This document shows, one piece after another, positions 1-64,000 of a stretch of DNA of 64,000 nucleotides. Position 1 is the first letter of the stretch. Each line of letters begins with the position of its first letter. The stretch covers positions 1 to 64,000 of the forward strand of contig JAJQDT010000128.1 of NCBI GenBank assembly GCA_021202075.1, written 5' to 3'. A program made the translations under genes and the position numbers. This stretch comes from Lachnospiraceae bacterium (GTDB taxonomy: Bacteria > Bacillota > Clostridia > Lachnospirales > Lachnospiraceae). A model generated the notes under the pieces. It was given only the letters and a program-made list of their open reading frames with translations, was not told where the DNA came from and searched no databases.

Positions 1-2
1 AT

Positions 3-50
3 GCCGCCACCGGCGCGATTATCGAGTTTGAAGCAGAATGGGACGACTAG
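3..50 (+). CDS. C-terminal fragment of a CDS truncated by the window edge (…AATGAIIEFEAEWDD*)
   Basis: Open frame from the window start to TAG at 48-50. Confidence 0.4.
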   Translation, partial: AATGAIIEFEAEWDD

Positions 51-279
51 AATATGGAGCCAGATTATCCCGGCTTTGTGCAGCGCAAAGCAAATTTTGA
101 CGCTTGCGCCGCCAATAAAAACGCTTCGAGGAAAACATTGTAATTGTATTTTGAATAAACATCAATTATAATGAAGCATCAGCAGATGAAGATGAAATAT
201 CTTGGGCGCCAGAGTGGCCTGAGAGCATTTTTTGATTTAAAAAAGAAATTGTGAGGACTACAAAGTCCGGGAGAAGCCT

Positions 280-1152
280 ATGATTCAGGATATGGGAGAA
301 GGACATTGTTTTCATAATGAATACCGGCCGGATGCCCGGCCGAAACCGGACAGCAGGATTATGTTTTACCGCGGACGGGAAATCCTGGTGAAACGGGAGG
401 AAAATGAGATTTCATTTTTGACATGGGCCGAACTGGAACCGGAGTTTATGCTCCGGGAGGAAGAGGCGACGTATCTTTTCTCAATCAATGAGATTGATTA
501 TTTCCTGTTTCGGGATTTTAGGGAATCCATGTATGCGCCGGATGATATGCCGGGGCATTTCCCGGGATATACCTGGGAGAAGATTGAATTGATGCGTCAG
601 GCGGCTCCCGGGGACGCCGCGTTTGCCGGGGTCACAGGGATGCAGCTTTTTGGCTGGTACCAGAGTCGGCGCTTCTGTCCGGTGTGCGGCAGGCGCATGG
701 TTCACAGTGCGAAGGAGCGGATGATGCACTGTGAGGTCTGCGGACAGGTGGAGTATCCGAAAATCTGTCCGGCTGTGATTGTTGCGGTGACGGATCAGGA
801 GCGGATTCTGCTGACGAAATATGCCGGCCGTTCATTTAAAAAATATGCGTTGATTGCCGGCTTTGTCGAGATCGGTGAGAGCATTGAGGATACGGTTCGT
901 CGCGAGGTGATGGAAGAGGTCGGGCTGAGGGTGAAAAATATCCGCTATTATAAAAGCCAGCCGTGGTCGTTTACAGATACTCTGTTGATGGGATTTTTTG
1001 CAGAGGTGGATGGAGACAGTGAGATTTCCCTGGATGAGACGGAGCTTGCGGTGGGAAAGTGGTGTACGCGCAATGAGGTGCCCGAAGACGACGGGGTGAG
1101 CCTGACGCGGGAGATGATGGGCGTATTTAAAAACGGAGGTTTTACAAAATAA
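280..1152 (+). CDS. nudC: NAD+ diphosphatase, NUDIX family with zinc ribbon
   Basis: CPVCG…CEVCG zinc ribbon followed by Nudix box [22 protein letters not shown]. Confidence 0.9.
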
Positions 1153-1187
1153 TTTTCAATACGAAAGGCATTGAGGGTGACAGGGGG

Positions 1188-2363
1188 ATGGAAAGGAAAA
1201 ATAGAAAATACTTCCCGATTTTTGTGGATCTTTCAGATAAAAAAGTGGTGGTTGTCGGCGCCGGTACGATTGCCAAGCGGCGTGTCCGTGCGCTTGTCGA
1301 CTTTACCGGCCATCTTTTTGTGATTGCGCCGGAGATTAATCCGGAGCTGCGGGAGCTGGAAGAGGCAGGGAAGCTGACGATTCTTCGAAAAAAATATGAA
1401 AGAGAAGATGTTTCTGATGCTTCGATTGTGATTGCGGCGACAAATGACCGAAGACTGAACCAGGAGATCTATGCGGCCTGTAAAGAAATGGGAATTCCTG
1501 TCAACGTCTGTAATGACAGGACTCGCTGTGATTTTTATTTTCCGGTGCTTGTCTGTGATGATACGATCGTTGCGGGTATCAGCTCCGGTGGGCGCGATTC
1601 CGCCGGATCCAGGCGCATTGCGGATCAGATTCGGGAGCTGTTGGGGGAACCAGAGAAGAGATCTATGCCTGCAGATCGCTGGTACAGGATGAATTCCAGT
1701 CAGGCAATTTCGGTGTCCGATATCGAAGAATGTCCTGCCTTTGAGGATGGTTCCGGGAATGATTCTGGGAATGGCTCTGGGCGCAGCCGGATGGCAGATT
1801 CTGTATGGAACGCCAGGAAACGTGAGGATTTTACGGATAAAGAGAATCTGGATCTTTTGCAAACGCAGGCGGACATCCCGCCGAATGTCCGGTTTGTCCG
1901 TATTTACACGGACGGCGCGGCCCGCGGCAACCCGGATGGACCGGGCGGCTATGGAGTGCTGCTTAAGTATCGGGATGCTTCCGGACTGGTACACGAGCTG
2001 GAATTTTCCAAGGGCTATGTAAAGACAACGAATAATCGTATGGAGCTGATGGCGGCGATTGTCGGACTTGAGGCTTTGAATCATCCCTGTGAGGTGCAGC
2101 TTTATTCGGACTCCCAGTATCTTGTGAATGCATTTAATCAGCACTGGCTGGATAACTGGATTAAAAATGACTGGAAACGCGGCAGGAATGAGACGGTAAA
2201 AAATGTCGACCTCTGGAAACGTCTGCTGGCGGCCGCCGCGCCGCATCAGATCTCCTGGAACTGGGTGAAGGGGCATGACGGACACCCGGAGAATGAGCGC
2301 TGCGACACGCTTGCGACCGGCGCGGCGGACGGGGAGGATCTGATCGAGGATATTGTACTTTGA
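1188..2363 (+). CDS. Fusion protein: N-terminal precorrin-2 dehydrogenase-like (SirC/Met8/CysG-N) domain + C-terminal ribonuclease HI
   Basis: N-term [26 protein letters not shown]…AATNDRRLN…[10 protein letters not shown]-term [15 protein letters not shown]…NNRMELMA…YSDSQY…[15 protein letters not shown]; single uninterrupted frame. Confidence 0.88.
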
Positions 2364-2383
2364 AACCGGCTTGTAATAATCCC

Positions 2384-2462
2384 ATTGGCCCTGGCAGCCC
2401 GTATTGTAATTCCATGTGCATTCTGTCTGCCTGTTTTGCAGAAGGAAAGCTGCGCCTGTGGT
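2384..2462. repeat. Family B, copy B1
   Basis: ccattggccctggcagcccgtattgtaattccatgtgcattctgtctgcctgttttgca; matches both B2 arms. Confidence 0.6.
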
Positions 2463-2662
2463 TTTCACTGGTTGTTTTCGAAAAAATGTGACAGGAAAAA
2501 CGTGATATATAAGGAATTTCCTGTTGAAATGAAAAATTCCCTGTGCTATCATAATGCACAGTGCGTTGCGGGTACGAATCTTTTTGCTTCAGAGACCGGT
2601 GATGATTCTCCGACGCAAAATGATTGATTCTGGTTCCGGTTTATCCGGGCCAGGGTAAGGAG

Positions 2663-2728
2663 CTGTCGGAAAATAACTCATGCATTTTGCACCACCTAAT
2701 CCGCATAGGTTATTTTTCGACAGATCCT
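2663..2728 (+). repeat. Family A-related palindrome, copy A1, upstream of alaS
   Basis: CTGTCGGAAAATAACTCATGC…GCATAGGTTATTTTTCGACAG. Confidence 0.75.
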
Positions 2729-2819
2729 AAGAGGATTTATGCCGCGGCGATAATGGGGATTTTTTGTCTGTGGATCCCTGATACGACAGAAAGAGAGCAG
2801 ATAACGAGGAGGAACCGTT

Positions 2820-5459
2820 GTGAAGAAGTACGGAGTAAATGAGTTAAGACAAATGTACCTGGATTTTTTCAGGAGCAAGGATCATCTGGTGATGAACAGC
2901 TTTTCGCTGGTGCCGCACAATGACAACAGCCTGCTGTTGATCAATGCGGGCATGGCGCCGCTGAAGCCTTATTTTACCGGCGCGGAGATTCCGCCGAAAA
3001 AGCGTGTGGCGACCTGCCAGAAGTGCATTCGCACGGGTGATATTGAAAATGTCGGGAAGACGGCGCGCCACGGCACTTTCTTTGAGATGCTTGGGAATTT
3101 TTCGTTCGGCGACTACTTTAAAAAGGAAGCCATCGGCTGGTCCTGGGAGTTTCTGACCGAGGTGGTCGGGCTGGATCCGGATCGTCTGTATCCGTCTGTG
3201 TATCAGGATGACGATGAGGCGTGGAACATCTGGCATGAGCAGATCGGGATTGCGCCGGAGCGGATTTTCCGGTTTGGGAAAGAGGATAATTTCTGGGAGC
3301 ACGGCGCGGGACCGTGCGGGCCGTGCTCGGAGATCTATTATGACCGCGGGGAGAAGTACGGCTGCGGGAAGCCGGACTGTACGGTCGGCTGCGACTGCGA
3401 CCGCTACATTGAGATCTGGAATAATGTCTTTACACAGTTTGAGAATGACGGGAATGGCAATTATGAGCTGCTGAAGCAGAAGAACATTGACACAGGCATG
3501 GGGCTTGAGCGCCTGGCGGTGGTTGTGCAGGATGTGGATTCGATCTTTGATGTGGATACGATCCAGGCGCTGCGGGATAAGGTCTGTGAGGTCGCAAAGA
3601 CGGTGTACAAGACGGATGAGAAGAAGGATATCTCCATTCGTCTGATCGTGGATCATATCCGCTCGGCGACGTTTATGATCTCGGATGGCATCATGCCGTC
3701 CAATGAAGGGCGCGGCTATGTGCTCCGCCGTCTGATCCGCCGTGCGGCGCGCCATGGACGGATGCTCGGCATTGAGAGCAGCTTCCTCTCGAAGCTTTCT
3801 GAGACGGTGATTGAGGGCTCCAAAGCCGGTTATCCGGAGCTGGAGGAGAAAAAGGAATTTATTTTCAAGGTTCTCTCGCAGGAGGAGGAAAAGTTCAGCC
3901 GCACGATTGACCAGGGGCTGTCTATTTTAAATGAGCTGGAGGCGAAGCTTTCCGCGGACGGGAAGACGACGCTCGAAGGAAAGGATGCGTTCGTGCTTTA
4001 TGACACGTACGGATTCCCGCTGGATCTGACGAAGGAGATTCTGGAAGAAAAAGGCTATACCATCGATGAGAAAGGCTTTGGGGCCTGTATGGAGGAGCAG
4101 CGGCAGAAGGCGCGCGCAGCCCGGGCGACAACGAACTATATGGGCGCGGACGCGACGGTCTATGATCAGATTCCGGCAGCCATCACGACGGAGTTTGTCG
4201 GCTATGATTCGCTGTGCTGTGAGTCAGAGATTACCGTACTCACGACCGAGACGGAGCTTACCGAGGCGCTCACGGAGGGCGTGCGGGGCACGGTGATTAC
4301 GAAGCGGACGCCGTTCTATGGCACGATGGGCGGCCAGGAAGGCGATAAAGGCGAGATTGTCTGCGCGGCGGGGCGCTTTGTGGTGGAGGACACCATTCAT
4401 CTGCTCGGCGGAAAATATGGCCATGTCGGCTATATGGCAGAGGGCATGATTAAGACCGGCGATACGGTGACGCTTAAGGTAGACGAGATGGGGCGTACCA
4501 ACACCTGCCGGAATCACAGCGCGACCCACCTGCTTCAGAAAGCGTTGAAGACGGTACTCGGCTCCCATGTGGAGCAGAAAGGCTCTCTCGTGACGCCGGA
4601 CCGGCTGCGCTTTGACTTTGCCCATTTCCAGGCGATGACTGCAGAGGAAATCGCGCAGACGGAGGCACTGGTCAATCGCGAGATTGCTGCGGCGCTTCCG
4701 GTCGAGACCCGCATCATGAGCATTGAGGATGCAAAAAAGACCGGCGCGATGGCGCTGTTTGGGGAGAAATACGGCGATGAGGTGCGCGTGGTCTCCATGG
4801 GTGATTTTTCAAAGGAGCTTTGCGGCGGTACCCATGTATCTAATACGTCCGTCATCACGACGTTCAAGATCGTATCCGAGGCCGGCGTAGCCGCAGGAGT
4901 GCGGCGCATCGAGGCTCTGACCGGTGAGGGTGTGTTTGCTTATTACAGAAAGCAGGAGCAGGAGCTCATCGAAGCGGCAAAGCTTCTGAAGACGACTCCG
5001 TCTGGTGTTCATGAGAAAATCGCGGCGCTGCTTTCCGAACTGAAAGCAGTAAACAGTGAGAACGAATCGTTAAAGAGCAAACTTGCAAAGGACGCGCTCG
5101 GCGATGTGATGGATCAGGTCTGCGAGGTAAATGGCGTGAAGCTTCTCGCGACAAAGCTGGAGGGCGTGGATATGAACGGCCTGCGTGAGCTGGGCGACCA
5201 GCTGCGGGATAAGCTCGGCGAGGGCGTGGTGCTTCTGGCGTCAATGACGGATGGCAAAGTCAGCCTGATGGCGGCTGCGACCGACGGCGCGATGAAGAAA
5301 GGCGCGCATGCGGGCAATCTGATCAAAGGCATTGCAGCTCTAGTCGGCGGCGGAGGAGGCGGCCGCCCGAACATGGCGCAGGCCGGCGGCAAAAATCCGG
5401 CCGGTGTGGACGCGGCGCTTGAGAAAGCAAAAGACGTGCTCGCAGCGCAGGTGAAGTAA
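2820..5459 (+). CDS. alaS: Alanyl-tRNA synthetase
   Basis: Full-length AlaRS (879 aa), RNHSATHLL and CGGTHVSNT motifs, C-terminal GGGGGGRPNMAQAGG. Confidence 0.97.
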   Translation: MKKYGVNELRQMYLDFFRSKDHLVMNSFSLVPHNDNSLLLINAGMAPLKPYFTGAEIPPKKRVATCQKCIRTGDIENVGKTARHGTFFEMLGNFSFGDYFKKEAIGWSWEFLTEVVGLDPDRLYPSVYQDDDEAWNIWHEQIGIAPERIFRFGKEDNFWEHGAGPCGPCSEIYYDRGEKYGCGKPDCTVGCDCDRYIEIWNNVFTQFENDGNGNYELLKQKNIDTGMGLERLAVVVQDVDSIFDVDTIQALRDKVCEVAKTVYKTDEKKDISIRLIVDHIRSATFMISDGIMPSNEGRGYVLRRLIRRAARHGRMLGIESSFLSKLSETVIEGSKAGYPELEEKKEFIFKVLSQEEEKFSRTIDQGLSILNELEAKLSADGKTTLEGKDAFVLYDTYGFPLDLTKEILEEKGYTIDEKGFGACMEEQRQKARAARATTNYMGADATVYDQIPAAITTEFVGYDSLCCESEITVLTTETELTEALTEGVRGTVITKRTPFYGTMGGQEGDKGEIVCAAGRFVVEDTIHLLGGKYGHVGYMAEGMIKTGDTVTLKVDEMGRTNTCRNHSATHLLQKALKTVLGSHVEQKGSLVTPDRLRFDFAHFQAMTAEEIAQTEALVNREIAAALPVETRIMSIEDAKKTGAMALFGEKYGDEVRVVSMGDFSKELCGGTHVSNTSVITTFKIVSEAGVAAGVRRIEALTGEGVFAYYRKQEQELIEAAKLLKTTPSGVHEKIAALLSELKAVNSENESLKSKLAKDALGDVMDQVCEVNGVKLLATKLEGVDMNGLRELGDQLRDKLGEGVVLLASMTDGKVSLMAAATDGAMKKGAHAGNLIKGIAALVGGGGGGRPNMAQAGGKNPAGVDAALEKAKDVLAAQVK

Positions 5460-5484
5460 AAGGAACTGTTTTACAAAAAAACAG

Positions 5485-5512
5485 TTGACGAAAGCGGAAA
5501 TTATGGTATACT
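5485..5512 (+). promoter_or_regulatory. Sigma-A-like promoter upstream of rpsU (TTGACG-16-TATACT)
   Basis: -35/-10 match read from sequence. Confidence 0.6.
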
Positions 5513-5590
5513 GATTGCAGTGCAATAAAATACCCAGACAGTTGTATGTCTTGCACAATCTGCAACTGGAGGGAGGTTAGGTGTGAGACA

Positions 5591-5767
5591 ATGTCAAATG
5601 TTATCGTAAAAGAAAACGAATCACTGGACAGTGCTTTACGCCGTTTCAAACGAAACTGCGCAAAGGCCGGGATCCAGCAGGAGATTCGGAAAAGAGAGCA
5701 TTACGAGAAGCCGAGCGTTCGCCGCAAGAAAAAGTCTGAGGCCGCTCGCAAAAGGAAATACAATTAA
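5591..5767 (+). CDS. rpsU: 30S ribosomal protein S21
   Basis: [58 protein letters not shown]. Confidence 0.95.
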
Positions 5768-5776
5768 TGTGCAGCG

Positions 5777-5810
5777 AAATCCCTGATTGCCTTGCGGTCA
5801 GGGATTTTCT
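5777..5810 (+). terminator. Rho-independent terminator after rpsU
   Basis: AAATCCCTGA…TCAGGGATTTTCT hairpin + T-run. Confidence 0.7.
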
Positions 5811-5816
5811 ATATAT

Positions 5817-5955
5817 GCGCAGGGCTGCGTAAGGAGTTTTCCGGCTGACGCCGGACGCAGCCCGTAGTCATAAGGAATTCTCCGACTTCGTCGGCAATCC
5901 TTATGACATACCGCGCGGGCGAGCAGGAGCCGACAAGCCGCCTCCTGCTCGATCA
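5817..5955 (+). repeat. Intergenic hairpin element family C, copy C1 (three successive hairpins)
   Basis: GGGCTGCGT/ACGCAGCCC; GTCATAAGGA/TCCTTATGAC; GAGCAGGAG/CTCCTGCTC; similar to C2-C4. Confidence 0.7.
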
Positions 5956-5975
5956 TCAGGGAGAGCTTCGAAGGA

Positions 5976-7565
5976 GTGAACATCGGACCGATGAGTATGA
6001 CGGGAAAGTATGAGAAGCTGATGAAGAAGACCACAGCGAACACAACCGGGCGTGTTGTCTTATTTGCGCTGGCTGTGCTGATTCAGGTGCTGTGGATTAT
6101 TTTTCTGATTCTGGTGCTGAATAATAAATATGGATTCATTACTTCGTTTATTAATATTTTGAGTATTCTGGCGGTGCTCTGGATTGTCAGCAAGGATATG
6201 AATCCGGCGTATAAGCTGGCCTGGACCATTCTGATTCTGGCCGTGCCGATTGCGGGAGCCGTGATTTATCTGATGTTTGGCGATTCGCGCATGAGCCATC
6301 AGCTGAATGCGCGGATGAAGCAGGCGGATCAGGAGGCCTCCGCTTATCTGACACAGCAGAGGGAAGTGCAGGATGCACTGGAGGCGGAGGATGGCGCCGC
6401 GGGCCGGCAGTCCGACTATATCCGGGAGCATGCCGGTTTCCCGGTGTACAAAAATACACAGACCCGCTATTTTGGCTCGGGCGAAGCGTTTTTTCCTGTC
6501 TTTCTCGAAGAGCTGGAAAAGGCGGAGCACTATATTTTCATGGAATATTTCATCATTGACGATGGCGAAATGTGGCAGAGTGTCCTGGACATCCTGGAAG
6601 AAAAGGCAAAACTCGGGCTGGATGTGCGGATGATTTATGACGACTGGGGGTGCGCGAGCAAGATGCCGCAGTCGTTTGAATGGCAGCTGAAGGCAAAGGG
6701 CATTCGCTGCGAGGTGTTTAATCCGCTGATCCCGATCGCATCGATTGTCCTGAATAATCGCGACCACCGGAAAATCACGGTGATAGACGGACATACGGCA
6801 TTTACCGGCGGCATTAACCTGGCCGATGAGTATATCAACCGCATTGAGCGGTTTGGCTACTGGAAGGATTCTGCTGTTATGATGCATGGGGAAGCGGTCT
6901 GGAGCTTCACCGTGATGTTTCTCGAAATGTGGAGCGTGCTGGCGCAGGAAAAGGTTTCGTACCAGAGCTATCTTCCGCATCTCTGGCACGAAGAGGCGTT
7001 TACCGGCGGGGACTATGGCGGTTATGTCCAGCCATACTGCGATACGCCGCTCGATCATGAGACGGTTGGAGAAAATGTTTATCTGAACATCATCAGCCGC
7101 GCGGAGCGCTACGTCTATATTTTCACGCCGTATCTGATCATTGACAGCGAGATGCAGACAGCGCTTACCCTGGCGGCGAAAAGCGGCATTGATGTGCGGA
7201 TTGTGACGCCTGCCATCCCGGATAAAAAGGCGGTATTTCTGCTCACACAGTCTTACTATGAGCCTCTGCTGAAATCGGGTGTGCGCATTTACGAATTTAC
7301 ACCGGGATTTATCCACGCGAAAAGCTTTGTCTGTGATGATAAGATTGCGACTGTCGGCTCCATCAACCTGGATTACCGCAGCCTGTATCTGCACTTCGAG
7401 TGCGGAGTCTGGATGTATGACGCCGCGGCGGTTGCAGCGATAAAGGAGGATGCGCTCGCAGTGTTTGAACAGTCGCGCGAGGTGGCGCTTGAGGACTGCG
7501 AAAATAAGAGCCTCATTCGCCATTTTGGGCAGAGTATTCTGAGGCTGTTCGCACCGCTGCTGTAG
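5976..7565 (+). CDS. cls: Cardiolipin synthase, phospholipase D family
   Basis: N-terminal TM helices and two HxK motifs (NNRDHRKITVIDG; GFIHAKSFVCDD). Confidence 0.92.
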   Translation: MNIGPMSMTGKYEKLMKKTTANTTGRVVLFALAVLIQVLWIIFLILVLNNKYGFITSFINILSILAVLWIVSKDMNPAYKLAWTILILAVPIAGAVIYLMFGDSRMSHQLNARMKQADQEASAYLTQQREVQDALEAEDGAAGRQSDYIREHAGFPVYKNTQTRYFGSGEAFFPVFLEELEKAEHYIFMEYFIIDDGEMWQSVLDILEEKAKLGLDVRMIYDDWGCASKMPQSFEWQLKAKGIRCEVFNPLIPIASIVLNNRDHRKITVIDGHTAFTGGINLADEYINRIERFGYWKDSAVMMHGEAVWSFTVMFLEMWSVLAQEKVSYQSYLPHLWHEEAFTGGDYGGYVQPYCDTPLDHETVGENVYLNIISRAERYVYIFTPYLIIDSEMQTALTLAAKSGIDVRIVTPAIPDKKAVFLLTQSYYEPLLKSGVRIYEFTPGFIHAKSFVCDDKIATVGSINLDYRSLYLHFECGVWMYDAAAVAAIKEDALAVFEQSREVALEDCENKSLIRHFGQSILRLFAPLL

Positions 7566-7617
7566 GGCGGCGTTTCCTGGCGGTCTGACAGGGAAGCGCA
7601 CGGATCGCGGACTTGTA

Positions 7618-7739
7618 GCCCGTATCGTATTCCATGCGCATTTTGCTTGCCTGTTTCGCCGATGGCACGATGCAAAAATCCTCGACGCAGCCTGCTACGC
7701 CTGCGGTTTTTGCATCGCTCATGGAATTACGATACGGGC
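7618..7739. repeat. Large nested inverted repeat (family B, copy B2)
   Basis: GCCCGTATCGTATTCCATG (7618-7636) pairs with CATGGAATTACGATACGGGC (7720-7739); inner GATGCAAAAA/TTTTTGCATC and CGCAG/CTGCG. Confidence 0.8.
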
Positions 7740-7827
7740 TGCGGGGCAATGGAATACATCCGATTCGGGCATATTTCAGACGGTTTTGGCATATAGTAGG
7801 AACGAAGAGATTGCCGGACGTGCTTAT

Positions 7828-9021
7828 ATGAAAAAACTCTTATTCTGGATTCTGCCGTTCCTCCTGGTTCAAAACAGCGTGCTTCTTTTTGCATTTTCTG
7901 TATCTGCAGAGCCGGAGATTGATACCCCTCACGCGGTTGTGATGGAAGTATCGACGGGGACGGTTTTATATGAGAAGGACGCGGATACGCCGGTGCACCC
8001 GGCCAGTGTGACAAAAATCATGACGGTTCTTCTTATTTTTGAGGCGCTGGAAAAAGGCAGCATCTCCCTGGATGATGAGGTCGTGACGAGCGAGTATGCA
8101 AAGTCCATGGGAGGCTCGCAGGTCTATCTGGAGACCGGTGAGGTGCAGACCGTGGAAACGCTCCTCAAATGTATTCTCATCGCTTCCGGAAATGATGCGG
8201 CTGTAGCGATGGCGGAGGCAATTGCCGGCTCGGAGGAGGCATTTGTCGAGCAAATGAATCAGAAGGCGGCGGAGCTTGGCATGGAACATACTCATTTTGT
8301 GGACTGCTGCGGTCTCACGGATTCGGCGGACCACTATCTCTCCGCCCGCGATGTTGCAATCATGTCCAGGGAGCTGCTCCGGCGGTATCCGGAGGTGACG
8401 GAATACTCGGATATCTGGATGGAGGACATGACGCACGTGACTGCGCAGGGAGAGAGTGTATTTACGTTATCCAACACCAATAAGCTGCTGCGCTCCTACG
8501 ATGGCTGTGACGGGCTGAAGACCGGCAGCACCAGCTACGCGAAATATTGTCTGAGTGCGACTGCGAGGCGGGATGGGATCCGACTGGTCAGTGTTGTCCT
8601 GACGGCTCCGGACACCAAAACGCGGTTCGCGGAGGCGGCCGAGCTTCTTGACTATGGTTTTTCCCGGTGCTCCATGTATTATGATGAAGAAATCCCCGCT
8701 CTTCCGAAGATTTCTGTGAAAGGGACCATCCAGGAGGAGTTTACGGTGAAGCTGGACGGAGAATTTTCTTATCTGAGCACGACGGGCGAGGATTTTTCCC
8801 TGATTGAAAAGCACTTTGAATGGGACGGGGACATTTCCGCCCCGCTGGAAACAGGAGATGCCATCGGCTCCTATGTGTATACGCTCGATGGAGCCGAGAT
8901 TGGCCGTGTACCGATCGTGATGGCGGAGTCGGCTCCCGAAGCCGGATATCTCGACTATCTGAACCTGGCATGGGAGCGATGGGCAAATATCCGTTTGCGA
9001 AATAGTAGAAATATGTTATAA
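7828..9021 (+). CDS. D-alanyl-D-alanine carboxypeptidase (penicillin-binding protein 5/6, DacF-like)
   Basis: Signal peptide, SVTK and KTGSTS motifs (PASVTKIMT; GCDGLKTGSTSYA). Confidence 0.9.
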   Translation: MKKLLFWILPFLLVQNSVLLFAFSVSAEPEIDTPHAVVMEVSTGTVLYEKDADTPVHPASVTKIMTVLLIFEALEKGSISLDDEVVTSEYAKSMGGSQVYLETGEVQTVETLLKCILIASGNDAAVAMAEAIAGSEEAFVEQMNQKAAELGMEHTHFVDCCGLTDSADHYLSARDVAIMSRELLRRYPEVTEYSDIWMEDMTHVTAQGESVFTLSNTNKLLRSYDGCDGLKTGSTSYAKYCLSATARRDGIRLVSVVLTAPDTKTRFAEAAELLDYGFSRCSMYYDEEIPALPKISVKGTIQEEFTVKLDGEFSYLSTTGEDFSLIEKHFEWDGDISAPLETGDAIGSYVYTLDGAEIGRVPIVMAESAPEAGYLDYLNLAWERWANIRLRNSRNML

Positions 9022-9145
9022 TCATTATAACCAGTCGATCGTATCGAAGGAATCGGTGCGGATGCACATGAGTATCGGTGCGGGAGACCAGGGTCGTGGA
9101 AGCAGGGCAGTTTGTTTCGGCTGCCTGGAAAGGACAGAAGAAGGA

Positions 9146-9946
9146 ATGCCCGATTTCAGAGTGACAAGATATCGAATACGGACAGAGAACGAACAGCCCG
9201 GGCCGGATGAGCCATTCTCCGCTGTTCTTTTAAGTGACCTTCATAATGAATCGTACGGCGATGGAAACAGCCGGCTGCTGCAGGAGATTCGAAATGAGAA
9301 TCCCGAATTAATTCTGATTGCGGGGGACATGCTGACATCCTCGAATGAGCCTCAGGTGGACGCGGCGCTGGCTCTGATGAATGAACTGACCAGAAAATAT
9401 CCGGTTTTTTACGTAAACGGGAACCATGAGAGCCGCCTAAAGGAAAAGCCGGAGAACTACCCGGAAGCGGCTTATGAGAAATATGCTTCGGCCATCCGCA
9501 GCTGCGGCGTGCGGCTTCTGGAAAACCGTTCAGAGACCATTGTGATTCATCGAATGCCCGTGACTATCTGGGGTCTGGAGCTTCCCGCCGATTATTATCA
9601 GCGGTTGCACAGGGAAGCTCTGAGCGTGGAGCAAATGGAGGAGATGCTCGGGAGGGCACCAGATTCCGGTTACCAGCTGCTTTTGGCCCATCATCCGGCT
9701 TATTTTGACACCTACGCTGCCTGGGGGGCGGATCTGACGCTTTCCGGCCATTTGCATGGGGGAATTATCCGCCTGCCGCTGCTCGGCGGCGTGGTCAGCC
9801 CGCAGTTTGGGCTGTTTCCCAAATACGACAGAGGACTGTTTACGCTCGAGGATAAAAAAATGGTGGTCAGCGCGGGGCTTGGCGGGCACACCATTAAGCT
9901 GCGCATCAATAATCCGCCGGAGCTGGTTGTGCTGGATTTTCTGTGA
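9146..9946 (+). CDS. Metallophosphoesterase
   Basis: LLSDLHNE, AGDML, NGNHE, LAHHP, SGHLHGG motifs; start codon uncertain. Confidence 0.85.
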   Translation: MPDFRVTRYRIRTENEQPGPDEPFSAVLLSDLHNESYGDGNSRLLQEIRNENPELILIAGDMLTSSNEPQVDAALALMNELTRKYPVFYVNGNHESRLKEKPENYPEAAYEKYASAIRSCGVRLLENRSETIVIHRMPVTIWGLELPADYYQRLHREALSVEQMEEMLGRAPDSGYQLLLAHHPAYFDTYAAWGADLTLSGHLHGGIIRLPLLGGVVSPQFGLFPKYDRGLFTLEDKKMVVSAGLGGHTIKLRINNPPELVVLDFL

Positions 9947-10104
9947 AATGAGTGCGCACCGCCTGTTTTTGCGTGCCGCATGACGGCCGGATTAGCGCTT
10001 TCTGTTTTTGTGGGCCGCATGAGGATCGGATGATCCCGGACAAAGCCAGCCGGAAGTTTTTGGGCGTCTTTCGCGGCTCGTTGCGCCTGTGTTTTTTATG
10101 GCCA

Positions 10105-10160
10105 GTGCTTCACACGTTATTCGGCACAATCCGCACATGTTATGTTATAACAGTTCCTAA
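10105..10160. repeat. Dispersed intergenic repeat, variant subfamily A' copy 1
   Basis: gtgcttcacacgttattcggcacaatccgcacatgttatgttataacagttcctaa closely matches 24975-25030. Confidence 0.6.
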
Positions 10161-10197
10161 AAATGGCACTTCAGGATTTATTGAGGGGAATACGCAC

Positions 10198-10986
10198 ATG
10201 GGACTATCAGTCAAACTGGAAACGTTTGAGGGACCGCTCGACCTGCTTTTACATCTGATTGAAAAAAATAAAGTCAGTATTTATGATATTCCGATTGCTC
10301 TGATCACCGATCAGTATATGGAATACATTGCGCAGGCGCCGGGGGAGACGCTCGATGTGATGAGCGAATTCCTGGTGATGGCGGCAACGCTTCTGGATAT
10401 CAAATCGCGGATGCTTCTTCCGCCCGAGGTGACGGAGGAAGGGGAGGAGGTTGACCCGCGCGAGGAGCTGGTTCAGAAGCTCCTTGAATATAAGATGTAC
10501 AAGTATATGTCCTATGAGCTGCGCGACTGTATGCAGGATGCCGAAGGACATTATTATAAAGAGCCGGATGTGCCGGAGGAAGTAGAGGCCTGGCGGGAAC
10601 CCGTCGACGTGGATGCCCTTTTGAACGATGTCACGCTGGAGAGCCTATACCGGGTGTTTCGTGATATCATGAAGCGGCAGGAGAACCGCATGGATCCGAT
10701 CCGCAGCAAATTTGGTCAGTTAAAAAAGGAAGATATTAACCTGGGCGAGACGATGCGTTTTGTCGGACAGTATATTTTTGACAAGAGGAACTGCTCTTTT
10801 TTTGAACTGCTGCATCTGCGTGCCGGGAAGTCGTATAAAATTGCGACGTTTCTGACCATTCTGGAACTGATGAAGGAAGGCCGTGTGGAAGCCGAACAGA
10901 CGGACACGTTTGCCGATATGGCTCTCTCCTGGACCGGCGGCGATACCGGGGAGGAGCTGGATGAGCTCGCGCTGGACTTTGAATGA
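10198..10986 (+). CDS. scpA: Segregation and condensation protein A
   Basis: MGLSVKLETFEGPLDLLLHLIEKNKVSIYDIPI; paired with scpB. Confidence 0.95.
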   Translation: MGLSVKLETFEGPLDLLLHLIEKNKVSIYDIPIALITDQYMEYIAQAPGETLDVMSEFLVMAATLLDIKSRMLLPPEVTEEGEEVDPREELVQKLLEYKMYKYMSYELRDCMQDAEGHYYKEPDVPEEVEAWREPVDVDALLNDVTLESLYRVFRDIMKRQENRMDPIRSKFGQLKKEDINLGETMRFVGQYIFDKRNCSFFELLHLRAGKSYKIATFLTILELMKEGRVEAEQTDTFADMALSWTGGDTGEELDELALDFE

Positions 10987-11182
10987 CGGGAAACGCCATC
11001 CGGCAAAAAGTGCTGTGGGAATCGAAATTGCAGCCGGATGAATGACGGGAAATGCTATCGGCAAAAATGTTGCGGGAATCGGAATGGCAGCCAGAGGAAT
11101 GATGAGAAACGCTATCCGGCTGCAAAAGTGCGGGCATATTCCGCACGGTGAGTGGATATTTGAACTGGCAGAGGTTGATAAA

Positions 11183-11752
11183 ATGGACAGAAGAAAAGCG
11201 GAAGCCGCGCTGGAGGCAATTCTTTTTGCGATGGGGGATTCGGTGGAGACAGAAAAACTCGCGGCCGCCATCGAACAGGATGCGGAGACGACCAGAAAGC
11301 TGCTGCAGCATATGTCGGAGCGTTATGGCGAAGAGGATCGCGGCATCGAACTGACGGAGCTTGATGGCGCATGGCAGCTCTGTACCAAAAAAGAATTGTA
11401 TGAATACCTGATTCGCATTGCGAAGCAGCCGCGCAAAATCGTGCTCACGGACGTGGTGATGGAAACCTTATCCATTGTAGCGTACAAACAGCCGGTTACG
11501 AGGATCGAGATTGAAAAAATCCGCGGGGTGAAGAGTGACCATGCGGTAAACCGTCTTGTCGAATACAATTTGATCAAAGAGGTTGGCCGGCTGGAAGCGC
11601 CTGGCCGTCCGATTCTGTTTGGCACTACAGAGGAGTTTCTGCGGCATTTCGGCCTGCATACCCTTGACGACCTGCCGGAGATAGACACCGTGCAGATGGA
11701 AGACTTTAAGGCGGAAGCGGAGGAAGAAATCGAGGCGAAGGTGGAGGTCTAA
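11183..11752 (+). CDS. scpB: Segregation and condensation protein B
   Basis: EAALEAILFAMGDSV…ETLSIVAYKQPVTRIEIEKIRGVKSDHAVNRLVEYNLIKEVGRLEAPGRPILFGTTEEFLRHFGL. Confidence 0.95.
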   Translation: MDRRKAEAALEAILFAMGDSVETEKLAAAIEQDAETTRKLLQHMSERYGEEDRGIELTELDGAWQLCTKKELYEYLIRIAKQPRKIVLTDVVMETLSIVAYKQPVTRIEIEKIRGVKSDHAVNRLVEYNLIKEVGRLEAPGRPILFGTTEEFLRHFGLHTLDDLPEIDTVQMEDFKAEAEEEIEAKVEV

Positions 11753-11878
11753 CGGGCGGATGGCCGGATATAGAAGAATGGATTTTCAGAAGCAGGTGTG
11801 AGGTGGCGGGCACATCAACAGGAATGTTCTGTTTTTACTCCGCATAGAATGAGTCAAAGCCGCCATGCGGGGGATTCT

Positions 11879-12502
11879 ATGAAGCGCGCTTGCCTGAGAA
11901 TGATTCCGATTTTGCTTGTTCCGGCACTGGGACTCCTGACTGGGAGCGCACTTCCGAAGCTTCTGGATATGGGTTCCGGAAGCTATGCGGGACTGGCCAG
12001 TGAATATGCGTTTCAGGTTTATAAAAATACGGAAACGGATGGATGGGATTTGTTTTTCTATGTGGCTTCGGTGCGGCTCCGGACGCTTCTGCTCCTGTGG
12101 ATGAGCAGCTTTTCCACACTTGGAATGCTGTTTCATCTGGGGTATGCCTGGTGGATTGCCGCTTCCGGCGCGATGCTTCTGTCATTGTTTGGCCGGCAGA
12201 ATGGTTTTTGGGGGATTGTCCTGTTTGGGTGCTGCATTTTTCCGCAGTGGATGCTCTATGGCATCCTCTGGAAGCGGGAGGTTGGCTTCTGGATGAGACG
12301 CACACCGGCGGCGCCGGGAGAGGACAGCGGGTTTGAAGCGATTTTGGAGCCGGAGCGGTTTGCGAAAGCACACTGTCCGATATGGAAGCTTCAACGGAGA
12401 GATCTCACGGAATTTGGCAGTCTGGCGCTGCTTTGCCTGTCCGGCTGTGCGTGCGAGGCGTTTCTGGGGACATGGACGCTGCGACTGTATCTGCAGCTGT
12501 AA
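11879..12502 (+). CDS. Integral membrane protein, possibly SpoIIM-like
   Basis: About 5 hydrophobic segments; context next to xerD; family assignment tentative. Confidence 0.5.
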   Translation: MKRACLRMIPILLVPALGLLTGSALPKLLDMGSGSYAGLASEYAFQVYKNTETDGWDLFFYVASVRLRTLLLLWMSSFSTLGMLFHLGYAWWIAASGAMLLSLFGRQNGFWGIVLFGCCIFPQWMLYGILWKREVGFWMRRTPAAPGEDSGFEAILEPERFAKAHCPIWKLQRRDLTEFGSLALLCLSGCACEAFLGTWTLRLYLQL

Positions 12503-12534
12503 ACCTATCCGGAAAGATAAGAGGACATATTGAT

Positions 12535-12765
12535 ATGTTTGGAAAGCATTTTGATAAGAAGAACGCGCGGTCAGAAAAGCAGACCTTTGATCCGGCGGTT
12601 TATAAGCCGGTGCTGAAATGCAGCATCTGCAATGGTGAGCAGGTTGCCGGCTTTAAGAACCGGAAGACCGGGAAGTTTGAGGAGATCATGTTTATCCGGA
12701 ATGAGAGCGAGCTGCGGGATTTTCTTGCGCGCTACGGTCTGGACGCCATAGAGAAGGAGTATTGA
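12535..12765 (+). CDS. Small conserved-looking protein of unknown function (LKCSICNGEQVAGFKNRKTGKFEEIMFI)
   Basis: 76-aa ORF 6 bp upstream of the next CDS. Confidence 0.65.
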   Translation: MFGKHFDKKNARSEKQTFDPAVYKPVLKCSICNGEQVAGFKNRKTGKFEEIMFIRNESELRDFLARYGLDAIEKEY

Positions 12766-12771
12766 TGAGGT

Positions 12772-13875
12772 ATGAACCGGAATGAGATCCTGAAAATTTA
12801 CGGAACAAACTACAAAGAGATGACGCTGGAGCTCCTGAAACGGGCCGGACTGCGCGACCTGCTTCCGGATAACCGCACTAGCCGGATCGGCATCAAGCCC
12901 AATCTGGTGTCTGCATCCGAGGCTTCCTTTGGGGCGACGACCCACCCGGAAATTGTGGCGGGGATTATTGAGTACTTACAGGAGCATGGATACCGGAATC
13001 TGGTGATTGCGGAGGGATCCTGGGTCGGCGCCAGGACAGCGGAGGCGATACACGTGTGCGGTTATGATCAGCTGGCAGAGCAGTATGGCGTGGAATTTCT
13101 GGATACGCAAAAGGTTCGCTCTTATGAACAGGACTGTGCCGGGATGAAGCTGAACCTTTGCAGCTGCGTGAAAGAGATGGATTTTCTGATCAATGTGCCG
13201 GTGCTCAAAGGACATTGTCAGACCAAAATCACCTGTGCGCTCAAGAATATGAAGGGGCTGATTCCGAATAAAGAAAAGCGGCGCTTTCATTCCATGGGGC
13301 TTCATAAACCGATTGCACATCTGAATACGGCGGTTCATCAGGATTTTATCGTGGTCGATCATATCTGCGGCGACCTGGATTTTGAAGACGGCGGCAATCC
13401 GGTCGTGCGCAACTGCATTATGGCGGCCCTGGATCCGGTGCTGGTGGACGCTTACGTCTGCGAGCTTTTGCACTATAAGGTGGATGATGTGCCTTATGTG
13501 CGCCTTGCGGAGCAGCTGCACGTCGGGAGTGCACGGGTGGAATCGGTGCAGATTACGACCTGCGGGCCAAAGCCGGAGATGGAAGAGCTGCCGCGGGAGC
13601 ACAAAATTGTGGAACTGCAGGATGCGGTGAGCGAGGTTGATTCCTGCAGTGCCTGCTACGGGTATCTGATTCCCGCGCTTGAGATGCTGCGCATGGAGGG
13701 GCTGCTCAATAAGCTTGATGAAAAAATCTGCATCGGGCAGGGCTATCAGGGAAAAACCGGCCGCCTCGGAATCGGGCGCTGCACCTCCGGGTTTGCCTGC
13801 AGTCTGAAGGGCTGTCCGCCGACCGAGAACCAGATTTATGAATTTTTAAAGTCTTATCTGGTGAACCGAGCCTGA
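12772..13875 (+). CDS. DUF362 domain-containing protein
   Basis: IKPNLVSASEASFGATTHPEIV…VPVLKGHCQTKITCALKNMKGLIP. Confidence 0.85.
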   Translation: MNRNEILKIYGTNYKEMTLELLKRAGLRDLLPDNRTSRIGIKPNLVSASEASFGATTHPEIVAGIIEYLQEHGYRNLVIAEGSWVGARTAEAIHVCGYDQLAEQYGVEFLDTQKVRSYEQDCAGMKLNLCSCVKEMDFLINVPVLKGHCQTKITCALKNMKGLIPNKEKRRFHSMGLHKPIAHLNTAVHQDFIVVDHICGDLDFEDGGNPVVRNCIMAALDPVLVDAYVCELLHYKVDDVPYVRLAEQLHVGSARVESVQITTCGPKPEMEELPREHKIVELQDAVSEVDSCSACYGYLIPALEMLRMEGLLNKLDEKICIGQGYQGKTGRLGIGRCTSGFACSLKGCPPTENQIYEFLKSYLVNRA

Positions 13876-13984
13876 TTTTACATAGATTTTACAAAATATT
13901 GTATGAACGGAAACTTATCTGGCAAAATCTTGTAAAAGTGCTCAAAAACAGGGGATTTCGGGGCTTTTTGGCTTAAAAATCGGA

Positions 13985-14013
13985 TTGATTTTGATGGAAA
14001 ATTTGCGTATAAT
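13985..14013 (+). promoter_or_regulatory. Sigma-A-like promoter (TTGATT-17-TATAAT)
   Basis: -35/-10 with 17-bp spacer. Confidence 0.6.
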
Positions 14014-14018
14014 CTAAT

Positions 14019-14212
14019 TCACAAGAAGTTCGCGGCGCTTGCGTTGCCTGGCGGCTGTACTTTGCTTTATTCGCTTCTGAATGTATGCCATTGGCAAACA
14101 GGGCTGTTTAGCGGCGATTGGAGCCAGGAGCGAACTTCGCAATTCAACGACAGAATCGTCAGATTCTGGAGTGTCAGGCCCGGGCAGATCAGCTCCAGCT
14201 CCGTTTTTTTGA
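14019..14212 (+). ncRNA. Candidate structured RNA of unknown class
   Basis: Strong promoter; GAAGTTCGC (14025-14033)/GCGAACTTC (14130-14138); CCTGGC/GCCAGG; CAGAATC gtca GATTCTG; CTGGAG/CTCCAG then T7; no convincing ORF. Confidence 0.45.
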
Positions 14213-14336
14213 ATAGAAAGTATAGTTTGAAAATATTACGGAAATGTTACAGATTTGATACGACCATGGAGGGGATGGCCGTATGCGGGTGCTCAAATTT
14301 AAAGGGGAGAATTCATCGAAGGTTGAGGATTGGTGA

Positions 14337-15221
14337 ATGTGCCTGGAATTACCATCATTTATTGATTATCTGAAAGAACAGAAGAACGCGTCAAAAAGCA
14401 CGGTCGACTCTTATCAGAGAGATTTGCGCAGGCTGGATTCCTATCTGGCTGATCATGGAGTGGAGGATGTCGGAACTGTGACCACGACCAATCTGAACTC
14501 CTACATACTTTATCTGGAAAAGCAGGGATTGTCTTCCGCGACGGTGTCGCGGAACGTCTCATCTATGAAAGCTTTTTTCCATTACAGCTATCGAAAGCAT
14601 GAGATTGCGGACGACCCGACGGAGACCATTCGGGCTCCGCATATTGAGAAAAAGCTTCGCGGCACGCTGAGCGTGGAGGAGGTTACCCGTCTTCTCGAAC
14701 AGCCGTCCGGTGATTCACCGAAAGAGCTGCGGGACCGGGCGATGCTCGAGCTTCTGTACGCGACCGGTCTGCGCGTCAGCGAGCTGATTTCTCTGCACAC
14801 AGAAGCAGTTCACCTGGATCTGAATTTTGTGGTGTGCAGCGATGGCGGAAAGGAGCGGGTGGTGCCGTTCGGAGAAACGGCCCGGACGGTGCTTGAGAGA
14901 TATCTGGAGAATGCCAGAATGGCTTTGCTGAAGGGGCAGGAGAGCGACTGGCTTTTTGTCAACTGCTCCGGGCAGATGATGAGCCGTCAGGGATTCTGGA
15001 AGCTTGTGAAATCCTATGCAGCAAAGGCCGGTATTACAAGGGACATTACTCCGCAGACCCTGCGGCATTCCTTTGCAGTCCATCTGCTCCGGAATGGAGC
15101 GCCGCCGGATTCTGTGCAGGAAATGCTCGGCCACTCGGATATTTCTACGACGCTGACCTACCTGAACCCTGGCGTGGACCGGATGCAGCGAGTGTATCAG
15201 GCGGCTCATCCGAGGGTATAG
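14337..15221 (+). CDS. xerD: Tyrosine recombinase XerD
   Basis: Core-binding and catalytic domains; ATGLRVSEL, LRHSFAVHLL, MLGHSDISTTLTYL. Confidence 0.93.
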   Translation: MCLELPSFIDYLKEQKNASKSTVDSYQRDLRRLDSYLADHGVEDVGTVTTTNLNSYILYLEKQGLSSATVSRNVSSMKAFFHYSYRKHEIADDPTETIRAPHIEKKLRGTLSVEEVTRLLEQPSGDSPKELRDRAMLELLYATGLRVSELISLHTEAVHLDLNFVVCSDGGKERVVPFGETARTVLERYLENARMALLKGQESDWLFVNCSGQMMSRQGFWKLVKSYAAKAGITRDITPQTLRHSFAVHLLRNGAPPDSVQEMLGHSDISTTLTYLNPGVDRMQRVYQAAHPRV

Positions 15222-15254
15222 TCCCGGCGAACCGGGTATGACAGCTTCTTATGA

Positions 15255-17828
15255 TTGAAACAGCCAGAATACTATGCGGAGGATGATCGATTCATGCGGA
15301 AGAGAACGAACCAGTTATTATTATGGAGCTTTGCGGGAGTAATCATTCTCTGTATTGTGGTTTTTGCCTGGCTTGCGACGTTTATCACTCAGAAGACCAG
15401 CGAATCCATAACGGAAATTCAAAAGATTTATGTTTCCGAGATTAATATGCAGATTCAGCAGAAGTTTCAGACCATTGTGAATCTTCGGCTGGATCAGGTG
15501 GAAACAATTATGGAATCCGCGGATCTGGATACCGCCAGGGATGACGACAGTCTTTTTGAGGTCATTGGCGATCGGGCAGAATCCACGGATTTTACGTACC
15601 TGGGTTTCTATATGGAGGATGGCTCTCTTACAACGATTTACGGAGACGACATTGTCTTTGAGGGTGATGATGATGTTGAAGAGCTTCTGGACTCTTACGG
15701 AAGTGTGATCAAGCGCGGTATTGACAGCAGCGGCGATATGCTTTTTCTGTTTGGGATCGCCGCCGAATATGTGATGGAGGATGGCTCTGAAAGCGTCGCA
15801 ATTCTTACCGGTGTGCCAATGGAGGATATGAATCACGCGCTTTATCTCTATACGGAAGGAGCAAACTCGTATTCCCACATCATTGACATGGAGGGTGACT
15901 TTGTCATCAAAAATGTGGATGTGGAGCATGACAATTATTTTGAGCGGATTCAGGATGTGTTTGAGACGCTGGACGGAGTGACGGCCGAGATGTATGAGGC
16001 GCAGCTGCGCGCCGCCATGGAAGATGGGGAGGACTATGGGACAACCATTTCGGTTGACGGTGAGGAACGTTATATCTATTGCTCGCCGGTTTCAACGAAA
16101 ACGACCTGGTATCTGGTCACGGTAATGCCCGAAGGAGTCATTGATGATACGCTGGTTCAGCTGGACCAGACGCGGGTTATGGTGATTATCGGGGCAATGC
16201 TTGTGATACTTGCCAGCATTCTGGCAGTCTTTCTGATTTACGCCAGAATGACCAGACAGAATCTGCTGGATCTGGAGCAGGCGCGGCAGGAGGCAATCTT
16301 GGCAAATCAGGCGAAGAGCAACTTCCTTTCGAGTATGAGCCATGATATCCGCACGCCGATGAACGCAATTATGGGCATGACAAATATTGCGCTGGACAAT
16401 ACAAAGGATCCGGCCAGGGTAGAGGATTGTCTGGAAAAAATCAGGCTGTCCGGCAGGCATCTGCTCGGGCTCATTAACGACGTCCTGGATATGTCGAAAA
16501 TCGAAAGCGGAAAGATGTCGATGAACATGAACCGCATGTCTCTTCGCGAGATGATGGAGGACATTGTCAGCATTGTGCAGCCGCAGATAAAGGCAAACCA
16601 TCAGTATTTTGATATTTATGTCGGCAATCTGCTCTGTGAGGATATTATCTGTGATGGAATCCGGCTGAATCAGGTTCTTCTGAACCTGCTTTCCAACGCC
16701 CTGAAATTTACTCCGGAAGAAGGCAGAATTGATGTCCATATCTGGCAGTCTCCCTCTGCGAAGAGCGAGGAATATGTAACCACGCAGTTTGTCGTTGAGG
16801 ACACCGGAATCGGGATGTCAAAGGAATTTCAAGAAACGATTTTCGACACCTTTACAAGAGAGGATTCGGACAGGGTCAGAAAAACGGAAGGGACCGGCCT
16901 GGGGATGGCCATCACAAAAGCGATTGTGGATGCGCTCGGGGGGAGTATTGAACTGGAAAGTGAACCGGATCACGGAAGTCGCTTCCGGATCTCGCTGGAT
17001 TTGAAAAAAGCAGAGCCGGAGTGCGAGATGCACCTGCCAGAATGGAAGGCTCTGGTGGTTGATGATAATGAGGAGCTGTGCATCAGTGCGGCTGCCATTC
17101 TTGAAGAGCTCGGTGTAAAAGCGGAGTGGACGCAAAAAGGCGAAGAGGCGCTGAAACGGATTGCTGCCAGGCATGAGCAGAAGGATGATTATCGGTTTGT
17201 CCTGATTGACTGGAAAATGCCCGGAATGGATGGGATGCAGACCATCCGGGAGATCCGTGAGCAGATCGGCAGAGAGATTCCGATTTTTCTGATTTCTGCG
17301 TACGATCAGAGCGATATTGAGGAAGAACTTCGCTCCGATGAGATTACCGGCTTTATCCCGAAGCCGTTGTTCAAATCCACGCTGTATTATGCACTGGTGA
17401 GCTATGCAGATGAAAATGCATCGAAAAAAAACAGTACGGAAAAACCGGATTTTTCCGGGAAACGGGTTCTGATTGCGGAGGACATTGATATCAACTGGGA
17501 GATTGCGTATGAAATTATGCGGTCGTTCGGAATCGAATGCGACCGGGCGGAAAACGGACAGGAGTGTGTTGATATACTGAAAAATGCAGATCTTGGCTTT
17601 TATGACGCGGTGCTGATGGATCTGCAGATGCCGGTTATGAATGGCATGGAAGCGACCCGAACCATTCGCGCCCTGGAAGAACCCATACGCACAATCCCGA
17701 TCATAGCTATGACTGCGAACGCATTTTCCAGCGATGTGCAGGATTGTCTGGACTGTGGTATGAATGCACATCTGGCAAAACCGCTGGACGTCAGGGAGAT
17801 TGCCAATGTGCTGCGGAAGTATTTATAA
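15255..17828 (+). CDS. Hybrid sensor histidine kinase with extracellular sensor domain and two receiver domains
   Basis: Two TM helices, HisKA (SSMSHDIRTPMNAIMG), HATPase (GTGLGMAI), REC1 (LIDWKMPGMDG), REC2 (LMDLQMPVMNG). Confidence 0.93.
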   Translation: MKQPEYYAEDDRFMRKRTNQLLLWSFAGVIILCIVVFAWLATFITQKTSESITEIQKIYVSEINMQIQQKFQTIVNLRLDQVETIMESADLDTARDDDSLFEVIGDRAESTDFTYLGFYMEDGSLTTIYGDDIVFEGDDDVEELLDSYGSVIKRGIDSSGDMLFLFGIAAEYVMEDGSESVAILTGVPMEDMNHALYLYTEGANSYSHIIDMEGDFVIKNVDVEHDNYFERIQDVFETLDGVTAEMYEAQLRAAMEDGEDYGTTISVDGEERYIYCSPVSTKTTWYLVTVMPEGVIDDTLVQLDQTRVMVIIGAMLVILASILAVFLIYARMTRQNLLDLEQARQEAILANQAKSNFLSSMSHDIRTPMNAIMGMTNIALDNTKDPARVEDCLEKIRLSGRHLLGLINDVLDMSKIESGKMSMNMNRMSLREMMEDIVSIVQPQIKANHQYFDIYVGNLLCEDIICDGIRLNQVLLNLLSNALKFTPEEGRIDVHIWQSPSAKSEEYVTTQFVVEDTGIGMSKEFQETIFDTFTREDSDRVRKTEGTGLGMAITKAIVDALGGSIELESEPDHGSRFRISLDLKKAEPECEMHLPEWKALVVDDNEELCISAAAILEELGVKAEWTQKGEEALKRIAARHEQKDDYRFVLIDWKMPGMDGMQTIREIREQIGREIPIFLISAYDQSDIEEELRSDEITGFIPKPLFKSTLYYALVSYADENASKKNSTEKPDFSGKRVLIAEDIDINWEIAYEIMRSFGIECDRAENGQECVDILKNADLGFYDAVLMDLQMPVMNGMEATRTIRALEEPIRTIPIIAMTANAFSSDVQDCLDCGMNAHLAKPLDVREIANVLRKYL

Positions 17829-17864
17829 AGCCGGATTTTGCGGATGATGTATCTGCAAAATGGA

Positions 17865-18242
17865 TTAGGCTCCGGCTTTTTCGAAAAACAGACCGGTCAA
17901 AAACCAGATGGGGGCATAGTCCAGCCGAATGACCCCATTCACCTGATAAGGGGATTCACTGTAATCCCAGGGACAGCGGTTGCGTTTTTTCAGATACGTG
18001 CCGGCGCCGAATTCGACCGCGAAAATGCAGACCATGTAAATCAGTCCGCGGGTGATGGCGCTGCATTTTTTTAACAGTACCGAAAAGGGCCGGATCAGTG
18101 ACGCCATTCCGTAAATCGGGAACATGCGCAGGGATGAGAATCCCATGAGCTTTGGGTCATGACGAAGAAGCGAATGGAGTCCGGTCCAGAGCACTTCCAT
18201 GCACCACCCGTACATCCCGCATCGGATAAATCGGTTTTTCAT
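17865..18242 (-). CDS. Putative membrane protein, ABC-transporter permease-like (CmpB-type) family
   Basis: RFIRCGMYGWCMEVLWTGL…FPIYGMASLI…WDYSESPYQVNGVIRLDYAPIWFLTGLFFE. Confidence 0.7.
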   Translation of the reverse strand: MKNRFIRCGMYGWCMEVLWTGLHSLLRHDPKLMGFSSLRMFPIYGMASLIRPFSVLLKKCSAITRGLIYMVCIFAVEFGAGTYLKKRNRCPWDYSESPYQVNGVIRLDYAPIWFLTGLFFEKAGA

Positions 18243-18340
18243 TTGTAACACCTGCCTTCTGATCGCTGAAAGATTGATGTTAGTTTGAACCATCTTTGGG
18301 GAAACTATGAGTCCCAATTTTTGTCAGACGAATTATTTTT

Positions 18341-18425
18341 CGGGCTTCGTCGAGGCTTTTGTGGTATGCGATTCGCGCGTCAGGCGACTTAGCCTGGATG
18401 CATAAGTTATTTCTCAACAGGTCCT
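18341..18425 (-). repeat. Dispersed intergenic repeat family A, copy A2
   Basis: Reverse orientation: cgggcttcgtcgaggcttttgtggtatgcgattcgcgcgtcaggcgac…gcataagttatttctcaacaggtcct. Confidence 0.7.
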
Positions 18426-18522
18426 ATGTTTTGTGCCAGACAGTCAGCGGCTCATTGGACTGTGTTATTTATGAGCAAATTCAGCGGATCGAACGTTACA
18501 GAATGGGGAGGCAGGATCGGCA

Positions 18523-19392
18523 ATGCCAAATCAGGAAGTGAAAGAATACCTGTCCCGTGTCGGCATCCGGAAAATCCCGGAGCTGGATACTGCCCTGCGG
18601 GAGACGTTTGGCGAGGAAGAGGGCAGCCGCCATATTAAAACACTGTCCGTGCTGTATGACCGCGCGGAGGCGCAGCTTTATTTTGGAAACGGAAGCTCGC
18701 CATATCTGCGCCGCCAGGAGGAGCTGGTCGATTATTTTAACACAAATACAGAGCTGAGTGTGCTGGCGTCTTCTTTTTACGACCGTGTGTTTTTCCGGAA
18801 AGCGATGGACTATCTGGTTGGCATGGACCGTTACTTTATCGGCGATATTCTTGATATTGGCTGCGGAAACGGGATTCTGAGCGGGTTTCTGGCTTTCCGG
18901 CATCCCGCGCTTTCCGTTACCGGAACGGACTGCTCCGGGTCTGCCCTGTCGGTGGCGCGCGAGATTTCAGAGCGGATGAAGCCGGAAAACATCTCATTTC
19001 GATTGCCGGACGCCTTGCGTGGGAACTGCTGTGATACGCTGGTTTCCTGCCGCACCTTTCATGAAAATGTTCGGTGGAAGCCGCTTTGCGAAACAAAAAA
19101 CGGAGAGTCCCCCTCATTGAAGGAGCTCACTGCCCTGCATACAGACTTTGCCATGCAATTATCCGGTCTGGTGAGACCGGACGGGTATCTGGTCAGCATC
19201 GAGCGGTATGAGGATGACAGTGCATATGCGGGAATGATCCAGGCACTGGAGGGCGCAGGATTCCTCCGGGTGCGAGGGACACACCAGCAGTTTTCCTGTA
19301 AAAACGGAGATGAGATGGCGACATTTCAGGCGAATGTGTTTGCCCGACGCAAAGGTGGGGATATCGAAAAAAATAATTGGACATTATCATAA
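18523..19392 (+). CDS. Class I SAM-dependent methyltransferase
   Basis: ILDIGCGNGILSGFLA motif I, TGTDCSGSAL. Confidence 0.85.
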   Translation: MPNQEVKEYLSRVGIRKIPELDTALRETFGEEEGSRHIKTLSVLYDRAEAQLYFGNGSSPYLRRQEELVDYFNTNTELSVLASSFYDRVFFRKAMDYLVGMDRYFIGDILDIGCGNGILSGFLAFRHPALSVTGTDCSGSALSVAREISERMKPENISFRLPDALRGNCCDTLVSCRTFHENVRWKPLCETKNGESPSLKELTALHTDFAMQLSGLVRPDGYLVSIERYEDDSAYAGMIQALEGAGFLRVRGTHQQFSCKNGDEMATFQANVFARRKGGDIEKNNWTLS

Positions 19393-19431
19393 ATGGCCCA
19401 TAGATGGGGGATATCGAAAAAAATTAACTGG

Positions 19432-19461
19432 TTGACAAAAGTGCTATCCGTATGTTAGACT
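19432..19461 (+). promoter_or_regulatory. Promoter of the T-box leader (TTGACA-18-TAGACT)
   Basis: -35/-10 match. Confidence 0.55.
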
Positions 19462-19510
19462 AGGTGCGGTTGTTGAGAATGTTCGGAATGATTGCATAAA
19501 AATGACATGA

Positions 19511-19550
19511 TAGATGATTTTAGATGATTTTAGATGATTCTAGATGATTC
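19511..19550 (+). repeat. 4 x 10-bp tandem repeat (TAGATGATTY)
   Basis: tagatgattt tagatgattt tagatgattc tagatgattc. Confidence 0.95.
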
Positions 19551-19584
19551 CGGACAGACTGCAATCGATAATATCTGCAAAATG

Positions 19585-19903
19585 CGATGACGGAGAATAG
19601 TACGCTGATTTTCTTTTTTCAGAGAGACGCCGGCTGGTGTGAGGTGTCAGAAGCGGTCAGGGGAACTCGCTCCCGAGCGGCTGTCCGAAATCTTTTGTCT
19701 GATCCGATACAGGAAATGCAGGAGAGAGTAGACACAGACGGCGCCCGACCGTTACCATGGGAAGGATATCTGATGATCAGAGGAAGGCTTTTCGGTCATC
19801 CGTATCCGCTGAGCGTATGAGTAATCATGAATGAGAGTGGTACCGCGAAAGATTTTGCTATCTTCCGTCTCTTAGGGCATCAGCCTTAAGAGGCGGTTTT
19901 TTA
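19585..19903 (+). promoter_or_regulatory. T-box riboswitch (likely Leu; candidate specifier CTC at 19666-19668) with terminator, upstream of leuA
   Basis: AGAATAGTA, AGAGAG…GCCGGCTGGTGTGAGG, antiterminator GAGAGTGGTACCGCG…CCGTCTCTT, terminator TCTTAGGGcatcaGCCTTAAGAGGCGGTTTTTT. Confidence 0.92.
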
Positions 19904-19906
19904 ATG

Positions 19907-20036
19907 CACACGGCCGCGTAAGGAAATTTCCAGCTTGCGCCCACGTCATAAGGAATCCTCCGACTTTGTCGGCAATCCTTATGACATGGGACGCGGCCGG
20001 CGCGGCGAGCATGGGTGAAATCACCCTGCTCGATTT
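19907..20036 (+). repeat. Intergenic hairpin element family C, copy C2
   Basis: CGGCCGCGT/ACGCGGCCG enclosing GTCATAAGGA…TCCTTATGAC, then GAGCAtGGGTGAaaTCACCCTGCTC; architecture parallels C1. Confidence 0.7.
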
Positions 20037-20072
20037 CAAAGATTCAAAGCAGCAGCGAACAGAAAAGGAGAG

Positions 20073-21758
20073 ATGAAGACTATGATGAACCCGAAGAAGT
20101 ATACGCGCCAGTATTTTATGCCGCCCGTAAGATGTATGAAATGGGCCGAGAAGGAATATGTGGATCATGCGCCGATCTGGTGCAGTGTGGATCTGCGCGA
20201 TGGCAACCAGGCGCTGGTGGTGCCGATGACGCTTGACCAGAAGATCAGCTTTTTCAAGCTTCTGGTGGAGGTTGGCTTTAAGGAAATTGAGGTTGGCTTT
20301 CCGGCTGCCTCGGAGACGGAATACCAGTTTCTCCGCCGCCTGATTGAGGATGACCTGATTCCGGATGATGTGACGGTGCAGGTACTGACCCAGGCGCGGG
20401 AGCATATCATCCGAAAGACCTTTGATGCGCTGAAGGGCGCGAAGAATGCGATTGTGCATGTGTACAATTCGACCTCACTGGCGCAGCGTGAGCAGGTGTT
20501 CCATATGTCAAAGGAGGAGATCCTGAAAATTGCGGTGGACGGTGCAAAGCTTTTGCAGCAGCTTACCGATGAGGCCGGCGAAAAGTATCGGTTTGAGTAC
20601 AGCCCGGAGAGCTTTACCGGCACGGAGGTCGAGTATGCGGCGGAGGTATGCAACGCAGTGCTTGATGTCTGGAAGCCGACGGCTGACCGCAAGGCAATCA
20701 TTAACCTGCCAAGCACCGTACAGATGTCCATGCCGCATATTTACGCAAGCCAGATTGAATATATGAATGACCATCTGAAGTATCGGGATAATGTGGTCAT
20801 TTCCCTGCATCCCCACAATGACAGGGGCTGCGGGATCTCGGATGCGGAGATGGGAATTCTGGCAGGTGCAGACCGCATTGAGGGCACCCTGTTCGGTAAC
20901 GGTGAGCGCACCGGAAATGTGGATATCGTCACGCTTGGAATGAATATGTATGCACAGGGCGTGGATCCGGAGCTTAATTTTAATGATATGACAAAGATTA
21001 CCGAGGCATATGAGCAATATACCGGTATGAAGGTGGACGAGAGAAGCCCGTATGCGGGTGCGCTGGTGTTCGCGGCGTTCTCCGGCTCTCACCAGGATGC
21101 GATTGCAAAGGGAATGAAATACCGCGAGGAGAATCATTCCGAGCTCTGGACGGTTCCGTATCTGCCGATCGACCCGACCGATATCGGCCGTTCCTATGAC
21201 GCGGATGTGATCCGGATCAACAGCCAGTCCGGCAAGGGCGGCGTTGGCTATATTCTCGAGCAGAATTACGGCCTGAAGCTGCCGAAGAAAATGCGCGAGG
21301 CGATGGGATACGCGGCGAAAGGGGTTTCAGACGAGCTGCATAAAGAACTGATGCCGGAAGAAATCTTCCAGCTGTTCAAGGATAAATTCGAGAATATCAC
21401 CGAGCCGTATCACATTCTGGAAATGCACTTTAAACAGCACAATGGGATCATCGCGGAAGTAACGGTATCCTATGACGGTAAGACGAATGTCATTGTTGCT
21501 TCCGGCAATGGCCGTCTGAATGCGGTCAGCAATGCGATGAAACGCCATTTCCGGCTGGAGTACGATCTGATCACGTATGAGGAGCATGCTCTGGAGCAGA
21601 GCTCCAGCTCCCGCGCGATTGCCTATGTGGGAATCCGGGAGAAAAAGACAGGCGAGCTGCACTGGGGCGCGGGCCTGGATGTCGATATCATTAAGGCGTC
21701 CGTCGACGCGCTGCTGACCGCAATCAATCATATGGCAGTGAAGCAGGCGAAGGAATGA
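20073..21758 (+). CDS. leuA: 2-isopropylmalate synthase (start possibly 20082)
   Basis: WCSVDLRDGNQALVVPM, HPHNDRGCGISDAE, LFGNGERTGNVDIVTL, C-terminal regulatory domain. Confidence 0.95.
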   Translation: MKTMMNPKKYTRQYFMPPVRCMKWAEKEYVDHAPIWCSVDLRDGNQALVVPMTLDQKISFFKLLVEVGFKEIEVGFPAASETEYQFLRRLIEDDLIPDDVTVQVLTQAREHIIRKTFDALKGAKNAIVHVYNSTSLAQREQVFHMSKEEILKIAVDGAKLLQQLTDEAGEKYRFEYSPESFTGTEVEYAAEVCNAVLDVWKPTADRKAIINLPSTVQMSMPHIYASQIEYMNDHLKYRDNVVISLHPHNDRGCGISDAEMGILAGADRIEGTLFGNGERTGNVDIVTLGMNMYAQGVDPELNFNDMTKITEAYEQYTGMKVDERSPYAGALVFAAFSGSHQDAIAKGMKYREENHSELWTVPYLPIDPTDIGRSYDADVIRINSQSGKGGVGYILEQNYGLKLPKKMREAMGYAAKGVSDELHKELMPEEIFQLFKDKFENITEPYHILEMHFKQHNGIIAEVTVSYDGKTNVIVASGNGRLNAVSNAMKRHFRLEYDLITYEEHALEQSSSSRAIAYVGIREKKTGELHWGAGLDVDIIKASVDALLTAINHMAVKQAKE

Positions 21759-21837
21759 TTCCGGCAGCTGTGAAGAAGTGAAACTGTCAGGAAAACGCCG
21801 GCTTTACAGAGCAAAGGACTGCACATAATTCCTGCCA

Positions 21838-22320
21838 TCACGTTGCGTTTTTGGCAACCATCGATTCCTCCCGGAAATCCGGCATGGATGAAAAGTCGTT
21901 TTTCTCCGTACTCAGCACGTAATGTGTTTTTGTCAGGCGCACGCCCTCCTGTTGCTTGATTTCCCGGTGGATTTCCTCAAGGTCTCTGGAGGAATGGCAG
22001 CAGATTTTCAGCATATAATCAAATTCTCCTGTCAGATAATAGCAGGAGACGATGTGTGGATTGCCGCGCACATATTTGACAAAAGGATCGGTAAAACGCG
22101 GATGCTCCAGGCTGACTTCCATCAGAACGGTCAGATCGTTTCCGATTTTCGCATCGTCCATGATAATCGTGTAAGATTGTATGACGCCGGCGGCTTCCAG
22201 CTTCCGGATCCGTTCAATCACGGACGATACGGAGAGGTGGATTTCATGGCTGATGTCAGAAGCTTTGCGGCGTCCGTTTTCCTTTAACGCTAAAATGATT
22301 TTGTGATCAATGTTATCCAT
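21838..22320 (-). CDS. Lrp/AsnC family transcriptional regulator
   Basis: MDNIDHKIILALKENGRRKASDISHEIHLSVSSVIERIRKLEAAGVI + RAM domain. Confidence 0.92.
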   Translation of the reverse strand: MDNIDHKIILALKENGRRKASDISHEIHLSVSSVIERIRKLEAAGVIQSYTIIMDDAKIGNDLTVLMEVSLEHPRFTDPFVKYVRGNPHIVSCYYLTGEFDYMLKICCHSSRDLEEIHREIKQQEGVRLTKTHYVLSTEKNDFSSMPDFREESMVAKNAT

Positions 22321-22399
22321 AAAAAACCTCACTTTTGCCTTTTGAATCTGATATGACCTGTAATTGAGAAGCGGCTTCCTTATTTATAACAAGGGGAAT

Positions 22400-22476
22400 C
22401 GGACAGGGGCATCTCTCTCTGTCCGCCGTACGGGCGCGAGTGGCGCAAGCCACAAAACTCCTTATGCGCCCCTGCG
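22400..22476 (-). repeat. Intergenic hairpin element family C, copy C3 plus adjacent H hairpin
   Basis: CGGACAG…CTGTCCG; then cgggcgcgagtggcgcaagccacaaaactccttatgcgccc (reverse complement GGGCGCATAAGGAGTTTTGTGGC…). Confidence 0.65.
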
Positions 22477-22480
22477 AATG

Positions 22481-22528
22481 AAAAAGGACAGGAACGTCAT
22501 GGCAATACCAGACGTCCCTGTCCTTTTT
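22481..22528. terminator. Bidirectional terminator hairpin
   Basis: AAAAAGGACAGGAACGTC…GACGTCCCTGTCCTTTTT. Confidence 0.8.
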
Positions 22529-22612
22529 CGATTCTGATTCTAAAACTGTTTTTTGAAAAAGTCAATCAGATTTTTTTCGTGACCAGACGTCAGACTATAT
22601 TCCAACATAAAG

Positions 22613-22690
22613 ACCTGTTAGAAAATAACTTATGCACATTGCACCGCCTAATGAGCGAATCGCTGACCATAAAAGCCTCGACGCAGCCCG
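22613..22690 (+). repeat. Dispersed intergenic repeat family A, copy A3
   Basis: cctgttagaaaataacttatgcacattgcaccgcctaatgagcgaatcgctgaccataaaagcctcgacgcagcccg. Confidence 0.8.
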
Positions 22691-22847
22691 AAAATGACAC
22701 TGGTTGAAACATAATTACTTCAGCTTTTTTTCACAGCACAGACATAATTTCCCGATATAGTTTGGGATGCTTTTATGGGAAAGCAGCGGCAAAAGGACAC
22801 GGCTCATGCCGTTTCCTGTAAAAATTGATTATGGAGGCGAAAGATTT

Positions 22848-24959
22848 ATGAAAAAACAGTATATCGCGGTTATGATGGGGTTGGTGATTTCACTGGCGCC
22901 GGTTGGCGCATATGCAGAAGAAAGCCAGACGGAAATGAACACGGAAGCTTCGGATTCATCGCAGATTCCGAATGATCTGCCGGAGGATGCACAGGATATG
23001 TCCTCAATGGTGATGGGTACCGTCACGGAGATTGGTGAGGACTTTATTACGATTACGACAACGACGGATGAGACGCAGACGATTTCCCTGACGGATGAGA
23101 CGCAGTACCAGAAGATGAGCGGCGGTATGGGCGGCATGGGCACGGATGGAGCTTCGGCAGATGGCGAAGCACCGTCAGATGCAGGCGGGGAAGCGCCGTC
23201 AGATGCAGGCGGCGAGGCACCGTCGGATGCGGGCGGCGAGGCACCGTCGGATGTAGGCGGAGAAGCGCCGTCAGATGCAGGCGGCGAAATACCGTCGGAT
23301 GTGGGCGGAGAAGCGCCGTCAGACGCGGGCGGCGAAGCTCCGTCAGACGCAGGCGGCGAAGCTCCGTCAGACGCAGGCGGCGAAGTACCGTCGGATGTTG
23401 GCGGTGATGATTCCTCTGAGGAGGGAGAAATGGGCGGCCGCGGCATGGGCGGATCAATGGAGACAGAGGAAATAACGCTTGCTGATATCGAGGCGGGCGA
23501 TTCGGTCATGATTTCTCTGGATGAGGATGGCGCTGCTGCTATAGTAATTGTGCAGTCGATGGACGGCTTCGCGGATGGCGAAGGCGGCATGGGCGGCGGG
23601 ATGGATAGCACAGGCATGGGCGGTGAAGGCGGCATGGGCGGCGGCCAGTCGTCAGGCGTCGACAGCTATGATGCGGTAAATGAGATTTCGGAGGATACAA
23701 CGCTTGATTCCCAGGAAATTATTTCCACTGGTACGGACGAAAATGCGGTTCTGGTTTCCTCTAATGTGAACGTAGTGCTTACGAATGATACCATTACCAG
23801 AGATTCAGATGACAGTACAGGCGGGGACAATTCCAGCTTTTACGGCGTGGGAGCGGCCGTTCTGGCGACAGACGGAACGCTCACAGTCAGTGATTGCACG
23901 ATTTCCACGGATTCGGAGGGCGGCGCCGGCGTCTTTGCGTATGGAGACGGTGTGGTTTATGTGATGGATACCGTCATTGATACGCAGCTGAATACGTCGG
24001 GCGGCATCCATGTGGCAGGCGGCGGCACTCTTTATGCATGGGATGTTACCGCAACGACAAACGGTACCTCTTCGGCGGCTGTTCGCAGCGACCGGGGCAG
24101 CGGAACGATGGTCGTTGACGGCGGAACCTATACGTCGAATGGTTCCGATTCACCGGCTGTGTACTGCACGGCGGATATCGCAATCAGCGGCGCAGAGCTG
24201 ACGGCAACCTCTTCAGAGGCCGTCTGCATTGAGGGACTGAACACGCTTCGCCTCTATGACTGTGATCTGACCGGGATGGCGCCGGATGATGAGCGCAACG
24301 ACAACACCTGGACGGTCATTGTTTACCAGAGTATGTCCGGGGATTCCGAGGTTGGAAACGGAACCTTCCAGATGGTGGGCGGTACGCTGACATCAACGAA
24401 CGGAGGTCTGTTCTATACAACGAATACGGAATGCACAATCACACTGGAGAATGTAGAAATCAGCGCTGCGGACGACTGTGAATTTTTCCTGCAGTGTACC
24501 GGCAATACGAACTCCAGAGGTTGGGGAACGACTGGCAGCAATGGTTCAGACTGTCTGTTTACCGCAATCAGCCAGGAAATGAACGGCGATGTGATATGGG
24601 ATTCCATCAGTACGCTTGATTTTTATATGACGGATGGCAGCACGCTGACCGGAGCGGTGGTCAATGATGAGACATGGGCTGGAAACGGCGGAAGCGGCTA
24701 TTGCAATGTGATTATCAGTGAAGATTCTGCCTGGGTGGTGACCGGCGACAGCACGGTGACTTCGCTCTCCTGCAGCGGTACGATTACAGATGCGGATGGA
24801 AATGCCGTCACGATCGTGGGAACCGATGGCACGGTTTATGTAGAAGGCAGCAGTGCGTACACGATTACGGTAGAATCCTACAGTGACAGCGCGGATGTTT
24901 CCGGCGCTTCCGCGACGGACAGCTTTGATGATCATGCTGTAGAGCGCCCGGAGGTGTAA
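22848..24959 (+). CDS. Secreted repeat protein, probable right-handed beta-helix / carbohydrate-binding-like domain, with Gly/Met-rich segments
   Basis: Signal peptide; GGEAPSDA repeats; GGMGG segments; repeated short beta-strand-like units (GTLTVSDCTIS…, VVYVMDTVID…). Confidence 0.75.
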   Translation: MKKQYIAVMMGLVISLAPVGAYAEESQTEMNTEASDSSQIPNDLPEDAQDMSSMVMGTVTEIGEDFITITTTTDETQTISLTDETQYQKMSGGMGGMGTDGASADGEAPSDAGGEAPSDAGGEAPSDAGGEAPSDVGGEAPSDAGGEIPSDVGGEAPSDAGGEAPSDAGGEAPSDAGGEVPSDVGGDDSSEEGEMGGRGMGGSMETEEITLADIEAGDSVMISLDEDGAAAIVIVQSMDGFADGEGGMGGGMDSTGMGGEGGMGGGQSSGVDSYDAVNEISEDTTLDSQEIISTGTDENAVLVSSNVNVVLTNDTITRDSDDSTGGDNSSFYGVGAAVLATDGTLTVSDCTISTDSEGGAGVFAYGDGVVYVMDTVIDTQLNTSGGIHVAGGGTLYAWDVTATTNGTSSAAVRSDRGSGTMVVDGGTYTSNGSDSPAVYCTADIAISGAELTATSSEAVCIEGLNTLRLYDCDLTGMAPDDERNDNTWTVIVYQSMSGDSEVGNGTFQMVGGTLTSTNGGLFYTTNTECTITLENVEISAADDCEFFLQCTGNTNSRGWGTTGSNGSDCLFTAISQEMNGDVIWDSISTLDFYMTDGSTLTGAVVNDETWAGNGGSGYCNVIISEDSAWVVTGDSTVTSLSCSGTITDADGNAVTIVGTDGTVYVEGSSAYTITVESYSDSADVSGASATDSFDDHAVERPEV
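23163..23402 (+). repeat. 10 x 24-bp in-frame minisatellite encoding GGEAPSDA-type units
   Basis: ggcgaagcaccgtcagatgcaggc… units with V/I variants. Confidence 0.95.
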
Positions 24960-24974
24960 AGAATACGAGTGGAT

Positions 24975-25030
24975 GTGCCTCACACGTTATCCGGAACAAT
25001 CTGCATATGTTATTTTCTGACAGTCCCTTA
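24975..25030. repeat. Dispersed intergenic repeat, variant subfamily A' copy 2
   Basis: gtgcctcacacgttatccggaacaatctgcatatgttattttctgacagtccctta matches 10105-10160. Confidence 0.6.
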
Positions 25031-25080
25031 CCGGTTTGAACCGGAATGACACACAGGTGTATGTAAGCAAATAATGTAAC

Positions 25081-25123
25081 TGAAATCCAGGAATTGACAA
25101 ATTGCCAGTTCCTGGATTTTTTT
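25081..25123 (+). terminator. Rho-independent terminator
   Basis: AAATCCAGGAA…TTCCTGGATTTTTTT. Confidence 0.75.
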
Positions 25124-25228
25124 CGACAGCAACTGTTTTTTTTCGCCATCTTTCCCCTTATTACTTGACTTTGCGCCCGAATGAGAATAGAATGATTAAT
25201 TGCGATAGGCGGTTAAAGGGGAGCGGGT

Positions 25229-26233
25229 ATGGCACAAAAACAGCGCAGGCGCAAACGGCGTCGCTCGGAAGTTGCGTTTGTTATCAAACTATTTATAATG
25301 GTCCTCCTTGTTATTTTTATATTTGAGGGACGACTGATTTATACATTATTTACTTTTGATTCTGCCGGGCGGGTGGTTACGCAGGTGAATGAAGAGGAAA
25401 CCGAGACGGATTCGATGAAGGAAGAGAACGAGGCCGGGACCAGGTCAGGGACAGCATCCGGGACCGGGGCTGCGCTGAACAGTTACGGGACTTATCTGGC
25501 CGGGCTGTCGGACGCGGGAGTGTCGCAGGATGCGGAGGTAAGAGAGCCTCATGCCACCGTGTCGAATCCGGACAGCGCGGCGATTGTCGGAGAGCAGGAG
25601 GAAGCAGTGGATGACACCTATTTTTCCAATGCGGTGTTTATCGGCGATTCCAGGATGGAGGGATTCCGGAATACATCCGGGATCACGCAGGGTACCTTCT
25701 TTACAAGCGTTGGCATGTCTCTGGATTCTATGACCAGTGATAAGATTATCTCCGATGGCACGGATACGATGACGGTCGCGGCGGCACTTTCGGGCGGTAC
25801 TTATGGGAAAATTTATATTATGCTTGGAGCCAATGACCTCGGGGAGTACAGCTGGGATGATTTCAAATCGGGGCTTGTGTCTGTGACCCGTCGGTTTCTG
25901 GAAATTCAGCCGGATGCGATCCTCTATATCTGCAGTTGTATTTATGTGGAAGAAGACAAGGTCACGACCGGTGATTATATCAATAACGAAAATGTTGACC
26001 AGCTCAACGAGGTTTTACTTGAGGTGTGCGAGGATCAGGGATATTATTATCTGGATCTGAACGAAGAGCTTTCTGACGGATATGGTTCACTTGCCCTGGA
26101 CGCTTCCGAAGACGGCGTTCATCTGACTGTCGAGTCCTGTAAAAAGATGCTGAACTATCTGAAGACGCACTATGTGAGCGCGGAAGCTTCTGAGGCGGAG
26201 ACAGAGACAGAGTCAGAGTCTGAAACCGGGTGA
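25229..26233 (+). CDS. Membrane-anchored SGNH/GDSL-type hydrolase
   Basis: N-terminal TM; FIGDSRMEG, MLGANDLGE, DGVHLTVESC. Confidence 0.82.
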   Translation: MAQKQRRRKRRRSEVAFVIKLFIMVLLVIFIFEGRLIYTLFTFDSAGRVVTQVNEEETETDSMKEENEAGTRSGTASGTGAALNSYGTYLAGLSDAGVSQDAEVREPHATVSNPDSAAIVGEQEEAVDDTYFSNAVFIGDSRMEGFRNTSGITQGTFFTSVGMSLDSMTSDKIISDGTDTMTVAAALSGGTYGKIYIMLGANDLGEYSWDDFKSGLVSVTRRFLEIQPDAILYICSCIYVEEDKVTTGDYINNENVDQLNEVLLEVCEDQGYYYLDLNEELSDGYGSLALDASEDGVHLTVESCKKMLNYLKTHYVSAEASEAETETESESETG

Positions 26234-26418
26234 GAAGCGGTCGGATTCCGGAATCTTTGGAACTTAAAAATCATTTCTTGCGCAAAGTGGGAAATTTGGG
26301 TTCCGGCCTGTCCGGGTCAGGGTTCTGAAAACCCGGAAAAAGAAATGGCAGGACAAGTGAACCATAAGTGAACCATTCTGGGAAATTCAAACGAGGGAAA
26401 AAGGAGATTATTCAGAGT

Positions 26419-26886
26419 ATGAAAAAATTTACGACAGTTTTTTGCGCGGCGGTACTGGCACTTTCCCTGACGGCCTGCGGCTCAAAGACGGAGGAACCGG
26501 TATCGATTGATGTTTCCGAGCTGGCGGAAGCCCTTCTGGAGACAGTCACCTCAGATGACCTGAGTGAAACGGCATCTTCCCTGATTCCTTCTATTTATTA
26601 TCTCGATGAGGAGGATGTTGCATCAGCGGTCGCTTATGCGAGCTCCGGTGCGACGACCTGTGAGATTGCCGTGATTGAGAGCGCGGATTCTGAGGATGTC
26701 AGCAACGTGGAGTCGATGATGCAGACACGCGTGGACAATCAGACGACACTCTATGCTTCCTATAATCAGAGTGAAGCGGATCGGCTGGACACCGCAATCA
26801 TTAAGAGCGCGGGGAATTATACGGTGCTTTGTGTCTGCGACGATACGGATGGAGCGGAGGATATCCTGAAATCCTACGGATTCTGA
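26419..26886 (+). CDS. Lipoprotein, DUF4358-like
   Basis: Lipobox LSLTACGS; DVSELAEALLE…SIYYLD…; upstream of MBOAT gene. Confidence 0.75.
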   Translation: MKKFTTVFCAAVLALSLTACGSKTEEPVSIDVSELAEALLETVTSDDLSETASSLIPSIYYLDEEDVASAVAYASSGATTCEIAVIESADSEDVSNVESMMQTRVDNQTTLYASYNQSEADRLDTAIIKSAGNYTVLCVCDDTDGAEDILKSYGF

Positions 26887-26900
26887 TATGAGGAGAAATT

Positions 26901-28322
26901 ATGGTTTTTAGCAGCCTGCTGTTTTTATTTCGCTTTTTGCCGGCAGTGCTCCTTTTTTATTATCTGGCGCCGCACGGCTGGCGCAATCTTGTGCTGCTTT
27001 TGTTCAGCCTGCTGTTTTACGCCTGGGGGGAGCCGGTCTATATTCTTCTGATGCTTGCCTCTATTCTGATTTCGTATTCCGGCGGAAGAGCGGTGGATGC
27101 TATGAAACGGGTCGGAAGAGAGCGGGCAGCGCGGAATGCCCTGGCTGGCTCGGTCATCATCAGCCTGGCTCTGCTGGGCTTTTTCAAATACGCGGATTTC
27201 GCCATCGGAACGGTAAATACATTGACAAATGCCCGGCTGCAGCTGCTGAATCTGGCGCTGCCGATTGGCATTTCTTTTTATACCTTTCAGACCATGTCCT
27301 ATACGATTGATGTGTACCGGGGGGAAGCCCGGGTGCAGAAAAATCTGATTTCCTATGGGGCATATGTTTCGATGTTTCCCCAGCTGATTGCGGGGCCGAT
27401 TGTGCAGTACAAGACAATTGACGCGCAGCTGCGCAGCAGACGGGAGAGCCCGGAGGAGTTTGCTCAGGGCATACAGCGATTTCTGATCGGCCTTGGGAAA
27501 AAGGTGCTGCTGGCGAACAATGCGGGAGAATTGTGGGATACCATCAATGCCATGACTGTATCGGAGGTACCGGTGCTGACGGCCTGGCTGGGGCTGGCCG
27601 CCTATACATTGCAGATTTATTTTGACTTTTCTGCATATTCGGATATGGCGATCGGTCTGGGGCATATGTTTGGCTTTCATTTTCTGGAGAATTTCAACTA
27701 CCCTTATGTTTCGAAAAGCATTACGGAATTCTGGCGCAGGTGGCATATCTCTCTTAGCACCTGGTTCCGGGAGTATGTGTACATCCCGCTTGGCGGCAAT
27801 CGGGTCACGCCTGTGTGCCATATCCGCAACCTGATGATTGTCTGGCTGCTGACCGGCATCTGGCATGGTGCAAGCTGGAATTTTGTGGCCTGGGGCGTAT
27901 ACTACGGCATACTGCTTGTGATTGAAAAATATATTCTGGGACGCCATCTTGAAAAACTCCCCGCTTTGCTGCAGCATATTTACTGCATGGTACTTGTGAT
28001 GCTTGGATGGAACCTGTTTATGTTTGGCGACCTCTCGCAGAGCCTGTCTTATCTGGGCGCCTTGTCTGGCAGCTATGGCGCCGGGCTCTGGAACACAGAG
28101 ACCATCTATCTGCTTTTGAATCATCTGGTTCTTCTGGTTTTTCTGGTACTGGGAAGCACCAGACTTCCGAAAAGGCTGGGAGACGCATTCTGCGCGCGCT
28201 TTGCAGAAAAGAACGCGGTGATGCTCTCGGCAAGGGGGCTGTTCTTTGCTCTGGTTTTCCTGCTGTCCGTAGCCTGGCTGGTGGATGCGTCGTACAATCC
28301 GTTTTTGTATTTCCGGTTCTAA
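26901..28322 (+). CDS. MBOAT family O-acyltransferase (AlgI/DltB-like)
   Basis: FWRRWHISLSTWFREYVYIPLGGNR…WLLTGIWHGASWNFVAWG. Confidence 0.95.
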   Translation: MVFSSLLFLFRFLPAVLLFYYLAPHGWRNLVLLLFSLLFYAWGEPVYILLMLASILISYSGGRAVDAMKRVGRERAARNALAGSVIISLALLGFFKYADFAIGTVNTLTNARLQLLNLALPIGISFYTFQTMSYTIDVYRGEARVQKNLISYGAYVSMFPQLIAGPIVQYKTIDAQLRSRRESPEEFAQGIQRFLIGLGKKVLLANNAGELWDTINAMTVSEVPVLTAWLGLAAYTLQIYFDFSAYSDMAIGLGHMFGFHFLENFNYPYVSKSITEFWRRWHISLSTWFREYVYIPLGGNRVTPVCHIRNLMIVWLLTGIWHGASWNFVAWGVYYGILLVIEKYILGRHLEKLPALLQHIYCMVLVMLGWNLFMFGDLSQSLSYLGALSGSYGAGLWNTETIYLLLNHLVLLVFLVLGSTRLPKRLGDAFCARFAEKNAVMLSARGLFFALVFLLSVAWLVDASYNPFLYFRF

Positions 28323-28323
28323 G

Positions 28324-28402
28324 GCTCTGTCACGAAATAACCTATGCATCTTACACCGCCTAACGCGGGAATCGCAGTTCATAAAAGCCTCGACGCAGCC
28401 CG
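28324..28402 (+). repeat. Dispersed intergenic repeat family A, copy A4
   Basis: ctctgtcacgaaataacctatgcatcttacaccgcctaacgcgggaatcgcagttcataaaagcctcgacgcagcccg; nearly identical to A7. Confidence 0.9.
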
Positions 28403-28468
28403 CATGGAAACGGGCAGGCGCGGGCGGAAGGAAACACAGGAAATGACAGAAGCAGGAAGGGAATTTGC

Positions 28469-29656
28469 ATGAATAAGGTACAATCCTGGGGAAGCATTAT
28501 TTTGTTTTGTATTCTGATTTTCGGATTCGGTATTGTGACACTGGTCAGCCCGGATGCCGAATACTCCAAGACAGAAAACCGCACGCTTGCGCAGATGCCC
28601 AAAGTGCGCCTGCAAACCATTCTGGACGGAACCTTTGAATCCGACTATGAGGAGTATCTGACGGATCAGTTTGTGCTGCGGGATAGCTGGATCGCGCTGA
28701 AAACCACCGTAGAGCGGGCGGCCGGGCGGACACAGATCAATGATATTTATTTTGCGGAGGATGATTACCTGATTGAGGCGCACACCGGTACGTTTACCGC
28801 GGCACAGGCGCAGACCAATATTCAGCTTCTGGCGCAGTTTGCGGAGCAGTACGCGGCAGTGTTTGGAACCGATCATATGACGGTGATGATCATACCGAAC
28901 GCCGTCGACATTTTGCGCGAGAAGCTGCCGGCTTTTGCGAGTCCCTACGATGAAGAGGAATATCTGACTCAGATTGAGACCGCACTTGCGGAAGTACTTG
29001 CGGAGACCGCTGCGGTGGCGGATGCAGAGGATGAACCGGCGAGTGTCTGGTTTGACGCCCGTTCCGTTCTTTCGGAACACAGCGGCGAGGAGATTTATTA
29101 TCGCACGGACCATCACTGGAAGACATTGGGGGCGTTTTATGTTTATCAGGCCTGGGCAGCACCGCAGGGGTTTGCGGTTCCGGCTTTGGAGCAATATGAG
29201 ATTGAGACGGTGACGGATTCCTTTGAGGGCACTATCCAGTCGAAGCTGGGCATTCACACGGTAACAGACTCAATTGAACTGTTCCGGAACACGGAGGAGC
29301 CTGCTTATACGGTGGAGATGGACAAAAGCGGGGAGCTTCTTGAGAGCATCTACGATTATTCTGCTTTAGAGACGAAAAGCAAATATGATATTTTCTTTGG
29401 AGGAAACAACGCGCTCACGCAGATCAGAACGCAGGCGGAGACGGGGCGGAAAATCCTGGTGATCAAGGATTCCTACGCGCACTGCTTTGTACCGTTTTTG
29501 ATTTCTGAATTTGATGAAATTGACGTGCTGGACATCCGCTATTACAATCAGGAGCTCAGTGCGCTGATCAGCGAGGGGGAATATACGGATCTGCTCTTTT
29601 TGTATAATGCCTCCGGATTTGCAGAGGATACGTCTCTGACGAAGCTGTTGTACTAA
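28469..29656 (+). CDS. DHHW family protein (AlgJ/AlgX-like SGNH fold)
   Basis: YYRTDHHWKTLGAFYVYQAW; KDSYAHCFVPFL. Confidence 0.85.
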   Translation: MNKVQSWGSIILFCILIFGFGIVTLVSPDAEYSKTENRTLAQMPKVRLQTILDGTFESDYEEYLTDQFVLRDSWIALKTTVERAAGRTQINDIYFAEDDYLIEAHTGTFTAAQAQTNIQLLAQFAEQYAAVFGTDHMTVMIIPNAVDILREKLPAFASPYDEEEYLTQIETALAEVLAETAAVADAEDEPASVWFDARSVLSEHSGEEIYYRTDHHWKTLGAFYVYQAWAAPQGFAVPALEQYEIETVTDSFEGTIQSKLGIHTVTDSIELFRNTEEPAYTVEMDKSGELLESIYDYSALETKSKYDIFFGGNNALTQIRTQAETGRKILVIKDSYAHCFVPFLISEFDEIDVLDIRYYNQELSALISEGEYTDLLFLYNASGFAEDTSLTKLLY

Positions 29657-29756
29657 TTAAACCAAGGCCTGACTTTATGTGCGGTTGGGCGGTCTGCTGG
29701 TCGAGAGAACGAGTCCAAAACAGAATATACAGATTCTGGAAAGAGAGGAAAAATAA

Positions 29757-31677
<1,921 letters not shown>

Positions 31678-31701
31678 GAGTCAGACAGGAAAATTCTGTA
31701 A

Positions 31702-31731
31702 AAGACCTGGGGAATTCCCCGGGTCTTTTTA
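31702..31731 (+). terminator. Terminator after eno
   Basis: AAAGACCTGGGGAATTCCCCGGGTCTTTTT. Confidence 0.85.
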
Positions 31732-32122
31732 TATGGGGTGCGGGGATGACGTGATATGCAATGGGAACTGGACCATTATATCGGTATGCAGTCTGCTACA
31801 TGATTTTGTGTGCTGGCCGTGCATTTCATACAGCATCTGCGAAAATTCGACAATATATTACAAAACATTACATAATATTACAAAAATATTACGCACGCCT
31901 CAGACGGCCCCTTAAATTTGCTAAATAGAACAAAAAATCGCGAAAATTAAGCAAATTCAAAGAATTGGGCTGAAGCAGGCTAAACCGGAAACGGATGAAA
32001 AAACTCTGAAAATACGGCAAAATTATCCATAATAGAACAAAAAACGCATTATAAAACTCGAAATAATACAAAATGAGAAGTTACTTGTCAAACGAAAATA
32101 TTACAAATTTATGAAAAAAGTG

Positions 32123-32151
32123 TTGACATATGGAGTGCGAGCATTTATAAT
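32123..32151 (+). promoter_or_regulatory. Consensus promoter TTGACA-17-TATAAT upstream of the cell wall hydrolase gene
   Basis: Perfect -35 and -10 hexamers with 17-bp spacer. Confidence 0.8.
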
Positions 32152-32248
32152 ACAGATACGTGAACGCGGCGGGTATAAACAATAAGGGGCACAGTCGATC
32201 CCGATGGGGAGACGGATCGAAAGAAGTCAGATGCACAGGAGAGTTTAT

Positions 32249-33052
32249 ATGCTGTTAGTAAACGGAAAAAGGTCTTTGATTCGCCTTATGAAATTCTGGC
32301 AGTGCCTGAGGGCAGCTGTACTGTTGCTGCTTGGTATTTTCCTGACCGGCTGTATTACATGGATGATTTCAGAGGTTCATGTCGGGGATACCGGCGTGGT
32401 GTACGCAGTAAGTTCGTCTGCGCAGGATGGGAAAACCCATGAAGTGCAGGCCGGACTGATGGGCGTTGTAAATGGCGTAGCCGATATGGAGCGCTACTCG
32501 GACGAGACCAGAGTGGTGAGCGTGGCGGATTCAGAAGACGAGGTGCTGGCAGGAGCCAGCGGTGTAGACAGGAGAGCGATTCGTAAATCATCTTTTTCGC
32601 AGTCCACTTCGACAGCCAGGACGCTTGGCTATCTCGCCGTGCAGATGGTGGAGAACAATCAGATGTCTGAGACCGACTATTATACGCTGCTTCGGATTGT
32701 TGAAGCGGAAGCAACCGGTTCGGATCTCGTGAGCAAGATGATGGTGGCGGGTGTTGTGCTGAACAGGACGAAGGATTCCCACTTCCCCGATACGATTTAT
32801 GATGTCGTATGGCAGGATTCCCAGTTCCAGCCGACTGTGGATGGCAGAATTTACTCCTGCAGCGTGACGGATGAGACCATAGAGGCGGTGGAGCGGGTGC
32901 TTTCCGGCGAGGATTACTCGCAGGGCGCGCTGTTCTTTGTGGCTCGTGATTCGGCAGATACTTCCAACCTGTACTGGTTTGATTCCAGCCTGGTGTGGCT
33001 GTTCGAATACGGAGGACATGACTACTACACCTTTGGGGATTATGTAAGCTGA
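32249..33052 (+). CDS. Cell wall hydrolase, SleB/Hydrolase_2-like
   Basis: LLRIVEAEATGSDLVSKMMVAGVVLNRTKDSHFPDTIYDVVWQDSQFQP…. Confidence 0.85.
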   Translation: MLLVNGKRSLIRLMKFWQCLRAAVLLLLGIFLTGCITWMISEVHVGDTGVVYAVSSSAQDGKTHEVQAGLMGVVNGVADMERYSDETRVVSVADSEDEVLAGASGVDRRAIRKSSFSQSTSTARTLGYLAVQMVENNQMSETDYYTLLRIVEAEATGSDLVSKMMVAGVVLNRTKDSHFPDTIYDVVWQDSQFQPTVDGRIYSCSVTDETIEAVERVLSGEDYSQGALFFVARDSADTSNLYWFDSSLVWLFEYGGHDYYTFGDYVS

Positions 33053-33081
33053 ATGAAAAAAACACAGAAAAAGCACAGAAA

Positions 33082-33118
33082 AAGCGGTTGCATTTGTTAT
33101 TGCAACGGCTTTTTTCGT
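33082..33118 (+). terminator. Terminator
   Basis: AGCGGTTGCA…TGCAACGGCTTTTTT. Confidence 0.7.
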
Positions 33119-33282
33119 GTGATATGATAATACACGGCACCGGATATCCCATCCATAGGGCGAATGGGATGTTTGACGATCGAAGCGAAGCGGAGATTCG
33201 AACGTGTAAAGCACAGAGAAATCCGAAGTGCCGTACTTTTTTATAGCACAAATAATAGAACAGAAAAAAGGATGACTTTGAG

Positions 33283-34788
33283 ATGAATGTAATGTATAAC
33301 AGTACAAGAAATGCCGGTCTTCGTGTGACGGCATCACAGGCGATTTTGAAAGGACTGGCGGAGGATGGCGGTCTGTTTGTGCCGGAACGAATCCCGCAGA
33401 TGGACGTCTCTTTGGAGACTCTTGCCGGGATGTCATATCAGGAGACGGCCTATGCGGTAATGAAACAGTTTCTTACGGACTATACGGAGGAGGAGCTGAA
33501 GGAATGTATCAGCAGAGCCTATGATGAAAAATTTGATACCGGAGAGATCGCTCCGCTGCACGAGGCGGGAGGCGCTTATTATCTGGAACTGTTCCATGGC
33601 GCGACGATCGCCTTTAAGGACATGGCGCTGTCGATCCTTCCGCATCTGATGACGACGGCGGCGCGGAAGAATCAGGAGCAGCATGAGATTGTGATTCTGA
33701 CCGCGACCTCCGGGGACACGGGAAAAGCGGCGCTTGCCGGGTTCGCGGACGTTCCGGGGACAAGGATCATTGTTTTTTACCCGAAGAATGGGGTCAGCCC
33801 GGTACAGGAAAAACAGATGGTGACACAGAAGGGCGCGAACACCTGTGTGATTGGCATTCATGGGAATTTTGATGACGCGCAGACCGGTGTAAAGAAGCTG
33901 TTTTCTGACAGGGAGCTGGAGGCGGAGCTGCGTAAAGAAGGCTTTTGCTTTTCTTCGGCAAACTCCATCAACATTGGCCGGCTGGTACCGCAGATTGTAT
34001 ATTATGTGTATGCATACGGCCGCCTGCTGAATAAGGGAGTGATCGCCGCCGGGGAGCCGATGAATGTGGTCGTTCCGACCGGAAATTTCGGCAATATCCT
34101 GGCTGCGTTCTATGCGAAGCAGATGGGGCTTCCGATTGGAAGGCTGATCTGCGCTTCGAATGAAAATAAAGTCCTGTATGACTTTTTCCGGACAGGCATC
34201 TACGACCGGAACCGGGAGTTCGTCCTGACTTCATCCCCGTCCATGGATATCCTGATTTCCAGCAATCTGGAGCGCCTGATCTATCACGCGGCCGGAAAGG
34301 ATGCGAATAAAAACGCCGCACTGATGCGTGAACTGACCGGGAAGGGACGCTATCAGGTGACTGAGGAAATGCGGGATGCGATGCGTGATTTCTCCGGCGG
34401 ATATGCGACGGAGGAGCAGACTTTTGCGGAGATCCGGCGCGTCTATGGGCAGTATGGATACGTCCTTGACACGCACACGGCGGTAGCTTCGAGTGTGTAC
34501 CACACCTCCTTTGCGCAGGAATGCGGGGACATACCGGCGGTGATCGCGTCTACAGCGAGCCCGTATAAGTTTGCCCGCAGCGTGATGGCGGCGATTGATG
34601 GGGCAGCGGACGATAAGGATGATTTTGCCCTGATTGAGGATCTGCACCGGATCGCGGGCACACAGATTCCACGTGCGATTGAGGAGATTCGCACAGCTCC
34701 GGTGCTGCACGATACGGTGATAGAAAAAGATGAGATGAAAGCCGCGGTAAAACGGTTTCTGCTTTCAGAAAGGGGAACGGCACTATGA
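33283..34788 (+). CDS. thrC: Threonine synthase
   Basis: MYNSTRNAGLRVTASQAILKGLAEDGGLFVP; HGATIAFKDMALS; TATSGDTGKAALAGF. Confidence 0.95.
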   Translation: MNVMYNSTRNAGLRVTASQAILKGLAEDGGLFVPERIPQMDVSLETLAGMSYQETAYAVMKQFLTDYTEEELKECISRAYDEKFDTGEIAPLHEAGGAYYLELFHGATIAFKDMALSILPHLMTTAARKNQEQHEIVILTATSGDTGKAALAGFADVPGTRIIVFYPKNGVSPVQEKQMVTQKGANTCVIGIHGNFDDAQTGVKKLFSDRELEAELRKEGFCFSSANSINIGRLVPQIVYYVYAYGRLLNKGVIAAGEPMNVVVPTGNFGNILAAFYAKQMGLPIGRLICASNENKVLYDFFRTGIYDRNREFVLTSSPSMDILISSNLERLIYHAAGKDANKNAALMRELTGKGRYQVTEEMRDAMRDFSGGYATEEQTFAEIRRVYGQYGYVLDTHTAVASSVYHTSFAQECGDIPAVIASTASPYKFARSVMAAIDGAADDKDDFALIEDLHRIAGTQIPRAIEEIRTAPVLHDTVIEKDEMKAAVKRFLLSERGTAL

Positions 34789-35138
34789 CAGACAATTCTT
34801 TTTATATTCTGATTGATGTCTTCGTGGCAGGATGCGGGATTTACGTGATTGCCCAGTACCTGTTTATGGTAAAGACAAGGAGTCTGCGGCAGAATATGAT
34901 GCTCCCGAAAGAGCTTTCCGTTGAAAAATGTAAAGATGTGGAAGGCTATATAAAGGCGATCGGCACAAAGCTGCTTCTGTTCGGGATCGCGGCGACCGTC
35001 TGCGGCTGTATCAGTCTTGTGCAGGATTTTGCAGGATTTTATAATATTTACGTTTCGATGGGCGCGATGGTTGTGTTCATTGTTTTGTGCATCTGGTACG
35101 GCCGCGAATCGAAAAAGGCGATTGATAAGTTCTGGTGA
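34785..35138 (+). CDS. Small membrane protein of unknown function (ATGA overlap with thrC)
   Basis: About 3 predicted TM segments; translationally coupled position. Confidence 0.7.
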   Translation: MTDNSFYILIDVFVAGCGIYVIAQYLFMVKTRSLRQNMMLPKELSVEKCKDVEGYIKAIGTKLLLFGIAATVCGCISLVQDFAGFYNIYVSMGAMVVFIVLCIWYGRESKKAIDKFW

Positions 35139-35290
35139 TCGTGGATGGGGGAGAAGAGCGTTCCCCCTATCCGATTGGACTGCGATTCGCGTATCAGACG
35201 GTGTAAGACGTTTTCACTTGCGGGCAGGATGGTCGGCTGGGGAGTCGGAACCCTCCCTGCGCATACAATAAGGGGAATCGGAGGGTAATT

Positions 35291-36052
35291 ATGAAGAAAC
35301 GAAATGACAGAGTGTCTAATTTTTTGCGGTTCTTTTTTCTGGGACTGGCAATCGCGCTGCTGGTTTTGCTGGCAGTGATTCTGGTGAGCGTTTATCGAAG
35401 CTCACAAAGAGAGATTGCGGATGACAATCTTGTGATTGTAGATGATACGGAAGCCATCACGGAGATGCTGACAGAGACGGAAACGGATACGGAGACAGAA
35501 ACAGAGTCAGAGACAGAAACAGAATCGAAGGCGGAGGCCGAAACGGAAGGGGAAACCGGGGAGATTTTGCAGACGGAGCAGGAATCCGAAACGGATGCCC
35601 AGGCGGTGACCGGAACGGCTGTGCAGAGCAGCCAGGAGGAGACGGATGAGACAGATTCCTCTGCCACTGCATCGAGCGCGCAGACAACAGAGGCGTCGGA
35701 TACGCAGACCCAGTCAGATACCGGCGATGCGGATGCGCAGGCGCAGGCGGTGGATGGAAGTATCATCGTGATTGAAGACGTGACATCGGATGACACAACG
35801 ACGGATTCTTCTGCTACAGAGGCTGCGGAAGAGACGACTGCTGCCGTGGAATCGACCGGCGTGTATTCGACGCTGAATGCAGACTGCAACTTTCGCAGTG
35901 AGGCGGGCTATGAGGATGAATACGGCAATGACACCACGATTGGCGTTTATTCCGCCGGCACGATGGTGGAGGTTCTTGAGACGCCGGGCGGCTGGACAAA
36001 GGTGAAGATTGACGGCGTGATCGGGTATGTCGGCGCGCAGTTCGTAGAGTGA
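35291..36052 (+). CDS. Membrane-anchored SH3-like domain protein with Glu/Thr/Ser-rich stalk
   Basis: N-term TM; TETETDTETETESETETES; C-term NADCNFRSEAG…GTMVEVLETPGGWTKVKIDGVIGYVGAQFVE. Confidence 0.8.
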   Translation: MKKRNDRVSNFLRFFFLGLAIALLVLLAVILVSVYRSSQREIADDNLVIVDDTEAITEMLTETETDTETETESETETESKAEAETEGETGEILQTEQESETDAQAVTGTAVQSSQEETDETDSSATASSAQTTEASDTQTQSDTGDADAQAQAVDGSIIVIEDVTSDDTTTDSSATEAAEETTAAVESTGVYSTLNADCNFRSEAGYEDEYGNDTTIGVYSAGTMVEVLETPGGWTKVKIDGVIGYVGAQFVE

Positions 36053-36056
36053 GGGT

Positions 36057-38075
36057 GTGATGATTCTTTCCTGTCAGAATATTACGAAAGCGTTTGGTAC
36101 AGAGGTGATTGTCTCGGAGGCGTCGTTTCATCTGGAGGAGCGGGAAAAAGCCGCGCTTGTCGGGATAAACGGCGCCGGGAAGACGACGATTCTGCGAATG
36201 ATTACGGGCGAACTGGAGCCAGATGACGGTGTGATTTCCATTGCGAAGGGGAAAACCATCGGGTATTTGAAACAGCACCAGGATGTGAACAGCGAGGCAT
36301 CCATTTATTCAGAGCTGCTTGAAGTGAAACGGGATCTGCTTCAGATGGAGCAGAATCTGCGTCAAATGGAAGAGCAGATGAAGCTGCTGGCGGTGCAGAA
36401 GGATGGGGCCTGGCTCCGTGACCGGCAAGGTCAGGGGCATGGTCAGGCGGCGGTATACGAGGGCCAAAATCAATCGGCCAAAAGCGAATACGAAGCGCTC
36501 ATGGATCGCTACAATCGCGTCCTGACTGAATTTGAAAATCGAAATGGCTATGCAATCAGAAGCGAAGTGACCGGTGTACTGAAGGGACTGGGCTTTACGG
36601 AGGAGGAGTTTGACAAGCCGGTCTGTACGCTCTCCGGCGGACAGAAAACGCGTGTGGCGCTCGGCAGGCTACTTTTGACGGAGCCGGACATCCTGCTTCT
36701 GGACGAGCCGACGAACCACCTGGATCTGAATTCCATCGCTTGGCTGGAAAACTATCTGCTGAATTATGACAAGGCCGTGCTGATTGTCGCGCACGACCGC
36801 TATTTTCTGAACCGTGTCGTCACGAAAATCGTTGAGCTTGACAACACGCATGTGATGAGCTTCTCCGGAAATTACAGCGACTATGCGCAGAAAAAGGCGC
36901 AGCTGCGGGAGATTCAGTGGAAGGCATATCTGAACCAGCAGCAGGAAATCAAACATCAGGAAGCAGTGATTACGAAGCTGAAATCCTTTAACCGGGAAAA
37001 ATCCATAAAAAGGGCGGAGAGCCGGGAAAAAATGCTTGGGAAAATGGAGGTGCTCGAGAAGCCATATGAGGTCAGCGCGGATATGCATCTGCGGTTTTCC
37101 CCCCAGATCACCAGCGGCAATGACGTCCTGCAGGTGCGGCGCCTCGCCAAAGCCTGGCCGGGCAATCCCCTGTTTTCCGGTCTCGATTTTGACATTCGAA
37201 GAGGGGAGCGCGTCGCCATCATTGGCGATAATGGTACCGGCAAGACGACGATTTTAAAGATTATCAATGAGCTGGAACCGGCGGATGACGGTGAGGTGAC
37301 GACCGGAAGCCGTGTCCGGATCGGCTATTATGATCAGGAGCACCAGCAGCTGCACATGGAAAAGTCGCTGTTTGATGAGATTTCGGATGTCTATCCGGAC
37401 ATGACGGAGACGGAAATCCGCGGGGTGCTTGCATCGTTTCTGTTTACCGGAGATGATGTGTTTAAGCGTGTCAGCGAGTTGAGCGGCGGGGAACGCGGAC
37501 GCCTGGCCCTTGCGAGGCTGATGCTCTCAAGGGCGAACTTTCTGATTCTGGATGAGCCGACGAATCATCTCGATATCACATCGAAGGAGATTCTTGAGGA
37601 GGCATTGCGCAACTATTCCGGCACGGTTCTTTATGTGTCTCATGACCGTTATTTTATTAATCAGACAGCCACACGGATTCTGGAACTGAAAAACGGGAGC
37701 CTGATTAATTATATCGGGAATTATGATTATTATCTGGAAAAAGTGGAAGAGCTTACCAGGATTTACGGGAATGCAGCTGCGGCTGAAGCTGCGGTGAATG
37801 TTTCCGCATCAAAGGAGGATCGGGCGCGTCGCAAGGAGGAACAGACGCGGAAAAAGCGGCTGCAGAATGAACTGAAAAAGACGGAGGAGCGCATCTCTGA
37901 ACTCGAAGAGCGGGACCGCGAGATCGACGGGCTGCTTTTGAAGGAGGAGGTCTTCTTGGATGTGGAACGATGCACAGAGCTGACAATTGAGAAGGCAGCT
38001 GTGGCGGAAGAACTGGAACAGCTGTACGCCCGATGGGAGGAGCTCTCCGAGCTGCAGGAAGATTCCGCTTCGTAA
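36057..38075 (+). CDS. ABC-F family ATP-binding protein
   Basis: Two ATPase domains (GINGAGKTT; GDNGTGKTT), LSGGQKTR / LSGGERGR, C-terminal coiled coil. Confidence 0.93.
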   Translation: MMILSCQNITKAFGTEVIVSEASFHLEEREKAALVGINGAGKTTILRMITGELEPDDGVISIAKGKTIGYLKQHQDVNSEASIYSELLEVKRDLLQMEQNLRQMEEQMKLLAVQKDGAWLRDRQGQGHGQAAVYEGQNQSAKSEYEALMDRYNRVLTEFENRNGYAIRSEVTGVLKGLGFTEEEFDKPVCTLSGGQKTRVALGRLLLTEPDILLLDEPTNHLDLNSIAWLENYLLNYDKAVLIVAHDRYFLNRVVTKIVELDNTHVMSFSGNYSDYAQKKAQLREIQWKAYLNQQQEIKHQEAVITKLKSFNREKSIKRAESREKMLGKMEVLEKPYEVSADMHLRFSPQITSGNDVLQVRRLAKAWPGNPLFSGLDFDIRRGERVAIIGDNGTGKTTILKIINELEPADDGEVTTGSRVRIGYYDQEHQQLHMEKSLFDEISDVYPDMTETEIRGVLASFLFTGDDVFKRVSELSGGERGRLALARLMLSRANFLILDEPTNHLDITSKEILEEALRNYSGTVLYVSHDRYFINQTATRILELKNGSLINYIGNYDYYLEKVEELTRIYGNAAAAEAAVNVSASKEDRARRKEEQTRKKRLQNELKKTEERISELEERDREIDGLLLKEEVFLDVERCTELTIEKAAVAEELEQLYARWEELSELQEDSAS

Positions 38076-38229
38076 GGCGGGGGCACATTGACTGGTTCAT
38101 ACTTACTTTTATGAAAAAATACAGAAAGGATTCCTGCCCGGCATTGGCCGGGGCTCGTGCAGTGTATGAGAACAGGGAATTTTTTTAACGATTATATCAT
38201 CAGAAACAGAAGAAAGAAGAGGGACAAAG

Positions 38230-38862
38230 GTGTCTGATCATGAAATTTCAAAAGCGGTGGTGAAGAGGCTGCCGCGTTATTACCGGTATCTTGGGGATTT
38301 GATGAACGCAAAGGTCGAGCGGATTTCCTCGAACGAGCTCAGTGACCTGATGAATGTGACGGCCTCCCAGATCCGGCAGGACCTGAACAATTTTGGCGGA
38401 TTCGGGCAGCAGGGGTATGGTTATAATGTGAGATATCTTTATAACGAGATCGGAAAGATTTTAGGCCTGGATAAAACCTATGCAATGATCATTGTGGGAG
38501 GCGGGCATCTGGGGCAGGCGATTGCCAATTATGTAAAATTTGAAAAGCGGGGCTTTTCTATCAAAGGCATTTTCGACATCAATCCGGAGCTGAACGGGAA
38601 GCTGGTCCGTGGGATTCCGATCCGCATGACTGATGAGATGCCCGGGTTCCTGAAAGAGAACGAGATCCAGATTGCCGCGCTTACGCTCCCTAAAACCGGT
38701 GCGGAAATGGTGGTGCCGGTTCTGGTGGAGAATGGTGTAAAAGCCATCTGGAATTTCGCTCACACGGACCTGCATGTCCCGGACGACGTCGTTGTAGAAA
38801 ATGTTCACTTGTCTGAGAGCCTGATGCAGCTTTCTTATGATCTGAATCACAGGAAGGTATAA
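38230..38862 (+). CDS. rex: Redox-sensing transcriptional repressor Rex
   Basis: RLPRYYRYLGDL…ASQIRQDLNNFGGFGQQGYGYNV…IVGGGHLGQAIANY. Confidence 0.96.
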   Translation: MSDHEISKAVVKRLPRYYRYLGDLMNAKVERISSNELSDLMNVTASQIRQDLNNFGGFGQQGYGYNVRYLYNEIGKILGLDKTYAMIIVGGGHLGQAIANYVKFEKRGFSIKGIFDINPELNGKLVRGIPIRMTDEMPGFLKENEIQIAALTLPKTGAEMVVPVLVENGVKAIWNFAHTDLHVPDDVVVENVHLSESLMQLSYDLNHRKV

Positions 38863-38883
38863 GTTTTTCTGCGCTATGTCATA

Positions 38884-38967
38884 CGGGCTGCGTCGAGGCT
38901 TTTATGGCCTGCGATTCGCGCGTTAGGCGGTGCAAGCTGGGTAAGTTATTTCGCGACAGTTTCTAAG
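38884..38967 (-). repeat. Dispersed intergenic repeat family A, copy A5
   Basis: cgggctgcgtcgaggcttttatggcctgcgattcgcgcgttaggcggtgcaagctgggtaagttatttcgcgacag. Confidence 0.85.
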
Positions 38968-39130
38968 TTCATTTTAAACAGATCCTAAGATGTGATTTGG
39001 GCAGTTCGGGTAGTAACCTGGTATGGTATTGCGGCTTGCCCTGTGTTGTGGGGCGTTCCTGGCGCCGGAATGGGCGGGGCGCGGATCCTGCGGCCTGACA
39101 GCAGACCGCAGCATATTTGAGGTGATAGGG

Positions 39131-40777
39131 ATGGAGTATCTGCTGAGTGCGAAACAGATGAAAGACTGCGACACCTATACGATTCACATGCTGGGAATTC
39201 CGTCTATGGTGCTGATGGAGCGGGCAGCGCTTGTGGTCGCGGATGAGATGGAGCGGGCCGGGCTGGATTTATCGCGCGTGCTTGTTGTGTGCGGTTCCGG
39301 GAATAATGGCGGAGACGGGTTCGCGGTGGCGCGGATCCTTGCGGAACGCCAGGGAAGAGACGCGTCTGCCTGCATAAATGCGGAATATCAGAACAGGGTC
39401 ACCCTCGCATTTGTCGGAAAAGAGACATCCATGACAGAAGAGACCGCATGCCAGCGGAAAATCTGCGAAAATTGTGGGATAAAACCATGCACGAATTTTA
39501 TGGAGGGTGAATATACTACTATAGTAGATGCCATGTTTGGCATCGGACTTTCCCGCGCGGTGGAGGGCCGATACGCAGAAATCATAGACTGGATCAACGG
39601 TCGGCGGGCGAGCGTGGTTTCAGTGGACATTCCTTCCGGAATCGGCTCCGATGATGGCCGTGTGTATGGAACGGCAGTGCGCGCAGACCTGACGGTCACC
39701 ATGGCCGGCTGTAAAACCGGGCAGCTGCTGTATCCGGGAGCGGAGTACTGCGGAAGGCTGATCCGACGGGAGATCGGGATTCCGACCGGCGAGACGTCTG
39801 TCTATACATATTCAGATGCTGATTTGTCACGTGTGCCGGTACGCAGGGCGTATTCCCACAAAGGCACATACGGCAAAGTGCTGCTGATCGCCGGCAGCGA
39901 GGGGATGAGCGGCGCGGCGGTACTGGCGGCCCGAAGTGCGTTTCGGAGCGGATGCGGGATGGTGCGTGTCTTTACACCCGAAAGCAACCGGACGATCATT
40001 CAGACCTGCCTGCCGGAGGCGATGGTTACGTCCTGGGAGCCGGGACGGGTGAAAGAGGATGGATTGATGCGCCTGGAGGAGGCTGTCAACTGGTCGGATG
40101 TCATCGGAATCGGTCCGGGGCTTGGCACATCAGAGGAGGCCTGGCTTTTGCTTCGATTTGTAATGGAGCAGGATACGAAGCCGGTGGTTGCAGATGCGGA
40201 TGCGCTGAATCTGCTTGCCGGAAATCGGGACCGCACTCTGCGTGCGGCAATGAAGCTGAACGATGTCCGTCACCTGTCCCCGGAGGAAAGAGTTGAGAGA
40301 GAGAAAGAATATACGAAGATTTTCAGGAACATTCCGGATGGACTGCGCGGAAATATAATCGTGTCCCCGCACATCGGAGAAATGGCGCGGCTGATGAGAA
40401 AAACTTCTTCGGAAATAGCGGAGAATCTGATGGAATCATCGAAAACCTTTGCGAAAGAAGAGAAGGTCATCTGTGTGCTGAAGGATGCAAGGACGGTGGT
40501 CTCGGACGGTTCAGAAATTTACCTGAATACCTCCGGGAATGATGGGATGGCGACCGCCGGGAGCGGGGACGTCCTGACCGGTCTGATCTGCGGACTGTTG
40601 GCACAGGGGATGCCCTGCTTTGACGCGGCAAAGCTTGGCGTGTATCTGCATGGCCGCGCCGGGGATTTCGCATGTGAGAAGCTTGGCGCGAGTGCAATGA
40701 CGGCCGCAGATATCGCAGAGCAAATCGGAGTTGTGATGAAGGCGGCGCATAGCGGAAATTACAGCATAACTGCATAA
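39131..40777 (+). CDS. nnrDE: Bifunctional NAD(P)H-hydrate epimerase / ADP-dependent NAD(P)H-hydrate dehydratase
   Basis: CGSGNNGGDGFAVAR, DAMFGIGL, IGPGLGTSEEAW, DADALNLLAG, TAGSGDVLTGLICG. Confidence 0.93.
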   Translation: MEYLLSAKQMKDCDTYTIHMLGIPSMVLMERAALVVADEMERAGLDLSRVLVVCGSGNNGGDGFAVARILAERQGRDASACINAEYQNRVTLAFVGKETSMTEETACQRKICENCGIKPCTNFMEGEYTTIVDAMFGIGLSRAVEGRYAEIIDWINGRRASVVSVDIPSGIGSDDGRVYGTAVRADLTVTMAGCKTGQLLYPGAEYCGRLIRREIGIPTGETSVYTYSDADLSRVPVRRAYSHKGTYGKVLLIAGSEGMSGAAVLAARSAFRSGCGMVRVFTPESNRTIIQTCLPEAMVTSWEPGRVKEDGLMRLEEAVNWSDVIGIGPGLGTSEEAWLLLRFVMEQDTKPVVADADALNLLAGNRDRTLRAAMKLNDVRHLSPEERVEREKEYTKIFRNIPDGLRGNIIVSPHIGEMARLMRKTSSEIAENLMESSKTFAKEEKVICVLKDARTVVSDGSEIYLNTSGNDGMATAGSGDVLTGLICGLLAQGMPCFDAAKLGVYLHGRAGDFACEKLGASAMTAADIAEQIGVVMKAAHSGNYSITA

Positions 40778-41020
40778 TGTAACTCATGTATCGTTGGCAT
40801 ATCATGATACGGAGCAACCCTTTTATGGGGAATTCCCTGATGCGGACGATGACCGGAGATGTTATTACAACCAGATTACAGAATATAGCAATACAGTGGC
40901 AGACAAAGTGCAGGGAACTATATAAAACACAGCAGTGAGACAGAACAACAAGGGTATACTATAGAAGAAACTGCGCAGGATATGTATTTTACAGCATAAG
41001 GACATAAGAAGGAGAGACCA

Positions 41021-42235
41021 ATGAGCAGGCATAATCGGATTACCGCGTACATTCATATGGACGCAATCAGGCATAATTTTCAGGTAATGAAAGGAAATCT
41101 GCTGGAAGGTGTAAAAATGGTGGCCGTCATTAAGACGGATGGATACGGGCATGGAGCGGTGCCGATCGCGCAGATGCTGGAGCCGTACGACTACATCTGG
41201 GGGTATGCGGTAGCCGCAGTTTCAGAGGCTAGGCAGCTGCGGGAGGCAGGGCTTTTTAAACCGATTCTTGTGCTTGGTTATACGTTTTCCGAGGACTATG
41301 TGTGGATGGCGGAGAACGGTGTGCGCCCGACCATATTTACGGCGGAAATGGCCCGCCAGTTTGCAGAGGCTGCCGAAACCGCTTCCGCGCAGGTTCCGGC
41401 AGCAGACGCATCGGCGTGTACTTCTTTTTGTACACATGATGGAAAGGAGTCAAAGTATTCTGCAGATGAGTGCAGGCACTTCCCGGTACATCTTGCGGTC
41501 GACACAGGGATGTCGCGCATCGGCGTGGCGGACACCCCGGAAGGCCTGAATACAGCACTGGAAATTGCTCATACGAAAACATTGACCTTGGAAGGCGTTT
41601 TTACCCATTTTGCGCGGGCGGATGAGACGGATAAAAGCGCGGCGCTTGATCAGATGACCCGGTTTGCCGCATTTTGTGACCGGCTGGAGGAAAATGGGGT
41701 GCACGGATTTTTGCGCCACTGTTCCAACAGCGCCGGGATTCTGGAACTGCCGGAGGCGAATATGGATATGGTTCGAGCGGGAATCACCGTATATGGCATC
41801 TATCCGTCGGAGGAGATGGACCGGGAGAAAAACCGGCTGCACCCGGTGATGGAGCTCAAGTCTCATGTCGTATATGTCAAAACGATTCCTGCCGGCACGC
41901 CGGTCAGCTATGGCGGTACCTTTGTGACGGAACATGAGACGGAGGTTGCGACCATCCCGGTCGGCTACGGCGACGGCTACCCGCGCAGCCTCAGCAATAA
42001 GGGAAGCGTTCTGATTCACGGAAAACGTGCGCGCATCCTTGGCCGTGTCTGTATGGATCAGTTTATGGTGGATGTGACTGGGATGGGGGTGCAGGTGCTC
42101 GATGAGGTTACCCTGATGGGAAAGGACGGGGATGATGAAATCACCGTAGATGAGCTTGGAGCACTTTCTGGCCGATTCCCTTATGAATTCGTATGTGACG
42201 TCGGGAAGCGTGTGCCGCGTGTGTACTGTGAATAG
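41021..42235 (+). CDS. alr: Alanine racemase
   Basis: VIKTDGYGHGAVP (PLP Lys), HLAVDTGMSRIG, YGIYPSEEM, DQFMVDVT. Confidence 0.95.
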   Translation: MSRHNRITAYIHMDAIRHNFQVMKGNLLEGVKMVAVIKTDGYGHGAVPIAQMLEPYDYIWGYAVAAVSEARQLREAGLFKPILVLGYTFSEDYVWMAENGVRPTIFTAEMARQFAEAAETASAQVPAADASACTSFCTHDGKESKYSADECRHFPVHLAVDTGMSRIGVADTPEGLNTALEIAHTKTLTLEGVFTHFARADETDKSAALDQMTRFAAFCDRLEENGVHGFLRHCSNSAGILELPEANMDMVRAGITVYGIYPSEEMDREKNRLHPVMELKSHVVYVKTIPAGTPVSYGGTFVTEHETEVATIPVGYGDGYPRSLSNKGSVLIHGKRARILGRVCMDQFMVDVTGMGVQVLDEVTLMGKDGDDEITVDELGALSGRFPYEFVCDVGKRVPRVYCE

Positions 42236-42325
42236 CCTGTATTACAATTTCATGTGCATACGGTTTACCTGCTTTACCGATAATACGATGCGAAATCCCC
42301 GGCGCTGATCGTTTTATGAAATTCA
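42234..42325. repeat. Family B, copy B3 (alr-mazF intergenic)
   Basis: agcctgtattacaatttcatgtgcatacggtttacctgctttaccgataatacgatgcgaaatcc…gttttatgaaattcacgg. Confidence 0.6.
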
Positions 42326-42417
42326 CGGATCAGATCTGTATATACAAAAGAATTTTGGAAATACTGATATCAGAACCCGGTAACCAAAATCTTTTTGTAT
42401 AATAGGAGTGTGATCAT

Positions 42418-42762
42418 GTGAATATTCGAAGAGGAGATATCTATTATGCGGATCTGCGGCCGGTGATTGGCTCAGAGCAGGGCGGTATCCGGCCCGTGCT
42501 GATTATTCAGAATGATGTGGGAAACCGCCACAGCCCAACCGTGATCTGTGCGGCGATTACGTCCAGAATGAACAAAGCGAAGCTTCCGACGCATGTGGCG
42601 ATTGAGGCCGGAAGATATGAGATCGTGAAGGATTCTGTCATCCTTTTGGAACAGCTGCGCACCATTGACAAAAAACGCCTGAGAGACCGTGTCTGCCATG
42701 TGGACTATGAGCTTCTCGAACGCGTCGATAAAGCGCTGCAGGTGAGCCTGGAGATTACATAA
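42418..42762 (+). CDS. mazF: MazF/PemK family endoribonuclease toxin
   Basis: [46 protein letters not shown]. Confidence 0.93.
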
Positions 42763-42893
42763 GGCTTCATCCAGGTTGAAAACGGCAGCCTTTTCCTGCA
42801 TTTTGGAAGCGACTTGACACATCACATCTTGACGAACCACGGGGAAAATGGTATTCTATCGAATGAAATCAGAGAAGAAGGAGTGCTGTGGTA

Positions 42894-43622
42894 ATGTCAG
42901 GACATTCAAAATTTGCAAATATTAAGCACAAAAAAGAAAAAAATGATGCCGCGAAGGGCAAGGTCTTTACAATTATCGGTCGCGAACTCGCGGTAGCAGT
43001 AAAAGAAGGCGGACCGGATCCGGCGAATAACAGCCGTCTGCGCGATGTAATCGCGAAGGCAAAGGCGAACAATATGCCGAACGATACGATCGACCGCGGG
43101 ATTAAAAAGGCCGCGGGGGAGATGGGCTCCGTCAATTACGAGTATGTGACCTATGAGGGATATGGTCCCAGCGGCATCGCGATTATCGTTGAGGCGCTGA
43201 CGGATAATAAGAACCGCACCTTTTCCAATGTCCGCAATGCCTTTACCAAGGGCAGCGGGACAATCGGCACACAGGGATGCGTGTCCTATATGTTTGACAA
43301 GAAAGGTCAGATCATCATTGACCGGGAAGAATGTGAGATGGATCCGGATGATCTGATGATGATGGCCCTCGATGCGGGCGCGGAGGATTTCTCAGAGGAG
43401 GAAGACAGCTTTGAGGTGCTCACGGATCCGGATGAGTTCAGTGCAGTGCGGCAGGCACTGGAGGATCAGGGGATTCCGATGGCTTCCGCAGAGGTCACGA
43501 TGATTCCGCAGACCTATGTGGCACTGACGGATGAGACAGATCTGAAGCAGCTGAACCGCACGCTGGATCTGCTCGACGACGATGACGACGTCCAGGCAGT
43601 CTACACGAATCTGGAGGAATAA
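42894..43622 (+). CDS. YebC/PmpR family protein
   Basis: MSGHSKFANIKHKKEKNDAAKGKVFTIIGRELAVAVKEGGPDPANNSRLR…. Confidence 0.96.
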   Translation: MSGHSKFANIKHKKEKNDAAKGKVFTIIGRELAVAVKEGGPDPANNSRLRDVIAKAKANNMPNDTIDRGIKKAAGEMGSVNYEYVTYEGYGPSGIAIIVEALTDNKNRTFSNVRNAFTKGSGTIGTQGCVSYMFDKKGQIIIDREECEMDPDDLMMMALDAGAEDFSEEEDSFEVLTDPDEFSAVRQALEDQGIPMASAEVTMIPQTYVALTDETDLKQLNRTLDLLDDDDDVQAVYTNLEE

Positions 43623-43721
43623 GCCTTTTCGGCTGATATATGATTAAAGTAAGCCGCGCAATAAAGAATCGCTTTGCGAGAATGGACATACTATATACTG
43701 TGTACAGGATAATTCAGGGGG

Positions 43722-44504
43722 ATGATCCAAAAGATGAATTACTATCTGACCGGCATCGAAGGGATGCCGAAGCTGCTGGACTGCTGTGATGGCAAGGTGA
43801 TGGAGCACTTTCAGAAGAAGACCTACACGGATTCGTTTCAGCGGATGTATCAGGAACATATTGAGACGTTTGACGCGATTGAGAAGGGTTACAATACAGT
43901 CATTGACAAGAATCAGTTCCTGACGAATATGGCGGATGCATTGACAGACTGTGCAGTGAAACAGATGGAAGAATGCAAACGGAAAAATAAAAAAGATCAG
44001 CTTCAGATGGATCTGAATCTGACCATGGCAGTGTTCGTGCTGCCGATGGTTCTGGAGTTCCATGGCGAGTCTTCGCAACCATTAGCGGACAAGCTGATTG
44101 AATCCTGGAAACGCAGCTTTCCGAAAACCAATCTGCAGGCGGCGGAATTCACTTCTATTGAAAAAGGCTTTCATAAAAAATGGTGCTATATCACGACAGC
44201 AGTCTGCCGTACGTTCGGGAAATCAGACGACTGCTATGAGTTGACGCTGCTGCGCGACTATCGGGATACTTATCTGGCGGACAGCCCGGGCGGGGAAGAA
44301 CTGATTGAGGAATACTACGACGTGGCGCCGAGTATTGTAAAGCATATCGACCAGCAGCCGGACTCAAATGAGATTTATCAGGACATCTGGGACGAATGGC
44401 TGGAACCGTGCATTTCCATGATTGAGACCGATCAGAAGGAAGAATGCCGGGAGCATTATATTGATATGGTACATACGCTGCAGGCAAAATATTTCCGGCA
44501 GTAA
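43722..44504 (+). CDS. CFI-box-like C-terminal motif protein of unknown function
   Basis: CYITTAVCRTFGKSDDCYELTLLRDYRDTYLADSPGGEELIEEYYDVAPSIVKHI. Confidence 0.7.
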   Translation: MIQKMNYYLTGIEGMPKLLDCCDGKVMEHFQKKTYTDSFQRMYQEHIETFDAIEKGYNTVIDKNQFLTNMADALTDCAVKQMEECKRKNKKDQLQMDLNLTMAVFVLPMVLEFHGESSQPLADKLIESWKRSFPKTNLQAAEFTSIEKGFHKKWCYITTAVCRTFGKSDDCYELTLLRDYRDTYLADSPGGEELIEEYYDVAPSIVKHIDQQPDSNEIYQDIWDEWLEPCISMIETDQKEECREHYIDMVHTLQAKYFRQ

Positions 44505-44711
44505 AGGGATACCAGAACAGAAACAAATATAACAGAAAATCGCAGCAGGAAACGACGAATGACGTTTCCTCCAAAGGAAATCAAACCGGGGCATTTGGCT
44601 TCGGTTTTTTTACGAATATTTTTGTGATAAGCGGGCATCCTGAAGAATAGAGTAATCAGTTTTGAGGTTCGGAAAAGCAAAAGGAGAACGAGGAGAAGCC
44701 AGGAGGAGTCA

Positions 44712-45494
44712 ATGATGAACAGGATGCTTCATGATAATCGCGACAGCGCAGCAGTGAGAAGTTCTGAAATGCACAGGGAACCGGATAAAGAACAAATGAA
44801 CCAGGAGGAGAAGCATTCCGAAGAGAAGACCGATCAGGAAAAGGAGCAGCGGGAGGCCATCCGCGACACCGGAGAGCTGACATTGCACGGGCGGATTCAT
44901 CTGCTGACTGTGATCGGTGAAATCGAGGGGCATGACTGTCTCCCCAACAATTCGAAGACAACGAAGTACGAGCATGTTCTTCCAAAGCTGGCGGCGATCG
45001 AAGACAGTCCGGATATCGACGGACTTTTAATTCTGTTGAACACAGTGGGAGGCGACGTAGAGGCAGGGCTGGCGATAGCCGAAATGATTGCGTCCCTGAG
45101 CAAGCCAACCGTTTCGTTGGTGTTGGGCGGCAGCCATTCCATCGGCGTGCCGATTGCAGTATCCACGGACTATTCCTTTATTGTAAAGACCGGAACAATG
45201 GTGATTCACCCGGTGCGCATGAGCGGCACCGTGATCGGAGCGCCGCAGACCTATGATTACTTTAAGCAGATGCAGGATCGGATCCTCGGATTTATCAGTG
45301 AGCACTCCCGCGCCAACCGGGAGCGGCTGGAAGAGCTGATGCTGGATACCGGAATTCTCACAAAGGATCTCGGTACAATCCTTGTGGGGGAGGAGGCCGT
45401 CCGGGAAGGCCTGATCGATGAGGTCGGCGGGATTGGGGAAGCTTTCCGGAAGCTGTATGAGCTGATAAAAGAGCCAAAGGCATCGAAGGCATAA
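44712..45494 (+). CDS. ClpP-like serine protease, TepA/translocation-enhancing protein family
   Basis: [46 protein letters not shown]. Confidence 0.85.
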
Positions 45495-45604
45495 AAGGCA
45501 TAAAGCACGAAAGATATAAAACAAAATGCGCAGTTTTGTGTATATTTAAAGCAGAATCGTGTATTTACTGCAAAAGCATTTTCCAGTATAATATCTATAA
45601 AGAA

Positions 45605-45646
45605 CAATACCCATCAGGAGCATCCGGGTGGGTATTGTTCTTTTTT
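45605..45646 (+). terminator. Terminator
   Basis: CAATACCCA…TGGGTATTGTTCTTTTTTTT. Confidence 0.8.
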
Positions 45647-45650
45647 TTGA

Positions 45651-46055
45651 ATGATGAAAAGAAGCATCACTGACACTAATCTCTCATTCGTTTCCGCGGA
45701 ATCTGTGGAAATACATAAACACGAGGCCATTGCACCCGGTATGGGAAATGCGAAAAACGTTCTTGCAAAAATCATTCCGGGGTTGTATTCTATAAATACA
45801 GAAATACTTCCCGTACAATTGGTAGTAACTTCACAGCTGCCGAAAGAGGAGTATTTTTGGCTCTGCTTGCTGACGAACCGGCTCACAGATCCGGCTCCTC
45901 TCAGATCGATCAGCAGGGCCTGTAAAGAGCACCAGATGGAGCCGGATTATCAAACACTATCTGAATTCAAAAACGACTCAAAATTTGCAATTCGTGAAAA
46001 ACATCTTGTGCCTCCGCGATTAATTTGCTATAATCTATCCAAATGTGTTTTTTGA
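45651..46055 (+). pseudogene. Possible degenerate remnant of a Rpn/PD-(D/E)XK-like Lachnospiraceae protein
   Basis: GLYSINTEILPVQLVVTSQLPKEEYFWLCLLTNRLTD resembles a recurrent motif in such proteins; downstream sequence looks degraded. Confidence 0.35.
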
Positions 46056-46081
46056 TTGAGTAAATTTATGCGGAGGCGGTT

Positions 46082-46957
46082 ATGACTATTCTTCAGTCGA
46101 TTTTTCTGGGAATCGTGCAGGGCCTGACGGAGTTTCTTCCGGTCAGCAGTTCCGGGCATCTGGCTATTTTGGAAAACGTGTTTCAGATTGAGACGGATGG
46201 CGGGATGCTTTTTGACATTTTGCTTCATGTGGGTACACTGGTGGCTGTTTTTGTCGTCTACCATAAGGACATCTGGAAAATGATCTGCGAAGCGATTTTT
46301 ATGTTTGTTGATATCTGTGTCAATTTCCATACGTTCATTTTGAACAAGATACATAAGACTTCGCTTAAATACAGGAAGGTGGTTCATAACAGCTACCGGA
46401 AGTTTGTGGTGCTGATTCTGGTGTCGACGGTTCCGACCGGTATTGTTGGCGTTCTTGGAGAGAAGCTGATTTCGGATGCGAGTGAGACGCTGCTGATCCC
46501 GGGTATCTGCCTGCTGATCACGGCGGTGCTTCTTCTGATGGCTGACACCGTGCGTGAGGGGAATAAGCTCCCGAAGGATACGACTTATAAAGATGCATTG
46601 ATTATTGGCGCTGCGCAGGGTTGTGCAACGCTGCCCGGGCTTTCCCGTTCGGGGACGACGATTGCAGTCTGCCTTCTGTGCGGCATTGACCGCAGGTTTG
46701 CTGTTAAGTATTCCTTTATTCTGTCTATACCTGCGATTCTGGGCGCGGCGGTGCTGGAGATTAAGGATGTGATCGCGGAGCCGGTGGCCGCAAGTCAGGT
46801 CGGTATTTATGCAGCTGGTATGGTTTGTGCCGCGGTGGTCGGTTACATCTGTATAAAAACGATGCTGGTTGTCGTGCGTAAGAAGAAATTTATTTATTTC
46901 TCCGTATATTGCGCGATTGTTGGCATGTTTGCAATTGCAGGACATTTTCTGTTGTAG
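46082..46957 (+). CDS. uppP: Undecaprenyl-diphosphatase (UppP/BacA)
   Basis: GIVQGLTEFLPVSSSGHLAI; GCATLPGLSRSGTTIA. Confidence 0.96.
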   Translation: MTILQSIFLGIVQGLTEFLPVSSSGHLAILENVFQIETDGGMLFDILLHVGTLVAVFVVYHKDIWKMICEAIFMFVDICVNFHTFILNKIHKTSLKYRKVVHNSYRKFVVLILVSTVPTGIVGVLGEKLISDASETLLIPGICLLITAVLLLMADTVREGNKLPKDTTYKDALIIGAAQGCATLPGLSRSGTTIAVCLLCGIDRRFAVKYSFILSIPAILGAAVLEIKDVIAEPVAASQVGIYAAGMVCAAVVGYICIKTMLVVVRKKKFIYFSVYCAIVGMFAIAGHFLL

Positions 46958-47008
46958 CGTCCAGCCATTTAATGCACGGGCGATATTATAGAAGGGGGAG
47001 CATCAGGT

Positions 47009-50000
47009 TTGGCATCAAACACAGCTAAGAAAAAAACGGCGGCGGGGACTCAAAAGACCGCTGCCTCAACAAATAAGAAGACTTCAGCAGGCAGCCGGCA
47101 ATCTACTTCAAAAAAGACGGCTGCCTCTGTTTCGCGGAAAAAGACGACGGCGCAGGAGAAAACTAACAGTGCGCGTTCAGCGAAGCAGATGAACGATTCC
47201 GCCCGGAATGTCCCGGCTCAGACTTCTTCTAATCCTCTGCTGGCAAGGGAAGCGGTTCTCTGGCTGGTTCTTGCCATCTGTTTATTTATGTTTATCAGTT
47301 TTTTTGGAGTCGGAGGCTATATCGGTACGGTTATCTCTGATTTCTGCTTTGGCATTTTTGGTATTTCAGCTTATGCATTTCCGGTGCTGCTGTTTCTATC
47401 TGCTGCATTTTTGATCTCCAACCGCGGCAGCCGCCTGGCGGGAGAAAAGTTTGGCGCATGTGTGATCCTGTATCTCTGTATCTGCTGTTTTGCAGGACTG
47501 ATGGAGGGCAACTATACGGACGCGTATGACATTGGAAGACTTTACGCGCGGTGCGCTTCGATGAAGCAGGGCGGCGGCGTGATCGGCGGTACGATCTGTC
47601 ATTTCCTGGCGCCGGCTCTCGGGCCAATCGGCATGAGTGTATTGCTTGCTGTTTTTGCGTTGATTGCTTTGGTGATGATTACGCAGAGGTCTCTGATTGG
47701 GGGCGTGAAAAAACAGAGCAGCCGGATGGTTCAGTCTGCGAAGGAGTCTTCCGCCCGGCGCAAAGAGGAGCGGAAAAGACGGCAGGAATGGGATTTGTTT
47801 GAGGAGATGAGTGAGCCTGTTCCGAATATAGAAGAAAGAAATGAAAGAGAAGAAAGGAACAAAAGGGTGGCACAAAAGGAAACGCCCCGTGTTGTGGTGC
47901 GCCAGGAGGTTCCCTTTGTCTCACAAATGGAGACGGGTATGGCATCCGCTTCCGCGCAGACCGGCGCCGATTTCGGACAGGGCTCTGAGCTTTTGTCAGA
48001 AGACCGGCTGAGAACCGATCATCCCGTCGTTCAACCGGAGAACCGCCAGCTGGATGTTTCGGTGATGTTTTCCGGTCCGGTTGAGCCGCGCAGGAAGCAC
48101 CATCACGCGAGCGGTGTTACCAGAAATACAAAGATTGTCGGTTCAGATACGCAGGTTGGCGCCAGGATGCATGAGATTTTGCCAAAAGCATTTGACCCGG
48201 CGGCTTTTGAGCAGAAGCCGGAAAGCGCCAATGCCAATGATGACAGGTCGAATTATATCGATCTGGATGCGGAAATGAATGAAACGGGGACGCGTGTTTC
48301 CGGGTTATCCGGGCGTCATGGTTCACATCAAATTCCTGATTCCCCTCATACTTATGAATCGCCGCAAACAGAAGCGACCACAAGCGAACCATACCCTGAT
48401 ATGAGTGCCTTGCATATCGAAGGGATGGAACAGACAGATCAGACGCGGCATTCTGAGGCAGGAGCGACGGTCGGAAACCACTTGTATCAGCTGGATGATG
48501 ATTTGCAGGAACGCTCCGGTCAGGAACTGGTAGAGGAACCGGCTGAAATGAACCGGCAAACAGATGGCAGGCCGGATGTCCGGACAAGGATGGGAGCTGA
48601 TTTTGAACCGGCCGGATCGCCGCGCGCGCGGGAAATCACTCCGTATATACCAGATGAGCCTGAGACTGAGCAGGATGCGGCGCCCGGTCAGCAGTCAGGC
48701 CCGGCAAGCGGCAAAATAAAGCGAAATCCGCGCTCTTCTGAGCAGGAAATCGCAGCGGGCATCGCCTCTGTGGAGGCGGAAGCGGCGGCGAAGGAAGCAG
48801 AAAACCCGCCGCGCCCGGAATATGTATTTCCTCCACTGGATCTGCTGAAGAAGGGGAAAAGTAAAACCAATGCGGGGCAGGATCAGGAAATCCGTCAGAC
48901 AGCGGCAAAGCTGCAGCAGACGCTGAACAGCTTCGGTGTCCATGTCACCGTGACGAATGTCAGCTGCGGCCCGAGCGTGACCCGGTACGAGCTGCTCCCG
49001 GAACAGGGAGTCAAGGTCAGCCGGATTGTCTCGCTCGCTGATGACATTAAGCTGAATCTGGCGGCGGCTGATATTCGCATTGAGGCGCCGATCCCCGGGA
49101 AATCTGCTGTCGGTATTGAAGTTCCGAACGCGGAAAACACGACGGTTCCTCTCCGCGATCTTCTGGAATCGGAAGAATTCCAGAATCATAAATCGAAGCT
49201 GGCGTTCGCGACCGGAAAGGATCTCGGCGGCAAGGTTGTCGTATCTGATATTGCAAAAATGCCTCATCTGCTGATTGCGGGTGCGACGGGCTCCGGTAAG
49301 TCTGTCTGCATTAATACTATTATCATGAGTATTATTTACAAGGCGAAGCCGGAGGAAGTGAAGCTGATCATGATCGACCCGAAGGTTGTGGAGCTGAGTG
49401 TATACAACGGGATTCCGCATCTGTTTATTCCGGTCGTGACGGATCCGAAAAAGGCGGCCGGCGCATTGAACTGGGGTGTGGCGGAGATGACGGATCGCTA
49501 CGCGAAGTTTGCGGAGGTCGGAGCCCGTGATTTAAAGGGATATAATCAGAAAATCGAAGCACTGAAGGATGTAGATGATCCCAATAAACCAGAGAAGCTG
49601 CCGCAGATTGTGATTATTGTGGACGAGCTGGCCGATCTGATGATGGTCGCGCCCGGCGAGGTGGAGGATTCCATCTGCCGCCTCGCGCAGCTGGCGCGTG
49701 CGGCCGGCATTCACCTGATCATCGCGACACAGCGGCCGTCGGTCAACGTCATCACCGGCCTGATCAAGGCAAATATGCCTTCGAGAATTGCTTTTTCTGT
49801 ATCGTCCGGCGTTGACTCTCGGACCATCATCGATATGTATGGCGCGGAGAAGCTGCTTGGCAAGGGCGATATGCTCTTTTATCCGCAGGGTTACCAGAAA
49901 CCGGCACGTGTGCAGGGCGCGTTTGTCTCAGATGAAGAGGTCTCGGATGTCGTTGATTTCCTGAAAAACAGTAACGGCGGCTTTACCTACGATCCTGAGA

Positions 50001-50281
50001 TGGAACAGAAGATTGCGAAAGCACAGCAGAGCGCGGCGATCGCCCAGAATGGAGGCTCCGATACGGACGAGCTGTTTACCCAGGCCGGTCAATTCATCAT
50101 TGAGAAGGATAAGGCGTCGATCGGTATGCTGCAGAGAGTCTTTAAGATTGGCTTCAACCGGGCGGCCAGGATCATGGATCAGCTTTCTGACGCCGGAGTG
50201 GTCGGACCCGAGGAGGGCACGAAGCCCAGAAAAATTCTGATGTCCCAGGAAGAATTTGAAAACTATCTGGAGCAAAACTAA
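47009..50281 (+). CDS. ftsK: DNA translocase FtsK/SpoIIIE (TTG start)
   Basis: 4 TM N-terminus, long linker, [18 protein letters not shown]-terminal gamma winged helix. Confidence 0.95.
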
Positions 50282-50363
50282 GGAAAAGATTCTGACGTTT
50301 CGTATCCAGAGATGTTTACAGTCCGGGATTCTTTCCGCAATTTTCATTGTCCCTGTTATAAGG

Positions 50364-50435
50364 AACAGTCGCAAAATAACTTACCCATCTTGCACCGCCT
50401 AATACGCGAATCGCAGGTTCTAAAAGTCTCGTAAG
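50364..50435 (+). repeat. Dispersed intergenic repeat family A, copy A6
   Basis: aacagtcgcaaaataacttacccatcttgcaccgcctaatacgcgaatcgcaggttctaaaagtctcg. Confidence 0.8.
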
Positions 50436-50799
50436 GTTAAAATTCGGATGATTAAGCCCGGATGTGTGAGGAAATGGGAAGAAATAGAATAGAAGCTGCC
50501 GAAATATGAATTAGAATTTGCCGAAATAAGGATTGAATTCTTTGCATGATTGATTTATACTTAGTGCAATGTGTTTAAACGGCTGTAAGTTTCGCAATGC
50601 TCCTGTTTTATGCGGGGCGCGGGACATCGGATTATACGGAAAGGATGTCTGAATGAAGTATTTTATAATGCTTCTGCAGCCGTATTTTGCGTTTTGCGAA
50701 GATCGGATTGCTCCGGCTTTGCTTACGTGCGCATCAATATTGTCCGCCGAAGATAATAAAGACATTTTCGGCGGACAGGAAACCTTTAGGAGGTATGGT

Positions 50800-51693
50800 A
50801 TGTACAAAATTTTAAAAGCCGGAAAGCTTGCAGACAACATCTATGAGATGGTTGTGGACGCGCCGCGCGTGGCGAGACGCTGCCTGCCGGGCCAGTTCAT
50901 CATTGCGAAGGCGGACGAGACGGGAGAACGTATCCCGCTGACCATCTGTGACTTTGACAGAGAAGCAGGGACGATCACCATCGTTTTCATGCCGATCGGC
51001 GTCTCCACAGAGAAGTTCGCCGAACTGCAAGCGGGTGATTCCTTCCATGATTTCGTGGGACCGCTGGGACAGCCGTCCGAGCTGTGCATGGAGAGCGAGC
51101 TGGAAGAGACAAAGAAAAAGAAAATCCTGTTTGTGGCAGGCGGTGTCGGCACGGCTCCGGTGTATCCGCAGGCAAAATGGCTGCATGAGCACGGTGTGGG
51201 CTGCGATGTGATTATCGGCGCCAAGACGAAAGAGCTGGTCATCATGGAGGATAAGTTTCAGTCTGTCTGTGATAACCTTTACATAACAACGGACGACGGC
51301 TCCTATGGCAGGAGCGGCATGGTGACCAAGGTCATCGAGGACCTGATTGAGCATGAGGGCAAGACTTATGATCATTGCGTTTCCATCGGCCCGATGATTA
51401 TGATGAAGTTCTGCTGCCTGACAACGAAGAAGTACAACCTGAAGACCATCGTCAGCATGAACCCGATTATGGTAGACGGAACTGGTATGTGCGGCGCCTG
51501 TCGTATCCTTGTCGGCGACGAGGTGAAGTTCGCCTGCGTAGACGGACCGGAGTTCGACGGACATCTGGTGGACTTTGACGCGGCCATGAAACGCCAGACC
51601 CTCTATAAGACAGAGGAAGGCCGGGCGCTTCTTGCGTACCGCGAAGGGAAAACGCATCACGGTGGATGCAGGAATTGCGGAGGTGACAAATAA
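50800..51693 (+). CDS. Sulfide/dihydroorotate dehydrogenase-like FAD/NAD-binding protein (NfnA-like)
   Basis: RRCLPGQFIIAKADETGERIPLTI; VAGGVGTAPVYPQ; CGACRILVGDEVKFACVDGPEFDGH. Confidence 0.9.
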   Translation: MYKILKAGKLADNIYEMVVDAPRVARRCLPGQFIIAKADETGERIPLTICDFDREAGTITIVFMPIGVSTEKFAELQAGDSFHDFVGPLGQPSELCMESELEETKKKKILFVAGGVGTAPVYPQAKWLHEHGVGCDVIIGAKTKELVIMEDKFQSVCDNLYITTDDGSYGRSGMVTKVIEDLIEHEGKTYDHCVSIGPMIMMKFCCLTTKKYNLKTIVSMNPIMVDGTGMCGACRILVGDEVKFACVDGPEFDGHLVDFDAAMKRQTLYKTEEGRALLAYREGKTHHGGCRNCGGDK

Positions 51694-53084
51694 TGGCGGC
51701 AAAAGGTATGGTAAAGGTTCCGGTCAGAGAACAGGATCCGAAGGTGAGAGCGACAAACTTCAAGGAAGTATGCCTTGGCTACAATAAAGAAGAGGCGATG
51801 GAGGAAGCAACCCGGTGTCTGCACTGCAAGAATGCGAAGTGCATCGAAGGCTGCCCGGTCAATATCAATATTCCGGATTTTATCGCGGAAGTAAAGGAAG
51901 GCAACATTGAGGAAGCCTACAAGGTGATTTCGCAGTCCAGCGCGCTTCCGGCAATCTGCGGCCGTGTATGTCCGCAGGAGAGTCAGTGCGAGGGTAAATG
52001 TGTCCGCGGCATCAAGGGAGACTCGGTATCGATTGGAAAGCTGGAGCGGTTCGTTGCAGACTGGGCGAGAGAGAACGGTATCAAGCCGCCGGCTCCCGAG
52101 ACAAAGAACGGCCGCAAGGTCGCTGTCATTGGTTCTGGTCCTTCCGGACTGACCTGCGCAGGCGATCTGGCAAAGCTTGGCTATGATGTAACGATTTTCG
52201 AGGCGCTGCATGAGCCGGGCGGTGTGCTTGTATATGGTATTCCGGAATTCCGTCTTCCGAAGCTGGATGTGGTGGCAAAGGAAGTGGAAAATGTCAAGTC
52301 TCTGGGCGTAAAGATCGAGACCAACGTCATCATCGGCAAATCCGTGACGATTGACGAGCTGCTGGATGAGGAAGGCTTTGAAGCAGTCTTTATCGGCTCC
52401 GGCGCCGGGCTTCCGATGTTCATGGGCATTCCGGGAGAGACCGCGAAGGGTGTGTTCTCCGCAAATGAATATCTGACCAGAAACAATCTTATGAAAGCGT
52501 TCCGTGAAGACTATGATACCCCGATTGTTAAGGGCAAAAAGGTCGCGGTTGTCGGCGGCGGCAACGTAGCAATGGACGCGGCAAGAACCGCGCTTCGCCT
52601 GGGCGCGGAGGTTCATATCGTGTACCGCCGTTCCGAGGCAGAGCTTCCGGCCCGTGCGGAGGAGGTTCATCACGCGAAGGAGGAGGGCATCATCTTTGAC
52701 CTCCTGACCAACCCGACCGAGATTCTCGTGGACGAGAACGACGCGGTCTGCGGTATGCGCTGCATCCGCATGGAGCTTGGCGAGCCGGATGCATCCGGCA
52801 GAAGACGTCCGGTAGCAATTCCGGGTTCCGAATTTGACCTTGACGTGGATACGGTGATCATGTCCCTCGGTACATCCCCGAACCCGCTGATTTCCTCGAC
52901 CACGATTGGTCTGGATGTGAACCGCAGAAAATGTATCATCGCGGATGAGGAGACCGGGCAGACCTCCAAAAACGCGGTATTCGCGGGCGGCGACGCCGTG
53001 ACCGGCGCGGCGACCGTGATCCTCGCGATGGGTGCAGGTAAGGCGGCCGCGAAGGGCATTCACGAGTTCCTGAGCGCGAAATAA
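51693..53084 (+). CDS. gltA: NADPH-dependent glutamate synthase small-subunit-like / NfnB-like
   Basis: CLHCKNAKCIEGCPVNINIPDFI; VIGSGPSGLTCAGDLAKLGYDVTIFEA; VVGGGNVAMDAARTALRLG. Confidence 0.92.
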   Translation: MAAKGMVKVPVREQDPKVRATNFKEVCLGYNKEEAMEEATRCLHCKNAKCIEGCPVNINIPDFIAEVKEGNIEEAYKVISQSSALPAICGRVCPQESQCEGKCVRGIKGDSVSIGKLERFVADWARENGIKPPAPETKNGRKVAVIGSGPSGLTCAGDLAKLGYDVTIFEALHEPGGVLVYGIPEFRLPKLDVVAKEVENVKSLGVKIETNVIIGKSVTIDELLDEEGFEAVFIGSGAGLPMFMGIPGETAKGVFSANEYLTRNNLMKAFREDYDTPIVKGKKVAVVGGGNVAMDAARTALRLGAEVHIVYRRSEAELPARAEEVHHAKEEGIIFDLLTNPTEILVDENDAVCGMRCIRMELGEPDASGRRRPVAIPGSEFDLDVDTVIMSLGTSPNPLISSTTIGLDVNRRKCIIADEETGQTSKNAVFAGGDAVTGAATVILAMGAGKAAAKGIHEFLSAK

Positions 53085-53108
53085 TTATAGCAGATAGATA
53101 TCTACAGG

Positions 53109-53163
53109 CATCGGACTAAAATTGCGAAATTTTTCTTGTGCAATTTGAGCCGATGCCTGTTTT
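53109..53163 (+). terminator. Terminator hairpin
   Basis: ACAGGCATCGG…CCGATGCCTGTTTT. Confidence 0.75.
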
Positions 53164-53181
53164 ATCAAAGTATGATATGCC

Positions 53182-53661
53182 ATGAAAATTAAAATCCTTT
53201 CCGTAGGAAAAATCAAGGAAAAATACCTCCGTGACGCGATCGCGGAGTACTCAAAGCGCCTGAGCCGCTACTGCAGGCTGGAGATTGTCGAGGTGGCGGA
53301 TGAAAAGACGCCGGATGGCGCGTCCGGGGCGGAAGAGCTTTCTGTAAAGGAGACTGAAGGGAAACGCCTGCTGCGCTGTATCCGTGACACCGATTACGTG
53401 ATCGCGCTTGTGATCGAGGGAAAGATGCCCGACTCGGTTTCGCTGGCGCGCAAGATTGAGCAGCTGGGCGTGCGCGGAGAGAGCAGCCTCTGTTTTGTGA
53501 TCGGCGGTTCTCTGGGACTCTCGAACGAGGTGCGGGAGCGCGCGGATGAATGTATGAGCTTTTCAAAGCTGACCTTTCCCCACCAGCTGATGCGGGTGAT
53601 ATTACTGGAACAGATCTATCGGAGCTTCCGCATTATCCACGGAGAGCCATACCATAAATAA
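53182..53661 (+). CDS. rlmH: 23S rRNA (pseudouridine-1915-N3)-methyltransferase RlmH
   Basis: MKIKILSVGKIKEKYLRDAIAEYSKRLSRYC…FVIGGSLGLS…LTFPHQLMRVILLEQIYRSFRI. Confidence 0.97.
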   Translation: MKIKILSVGKIKEKYLRDAIAEYSKRLSRYCRLEIVEVADEKTPDGASGAEELSVKETEGKRLLRCIRDTDYVIALVIEGKMPDSVSLARKIEQLGVRGESSLCFVIGGSLGLSNEVRERADECMSFSKLTFPHQLMRVILLEQIYRSFRIIHGEPYHK

Positions 53662-54181
53662 AAATAGTGTCATATCATTTTTTTGCAGAAGAGAAGCCGC
53701 GCAATAGATAATCGCTTCGGTTCTAAAACCTTGCCCTGAATCAGGGCTTTTTTGTGTATTTTGTGTGAAAAATATCTGACAATTATTAAAAAAATCGAAA
53801 AACTATTGACGAAAAAAATGAATGTGATAAGATGATTGAGACTTAAGAATTCGATCATTCGAGCGATCTGATTTGGTTTTGCTCCGTGCAGGGAGTGAGC
53901 GCACACCGGAATTCAGGCAAATCGTATGACTGACAATCTTCTTCTGAGATTGCCGGGAATCAGCGGAACGATTCAAAATAACAGACAAATCTGGAATGAA
54001 AACAGCCCGATATCAGACAATCCAGAATTTACACGAACTGAAAAACACAAAATAAGAAATCATGGCGAATACAGGCTGACTGTTTCCTGCAACGACAAGA
54101 GAAAGCTTTACGAAGTCGTCGGCTATTATTTTATAGTAAATTATTTTACAGGTTAAGGATTTTAAGAAGGAGGATTCGAGT

Positions 54182-55507
54182 ATGATTGATATGACAGGTT
54201 ATACCAGAAAGGGAGCGGAAATCTGCCGCAAAAACGACAGCATCCCGCGGGAATTATATAAGGAATATGGCGTAAACCTGGGACTGCGTGATATCAACGG
54301 AAACGGCGTTCTGACCGGTCTGACCAATATTTCCCTGATTGTTTCGTCCAAAAAAGTGGACGGGAAGAAAATTCCCTGTGACGGGCAGCTCTGGTATCGC
54401 GGCTACAATGTGCAGAATCTGATCCGGGATCTCGGGCCTTCTGAGTTTGGCTTTGAAAAAATTGCTTATCTGCTGCTGATGGGAGAGCTTCCGGATGAGT
54501 CGCAGCTGGAGGAATTTCGGGGGATTATCGGTAACAGCCGGACGCTTCCGACCAATTTTACACGAGATGTCATTATGAAGGCGCCCAGCTCCGATATCAT
54601 GAATACGATGACCAGAAGCATCCTGACGCTGGCATCCTATGATAAAAACGCAAAAGATACGAGCGTGAATAACAGCCTGCGCCAGTGTATCGAGCTGATT
54701 GCGCTGTTTCCGGTACTGGCTGTCTATGGATACCATGCATATAATCACTATGAGAATGATGCAAGCATGTACATTCATCGTCCTTCACCGGAGCTTTCTA
54801 CGGCAGAGAATCTGCTGATGATGCTTCGCCCGGATAAGCAGTATACACAAGTCGAGGCAAAAGTACTTGACACTGCGCTTTTGCTGCACATGGAGCATGG
54901 CGGCGGCAACAACTCGACGTTCACCACGCGTGTCGTCACGTCTTCCGGCTCCGACACGTATTCGACTATCGCAGCGGCTATGTCTTCCCTGAAGGGTCCG
55001 AAGCACGGCGGCGCGAATATCAAGGTTATGGAAATGATGGACGACATCCGCGCGAATGTGAAGGATCTGCGTGACGATGAGGAGATTGAAGCATACCTCT
55101 CACGAATCCTTGACGGGGACGCATTCGACCACAAGGGTCTGATTTACGGCATGGGCCATGCGATTTATTCTCTGTCTGACCCAAGAGAGCGGATTTTCAA
55201 AAAATATGTGGAGATGCTGGCCCAGGAGAAGCACTGCGACGAGGATATGCATCTGTATGCGACGATTGAAGAGCTCGCGCCGAAGCTGATTGCTGAGAAG
55301 CGCCATATTTACAAGGGCGTCAGCCCGAACGTCGATTTCTACAGCGGCTTTGTCTACAGCATGCTTGATATCCCGATGGAGCTTTATACGGCTATCTTTG
55401 CTGTGGCGAGAATTGTTGGCTGGAGCGCGCACCGCATCGAGGAACTGATCTGCGCGGACAAGATCATCCGTCCGGCATATTTAAGCGTAATGGAGCGCAG
55501 AGAGTAA
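54182..55507 (+). CDS. Citrate/2-methylcitrate synthase
   Basis: GYNVQNL, EHGGGNNSTFTTRVVTSSGSDTYSTIAAAMSSLKGPKHGGAN, GMGHAIYSLSDPR. Confidence 0.93.
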   Translation: MIDMTGYTRKGAEICRKNDSIPRELYKEYGVNLGLRDINGNGVLTGLTNISLIVSSKKVDGKKIPCDGQLWYRGYNVQNLIRDLGPSEFGFEKIAYLLLMGELPDESQLEEFRGIIGNSRTLPTNFTRDVIMKAPSSDIMNTMTRSILTLASYDKNAKDTSVNNSLRQCIELIALFPVLAVYGYHAYNHYENDASMYIHRPSPELSTAENLLMMLRPDKQYTQVEAKVLDTALLLHMEHGGGNNSTFTTRVVTSSGSDTYSTIAAAMSSLKGPKHGGANIKVMEMMDDIRANVKDLRDDEEIEAYLSRILDGDAFDHKGLIYGMGHAIYSLSDPRERIFKKYVEMLAQEKHCDEDMHLYATIEELAPKLIAEKRHIYKGVSPNVDFYSGFVYSMLDIPMELYTAIFAVARIVGWSAHRIEELICADKIIRPAYLSVMERRE

Positions 55508-55526
55508 ATAATCGGCTCTGTGCAAT

Positions 55527-55610
55527 CGGATAGGAGGAGGTCTTTCCCCTATCCGCCTGCGCGGGCCGGGGCGGCTTTAGCCGCAAAACACCCTGCCCGG
55601 CCCTGCGCAT
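55527..55610 (-). repeat. Intergenic hairpin element family C, copy C4, with adjacent H hairpin
   Basis: CGGATAGG…CCTATCCG followed by gcgggccggggcggctttagccgcaaaacaccctgcccggccctgcgcat. Confidence 0.65.
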
Positions 55611-55654
55611 AAAAAGCAGTCTCGGATAAAAACCGGAGGCTGCTTTTTGTAACT
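55609..55654 (+). terminator. Terminator after citrate synthase
   Basis: AAAAAGCAG…CTGCTTTTTG. Confidence 0.65.
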
Positions 55655-55730
55655 ATTTCCGCATCTTACACAGGCGATGCGAAGCGTTAATCTGTGGCCC
55701 GTTATTCGGAACAGGCGATTTTTTAAACAT

Positions 55731-57122
55731 TCACCCAAGCCTCATCACCTGGATCAGCAGAAGCCAGCTCAGTCCGTAGTAGGTGACGACGGCGACGAGA
55801 TCGTTGACAGTCGTGATCAGCGGACCGGAGGCTACCGCGGGGTCGACGTGAATGTGGTCGAAGAACATGGGGATGCAGGTGCCCACCATACTGGAGATGA
55901 GCATGGCTGCCATGAGTGAAAACCCAACGCATCCGGATACGGCGAACGCAAATCCGGGAGCGGTGCCCTTCAGGAGCCAGATATAAAGCCCGACGATGAG
56001 GACGGAAATACTGCCAAGAATCAGACCGTTGCACAGTCCGACTCTCATCTCCTTCCAGACCAGAGCTATCTTTTGCCGGGCGGTCAGGGTCTCATCCATC
56101 AATACACGGATCGTAACAGCCAGCGACTGGGTGCCGACATTACCTGCCATGTCAAGGATCAGCGACTGGAAACACATGATGATCGTCAGCTGGCTCACCA
56201 CGGCTTCAAAAACACCGACTACGGAGGAAACCAGCATTCCGAGAATCAAAAGGATGCACAGCCAGGGAAGCCTTTTTTTCATGCTTTCCGGCAATGGCTC
56301 CTTTAAATCCTCCTCGGCAGTCAGACCTGCGAATTTCGCATAATCTTCGCCCATCTCGTCATCGACCAGTTCGACGATGTTCTGCGAAGTGATGACTCCC
56401 AGCAGCCGGTTCTCTTCGCTGAGAACCGGGATGGAATCCTCCGAATAGTCCTTCAGCTTTTCGATACAGTCGTCGATGGAGGTGTGGCCGTATACATAAG
56501 GATAAGACGTCGAGATCAGATCCTCCAGCCGGGCGTCCTGCCGCGCGATGATCAGATCCTTCAGATCGATGGCGCCGAAAAAGGTTCCATCCTCCGCTGT
56601 AGTGAAAAGCGTTGTGATATTATCATTATTTTCGGCCTGCTCAATCAGGGCGTGCATGGCCTGCTTAATCGTCAGATTCTCCCGGAAACAGATGAAGTTG
56701 GTCGTCATGCGGCTTCCGATCTCATCATCGTCAAATACTGAGATAACGGAAATATCATTTCTGGCCTCTTCATCCATGAGACCCATGATCAGCAGCCGTT
56801 TTTCCCGCGGAATCGCCCTTAAAATATCCACGACGGAGTCCGTCTCCATCTTTGAGAGAATGCCGGCTGCTTTTTTGACTTCCATCTCATCAAGGTACCG
56901 GATGGTATCGCTCTCATCCGTGTGCTCGAAGATATCCGAAAGCAGATTCTGATCCAGAATGCGGAACAGCTTTTTCTGCTCGACGGAGGAGAGATCCGAG
57001 AGTGCCTCCGCCAGATCGTTCTCGTGATAATCCTCAAGCCTGCTTCGCAGAAGTACCGGGGAAATGTTGCTTCTTATAATTGCAATGATTTCGGATTTAT
57101 AATCCTGTAATTTCTGCTCCAT
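55731..57122 (-). CDS. mgtE: Magnesium transporter MgtE
   Basis: N domain, two CBS domains, TM domain (MCFQSLILDMAGNVGTQSLAVTIRVL). Confidence 0.95.
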   Translation of the reverse strand: MEQKLQDYKSEIIAIIRSNISPVLLRSRLEDYHENDLAEALSDLSSVEQKKLFRILDQNLLSDIFEHTDESDTIRYLDEMEVKKAAGILSKMETDSVVDILRAIPREKRLLIMGLMDEEARNDISVISVFDDDEIGSRMTTNFICFRENLTIKQAMHALIEQAENNDNITTLFTTAEDGTFFGAIDLKDLIIARQDARLEDLISTSYPYVYGHTSIDDCIEKLKDYSEDSIPVLSEENRLLGVITSQNIVELVDDEMGEDYAKFAGLTAEEDLKEPLPESMKKRLPWLCILLILGMLVSSVVGVFEAVVSQLTIIMCFQSLILDMAGNVGTQSLAVTIRVLMDETLTARQKIALVWKEMRVGLCNGLILGSISVLIVGLYIWLLKGTAPGFAFAVSGCVGFSLMAAMLISSMVGTCIPMFFDHIHVDPAVASGPLITTVNDLVAVVTYYGLSWLLLIQVMRLG

Positions 57123-57475
57123 ATCAGATTCCTCCTGTTAAGGACATATCCTTTTGCGCTGCCCATTGTGTCTTGCGCGTGTCGCAATATTTCGTTCAGG
57201 ACGTTGCGCATAAAATGATTTGCCCGACAAAAGGTCAATTTTCAGTCGGTGGTCACTACATATGGCATACGATTGCATATGAATATTACCATGTATTGTG
57301 TCCGATTCTTAGAAAACAGGCTTTTGTCGCTCGAATCATAAAATCCGGTCGAAGAAAGGACAAAGCACCGACCGGTTCAGGGATACTGAAATAAAAAACA
57401 CAACAAAATAAAATGAAGAATATGGATTCTTCAAATGAAAATAATTGTGATCTGGCTGGAAACAGGATGAGAATC

Positions 57476-57628
57476 TTAAGATATCCGATGCGTCATTTCA
57501 TAACGGCAATATAGAGAAACATTGCCGCCGGACAGAAAATAAAAATCAGAAAGCATTTCCGTAAAATGAACAGAGCAGATGACATAAGAATGGCCATCCT
57601 GTGCCGCTACTTCGACCTCGACCGTCAC
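57476..57628 (-). CDS. Candidate small ORF (50 aa, GTG start), unknown function
   Basis: VTVEVEVAAQDGHSYVICSVHFTEMLSDFYFLSGGNVSLYCRYEMTHRIS; below the ORF-track length cutoff. Confidence 0.2.
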   Translation of the reverse strand: MTVEVEVAAQDGHSYVICSVHFTEMLSDFYFLSGGNVSLYCRYEMTHRIS

Positions 57629-57883
57629 AATTATCCATTCTGTTCACCTGCCTTTCTCTTTTTTAAAAATATCCACAGTGCCGGCTAATGAAAAGAATTG
57701 ATAAATTGATACTGTCTGCCGGACTGCATTCCGAAAATTTCAAATCTATTCTAACAAAAGTATGGAGAAGATGCAAGCATTTTTCCGAATTTGAAAGGTA
57801 AAGTTTTATTGACGCACCGAACGCAAGATGCTATACTCTGATGCGTATCAGACAATTTTCCATTCACGAAAGAGAGGCTTCCT

Positions 57884-59062
57884 ATGTCTGAATTAGAAAC
57901 ACTGGACCAGATTCTTCCGGTCGGTCCGCTTAAAATTGCTGCTCTGGAGGGATGCCGCGAATTCGGCGCGGCAGTAAATGCGCAGCTGGTGGAATCCCGG
58001 CAGAACAGCCGGCTGAGCAATGCAAGCAGCAGTGTCATTACCCAGCCGGGGTATATCGCGGACACCTATCTGCTTGATTGCAGCTGTCCCCGTTTTGGCA
58101 CCGGAGAGGGGAAGGGGCAGATCAATGACTCGGTTCGGGGCACGGATCTGTACATTCTGGTCGATGTCTGCAATTATAGCCTGACCTACAAGGTCTGCGG
58201 GCACGAGAATCATATGTCGCCGGATAATCATTTTCAGGATCTGAAGCGTATCATCTCTGCCGCGAATGGCAAGGCAAAGCGCATCAATGTTGTGATGCCG
58301 TTTTTATATGAAGGAAGACAGCATAAACGGTCTAAGAGGGAGTCGCTGGACTGCTCTCTGGCGCTGCAGGAGTTGGAGAATATGGGCGTCTCCAATATCA
58401 TCACATTCGACGCGCACGATCCGCGCGTACAGAACGCGATTCCCCTGAGCGGATTCGATTCGTTTATGCCGACCTACCAGTTTCTGAAAGCATTGCTTGA
58501 CAATGTGGAGGATTTTCAGATTGACAACGATCACCTGATGGTCATCAGTCCGGATGAGGGCGCGATGAGCCGCGCAGTCTATTTTTCCGGTATCCTGGGT
58601 GTGGATATGGGCATGTTTTATAAGCGGCGCGATTATTCTGTGATTGTGAATGGAAAGAATCCGATCGTTGCCCATGAGTTCCTTGGGGATTCTGTCGAAG
58701 GCAAGGATGTGATTGTTGTAGATGATATGATCTCATCCGGTGAGAGTATGCTGGATGTGGCAAAGCAGGTGAAGGAGCGCGGCGCAAAGCGCGTGTTTGT
58801 CTGCACCACATTCGGACTTTTTACGGACGGCCTGGCCAGGTTTGATGAATACTATAAGAAGGGCTATATCACGAAGGTGGTCACTACGAACCTTCACTAC
58901 CGGGATCCGGCTCTTCTGACGAAGCCGTGGTACGCCGAAGCGGATATGACAAAATTCCTGGCGACGATTATCGAGGCTTTGAATCATGACTCCACCCTGA
59001 GCAACATTGAGACACCGACCGCGAAGATTCACGAGCTGCTCTCGAAGATCCGGGGCGAATGA
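57884..59062 (+). CDS. prs: Ribose-phosphate pyrophosphokinase
   Basis: DLYILVDVCNYS; VMPFLYEGRQHKRSKRESLDCSLALQEL; VIVVDDMISSGESMLD (PRPP loop). Confidence 0.93.
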   Translation: MSELETLDQILPVGPLKIAALEGCREFGAAVNAQLVESRQNSRLSNASSSVITQPGYIADTYLLDCSCPRFGTGEGKGQINDSVRGTDLYILVDVCNYSLTYKVCGHENHMSPDNHFQDLKRIISAANGKAKRINVVMPFLYEGRQHKRSKRESLDCSLALQELENMGVSNIITFDAHDPRVQNAIPLSGFDSFMPTYQFLKALLDNVEDFQIDNDHLMVISPDEGAMSRAVYFSGILGVDMGMFYKRRDYSVIVNGKNPIVAHEFLGDSVEGKDVIVVDDMISSGESMLDVAKQVKERGAKRVFVCTTFGLFTDGLARFDEYYKKGYITKVVTTNLHYRDPALLTKPWYAEADMTKFLATIIEALNHDSTLSNIETPTAKIHELLSKIRGE

Positions 59063-59066
59063 ATCA

Positions 59067-60563
59067 ATGAAGAAAATACTGGAACATACGATCAAATCAG
59101 TAGAGCCGGGCAGCATTGCCGAGGAGCTGGAGATGCAGCCCGGCGATGTGCTGCTTTCCGTCAATGACCAGGAGATTGAGGATGTTTTTGACTATCAGTA
59201 TCTGATCAATGACGAGTATCTGACCCTGCAGGTGCGCAAGGCGGACGGGGAAGAGTGGGAGCTGGAGATAGAGAAGGAGTTTGAGGAGGATCTGGGGATA
59301 TCCTTTGAAAGCTCGCTGATGGATGAGTATCGCTCCTGCCGGAATCACTGTATTTTCTGCTTTATTGACCAGATGCCGAAGGGGATGCGCGAGACACTTT
59401 ATTTTAAGGATGATGATTCCCGTCTTTCTTTTCTGCAGGGAAATTATGTGACGCTGACGAATATGAGCGACCATGACATTGACCGCATCATCCGCTATCA
59501 CCTGGAGCCGATTAACATCTCCTTTCATACCATGAATCCAGAGCTGCGGCGAAGTATGCTGCGCAACCGGTTTGCGGGCGATATTTTCCCAAAAGTTCAG
59601 CGGCTGGCGGATGCGGGGATTGAGATGAACGGACAGATTGTGCTCTGCCGCGGGATCAACGACGGAGACGAGCTGGAATATTCGATCCGGGAGCTTACAA
59701 AGTATCTGCCTCATCTTAGAAGTGTGTCGGTCGTTCCGGTGGGACTGACCAGACATCGCGAGGGGCTTTACCCGTTGGAAGCGTTTACAGCGGAGGACGC
59801 CTGTCAGGTGATTGACTGCATTGAAGCATGGCAACGCAGGATTTATGACGAATATGGCTGCCATTTTATACACGCGTCGGATGAATGGTACATCCTGGCC
59901 GGAAGGGACTTCCCGGAGGCAGAGCGGTACGACGGCTACCTTCAGCTGGAGAACGGGGTGGGCATGATGCGGCTGCTGTCTGAGGAAGTAATGGAGACGC
60001 TGCAGGATATTTCCACCCATATGCGGACAGTCTCTGGCTCAGAGAATGTGGAAGAAAACGGTTCGGCAATGTCGTATGAGAGGCCGGAAATGCCTGCTGC
60101 GGCGAATGGGTATACGGATACGGGTAAGTTGCAGAAGCGAATGTTCACAGATGGAGACTGGACGGGATGGGGAAATTCGTGTCACCGGGAGATTTCGATT
60201 GCCACCGGCCGTCTGGCCGGACCGTATCTGAGAAAGCTGTGCAAAGATATCTGCGAAGTCTTTCCGAATGTGAGCTGTCATGTGTATGAGATTCGAAATG
60301 ATTTTTTTGGCGAAGAGATTACGGTGGCCGGCCTGATTACCGGTGCGGATCTGATCGCGCAGCTGGCTGGAAAGGATCTGGGAGAAGAACTGCTTTTGCC
60401 GTGCACGATGCTGCGCAGCGGAGAGCGTGTGTTTCTCGACGATGTGACAGTAGAGGAGCTGGAGGGCACTTTACAAATTCCGGTTCGTATTGTAGAATCA
60501 GACGGGCGCGATTTTGTAAGGGCGGTTGTCAAAGATGCCGCCCGGAGCAGATGTGATGGGTGA
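59067..60563 (+). CDS. DUF512 family protein (PDZ-like + CxxxCxxC radical-SAM-like)
   Basis: PDZ-like N-term SVEPGSIAEELEMQPGDVLLSVND; CRNHCIFCFIDQMPKGMRETLYFKDDDSRLSFLQGNYVTLTN. Confidence 0.9.
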   Translation: MKKILEHTIKSVEPGSIAEELEMQPGDVLLSVNDQEIEDVFDYQYLINDEYLTLQVRKADGEEWELEIEKEFEEDLGISFESSLMDEYRSCRNHCIFCFIDQMPKGMRETLYFKDDDSRLSFLQGNYVTLTNMSDHDIDRIIRYHLEPINISFHTMNPELRRSMLRNRFAGDIFPKVQRLADAGIEMNGQIVLCRGINDGDELEYSIRELTKYLPHLRSVSVVPVGLTRHREGLYPLEAFTAEDACQVIDCIEAWQRRIYDEYGCHFIHASDEWYILAGRDFPEAERYDGYLQLENGVGMMRLLSEEVMETLQDISTHMRTVSGSENVEENGSAMSYERPEMPAAANGYTDTGKLQKRMFTDGDWTGWGNSCHREISIATGRLAGPYLRKLCKDICEVFPNVSCHVYEIRNDFFGEEITVAGLITGADLIAQLAGKDLGEELLLPCTMLRSGERVFLDDVTVEELEGTLQIPVRIVESDGRDFVRAVVKDAARSRCDG

Positions 60564-60665
60564 TTTTTAAGATTAATCCGGATTCGTCCTCTGCACTTCT
60601 GACTCAGGGATCACCGGGTTTGAGTGACAAATGGATTGGATACAGGACGAGAGTGAGGACATGTT

Positions 60666-61994
60666 ATGAGTAAACCGATTGTGGCGATTGTCGGCAGACC
60701 GAACGTGGGGAAATCGACCCTGTTCAATGCGCTGGCAGGCTCCAATATATCGATTGTAAAGGATACGCCGGGCGTGACGCGGGATCGCATTTATACGGAT
60801 GTCGAATGGCTGAACCTGAATTTTACGCTGATTGACACCGGCGGCATTGAGCCGGAGAGCAAGGATATCATGCTTTCCCAGATGCGCGAGCAGGCGCAGA
60901 TTGCGATCGATACAGCGGATGTGATTATTTTTATTGTTGACTGCCAGCAGGGGCTGGTGGACTCGGACGCGAAGGTGGCAGATATGCTCCGCCGCTCGCA
61001 TAAGCCGATCGTTCTGGTTGTGAATAAGGTAGACAGCTTTCAGAAATATCAGGCGGATGTCTTTGAGTTTTACAATCTTGGCATCGGTGATCCGGTGCCG
61101 ATCTCTGCGGCGAACCGGCAGGGGCTTGGCGATATGCTCGATGTGGTGACGTCTTATTTTGATCCGGAGAAGGTCTATACGGAGGAGGATGAGCGTCCAC
61201 GGATTGCCATTGTGGGCAAGCCGAATGTCGGCAAATCCTCCCTGATCAATAAGCTGCTTGGAGAAAACCGCCTGATCGTCACGGACATTGCGGGTACGAC
61301 GCGCGACGCGGTTGATGCTGTGGTCAAATGGAAAGGCAATGAGTACATTTTTATTGATACGGCGGGGCTGCGTCGGAAAAGCCGGATTAAGGAAGAGCTT
61401 GAGCGCTACAGCATCATCCGGACGGTTTCTGCCGTGGAACGTGCGGATGTTGTGGTCATGATGATTGACGCGACCGAGGGAGTGACGGAGCAGGACGCGC
61501 ACATCGCTGGAATTGCCCATGAGCGCGGCAAGGGGATTGTGATCGCGGTCAATAAGTGGGACGCGGTAGAGAAAGATGATAAGACGATCTATGAGCATAC
61601 GAGAAAAATCCGGCAGGTTCTTTCCTATATGCCGTATGCGGAGATTATTTTTATTTCGGCGGAAACCGGGCAGCGGCTGCCGAAGCTGTTTGATACGATT
61701 GACATGGTGATTCAGAATCAGTCGATGCGCGTGAAGACCGGTGTGCTCAATGAGATCATGGCGGAAGCTGTGGCGCTGCAGCAGCCGCCGTCTGACAAGG
61801 GGAAACGGCTGAAGCTCTATTATATCACGCAGGCGCGGGTGAAGCCGCCGACCTTTGTGGTCTTTGTCAATGACAAAGATCTGATGCATTTTTCCTATAC
61901 GAGATATCTGGAGAACCAGATAAGAAAAGCATTTGGATTCCGCGGGACTCCGCTGAAATTCATTATTCGGGAACGAAAGGATAAAGAGAGTTAA
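60666..61994 (+). CDS. der: GTPase Der (EngA), tandem G domains
   Basis: [33 protein letters not shown]. Confidence 0.97.
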
Positions 61995-62641
61995 ATGGTA
62001 CGCGTAGCATGTATTCTGATTGGTTATCTGTTTGGCCTGTTTGAGACCAGCTATATTATCGGACGTCTGCACGGGATTGATATCCGTGATTATGGAAGCG
62101 GAAACGCGGGTACGACGAATATGTTCCGGACACTGGGAAAGGGCTGGGGTGCGCTTACGTTTATCGGCGACGGGCTGAAGCCTGTTTTCGCAGCGCTGGT
62201 TTCCTGGCTGATTTTTAGAAAAACATATGCGGATATCTGGCCGCTTCTCTGTGTATATACCGGGCTCGGCGCAGTGTTGGGACACAGCTTTCCTTTTTAC
62301 CTGGGCTTTCGGGGCGGAAAGGGGATTGCGACGACCGGCGGAACAACGCTTGCCCTGCATCCGGCGCTCTGCCTTCTGGCTATCATCGGATTCTGCATCG
62401 GTTTTTTCCTGACCGGATATGTGTCGGTCGGCTCTCTGATTGTGGCCGGGGGATTTTTCGTAGAATCTGTCATATTCGGGCAGCTCGGCATCCTTGATAT
62501 GACACAGAGATATCTGAATGAGCTGTATCTGATCGTAGCGGTCATCGCCGGGCTTGACTTTTACAGGCATCGCGGAAACATTGACCGGTTGCGAAAGGGT
62601 GAAGAGCGGAAAGCGGGATTTCTGGATAAATCGAAGAAGTA

Positions 62642-62642
<1 letters not shown>
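61995..62642 (+). CDS. plsY: Glycerol-3-phosphate acyltransferase PlsY
   Basis: DIRDYGSGNAGTTNMFRTLGKGWG; GHSFPFYLGFRGGKGIATTGG. Confidence 0.95.
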
Positions 62643-62837
<195 letters not shown>

Positions 62838-62889
62838 GTATCTTATGATCGGTGAAATGTGGAATTGAGCAGATACAGGAGGAATGTAA

Positions 62890-63897
62890 ATGGCGAAGAT
62901 TGGAATTATTGGTGCGGGCAGCTGGGGTCTCGCCCTTTCAAAGCTGTTATATGAAAATGGAAATGAGGTGACCCTGTGGTCGTTTCTGGAGTCGGATGCG
63001 GAGCTGATCCGGACGACTCATGAGCTCACGTCAAAGCTGCCGGGCGTGAAGCTGCCGGAGCAGATTGCGGTATCGTCCGACCTCTCGGAGGTGATTCCGG
63101 GGAAGGATGTTCTGGTACTGGTCAGCCCGTCCGCGGTAGTGCGGGAGACCGCAAAAAAGATGTGTCCGCTGGTGCCGGACGGTATGGTGATCGTGAACGC
63201 GGCAAAGGGGATAGAAGAAGGCTCTCTGATGACGATGACGGACATTATTGAAGAAGAGATTCCGCAGGCAAATGCGGCGGTGATCTCCGGTCCGAGCCAT
63301 GCGGAAGAGGTCGCGCGCTCTATGCCGACGACAATCGTCATCGGAGCCAGGGATGAGGCGACGGCCCGGATGCTGCAGAAGCTGTTTATGAGCCCGGTGT
63401 TTCGCGTCTATATCAGTTCGGACATGGTCGGGATCGAGCTGGGCGGCTCACTGAAAAATGTCATCGCGCTTGCGGCCGGTATTGCCGACGGTATGGGCTA
63501 TGGGGACAATGCGAAGGCAGCGCTGATCACGCGCGGGATCGTGGAAATTGCCCGGCTTGGCACAAAGATGGGCGGACATTTTGAGACCTTCTGCGGGCTG
63601 ACCGGAATCGGCGATCTGATTGTTACCTGCGCGAGCATGCACAGCCGCAACCGCCGGGCTGGAATTCTGCTCGGACAGGGCTACACGATGGAGGAGGCCA
63701 TGAAGGAGGTTAACATGGTCGTGGAAGGTGTATACTCCGCGAAGTCTGCGCTTGCGCTCGCCCGGAAATACCAGGTGGAACTGCCGATCATTGAGCAGGT
63801 AAACAAGGTGTTGTTCGAGGGAAAAAATCCGAAAGAGGCAGTGTCTGATCTGATGCTCCGCGACATGGGCGTCGAGAATTCGCTGGTTCCTTGGTAA
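62890..63897 (+). CDS. gpsA: Glycerol-3-phosphate dehydrogenase [NAD(P)+]
   Basis: GIIGAGSWGLALSKLLYENGNEVTLWS; LGGSLKNVIALAAGIADGMGYGDNAKAALITRG. Confidence 0.96.
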   Translation: MAKIGIIGAGSWGLALSKLLYENGNEVTLWSFLESDAELIRTTHELTSKLPGVKLPEQIAVSSDLSEVIPGKDVLVLVSPSAVVRETAKKMCPLVPDGMVIVNAAKGIEEGSLMTMTDIIEEEIPQANAAVISGPSHAEEVARSMPTTIVIGARDEATARMLQKLFMSPVFRVYISSDMVGIELGGSLKNVIALAAGIADGMGYGDNAKAALITRGIVEIARLGTKMGGHFETFCGLTGIGDLIVTCASMHSRNRRAGILLGQGYTMEEAMKEVNMVVEGVYSAKSALALARKYQVELPIIEQVNKVLFEGKNPKEAVSDLMLRDMGVENSLVPW

Positions 63898-63899
63898 GA

Positions 63900-63978
63900 A
63901 TCTGTCACGAAATAACCTGTGCATCTTGCACCGCCTAACGCGCGAATCGCAGTTCATAAAAGCCTCGACGCAGCCCGA
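63900..63978 (+). repeat. Dispersed intergenic repeat family A, copy A7
   Basis: tctgtcacgaaataacctgtgcatcttgcaccgcctaacgcgcgaatcgcagttcataaaagcctcgacgcagcccg. Confidence 0.9.
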
Positions 63979-64000
63979 AATTCAGGAAATGTTTTTTTTC

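Follow-up and report, generated by a model that had tools for sequence, protein, structure and literature searches.

The window analysed here is a stretch of 64,000 nucleotides from G000, a draft Lachnospiraceae genome of 5.55 Mb, and it contains a single open reading frame of 391 amino acids in which a SirC-type domain is followed by a linker and a ribonuclease HI (Table 1). An earlier sequence-only reading of this DNA had proposed exactly this pairing, and the uninterrupted frame and two profile collections bear it out. The Pfam NAD_binding_7 profile matches residues 11-119 (3.6e-31, 108.3 bits against a cut-off of 22.1) and RNase_H matches residues 237-380 (9.3e-43, far over its cut-off), and the NCBIfam profiles cysG_Nterm (114.9 bits, cut-off 62.3) and NF001236 for ribonuclease HI (198 bits, cut-off 160) match the first and second halves of the protein, respectively. 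All motifs quoted in that reading are found in the protein. Residues 8-153 align by HMMER without gaps to residues 3-148 of CysG, the homology to SirC stops at about residue 153, and the C-terminal helical domain is absent from the fused protein. The RNase HI half can be aligned with E. coli RNase HI over nearly its full length and has five of five catalytic residues, so that the catalytic set had rightly been called complete; the linker, put at about 75 residues, has about 75-83 depending on where the domain edges fall.

Table 1. Features of the fused gene and its neighbours in the window
Feature	Position	Strand	Remarks
SirC2-RNase HI fusion gene	1188..2363	+	ATG start, 391 aa, stop included
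SirC2 domain, residues 8-153	1209..1646	+	Rossmann NAD-binding fold and SirC/CysG dimerisation-type segment
GAGTIA dinucleotide-binding motif, residues 24-29	1257..1274	+	invariant across the SirC2 proteins of the genus
N109, counterpart of the catalytic D104 of CysG	1512..1514	+	by alignment to CysG
S138, counterpart of CysG P133, which forms a platform beneath the tetrapyrrole	1599..1601	+	by alignment to CysG
Linker, residues 154-236	1647..1895	+	154-219 predicted disordered; length and sequence vary in relatives
RNase HI domain, residues 237-391	1896..2360	+	catalytic D242, E286, D308, H363, D373, aligned with E. coli RNase HI D10, E48, D70, H124, D134
nudC (NAD diphosphatase), upstream neighbour	280..1152	+	neighbour status not conserved
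alaS, downstream neighbour	2820..5459	+	same in nearly all relatives with rnhA here

The AlphaFold2 model, which was run as a monomer and carries no information on dimers, consists of two mostly confident domains, the first extending to about residue 150, with an overall pTM of 0.51 and pLDDT values below 50 for linker residues 154-219. A fold search of the PDB listed RNase HI alone among its best 50 matches, and nothing on the SirC half. The RNase HI of the fused gene is the sole PF00075 match in its own genome, which also encodes one RNase HII.

The nudC gene does lie upstream in the window, as the sequence-only reading had pointed out; however, it adjoins the fused gene in G000 and its nearest relative G001 only, and the upstream neighbour in most relatives is a DAHP synthase gene, which rules out the suggested link to NudC and NAD-RNA. 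The statement that siroheme and cobalamin genes are lacking nearby holds for the flanking genes, none of those adjacent to the fused locus being a tetrapyrrole gene, but not for the genome as a whole. Elsewhere G000 contains a hemA-hemC-cobA/hemD-hemB cluster, corrin-ring genes, two sulfite/nitrite-reductase-type genes, and a second SirC paralogue beside the cobalamin genes on contig C100.

The fusion was found in 11 assemblies, all from one Lachnospiraceae genus, which is taken as that of Candidatus Choladousia. A locus with SirC2 and/or RNase HI is present in 40 of the 47 genomes surveyed in this genus: 10 loci are fused, 24 have sirC2 and rnhA side by side, 4 have rnhA only, and 2 have sirC2 only within the stretch fetched. 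The eleventh fused assembly, L037 (JAJQBS010000084.1), lies beyond this survey; it has an aspartate at the place of CysG D104 and a repetitive linker, and about 2.4 kb separate the fused gene from the downstream alaS, a longer distance than in most relatives. At L058 (genome G015), alaS directly follows sirC2 with no rnhA between them, which suggests a loss of rnhA there. No SirC-RNase HI fusion was detected outside the genus among 150 sampled Lachnospiraceae genera, as judged from frame lengths and from seven long SirC frames that were opened. Separate neighbouring genes in close relatives, which the sequence-only reading had named as a sign against a fusion, do occur in the 24 genomes of the genus with side-by-side pairs; because 11 assemblies share the fused form, these pairs date the fusion as recent and do not refute it.

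Comparison of the fused and separate loci demonstrated that the fusion is genuine and recently formed. The linker ranges from 30 to 83 codons over the 11 fused assemblies, in every one of which it is in frame and free of stops, and thus the frameshift or assembly break in the linker that had been considered earlier was not encountered. These linkers have a median pairwise identity of about 30%, and the joint chance that all of them would be open under base shuffling is about 1e-12, a rough product over copies that is indicative only, because the fused sequences share ancestry. Of the 24 separate pairs, 23 have an ATG two codons ahead of the RNase HI core, mostly with a ribosome-binding site; both elements are absent in all 10 fused copies examined. 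The linkers of L013, L006 and L050 contain no in-frame start codon at all, and L037 reads through the position of the lost start without a methionine. Internal-start translation of RNase HI was rejected, as no in-frame start accompanied by a ribosome-binding site is conserved among the fused copies. With its start and ribosome-binding site lost, RNase HI appears to be produced solely as part of the fused chain. Median dN/dS values within the fused set (0.105 for SirC and 0.075 for RNase HI) point to strong purifying selection on both domains. The SirC half is constrained at least as much as the free copies, and the decay of this half that might have followed the fusion is not seen, its dN/dS being about 0.1.

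The gene orders of relatives suggest how the fusion arose. In G212 and G175, which belong to other genera, sirC2 is followed by a MutS-domain-V gene (mutSV) and then by rnhA; in G210, sirC2 is oriented away from a DAHP synthase-mutS-rnhA run; and in G191 it adjoins rnhA. Genes for MutS-domain-V ATPases between or beside sirC2 and rnhA were observed in other genera at L121 (4566-6263), L122 and L123. Within the genus, the separate sirC2 and rnhA genes often overlap or are a few bases apart, each with its own start. The group that is sister to the fused clade (L007, L008, L053 and others) has a SirC2 with a tail extending about 25-75 residues past the domain, which resembles the linkers in loose composition. 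The series of gene orders runs from sirC2-mutSV-rnhA through adjacent sirC2-rnhA to the fused gene. The AlaS tree, which includes the nine loci with enough AlaS sequence, unites the fused loci in one clade with support of 100/98. L013 is placed apart by the RNase HI tree and weakly with the other fused loci in the SirC2 and concatenated trees, the latter grouping all 11 fused copies with a weak support of 71/39. A single origin of all fused copies was not rejected (p-AU 0.123), and independent fusions, as the position of L013 in the RNase HI tree could imply, were set aside on this test and on the concatenated tree. Together the trees indicate that the fused form is derived and recent and has a single origin for most or all copies, L013 being less certain, and we infer that it was fixed mainly by drift out of tight adjacency.

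To what extent the SirC half would still act as an enzyme can be judged from its residues. G24, A25, G26, I28, A29, R31 and R32 are identical in 36 of 36 SirC2 proteins of the genus. Position 109 is occupied by N, S, T, A, K or Q in relatives, and by D in the fused L037. Position 138, a serine here, is a histidine in most Lachnospiraceae SirC proteins and has changed to alanine or serine in both the fused clade and the group sister to it. Among the SirC positions conserved across Lachnospiraceae, only 133 and 138 have changed in the fused clade, and both are also changed in the sister group, whose genes are separate. Since the states at 109 and 138 are common to this group, they predate the fusion. 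In CysG, the D104N substitution lowers dehydrogenation approximately 10-fold and chelation approximately 200-fold, and the SirC of Bacillus megaterium has at this place a serine that is not essential for dehydrogenation (PMC7018833). These effects make a loss of chelatase activity in the fused SirC likely, and do not imply a loss of dehydrogenase activity. The argument that the domain is dead because Asp104 is replaced is not valid alone, as free Lachnospiraceae SirC proteins and the B. megaterium SirC also lack the aspartate. Asparagine and serine at the D104 and P133 equivalents, together with the missing helical domain, were nevertheless counted against an ordinary dehydrogenase. The helical domain is not universal, since the open frames of many free SirC proteins in the family span only about 155-190 aa.

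The genomic context of SirC2 ties it to the tetrapyrrole pathway. In the tree, SirC2 proteins are near the SirC proteins of hem operons (support of the joining fork 88/74), and in the hem cluster of G000 there is no sirC between the genes for HemA, HemC, CobA/HemD and HemB; SirC2 was probably relocated from a hemA-hemC operon. In five draft genomes (G005, G023, G068, G069 and G212), no SirC other than SirC2 was found and cbi genes are kept, and none of them yielded hemB, hemC, an over-cut-off cobA, or a sulfite reductase domain. This pattern of hemB, hemC and cobA absence recurs in one clade and a second genus, and G005 and G069 also showed CbiK. Salvagers of tetrapyrrole precursors are already known as a class (PMC6461909), and the loci L142, L143 and L145 belong to predicted salvagers among these five genomes. 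A sole SirC in genomes without hemB, hemC and cobA but with corrin-ring genes argues for ordinary precorrin-2 oxidation, and its retention there fits oxidation of salvaged precorrin-2. The persistence of SirC2 without these three genes thus leads to the prediction that such gut bacteria salvage precorrin-2 or a precursor close to it. Because the cobalamin cluster of the fused genomes encodes a second SirC, the fused copy may be redundant or altered in function.

Taken together, the fused protein seems to be two ordinary enzymes that share a chain and not a new regulatory machine. We consider it probable that two independently working modules share the polypeptide, one a short SirC-type NAD+-dependent precorrin-2 dehydrogenase and the other the sole RNase HI. 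The SirC module would convert precorrin-2 to sirohydrochlorin, supplying siroheme synthesis, the CbiK branch to cobalamin, or both, and the RNase HI module would keep its ordinary catalysis as the only RNase HI of the cell, so that each domain presumably retains its usual catalysis with a flexible linker tying both enzymes together. Since relatives of SirC such as CysG are homodimers, pairing of the SirC domains could yield a paired RNase HI as a by-product.

A stronger version, in which such a dimer would place two RNase HI domains in each particle for a better hold on the hybrid, with SirC catalysis secondary or lost, is unlikely, though the best placed of the alternatives. It would agree with the homodimeric CysG (PMC7018833), with the replacement of the position 138 histidine by alanine or serine in the fused clade as well as its sister, and with the frame of the join being kept in every fused lineage, which could mean that the join itself is useful. 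However, the separate-gene sister group shows the same states at 109 and 138, which are therefore older than the fusion, the SirC half is no less constrained than free copies, and dimerisation of the short SirC form is putative. A regulatory fusion is a possible but improbable reading for which we found no positive support. The SirC domain would in this case sense NAD(H), precorrin-2 or sirohydrochlorin and tune RNase HI, or the reverse. Such a role could account for the invariant NAD-binding motif, for purifying selection on the SirC half despite the second SirC in the genome, and for an RNase HI that by sequence is made only in fused form. The linker of 30-83 aa, having neither conserved length nor sequence and predicted to be disordered, reveals no conserved coupling between the domains, and the two proteins stay separate in relatives; nor is the nudC neighbour conserved. 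The NAD(H)-sensing control of RNase H offered by the sequence-only reading is further disfavoured by SirC-type residues that are as in free SirC and by a gene that looks like a relocated hem-operon sirC. A specific form of this idea, in which tetrapyrrole or NAD redox state would be coupled to the removal of RNA-DNA hybrids, for instance through a SirC dimer altering RNase HI upon binding NAD+ or precorrin-2, is slightly less probable again. The chance is negligible that the fusion is an artefact of sequencing or assembly, or that a frameshift or stop codon in reality yields two proteins: every fused locus does come from metagenome-assembled or draft contigs, but the same fusion in 11 assemblies excludes a local error, and the linkers differ, all are open, and the rnhA start is lost.

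The two-enzyme fusion is a new domain pairing out of known parts, and no report of SirC-RNase HI was found in the open-access papers searched. Its living relatives preserve a full series, from an intervening gene through adjacent and overlapping genes to the fusion with a drifting linker, and hence offer a clean natural setting in which to ask whether drift or usefulness fixes the fusion of neighbouring enzymes that are unrelated to each other. Both halves have known counterparts. The bifunctional dehydrogenases/ferrochelatases CysG and Met8p have at the D104 place an aspartate needed for chelation, which is missing here (N109), and they share with SirC a C-terminal helical domain that the fused SirC domain lacks. 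The SirC of B. megaterium (3dfz) and the short forms (PRK06719) share with the fused SirC the Rossmann NAD domain, the dimerisation-type segment, the GxGxxA motif, and the lack of aspartate at the D104 place, and the fused protein differs in having no helical C-terminal domain and in carrying RNase HI; its score for the PRK06719 equivalog is 74.9 bits, under the cut-off of 223. E. coli RNase HI (2rn2) has the same full catalytic set and fold, but the fused copies have no visible start of their own and a linker in place of the N-terminal methionine.

Other fusions involve one or the other of these domains. RelZ (MS_RHII-RSD) of Mycobacterium smegmatis, whose domains are inactive when separated (PMC7591505), also joins an RNase H to an unrelated small-molecule enzyme, an alarmone synthetase, but its RNase H is of type II. 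In three other families of the order, we found IspD-RNase HI proteins (L116:1265-2503, L117:2129-3430, L118:1455-2600), in which RNase HI is likewise C-terminal to an unrelated metabolic enzyme; the partner differs and the events are independent, and the literature searched held nothing relevant on this fusion. SirC, in turn, is fused in Lachnospiraceae to HemC (L108, L109, L113), to a tetrapyrrole methylase (L111, L114, L115), and, as HemA-SirC, to HemA (L112), and thus both domains fuse readily. The closest parallel is the actinobacterial RNase HI-CobC (Rv2228c, MSMEG_4305, SCO2299; PRK07238), which also unites RNase HI with a vitamin B12 enzyme. Its linker is highly variable, it is restricted to one branch, its domains are separable in vivo in M. 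smegmatis without fitness loss, and its fixation was ascribed by the authors to drift (PMC7466739). In RNase HI-CobC, however, an N-terminal RNase HI precedes a C-terminal phosphatase, CobC, whereas here RNase HI is C-terminal and its partner is a SirC-type dehydrogenase. Consistent with this reversed order and with the absence of a phosphatase domain from the 391-aa protein, NF005567 matches its RNase H part only (27.3 bits against a cut-off of 326). The two fusions are of independent origin, and SirC-RNase HI adds to RNase HI-CobC a second case in which a B12-pathway enzyme is linked to RNase HI.
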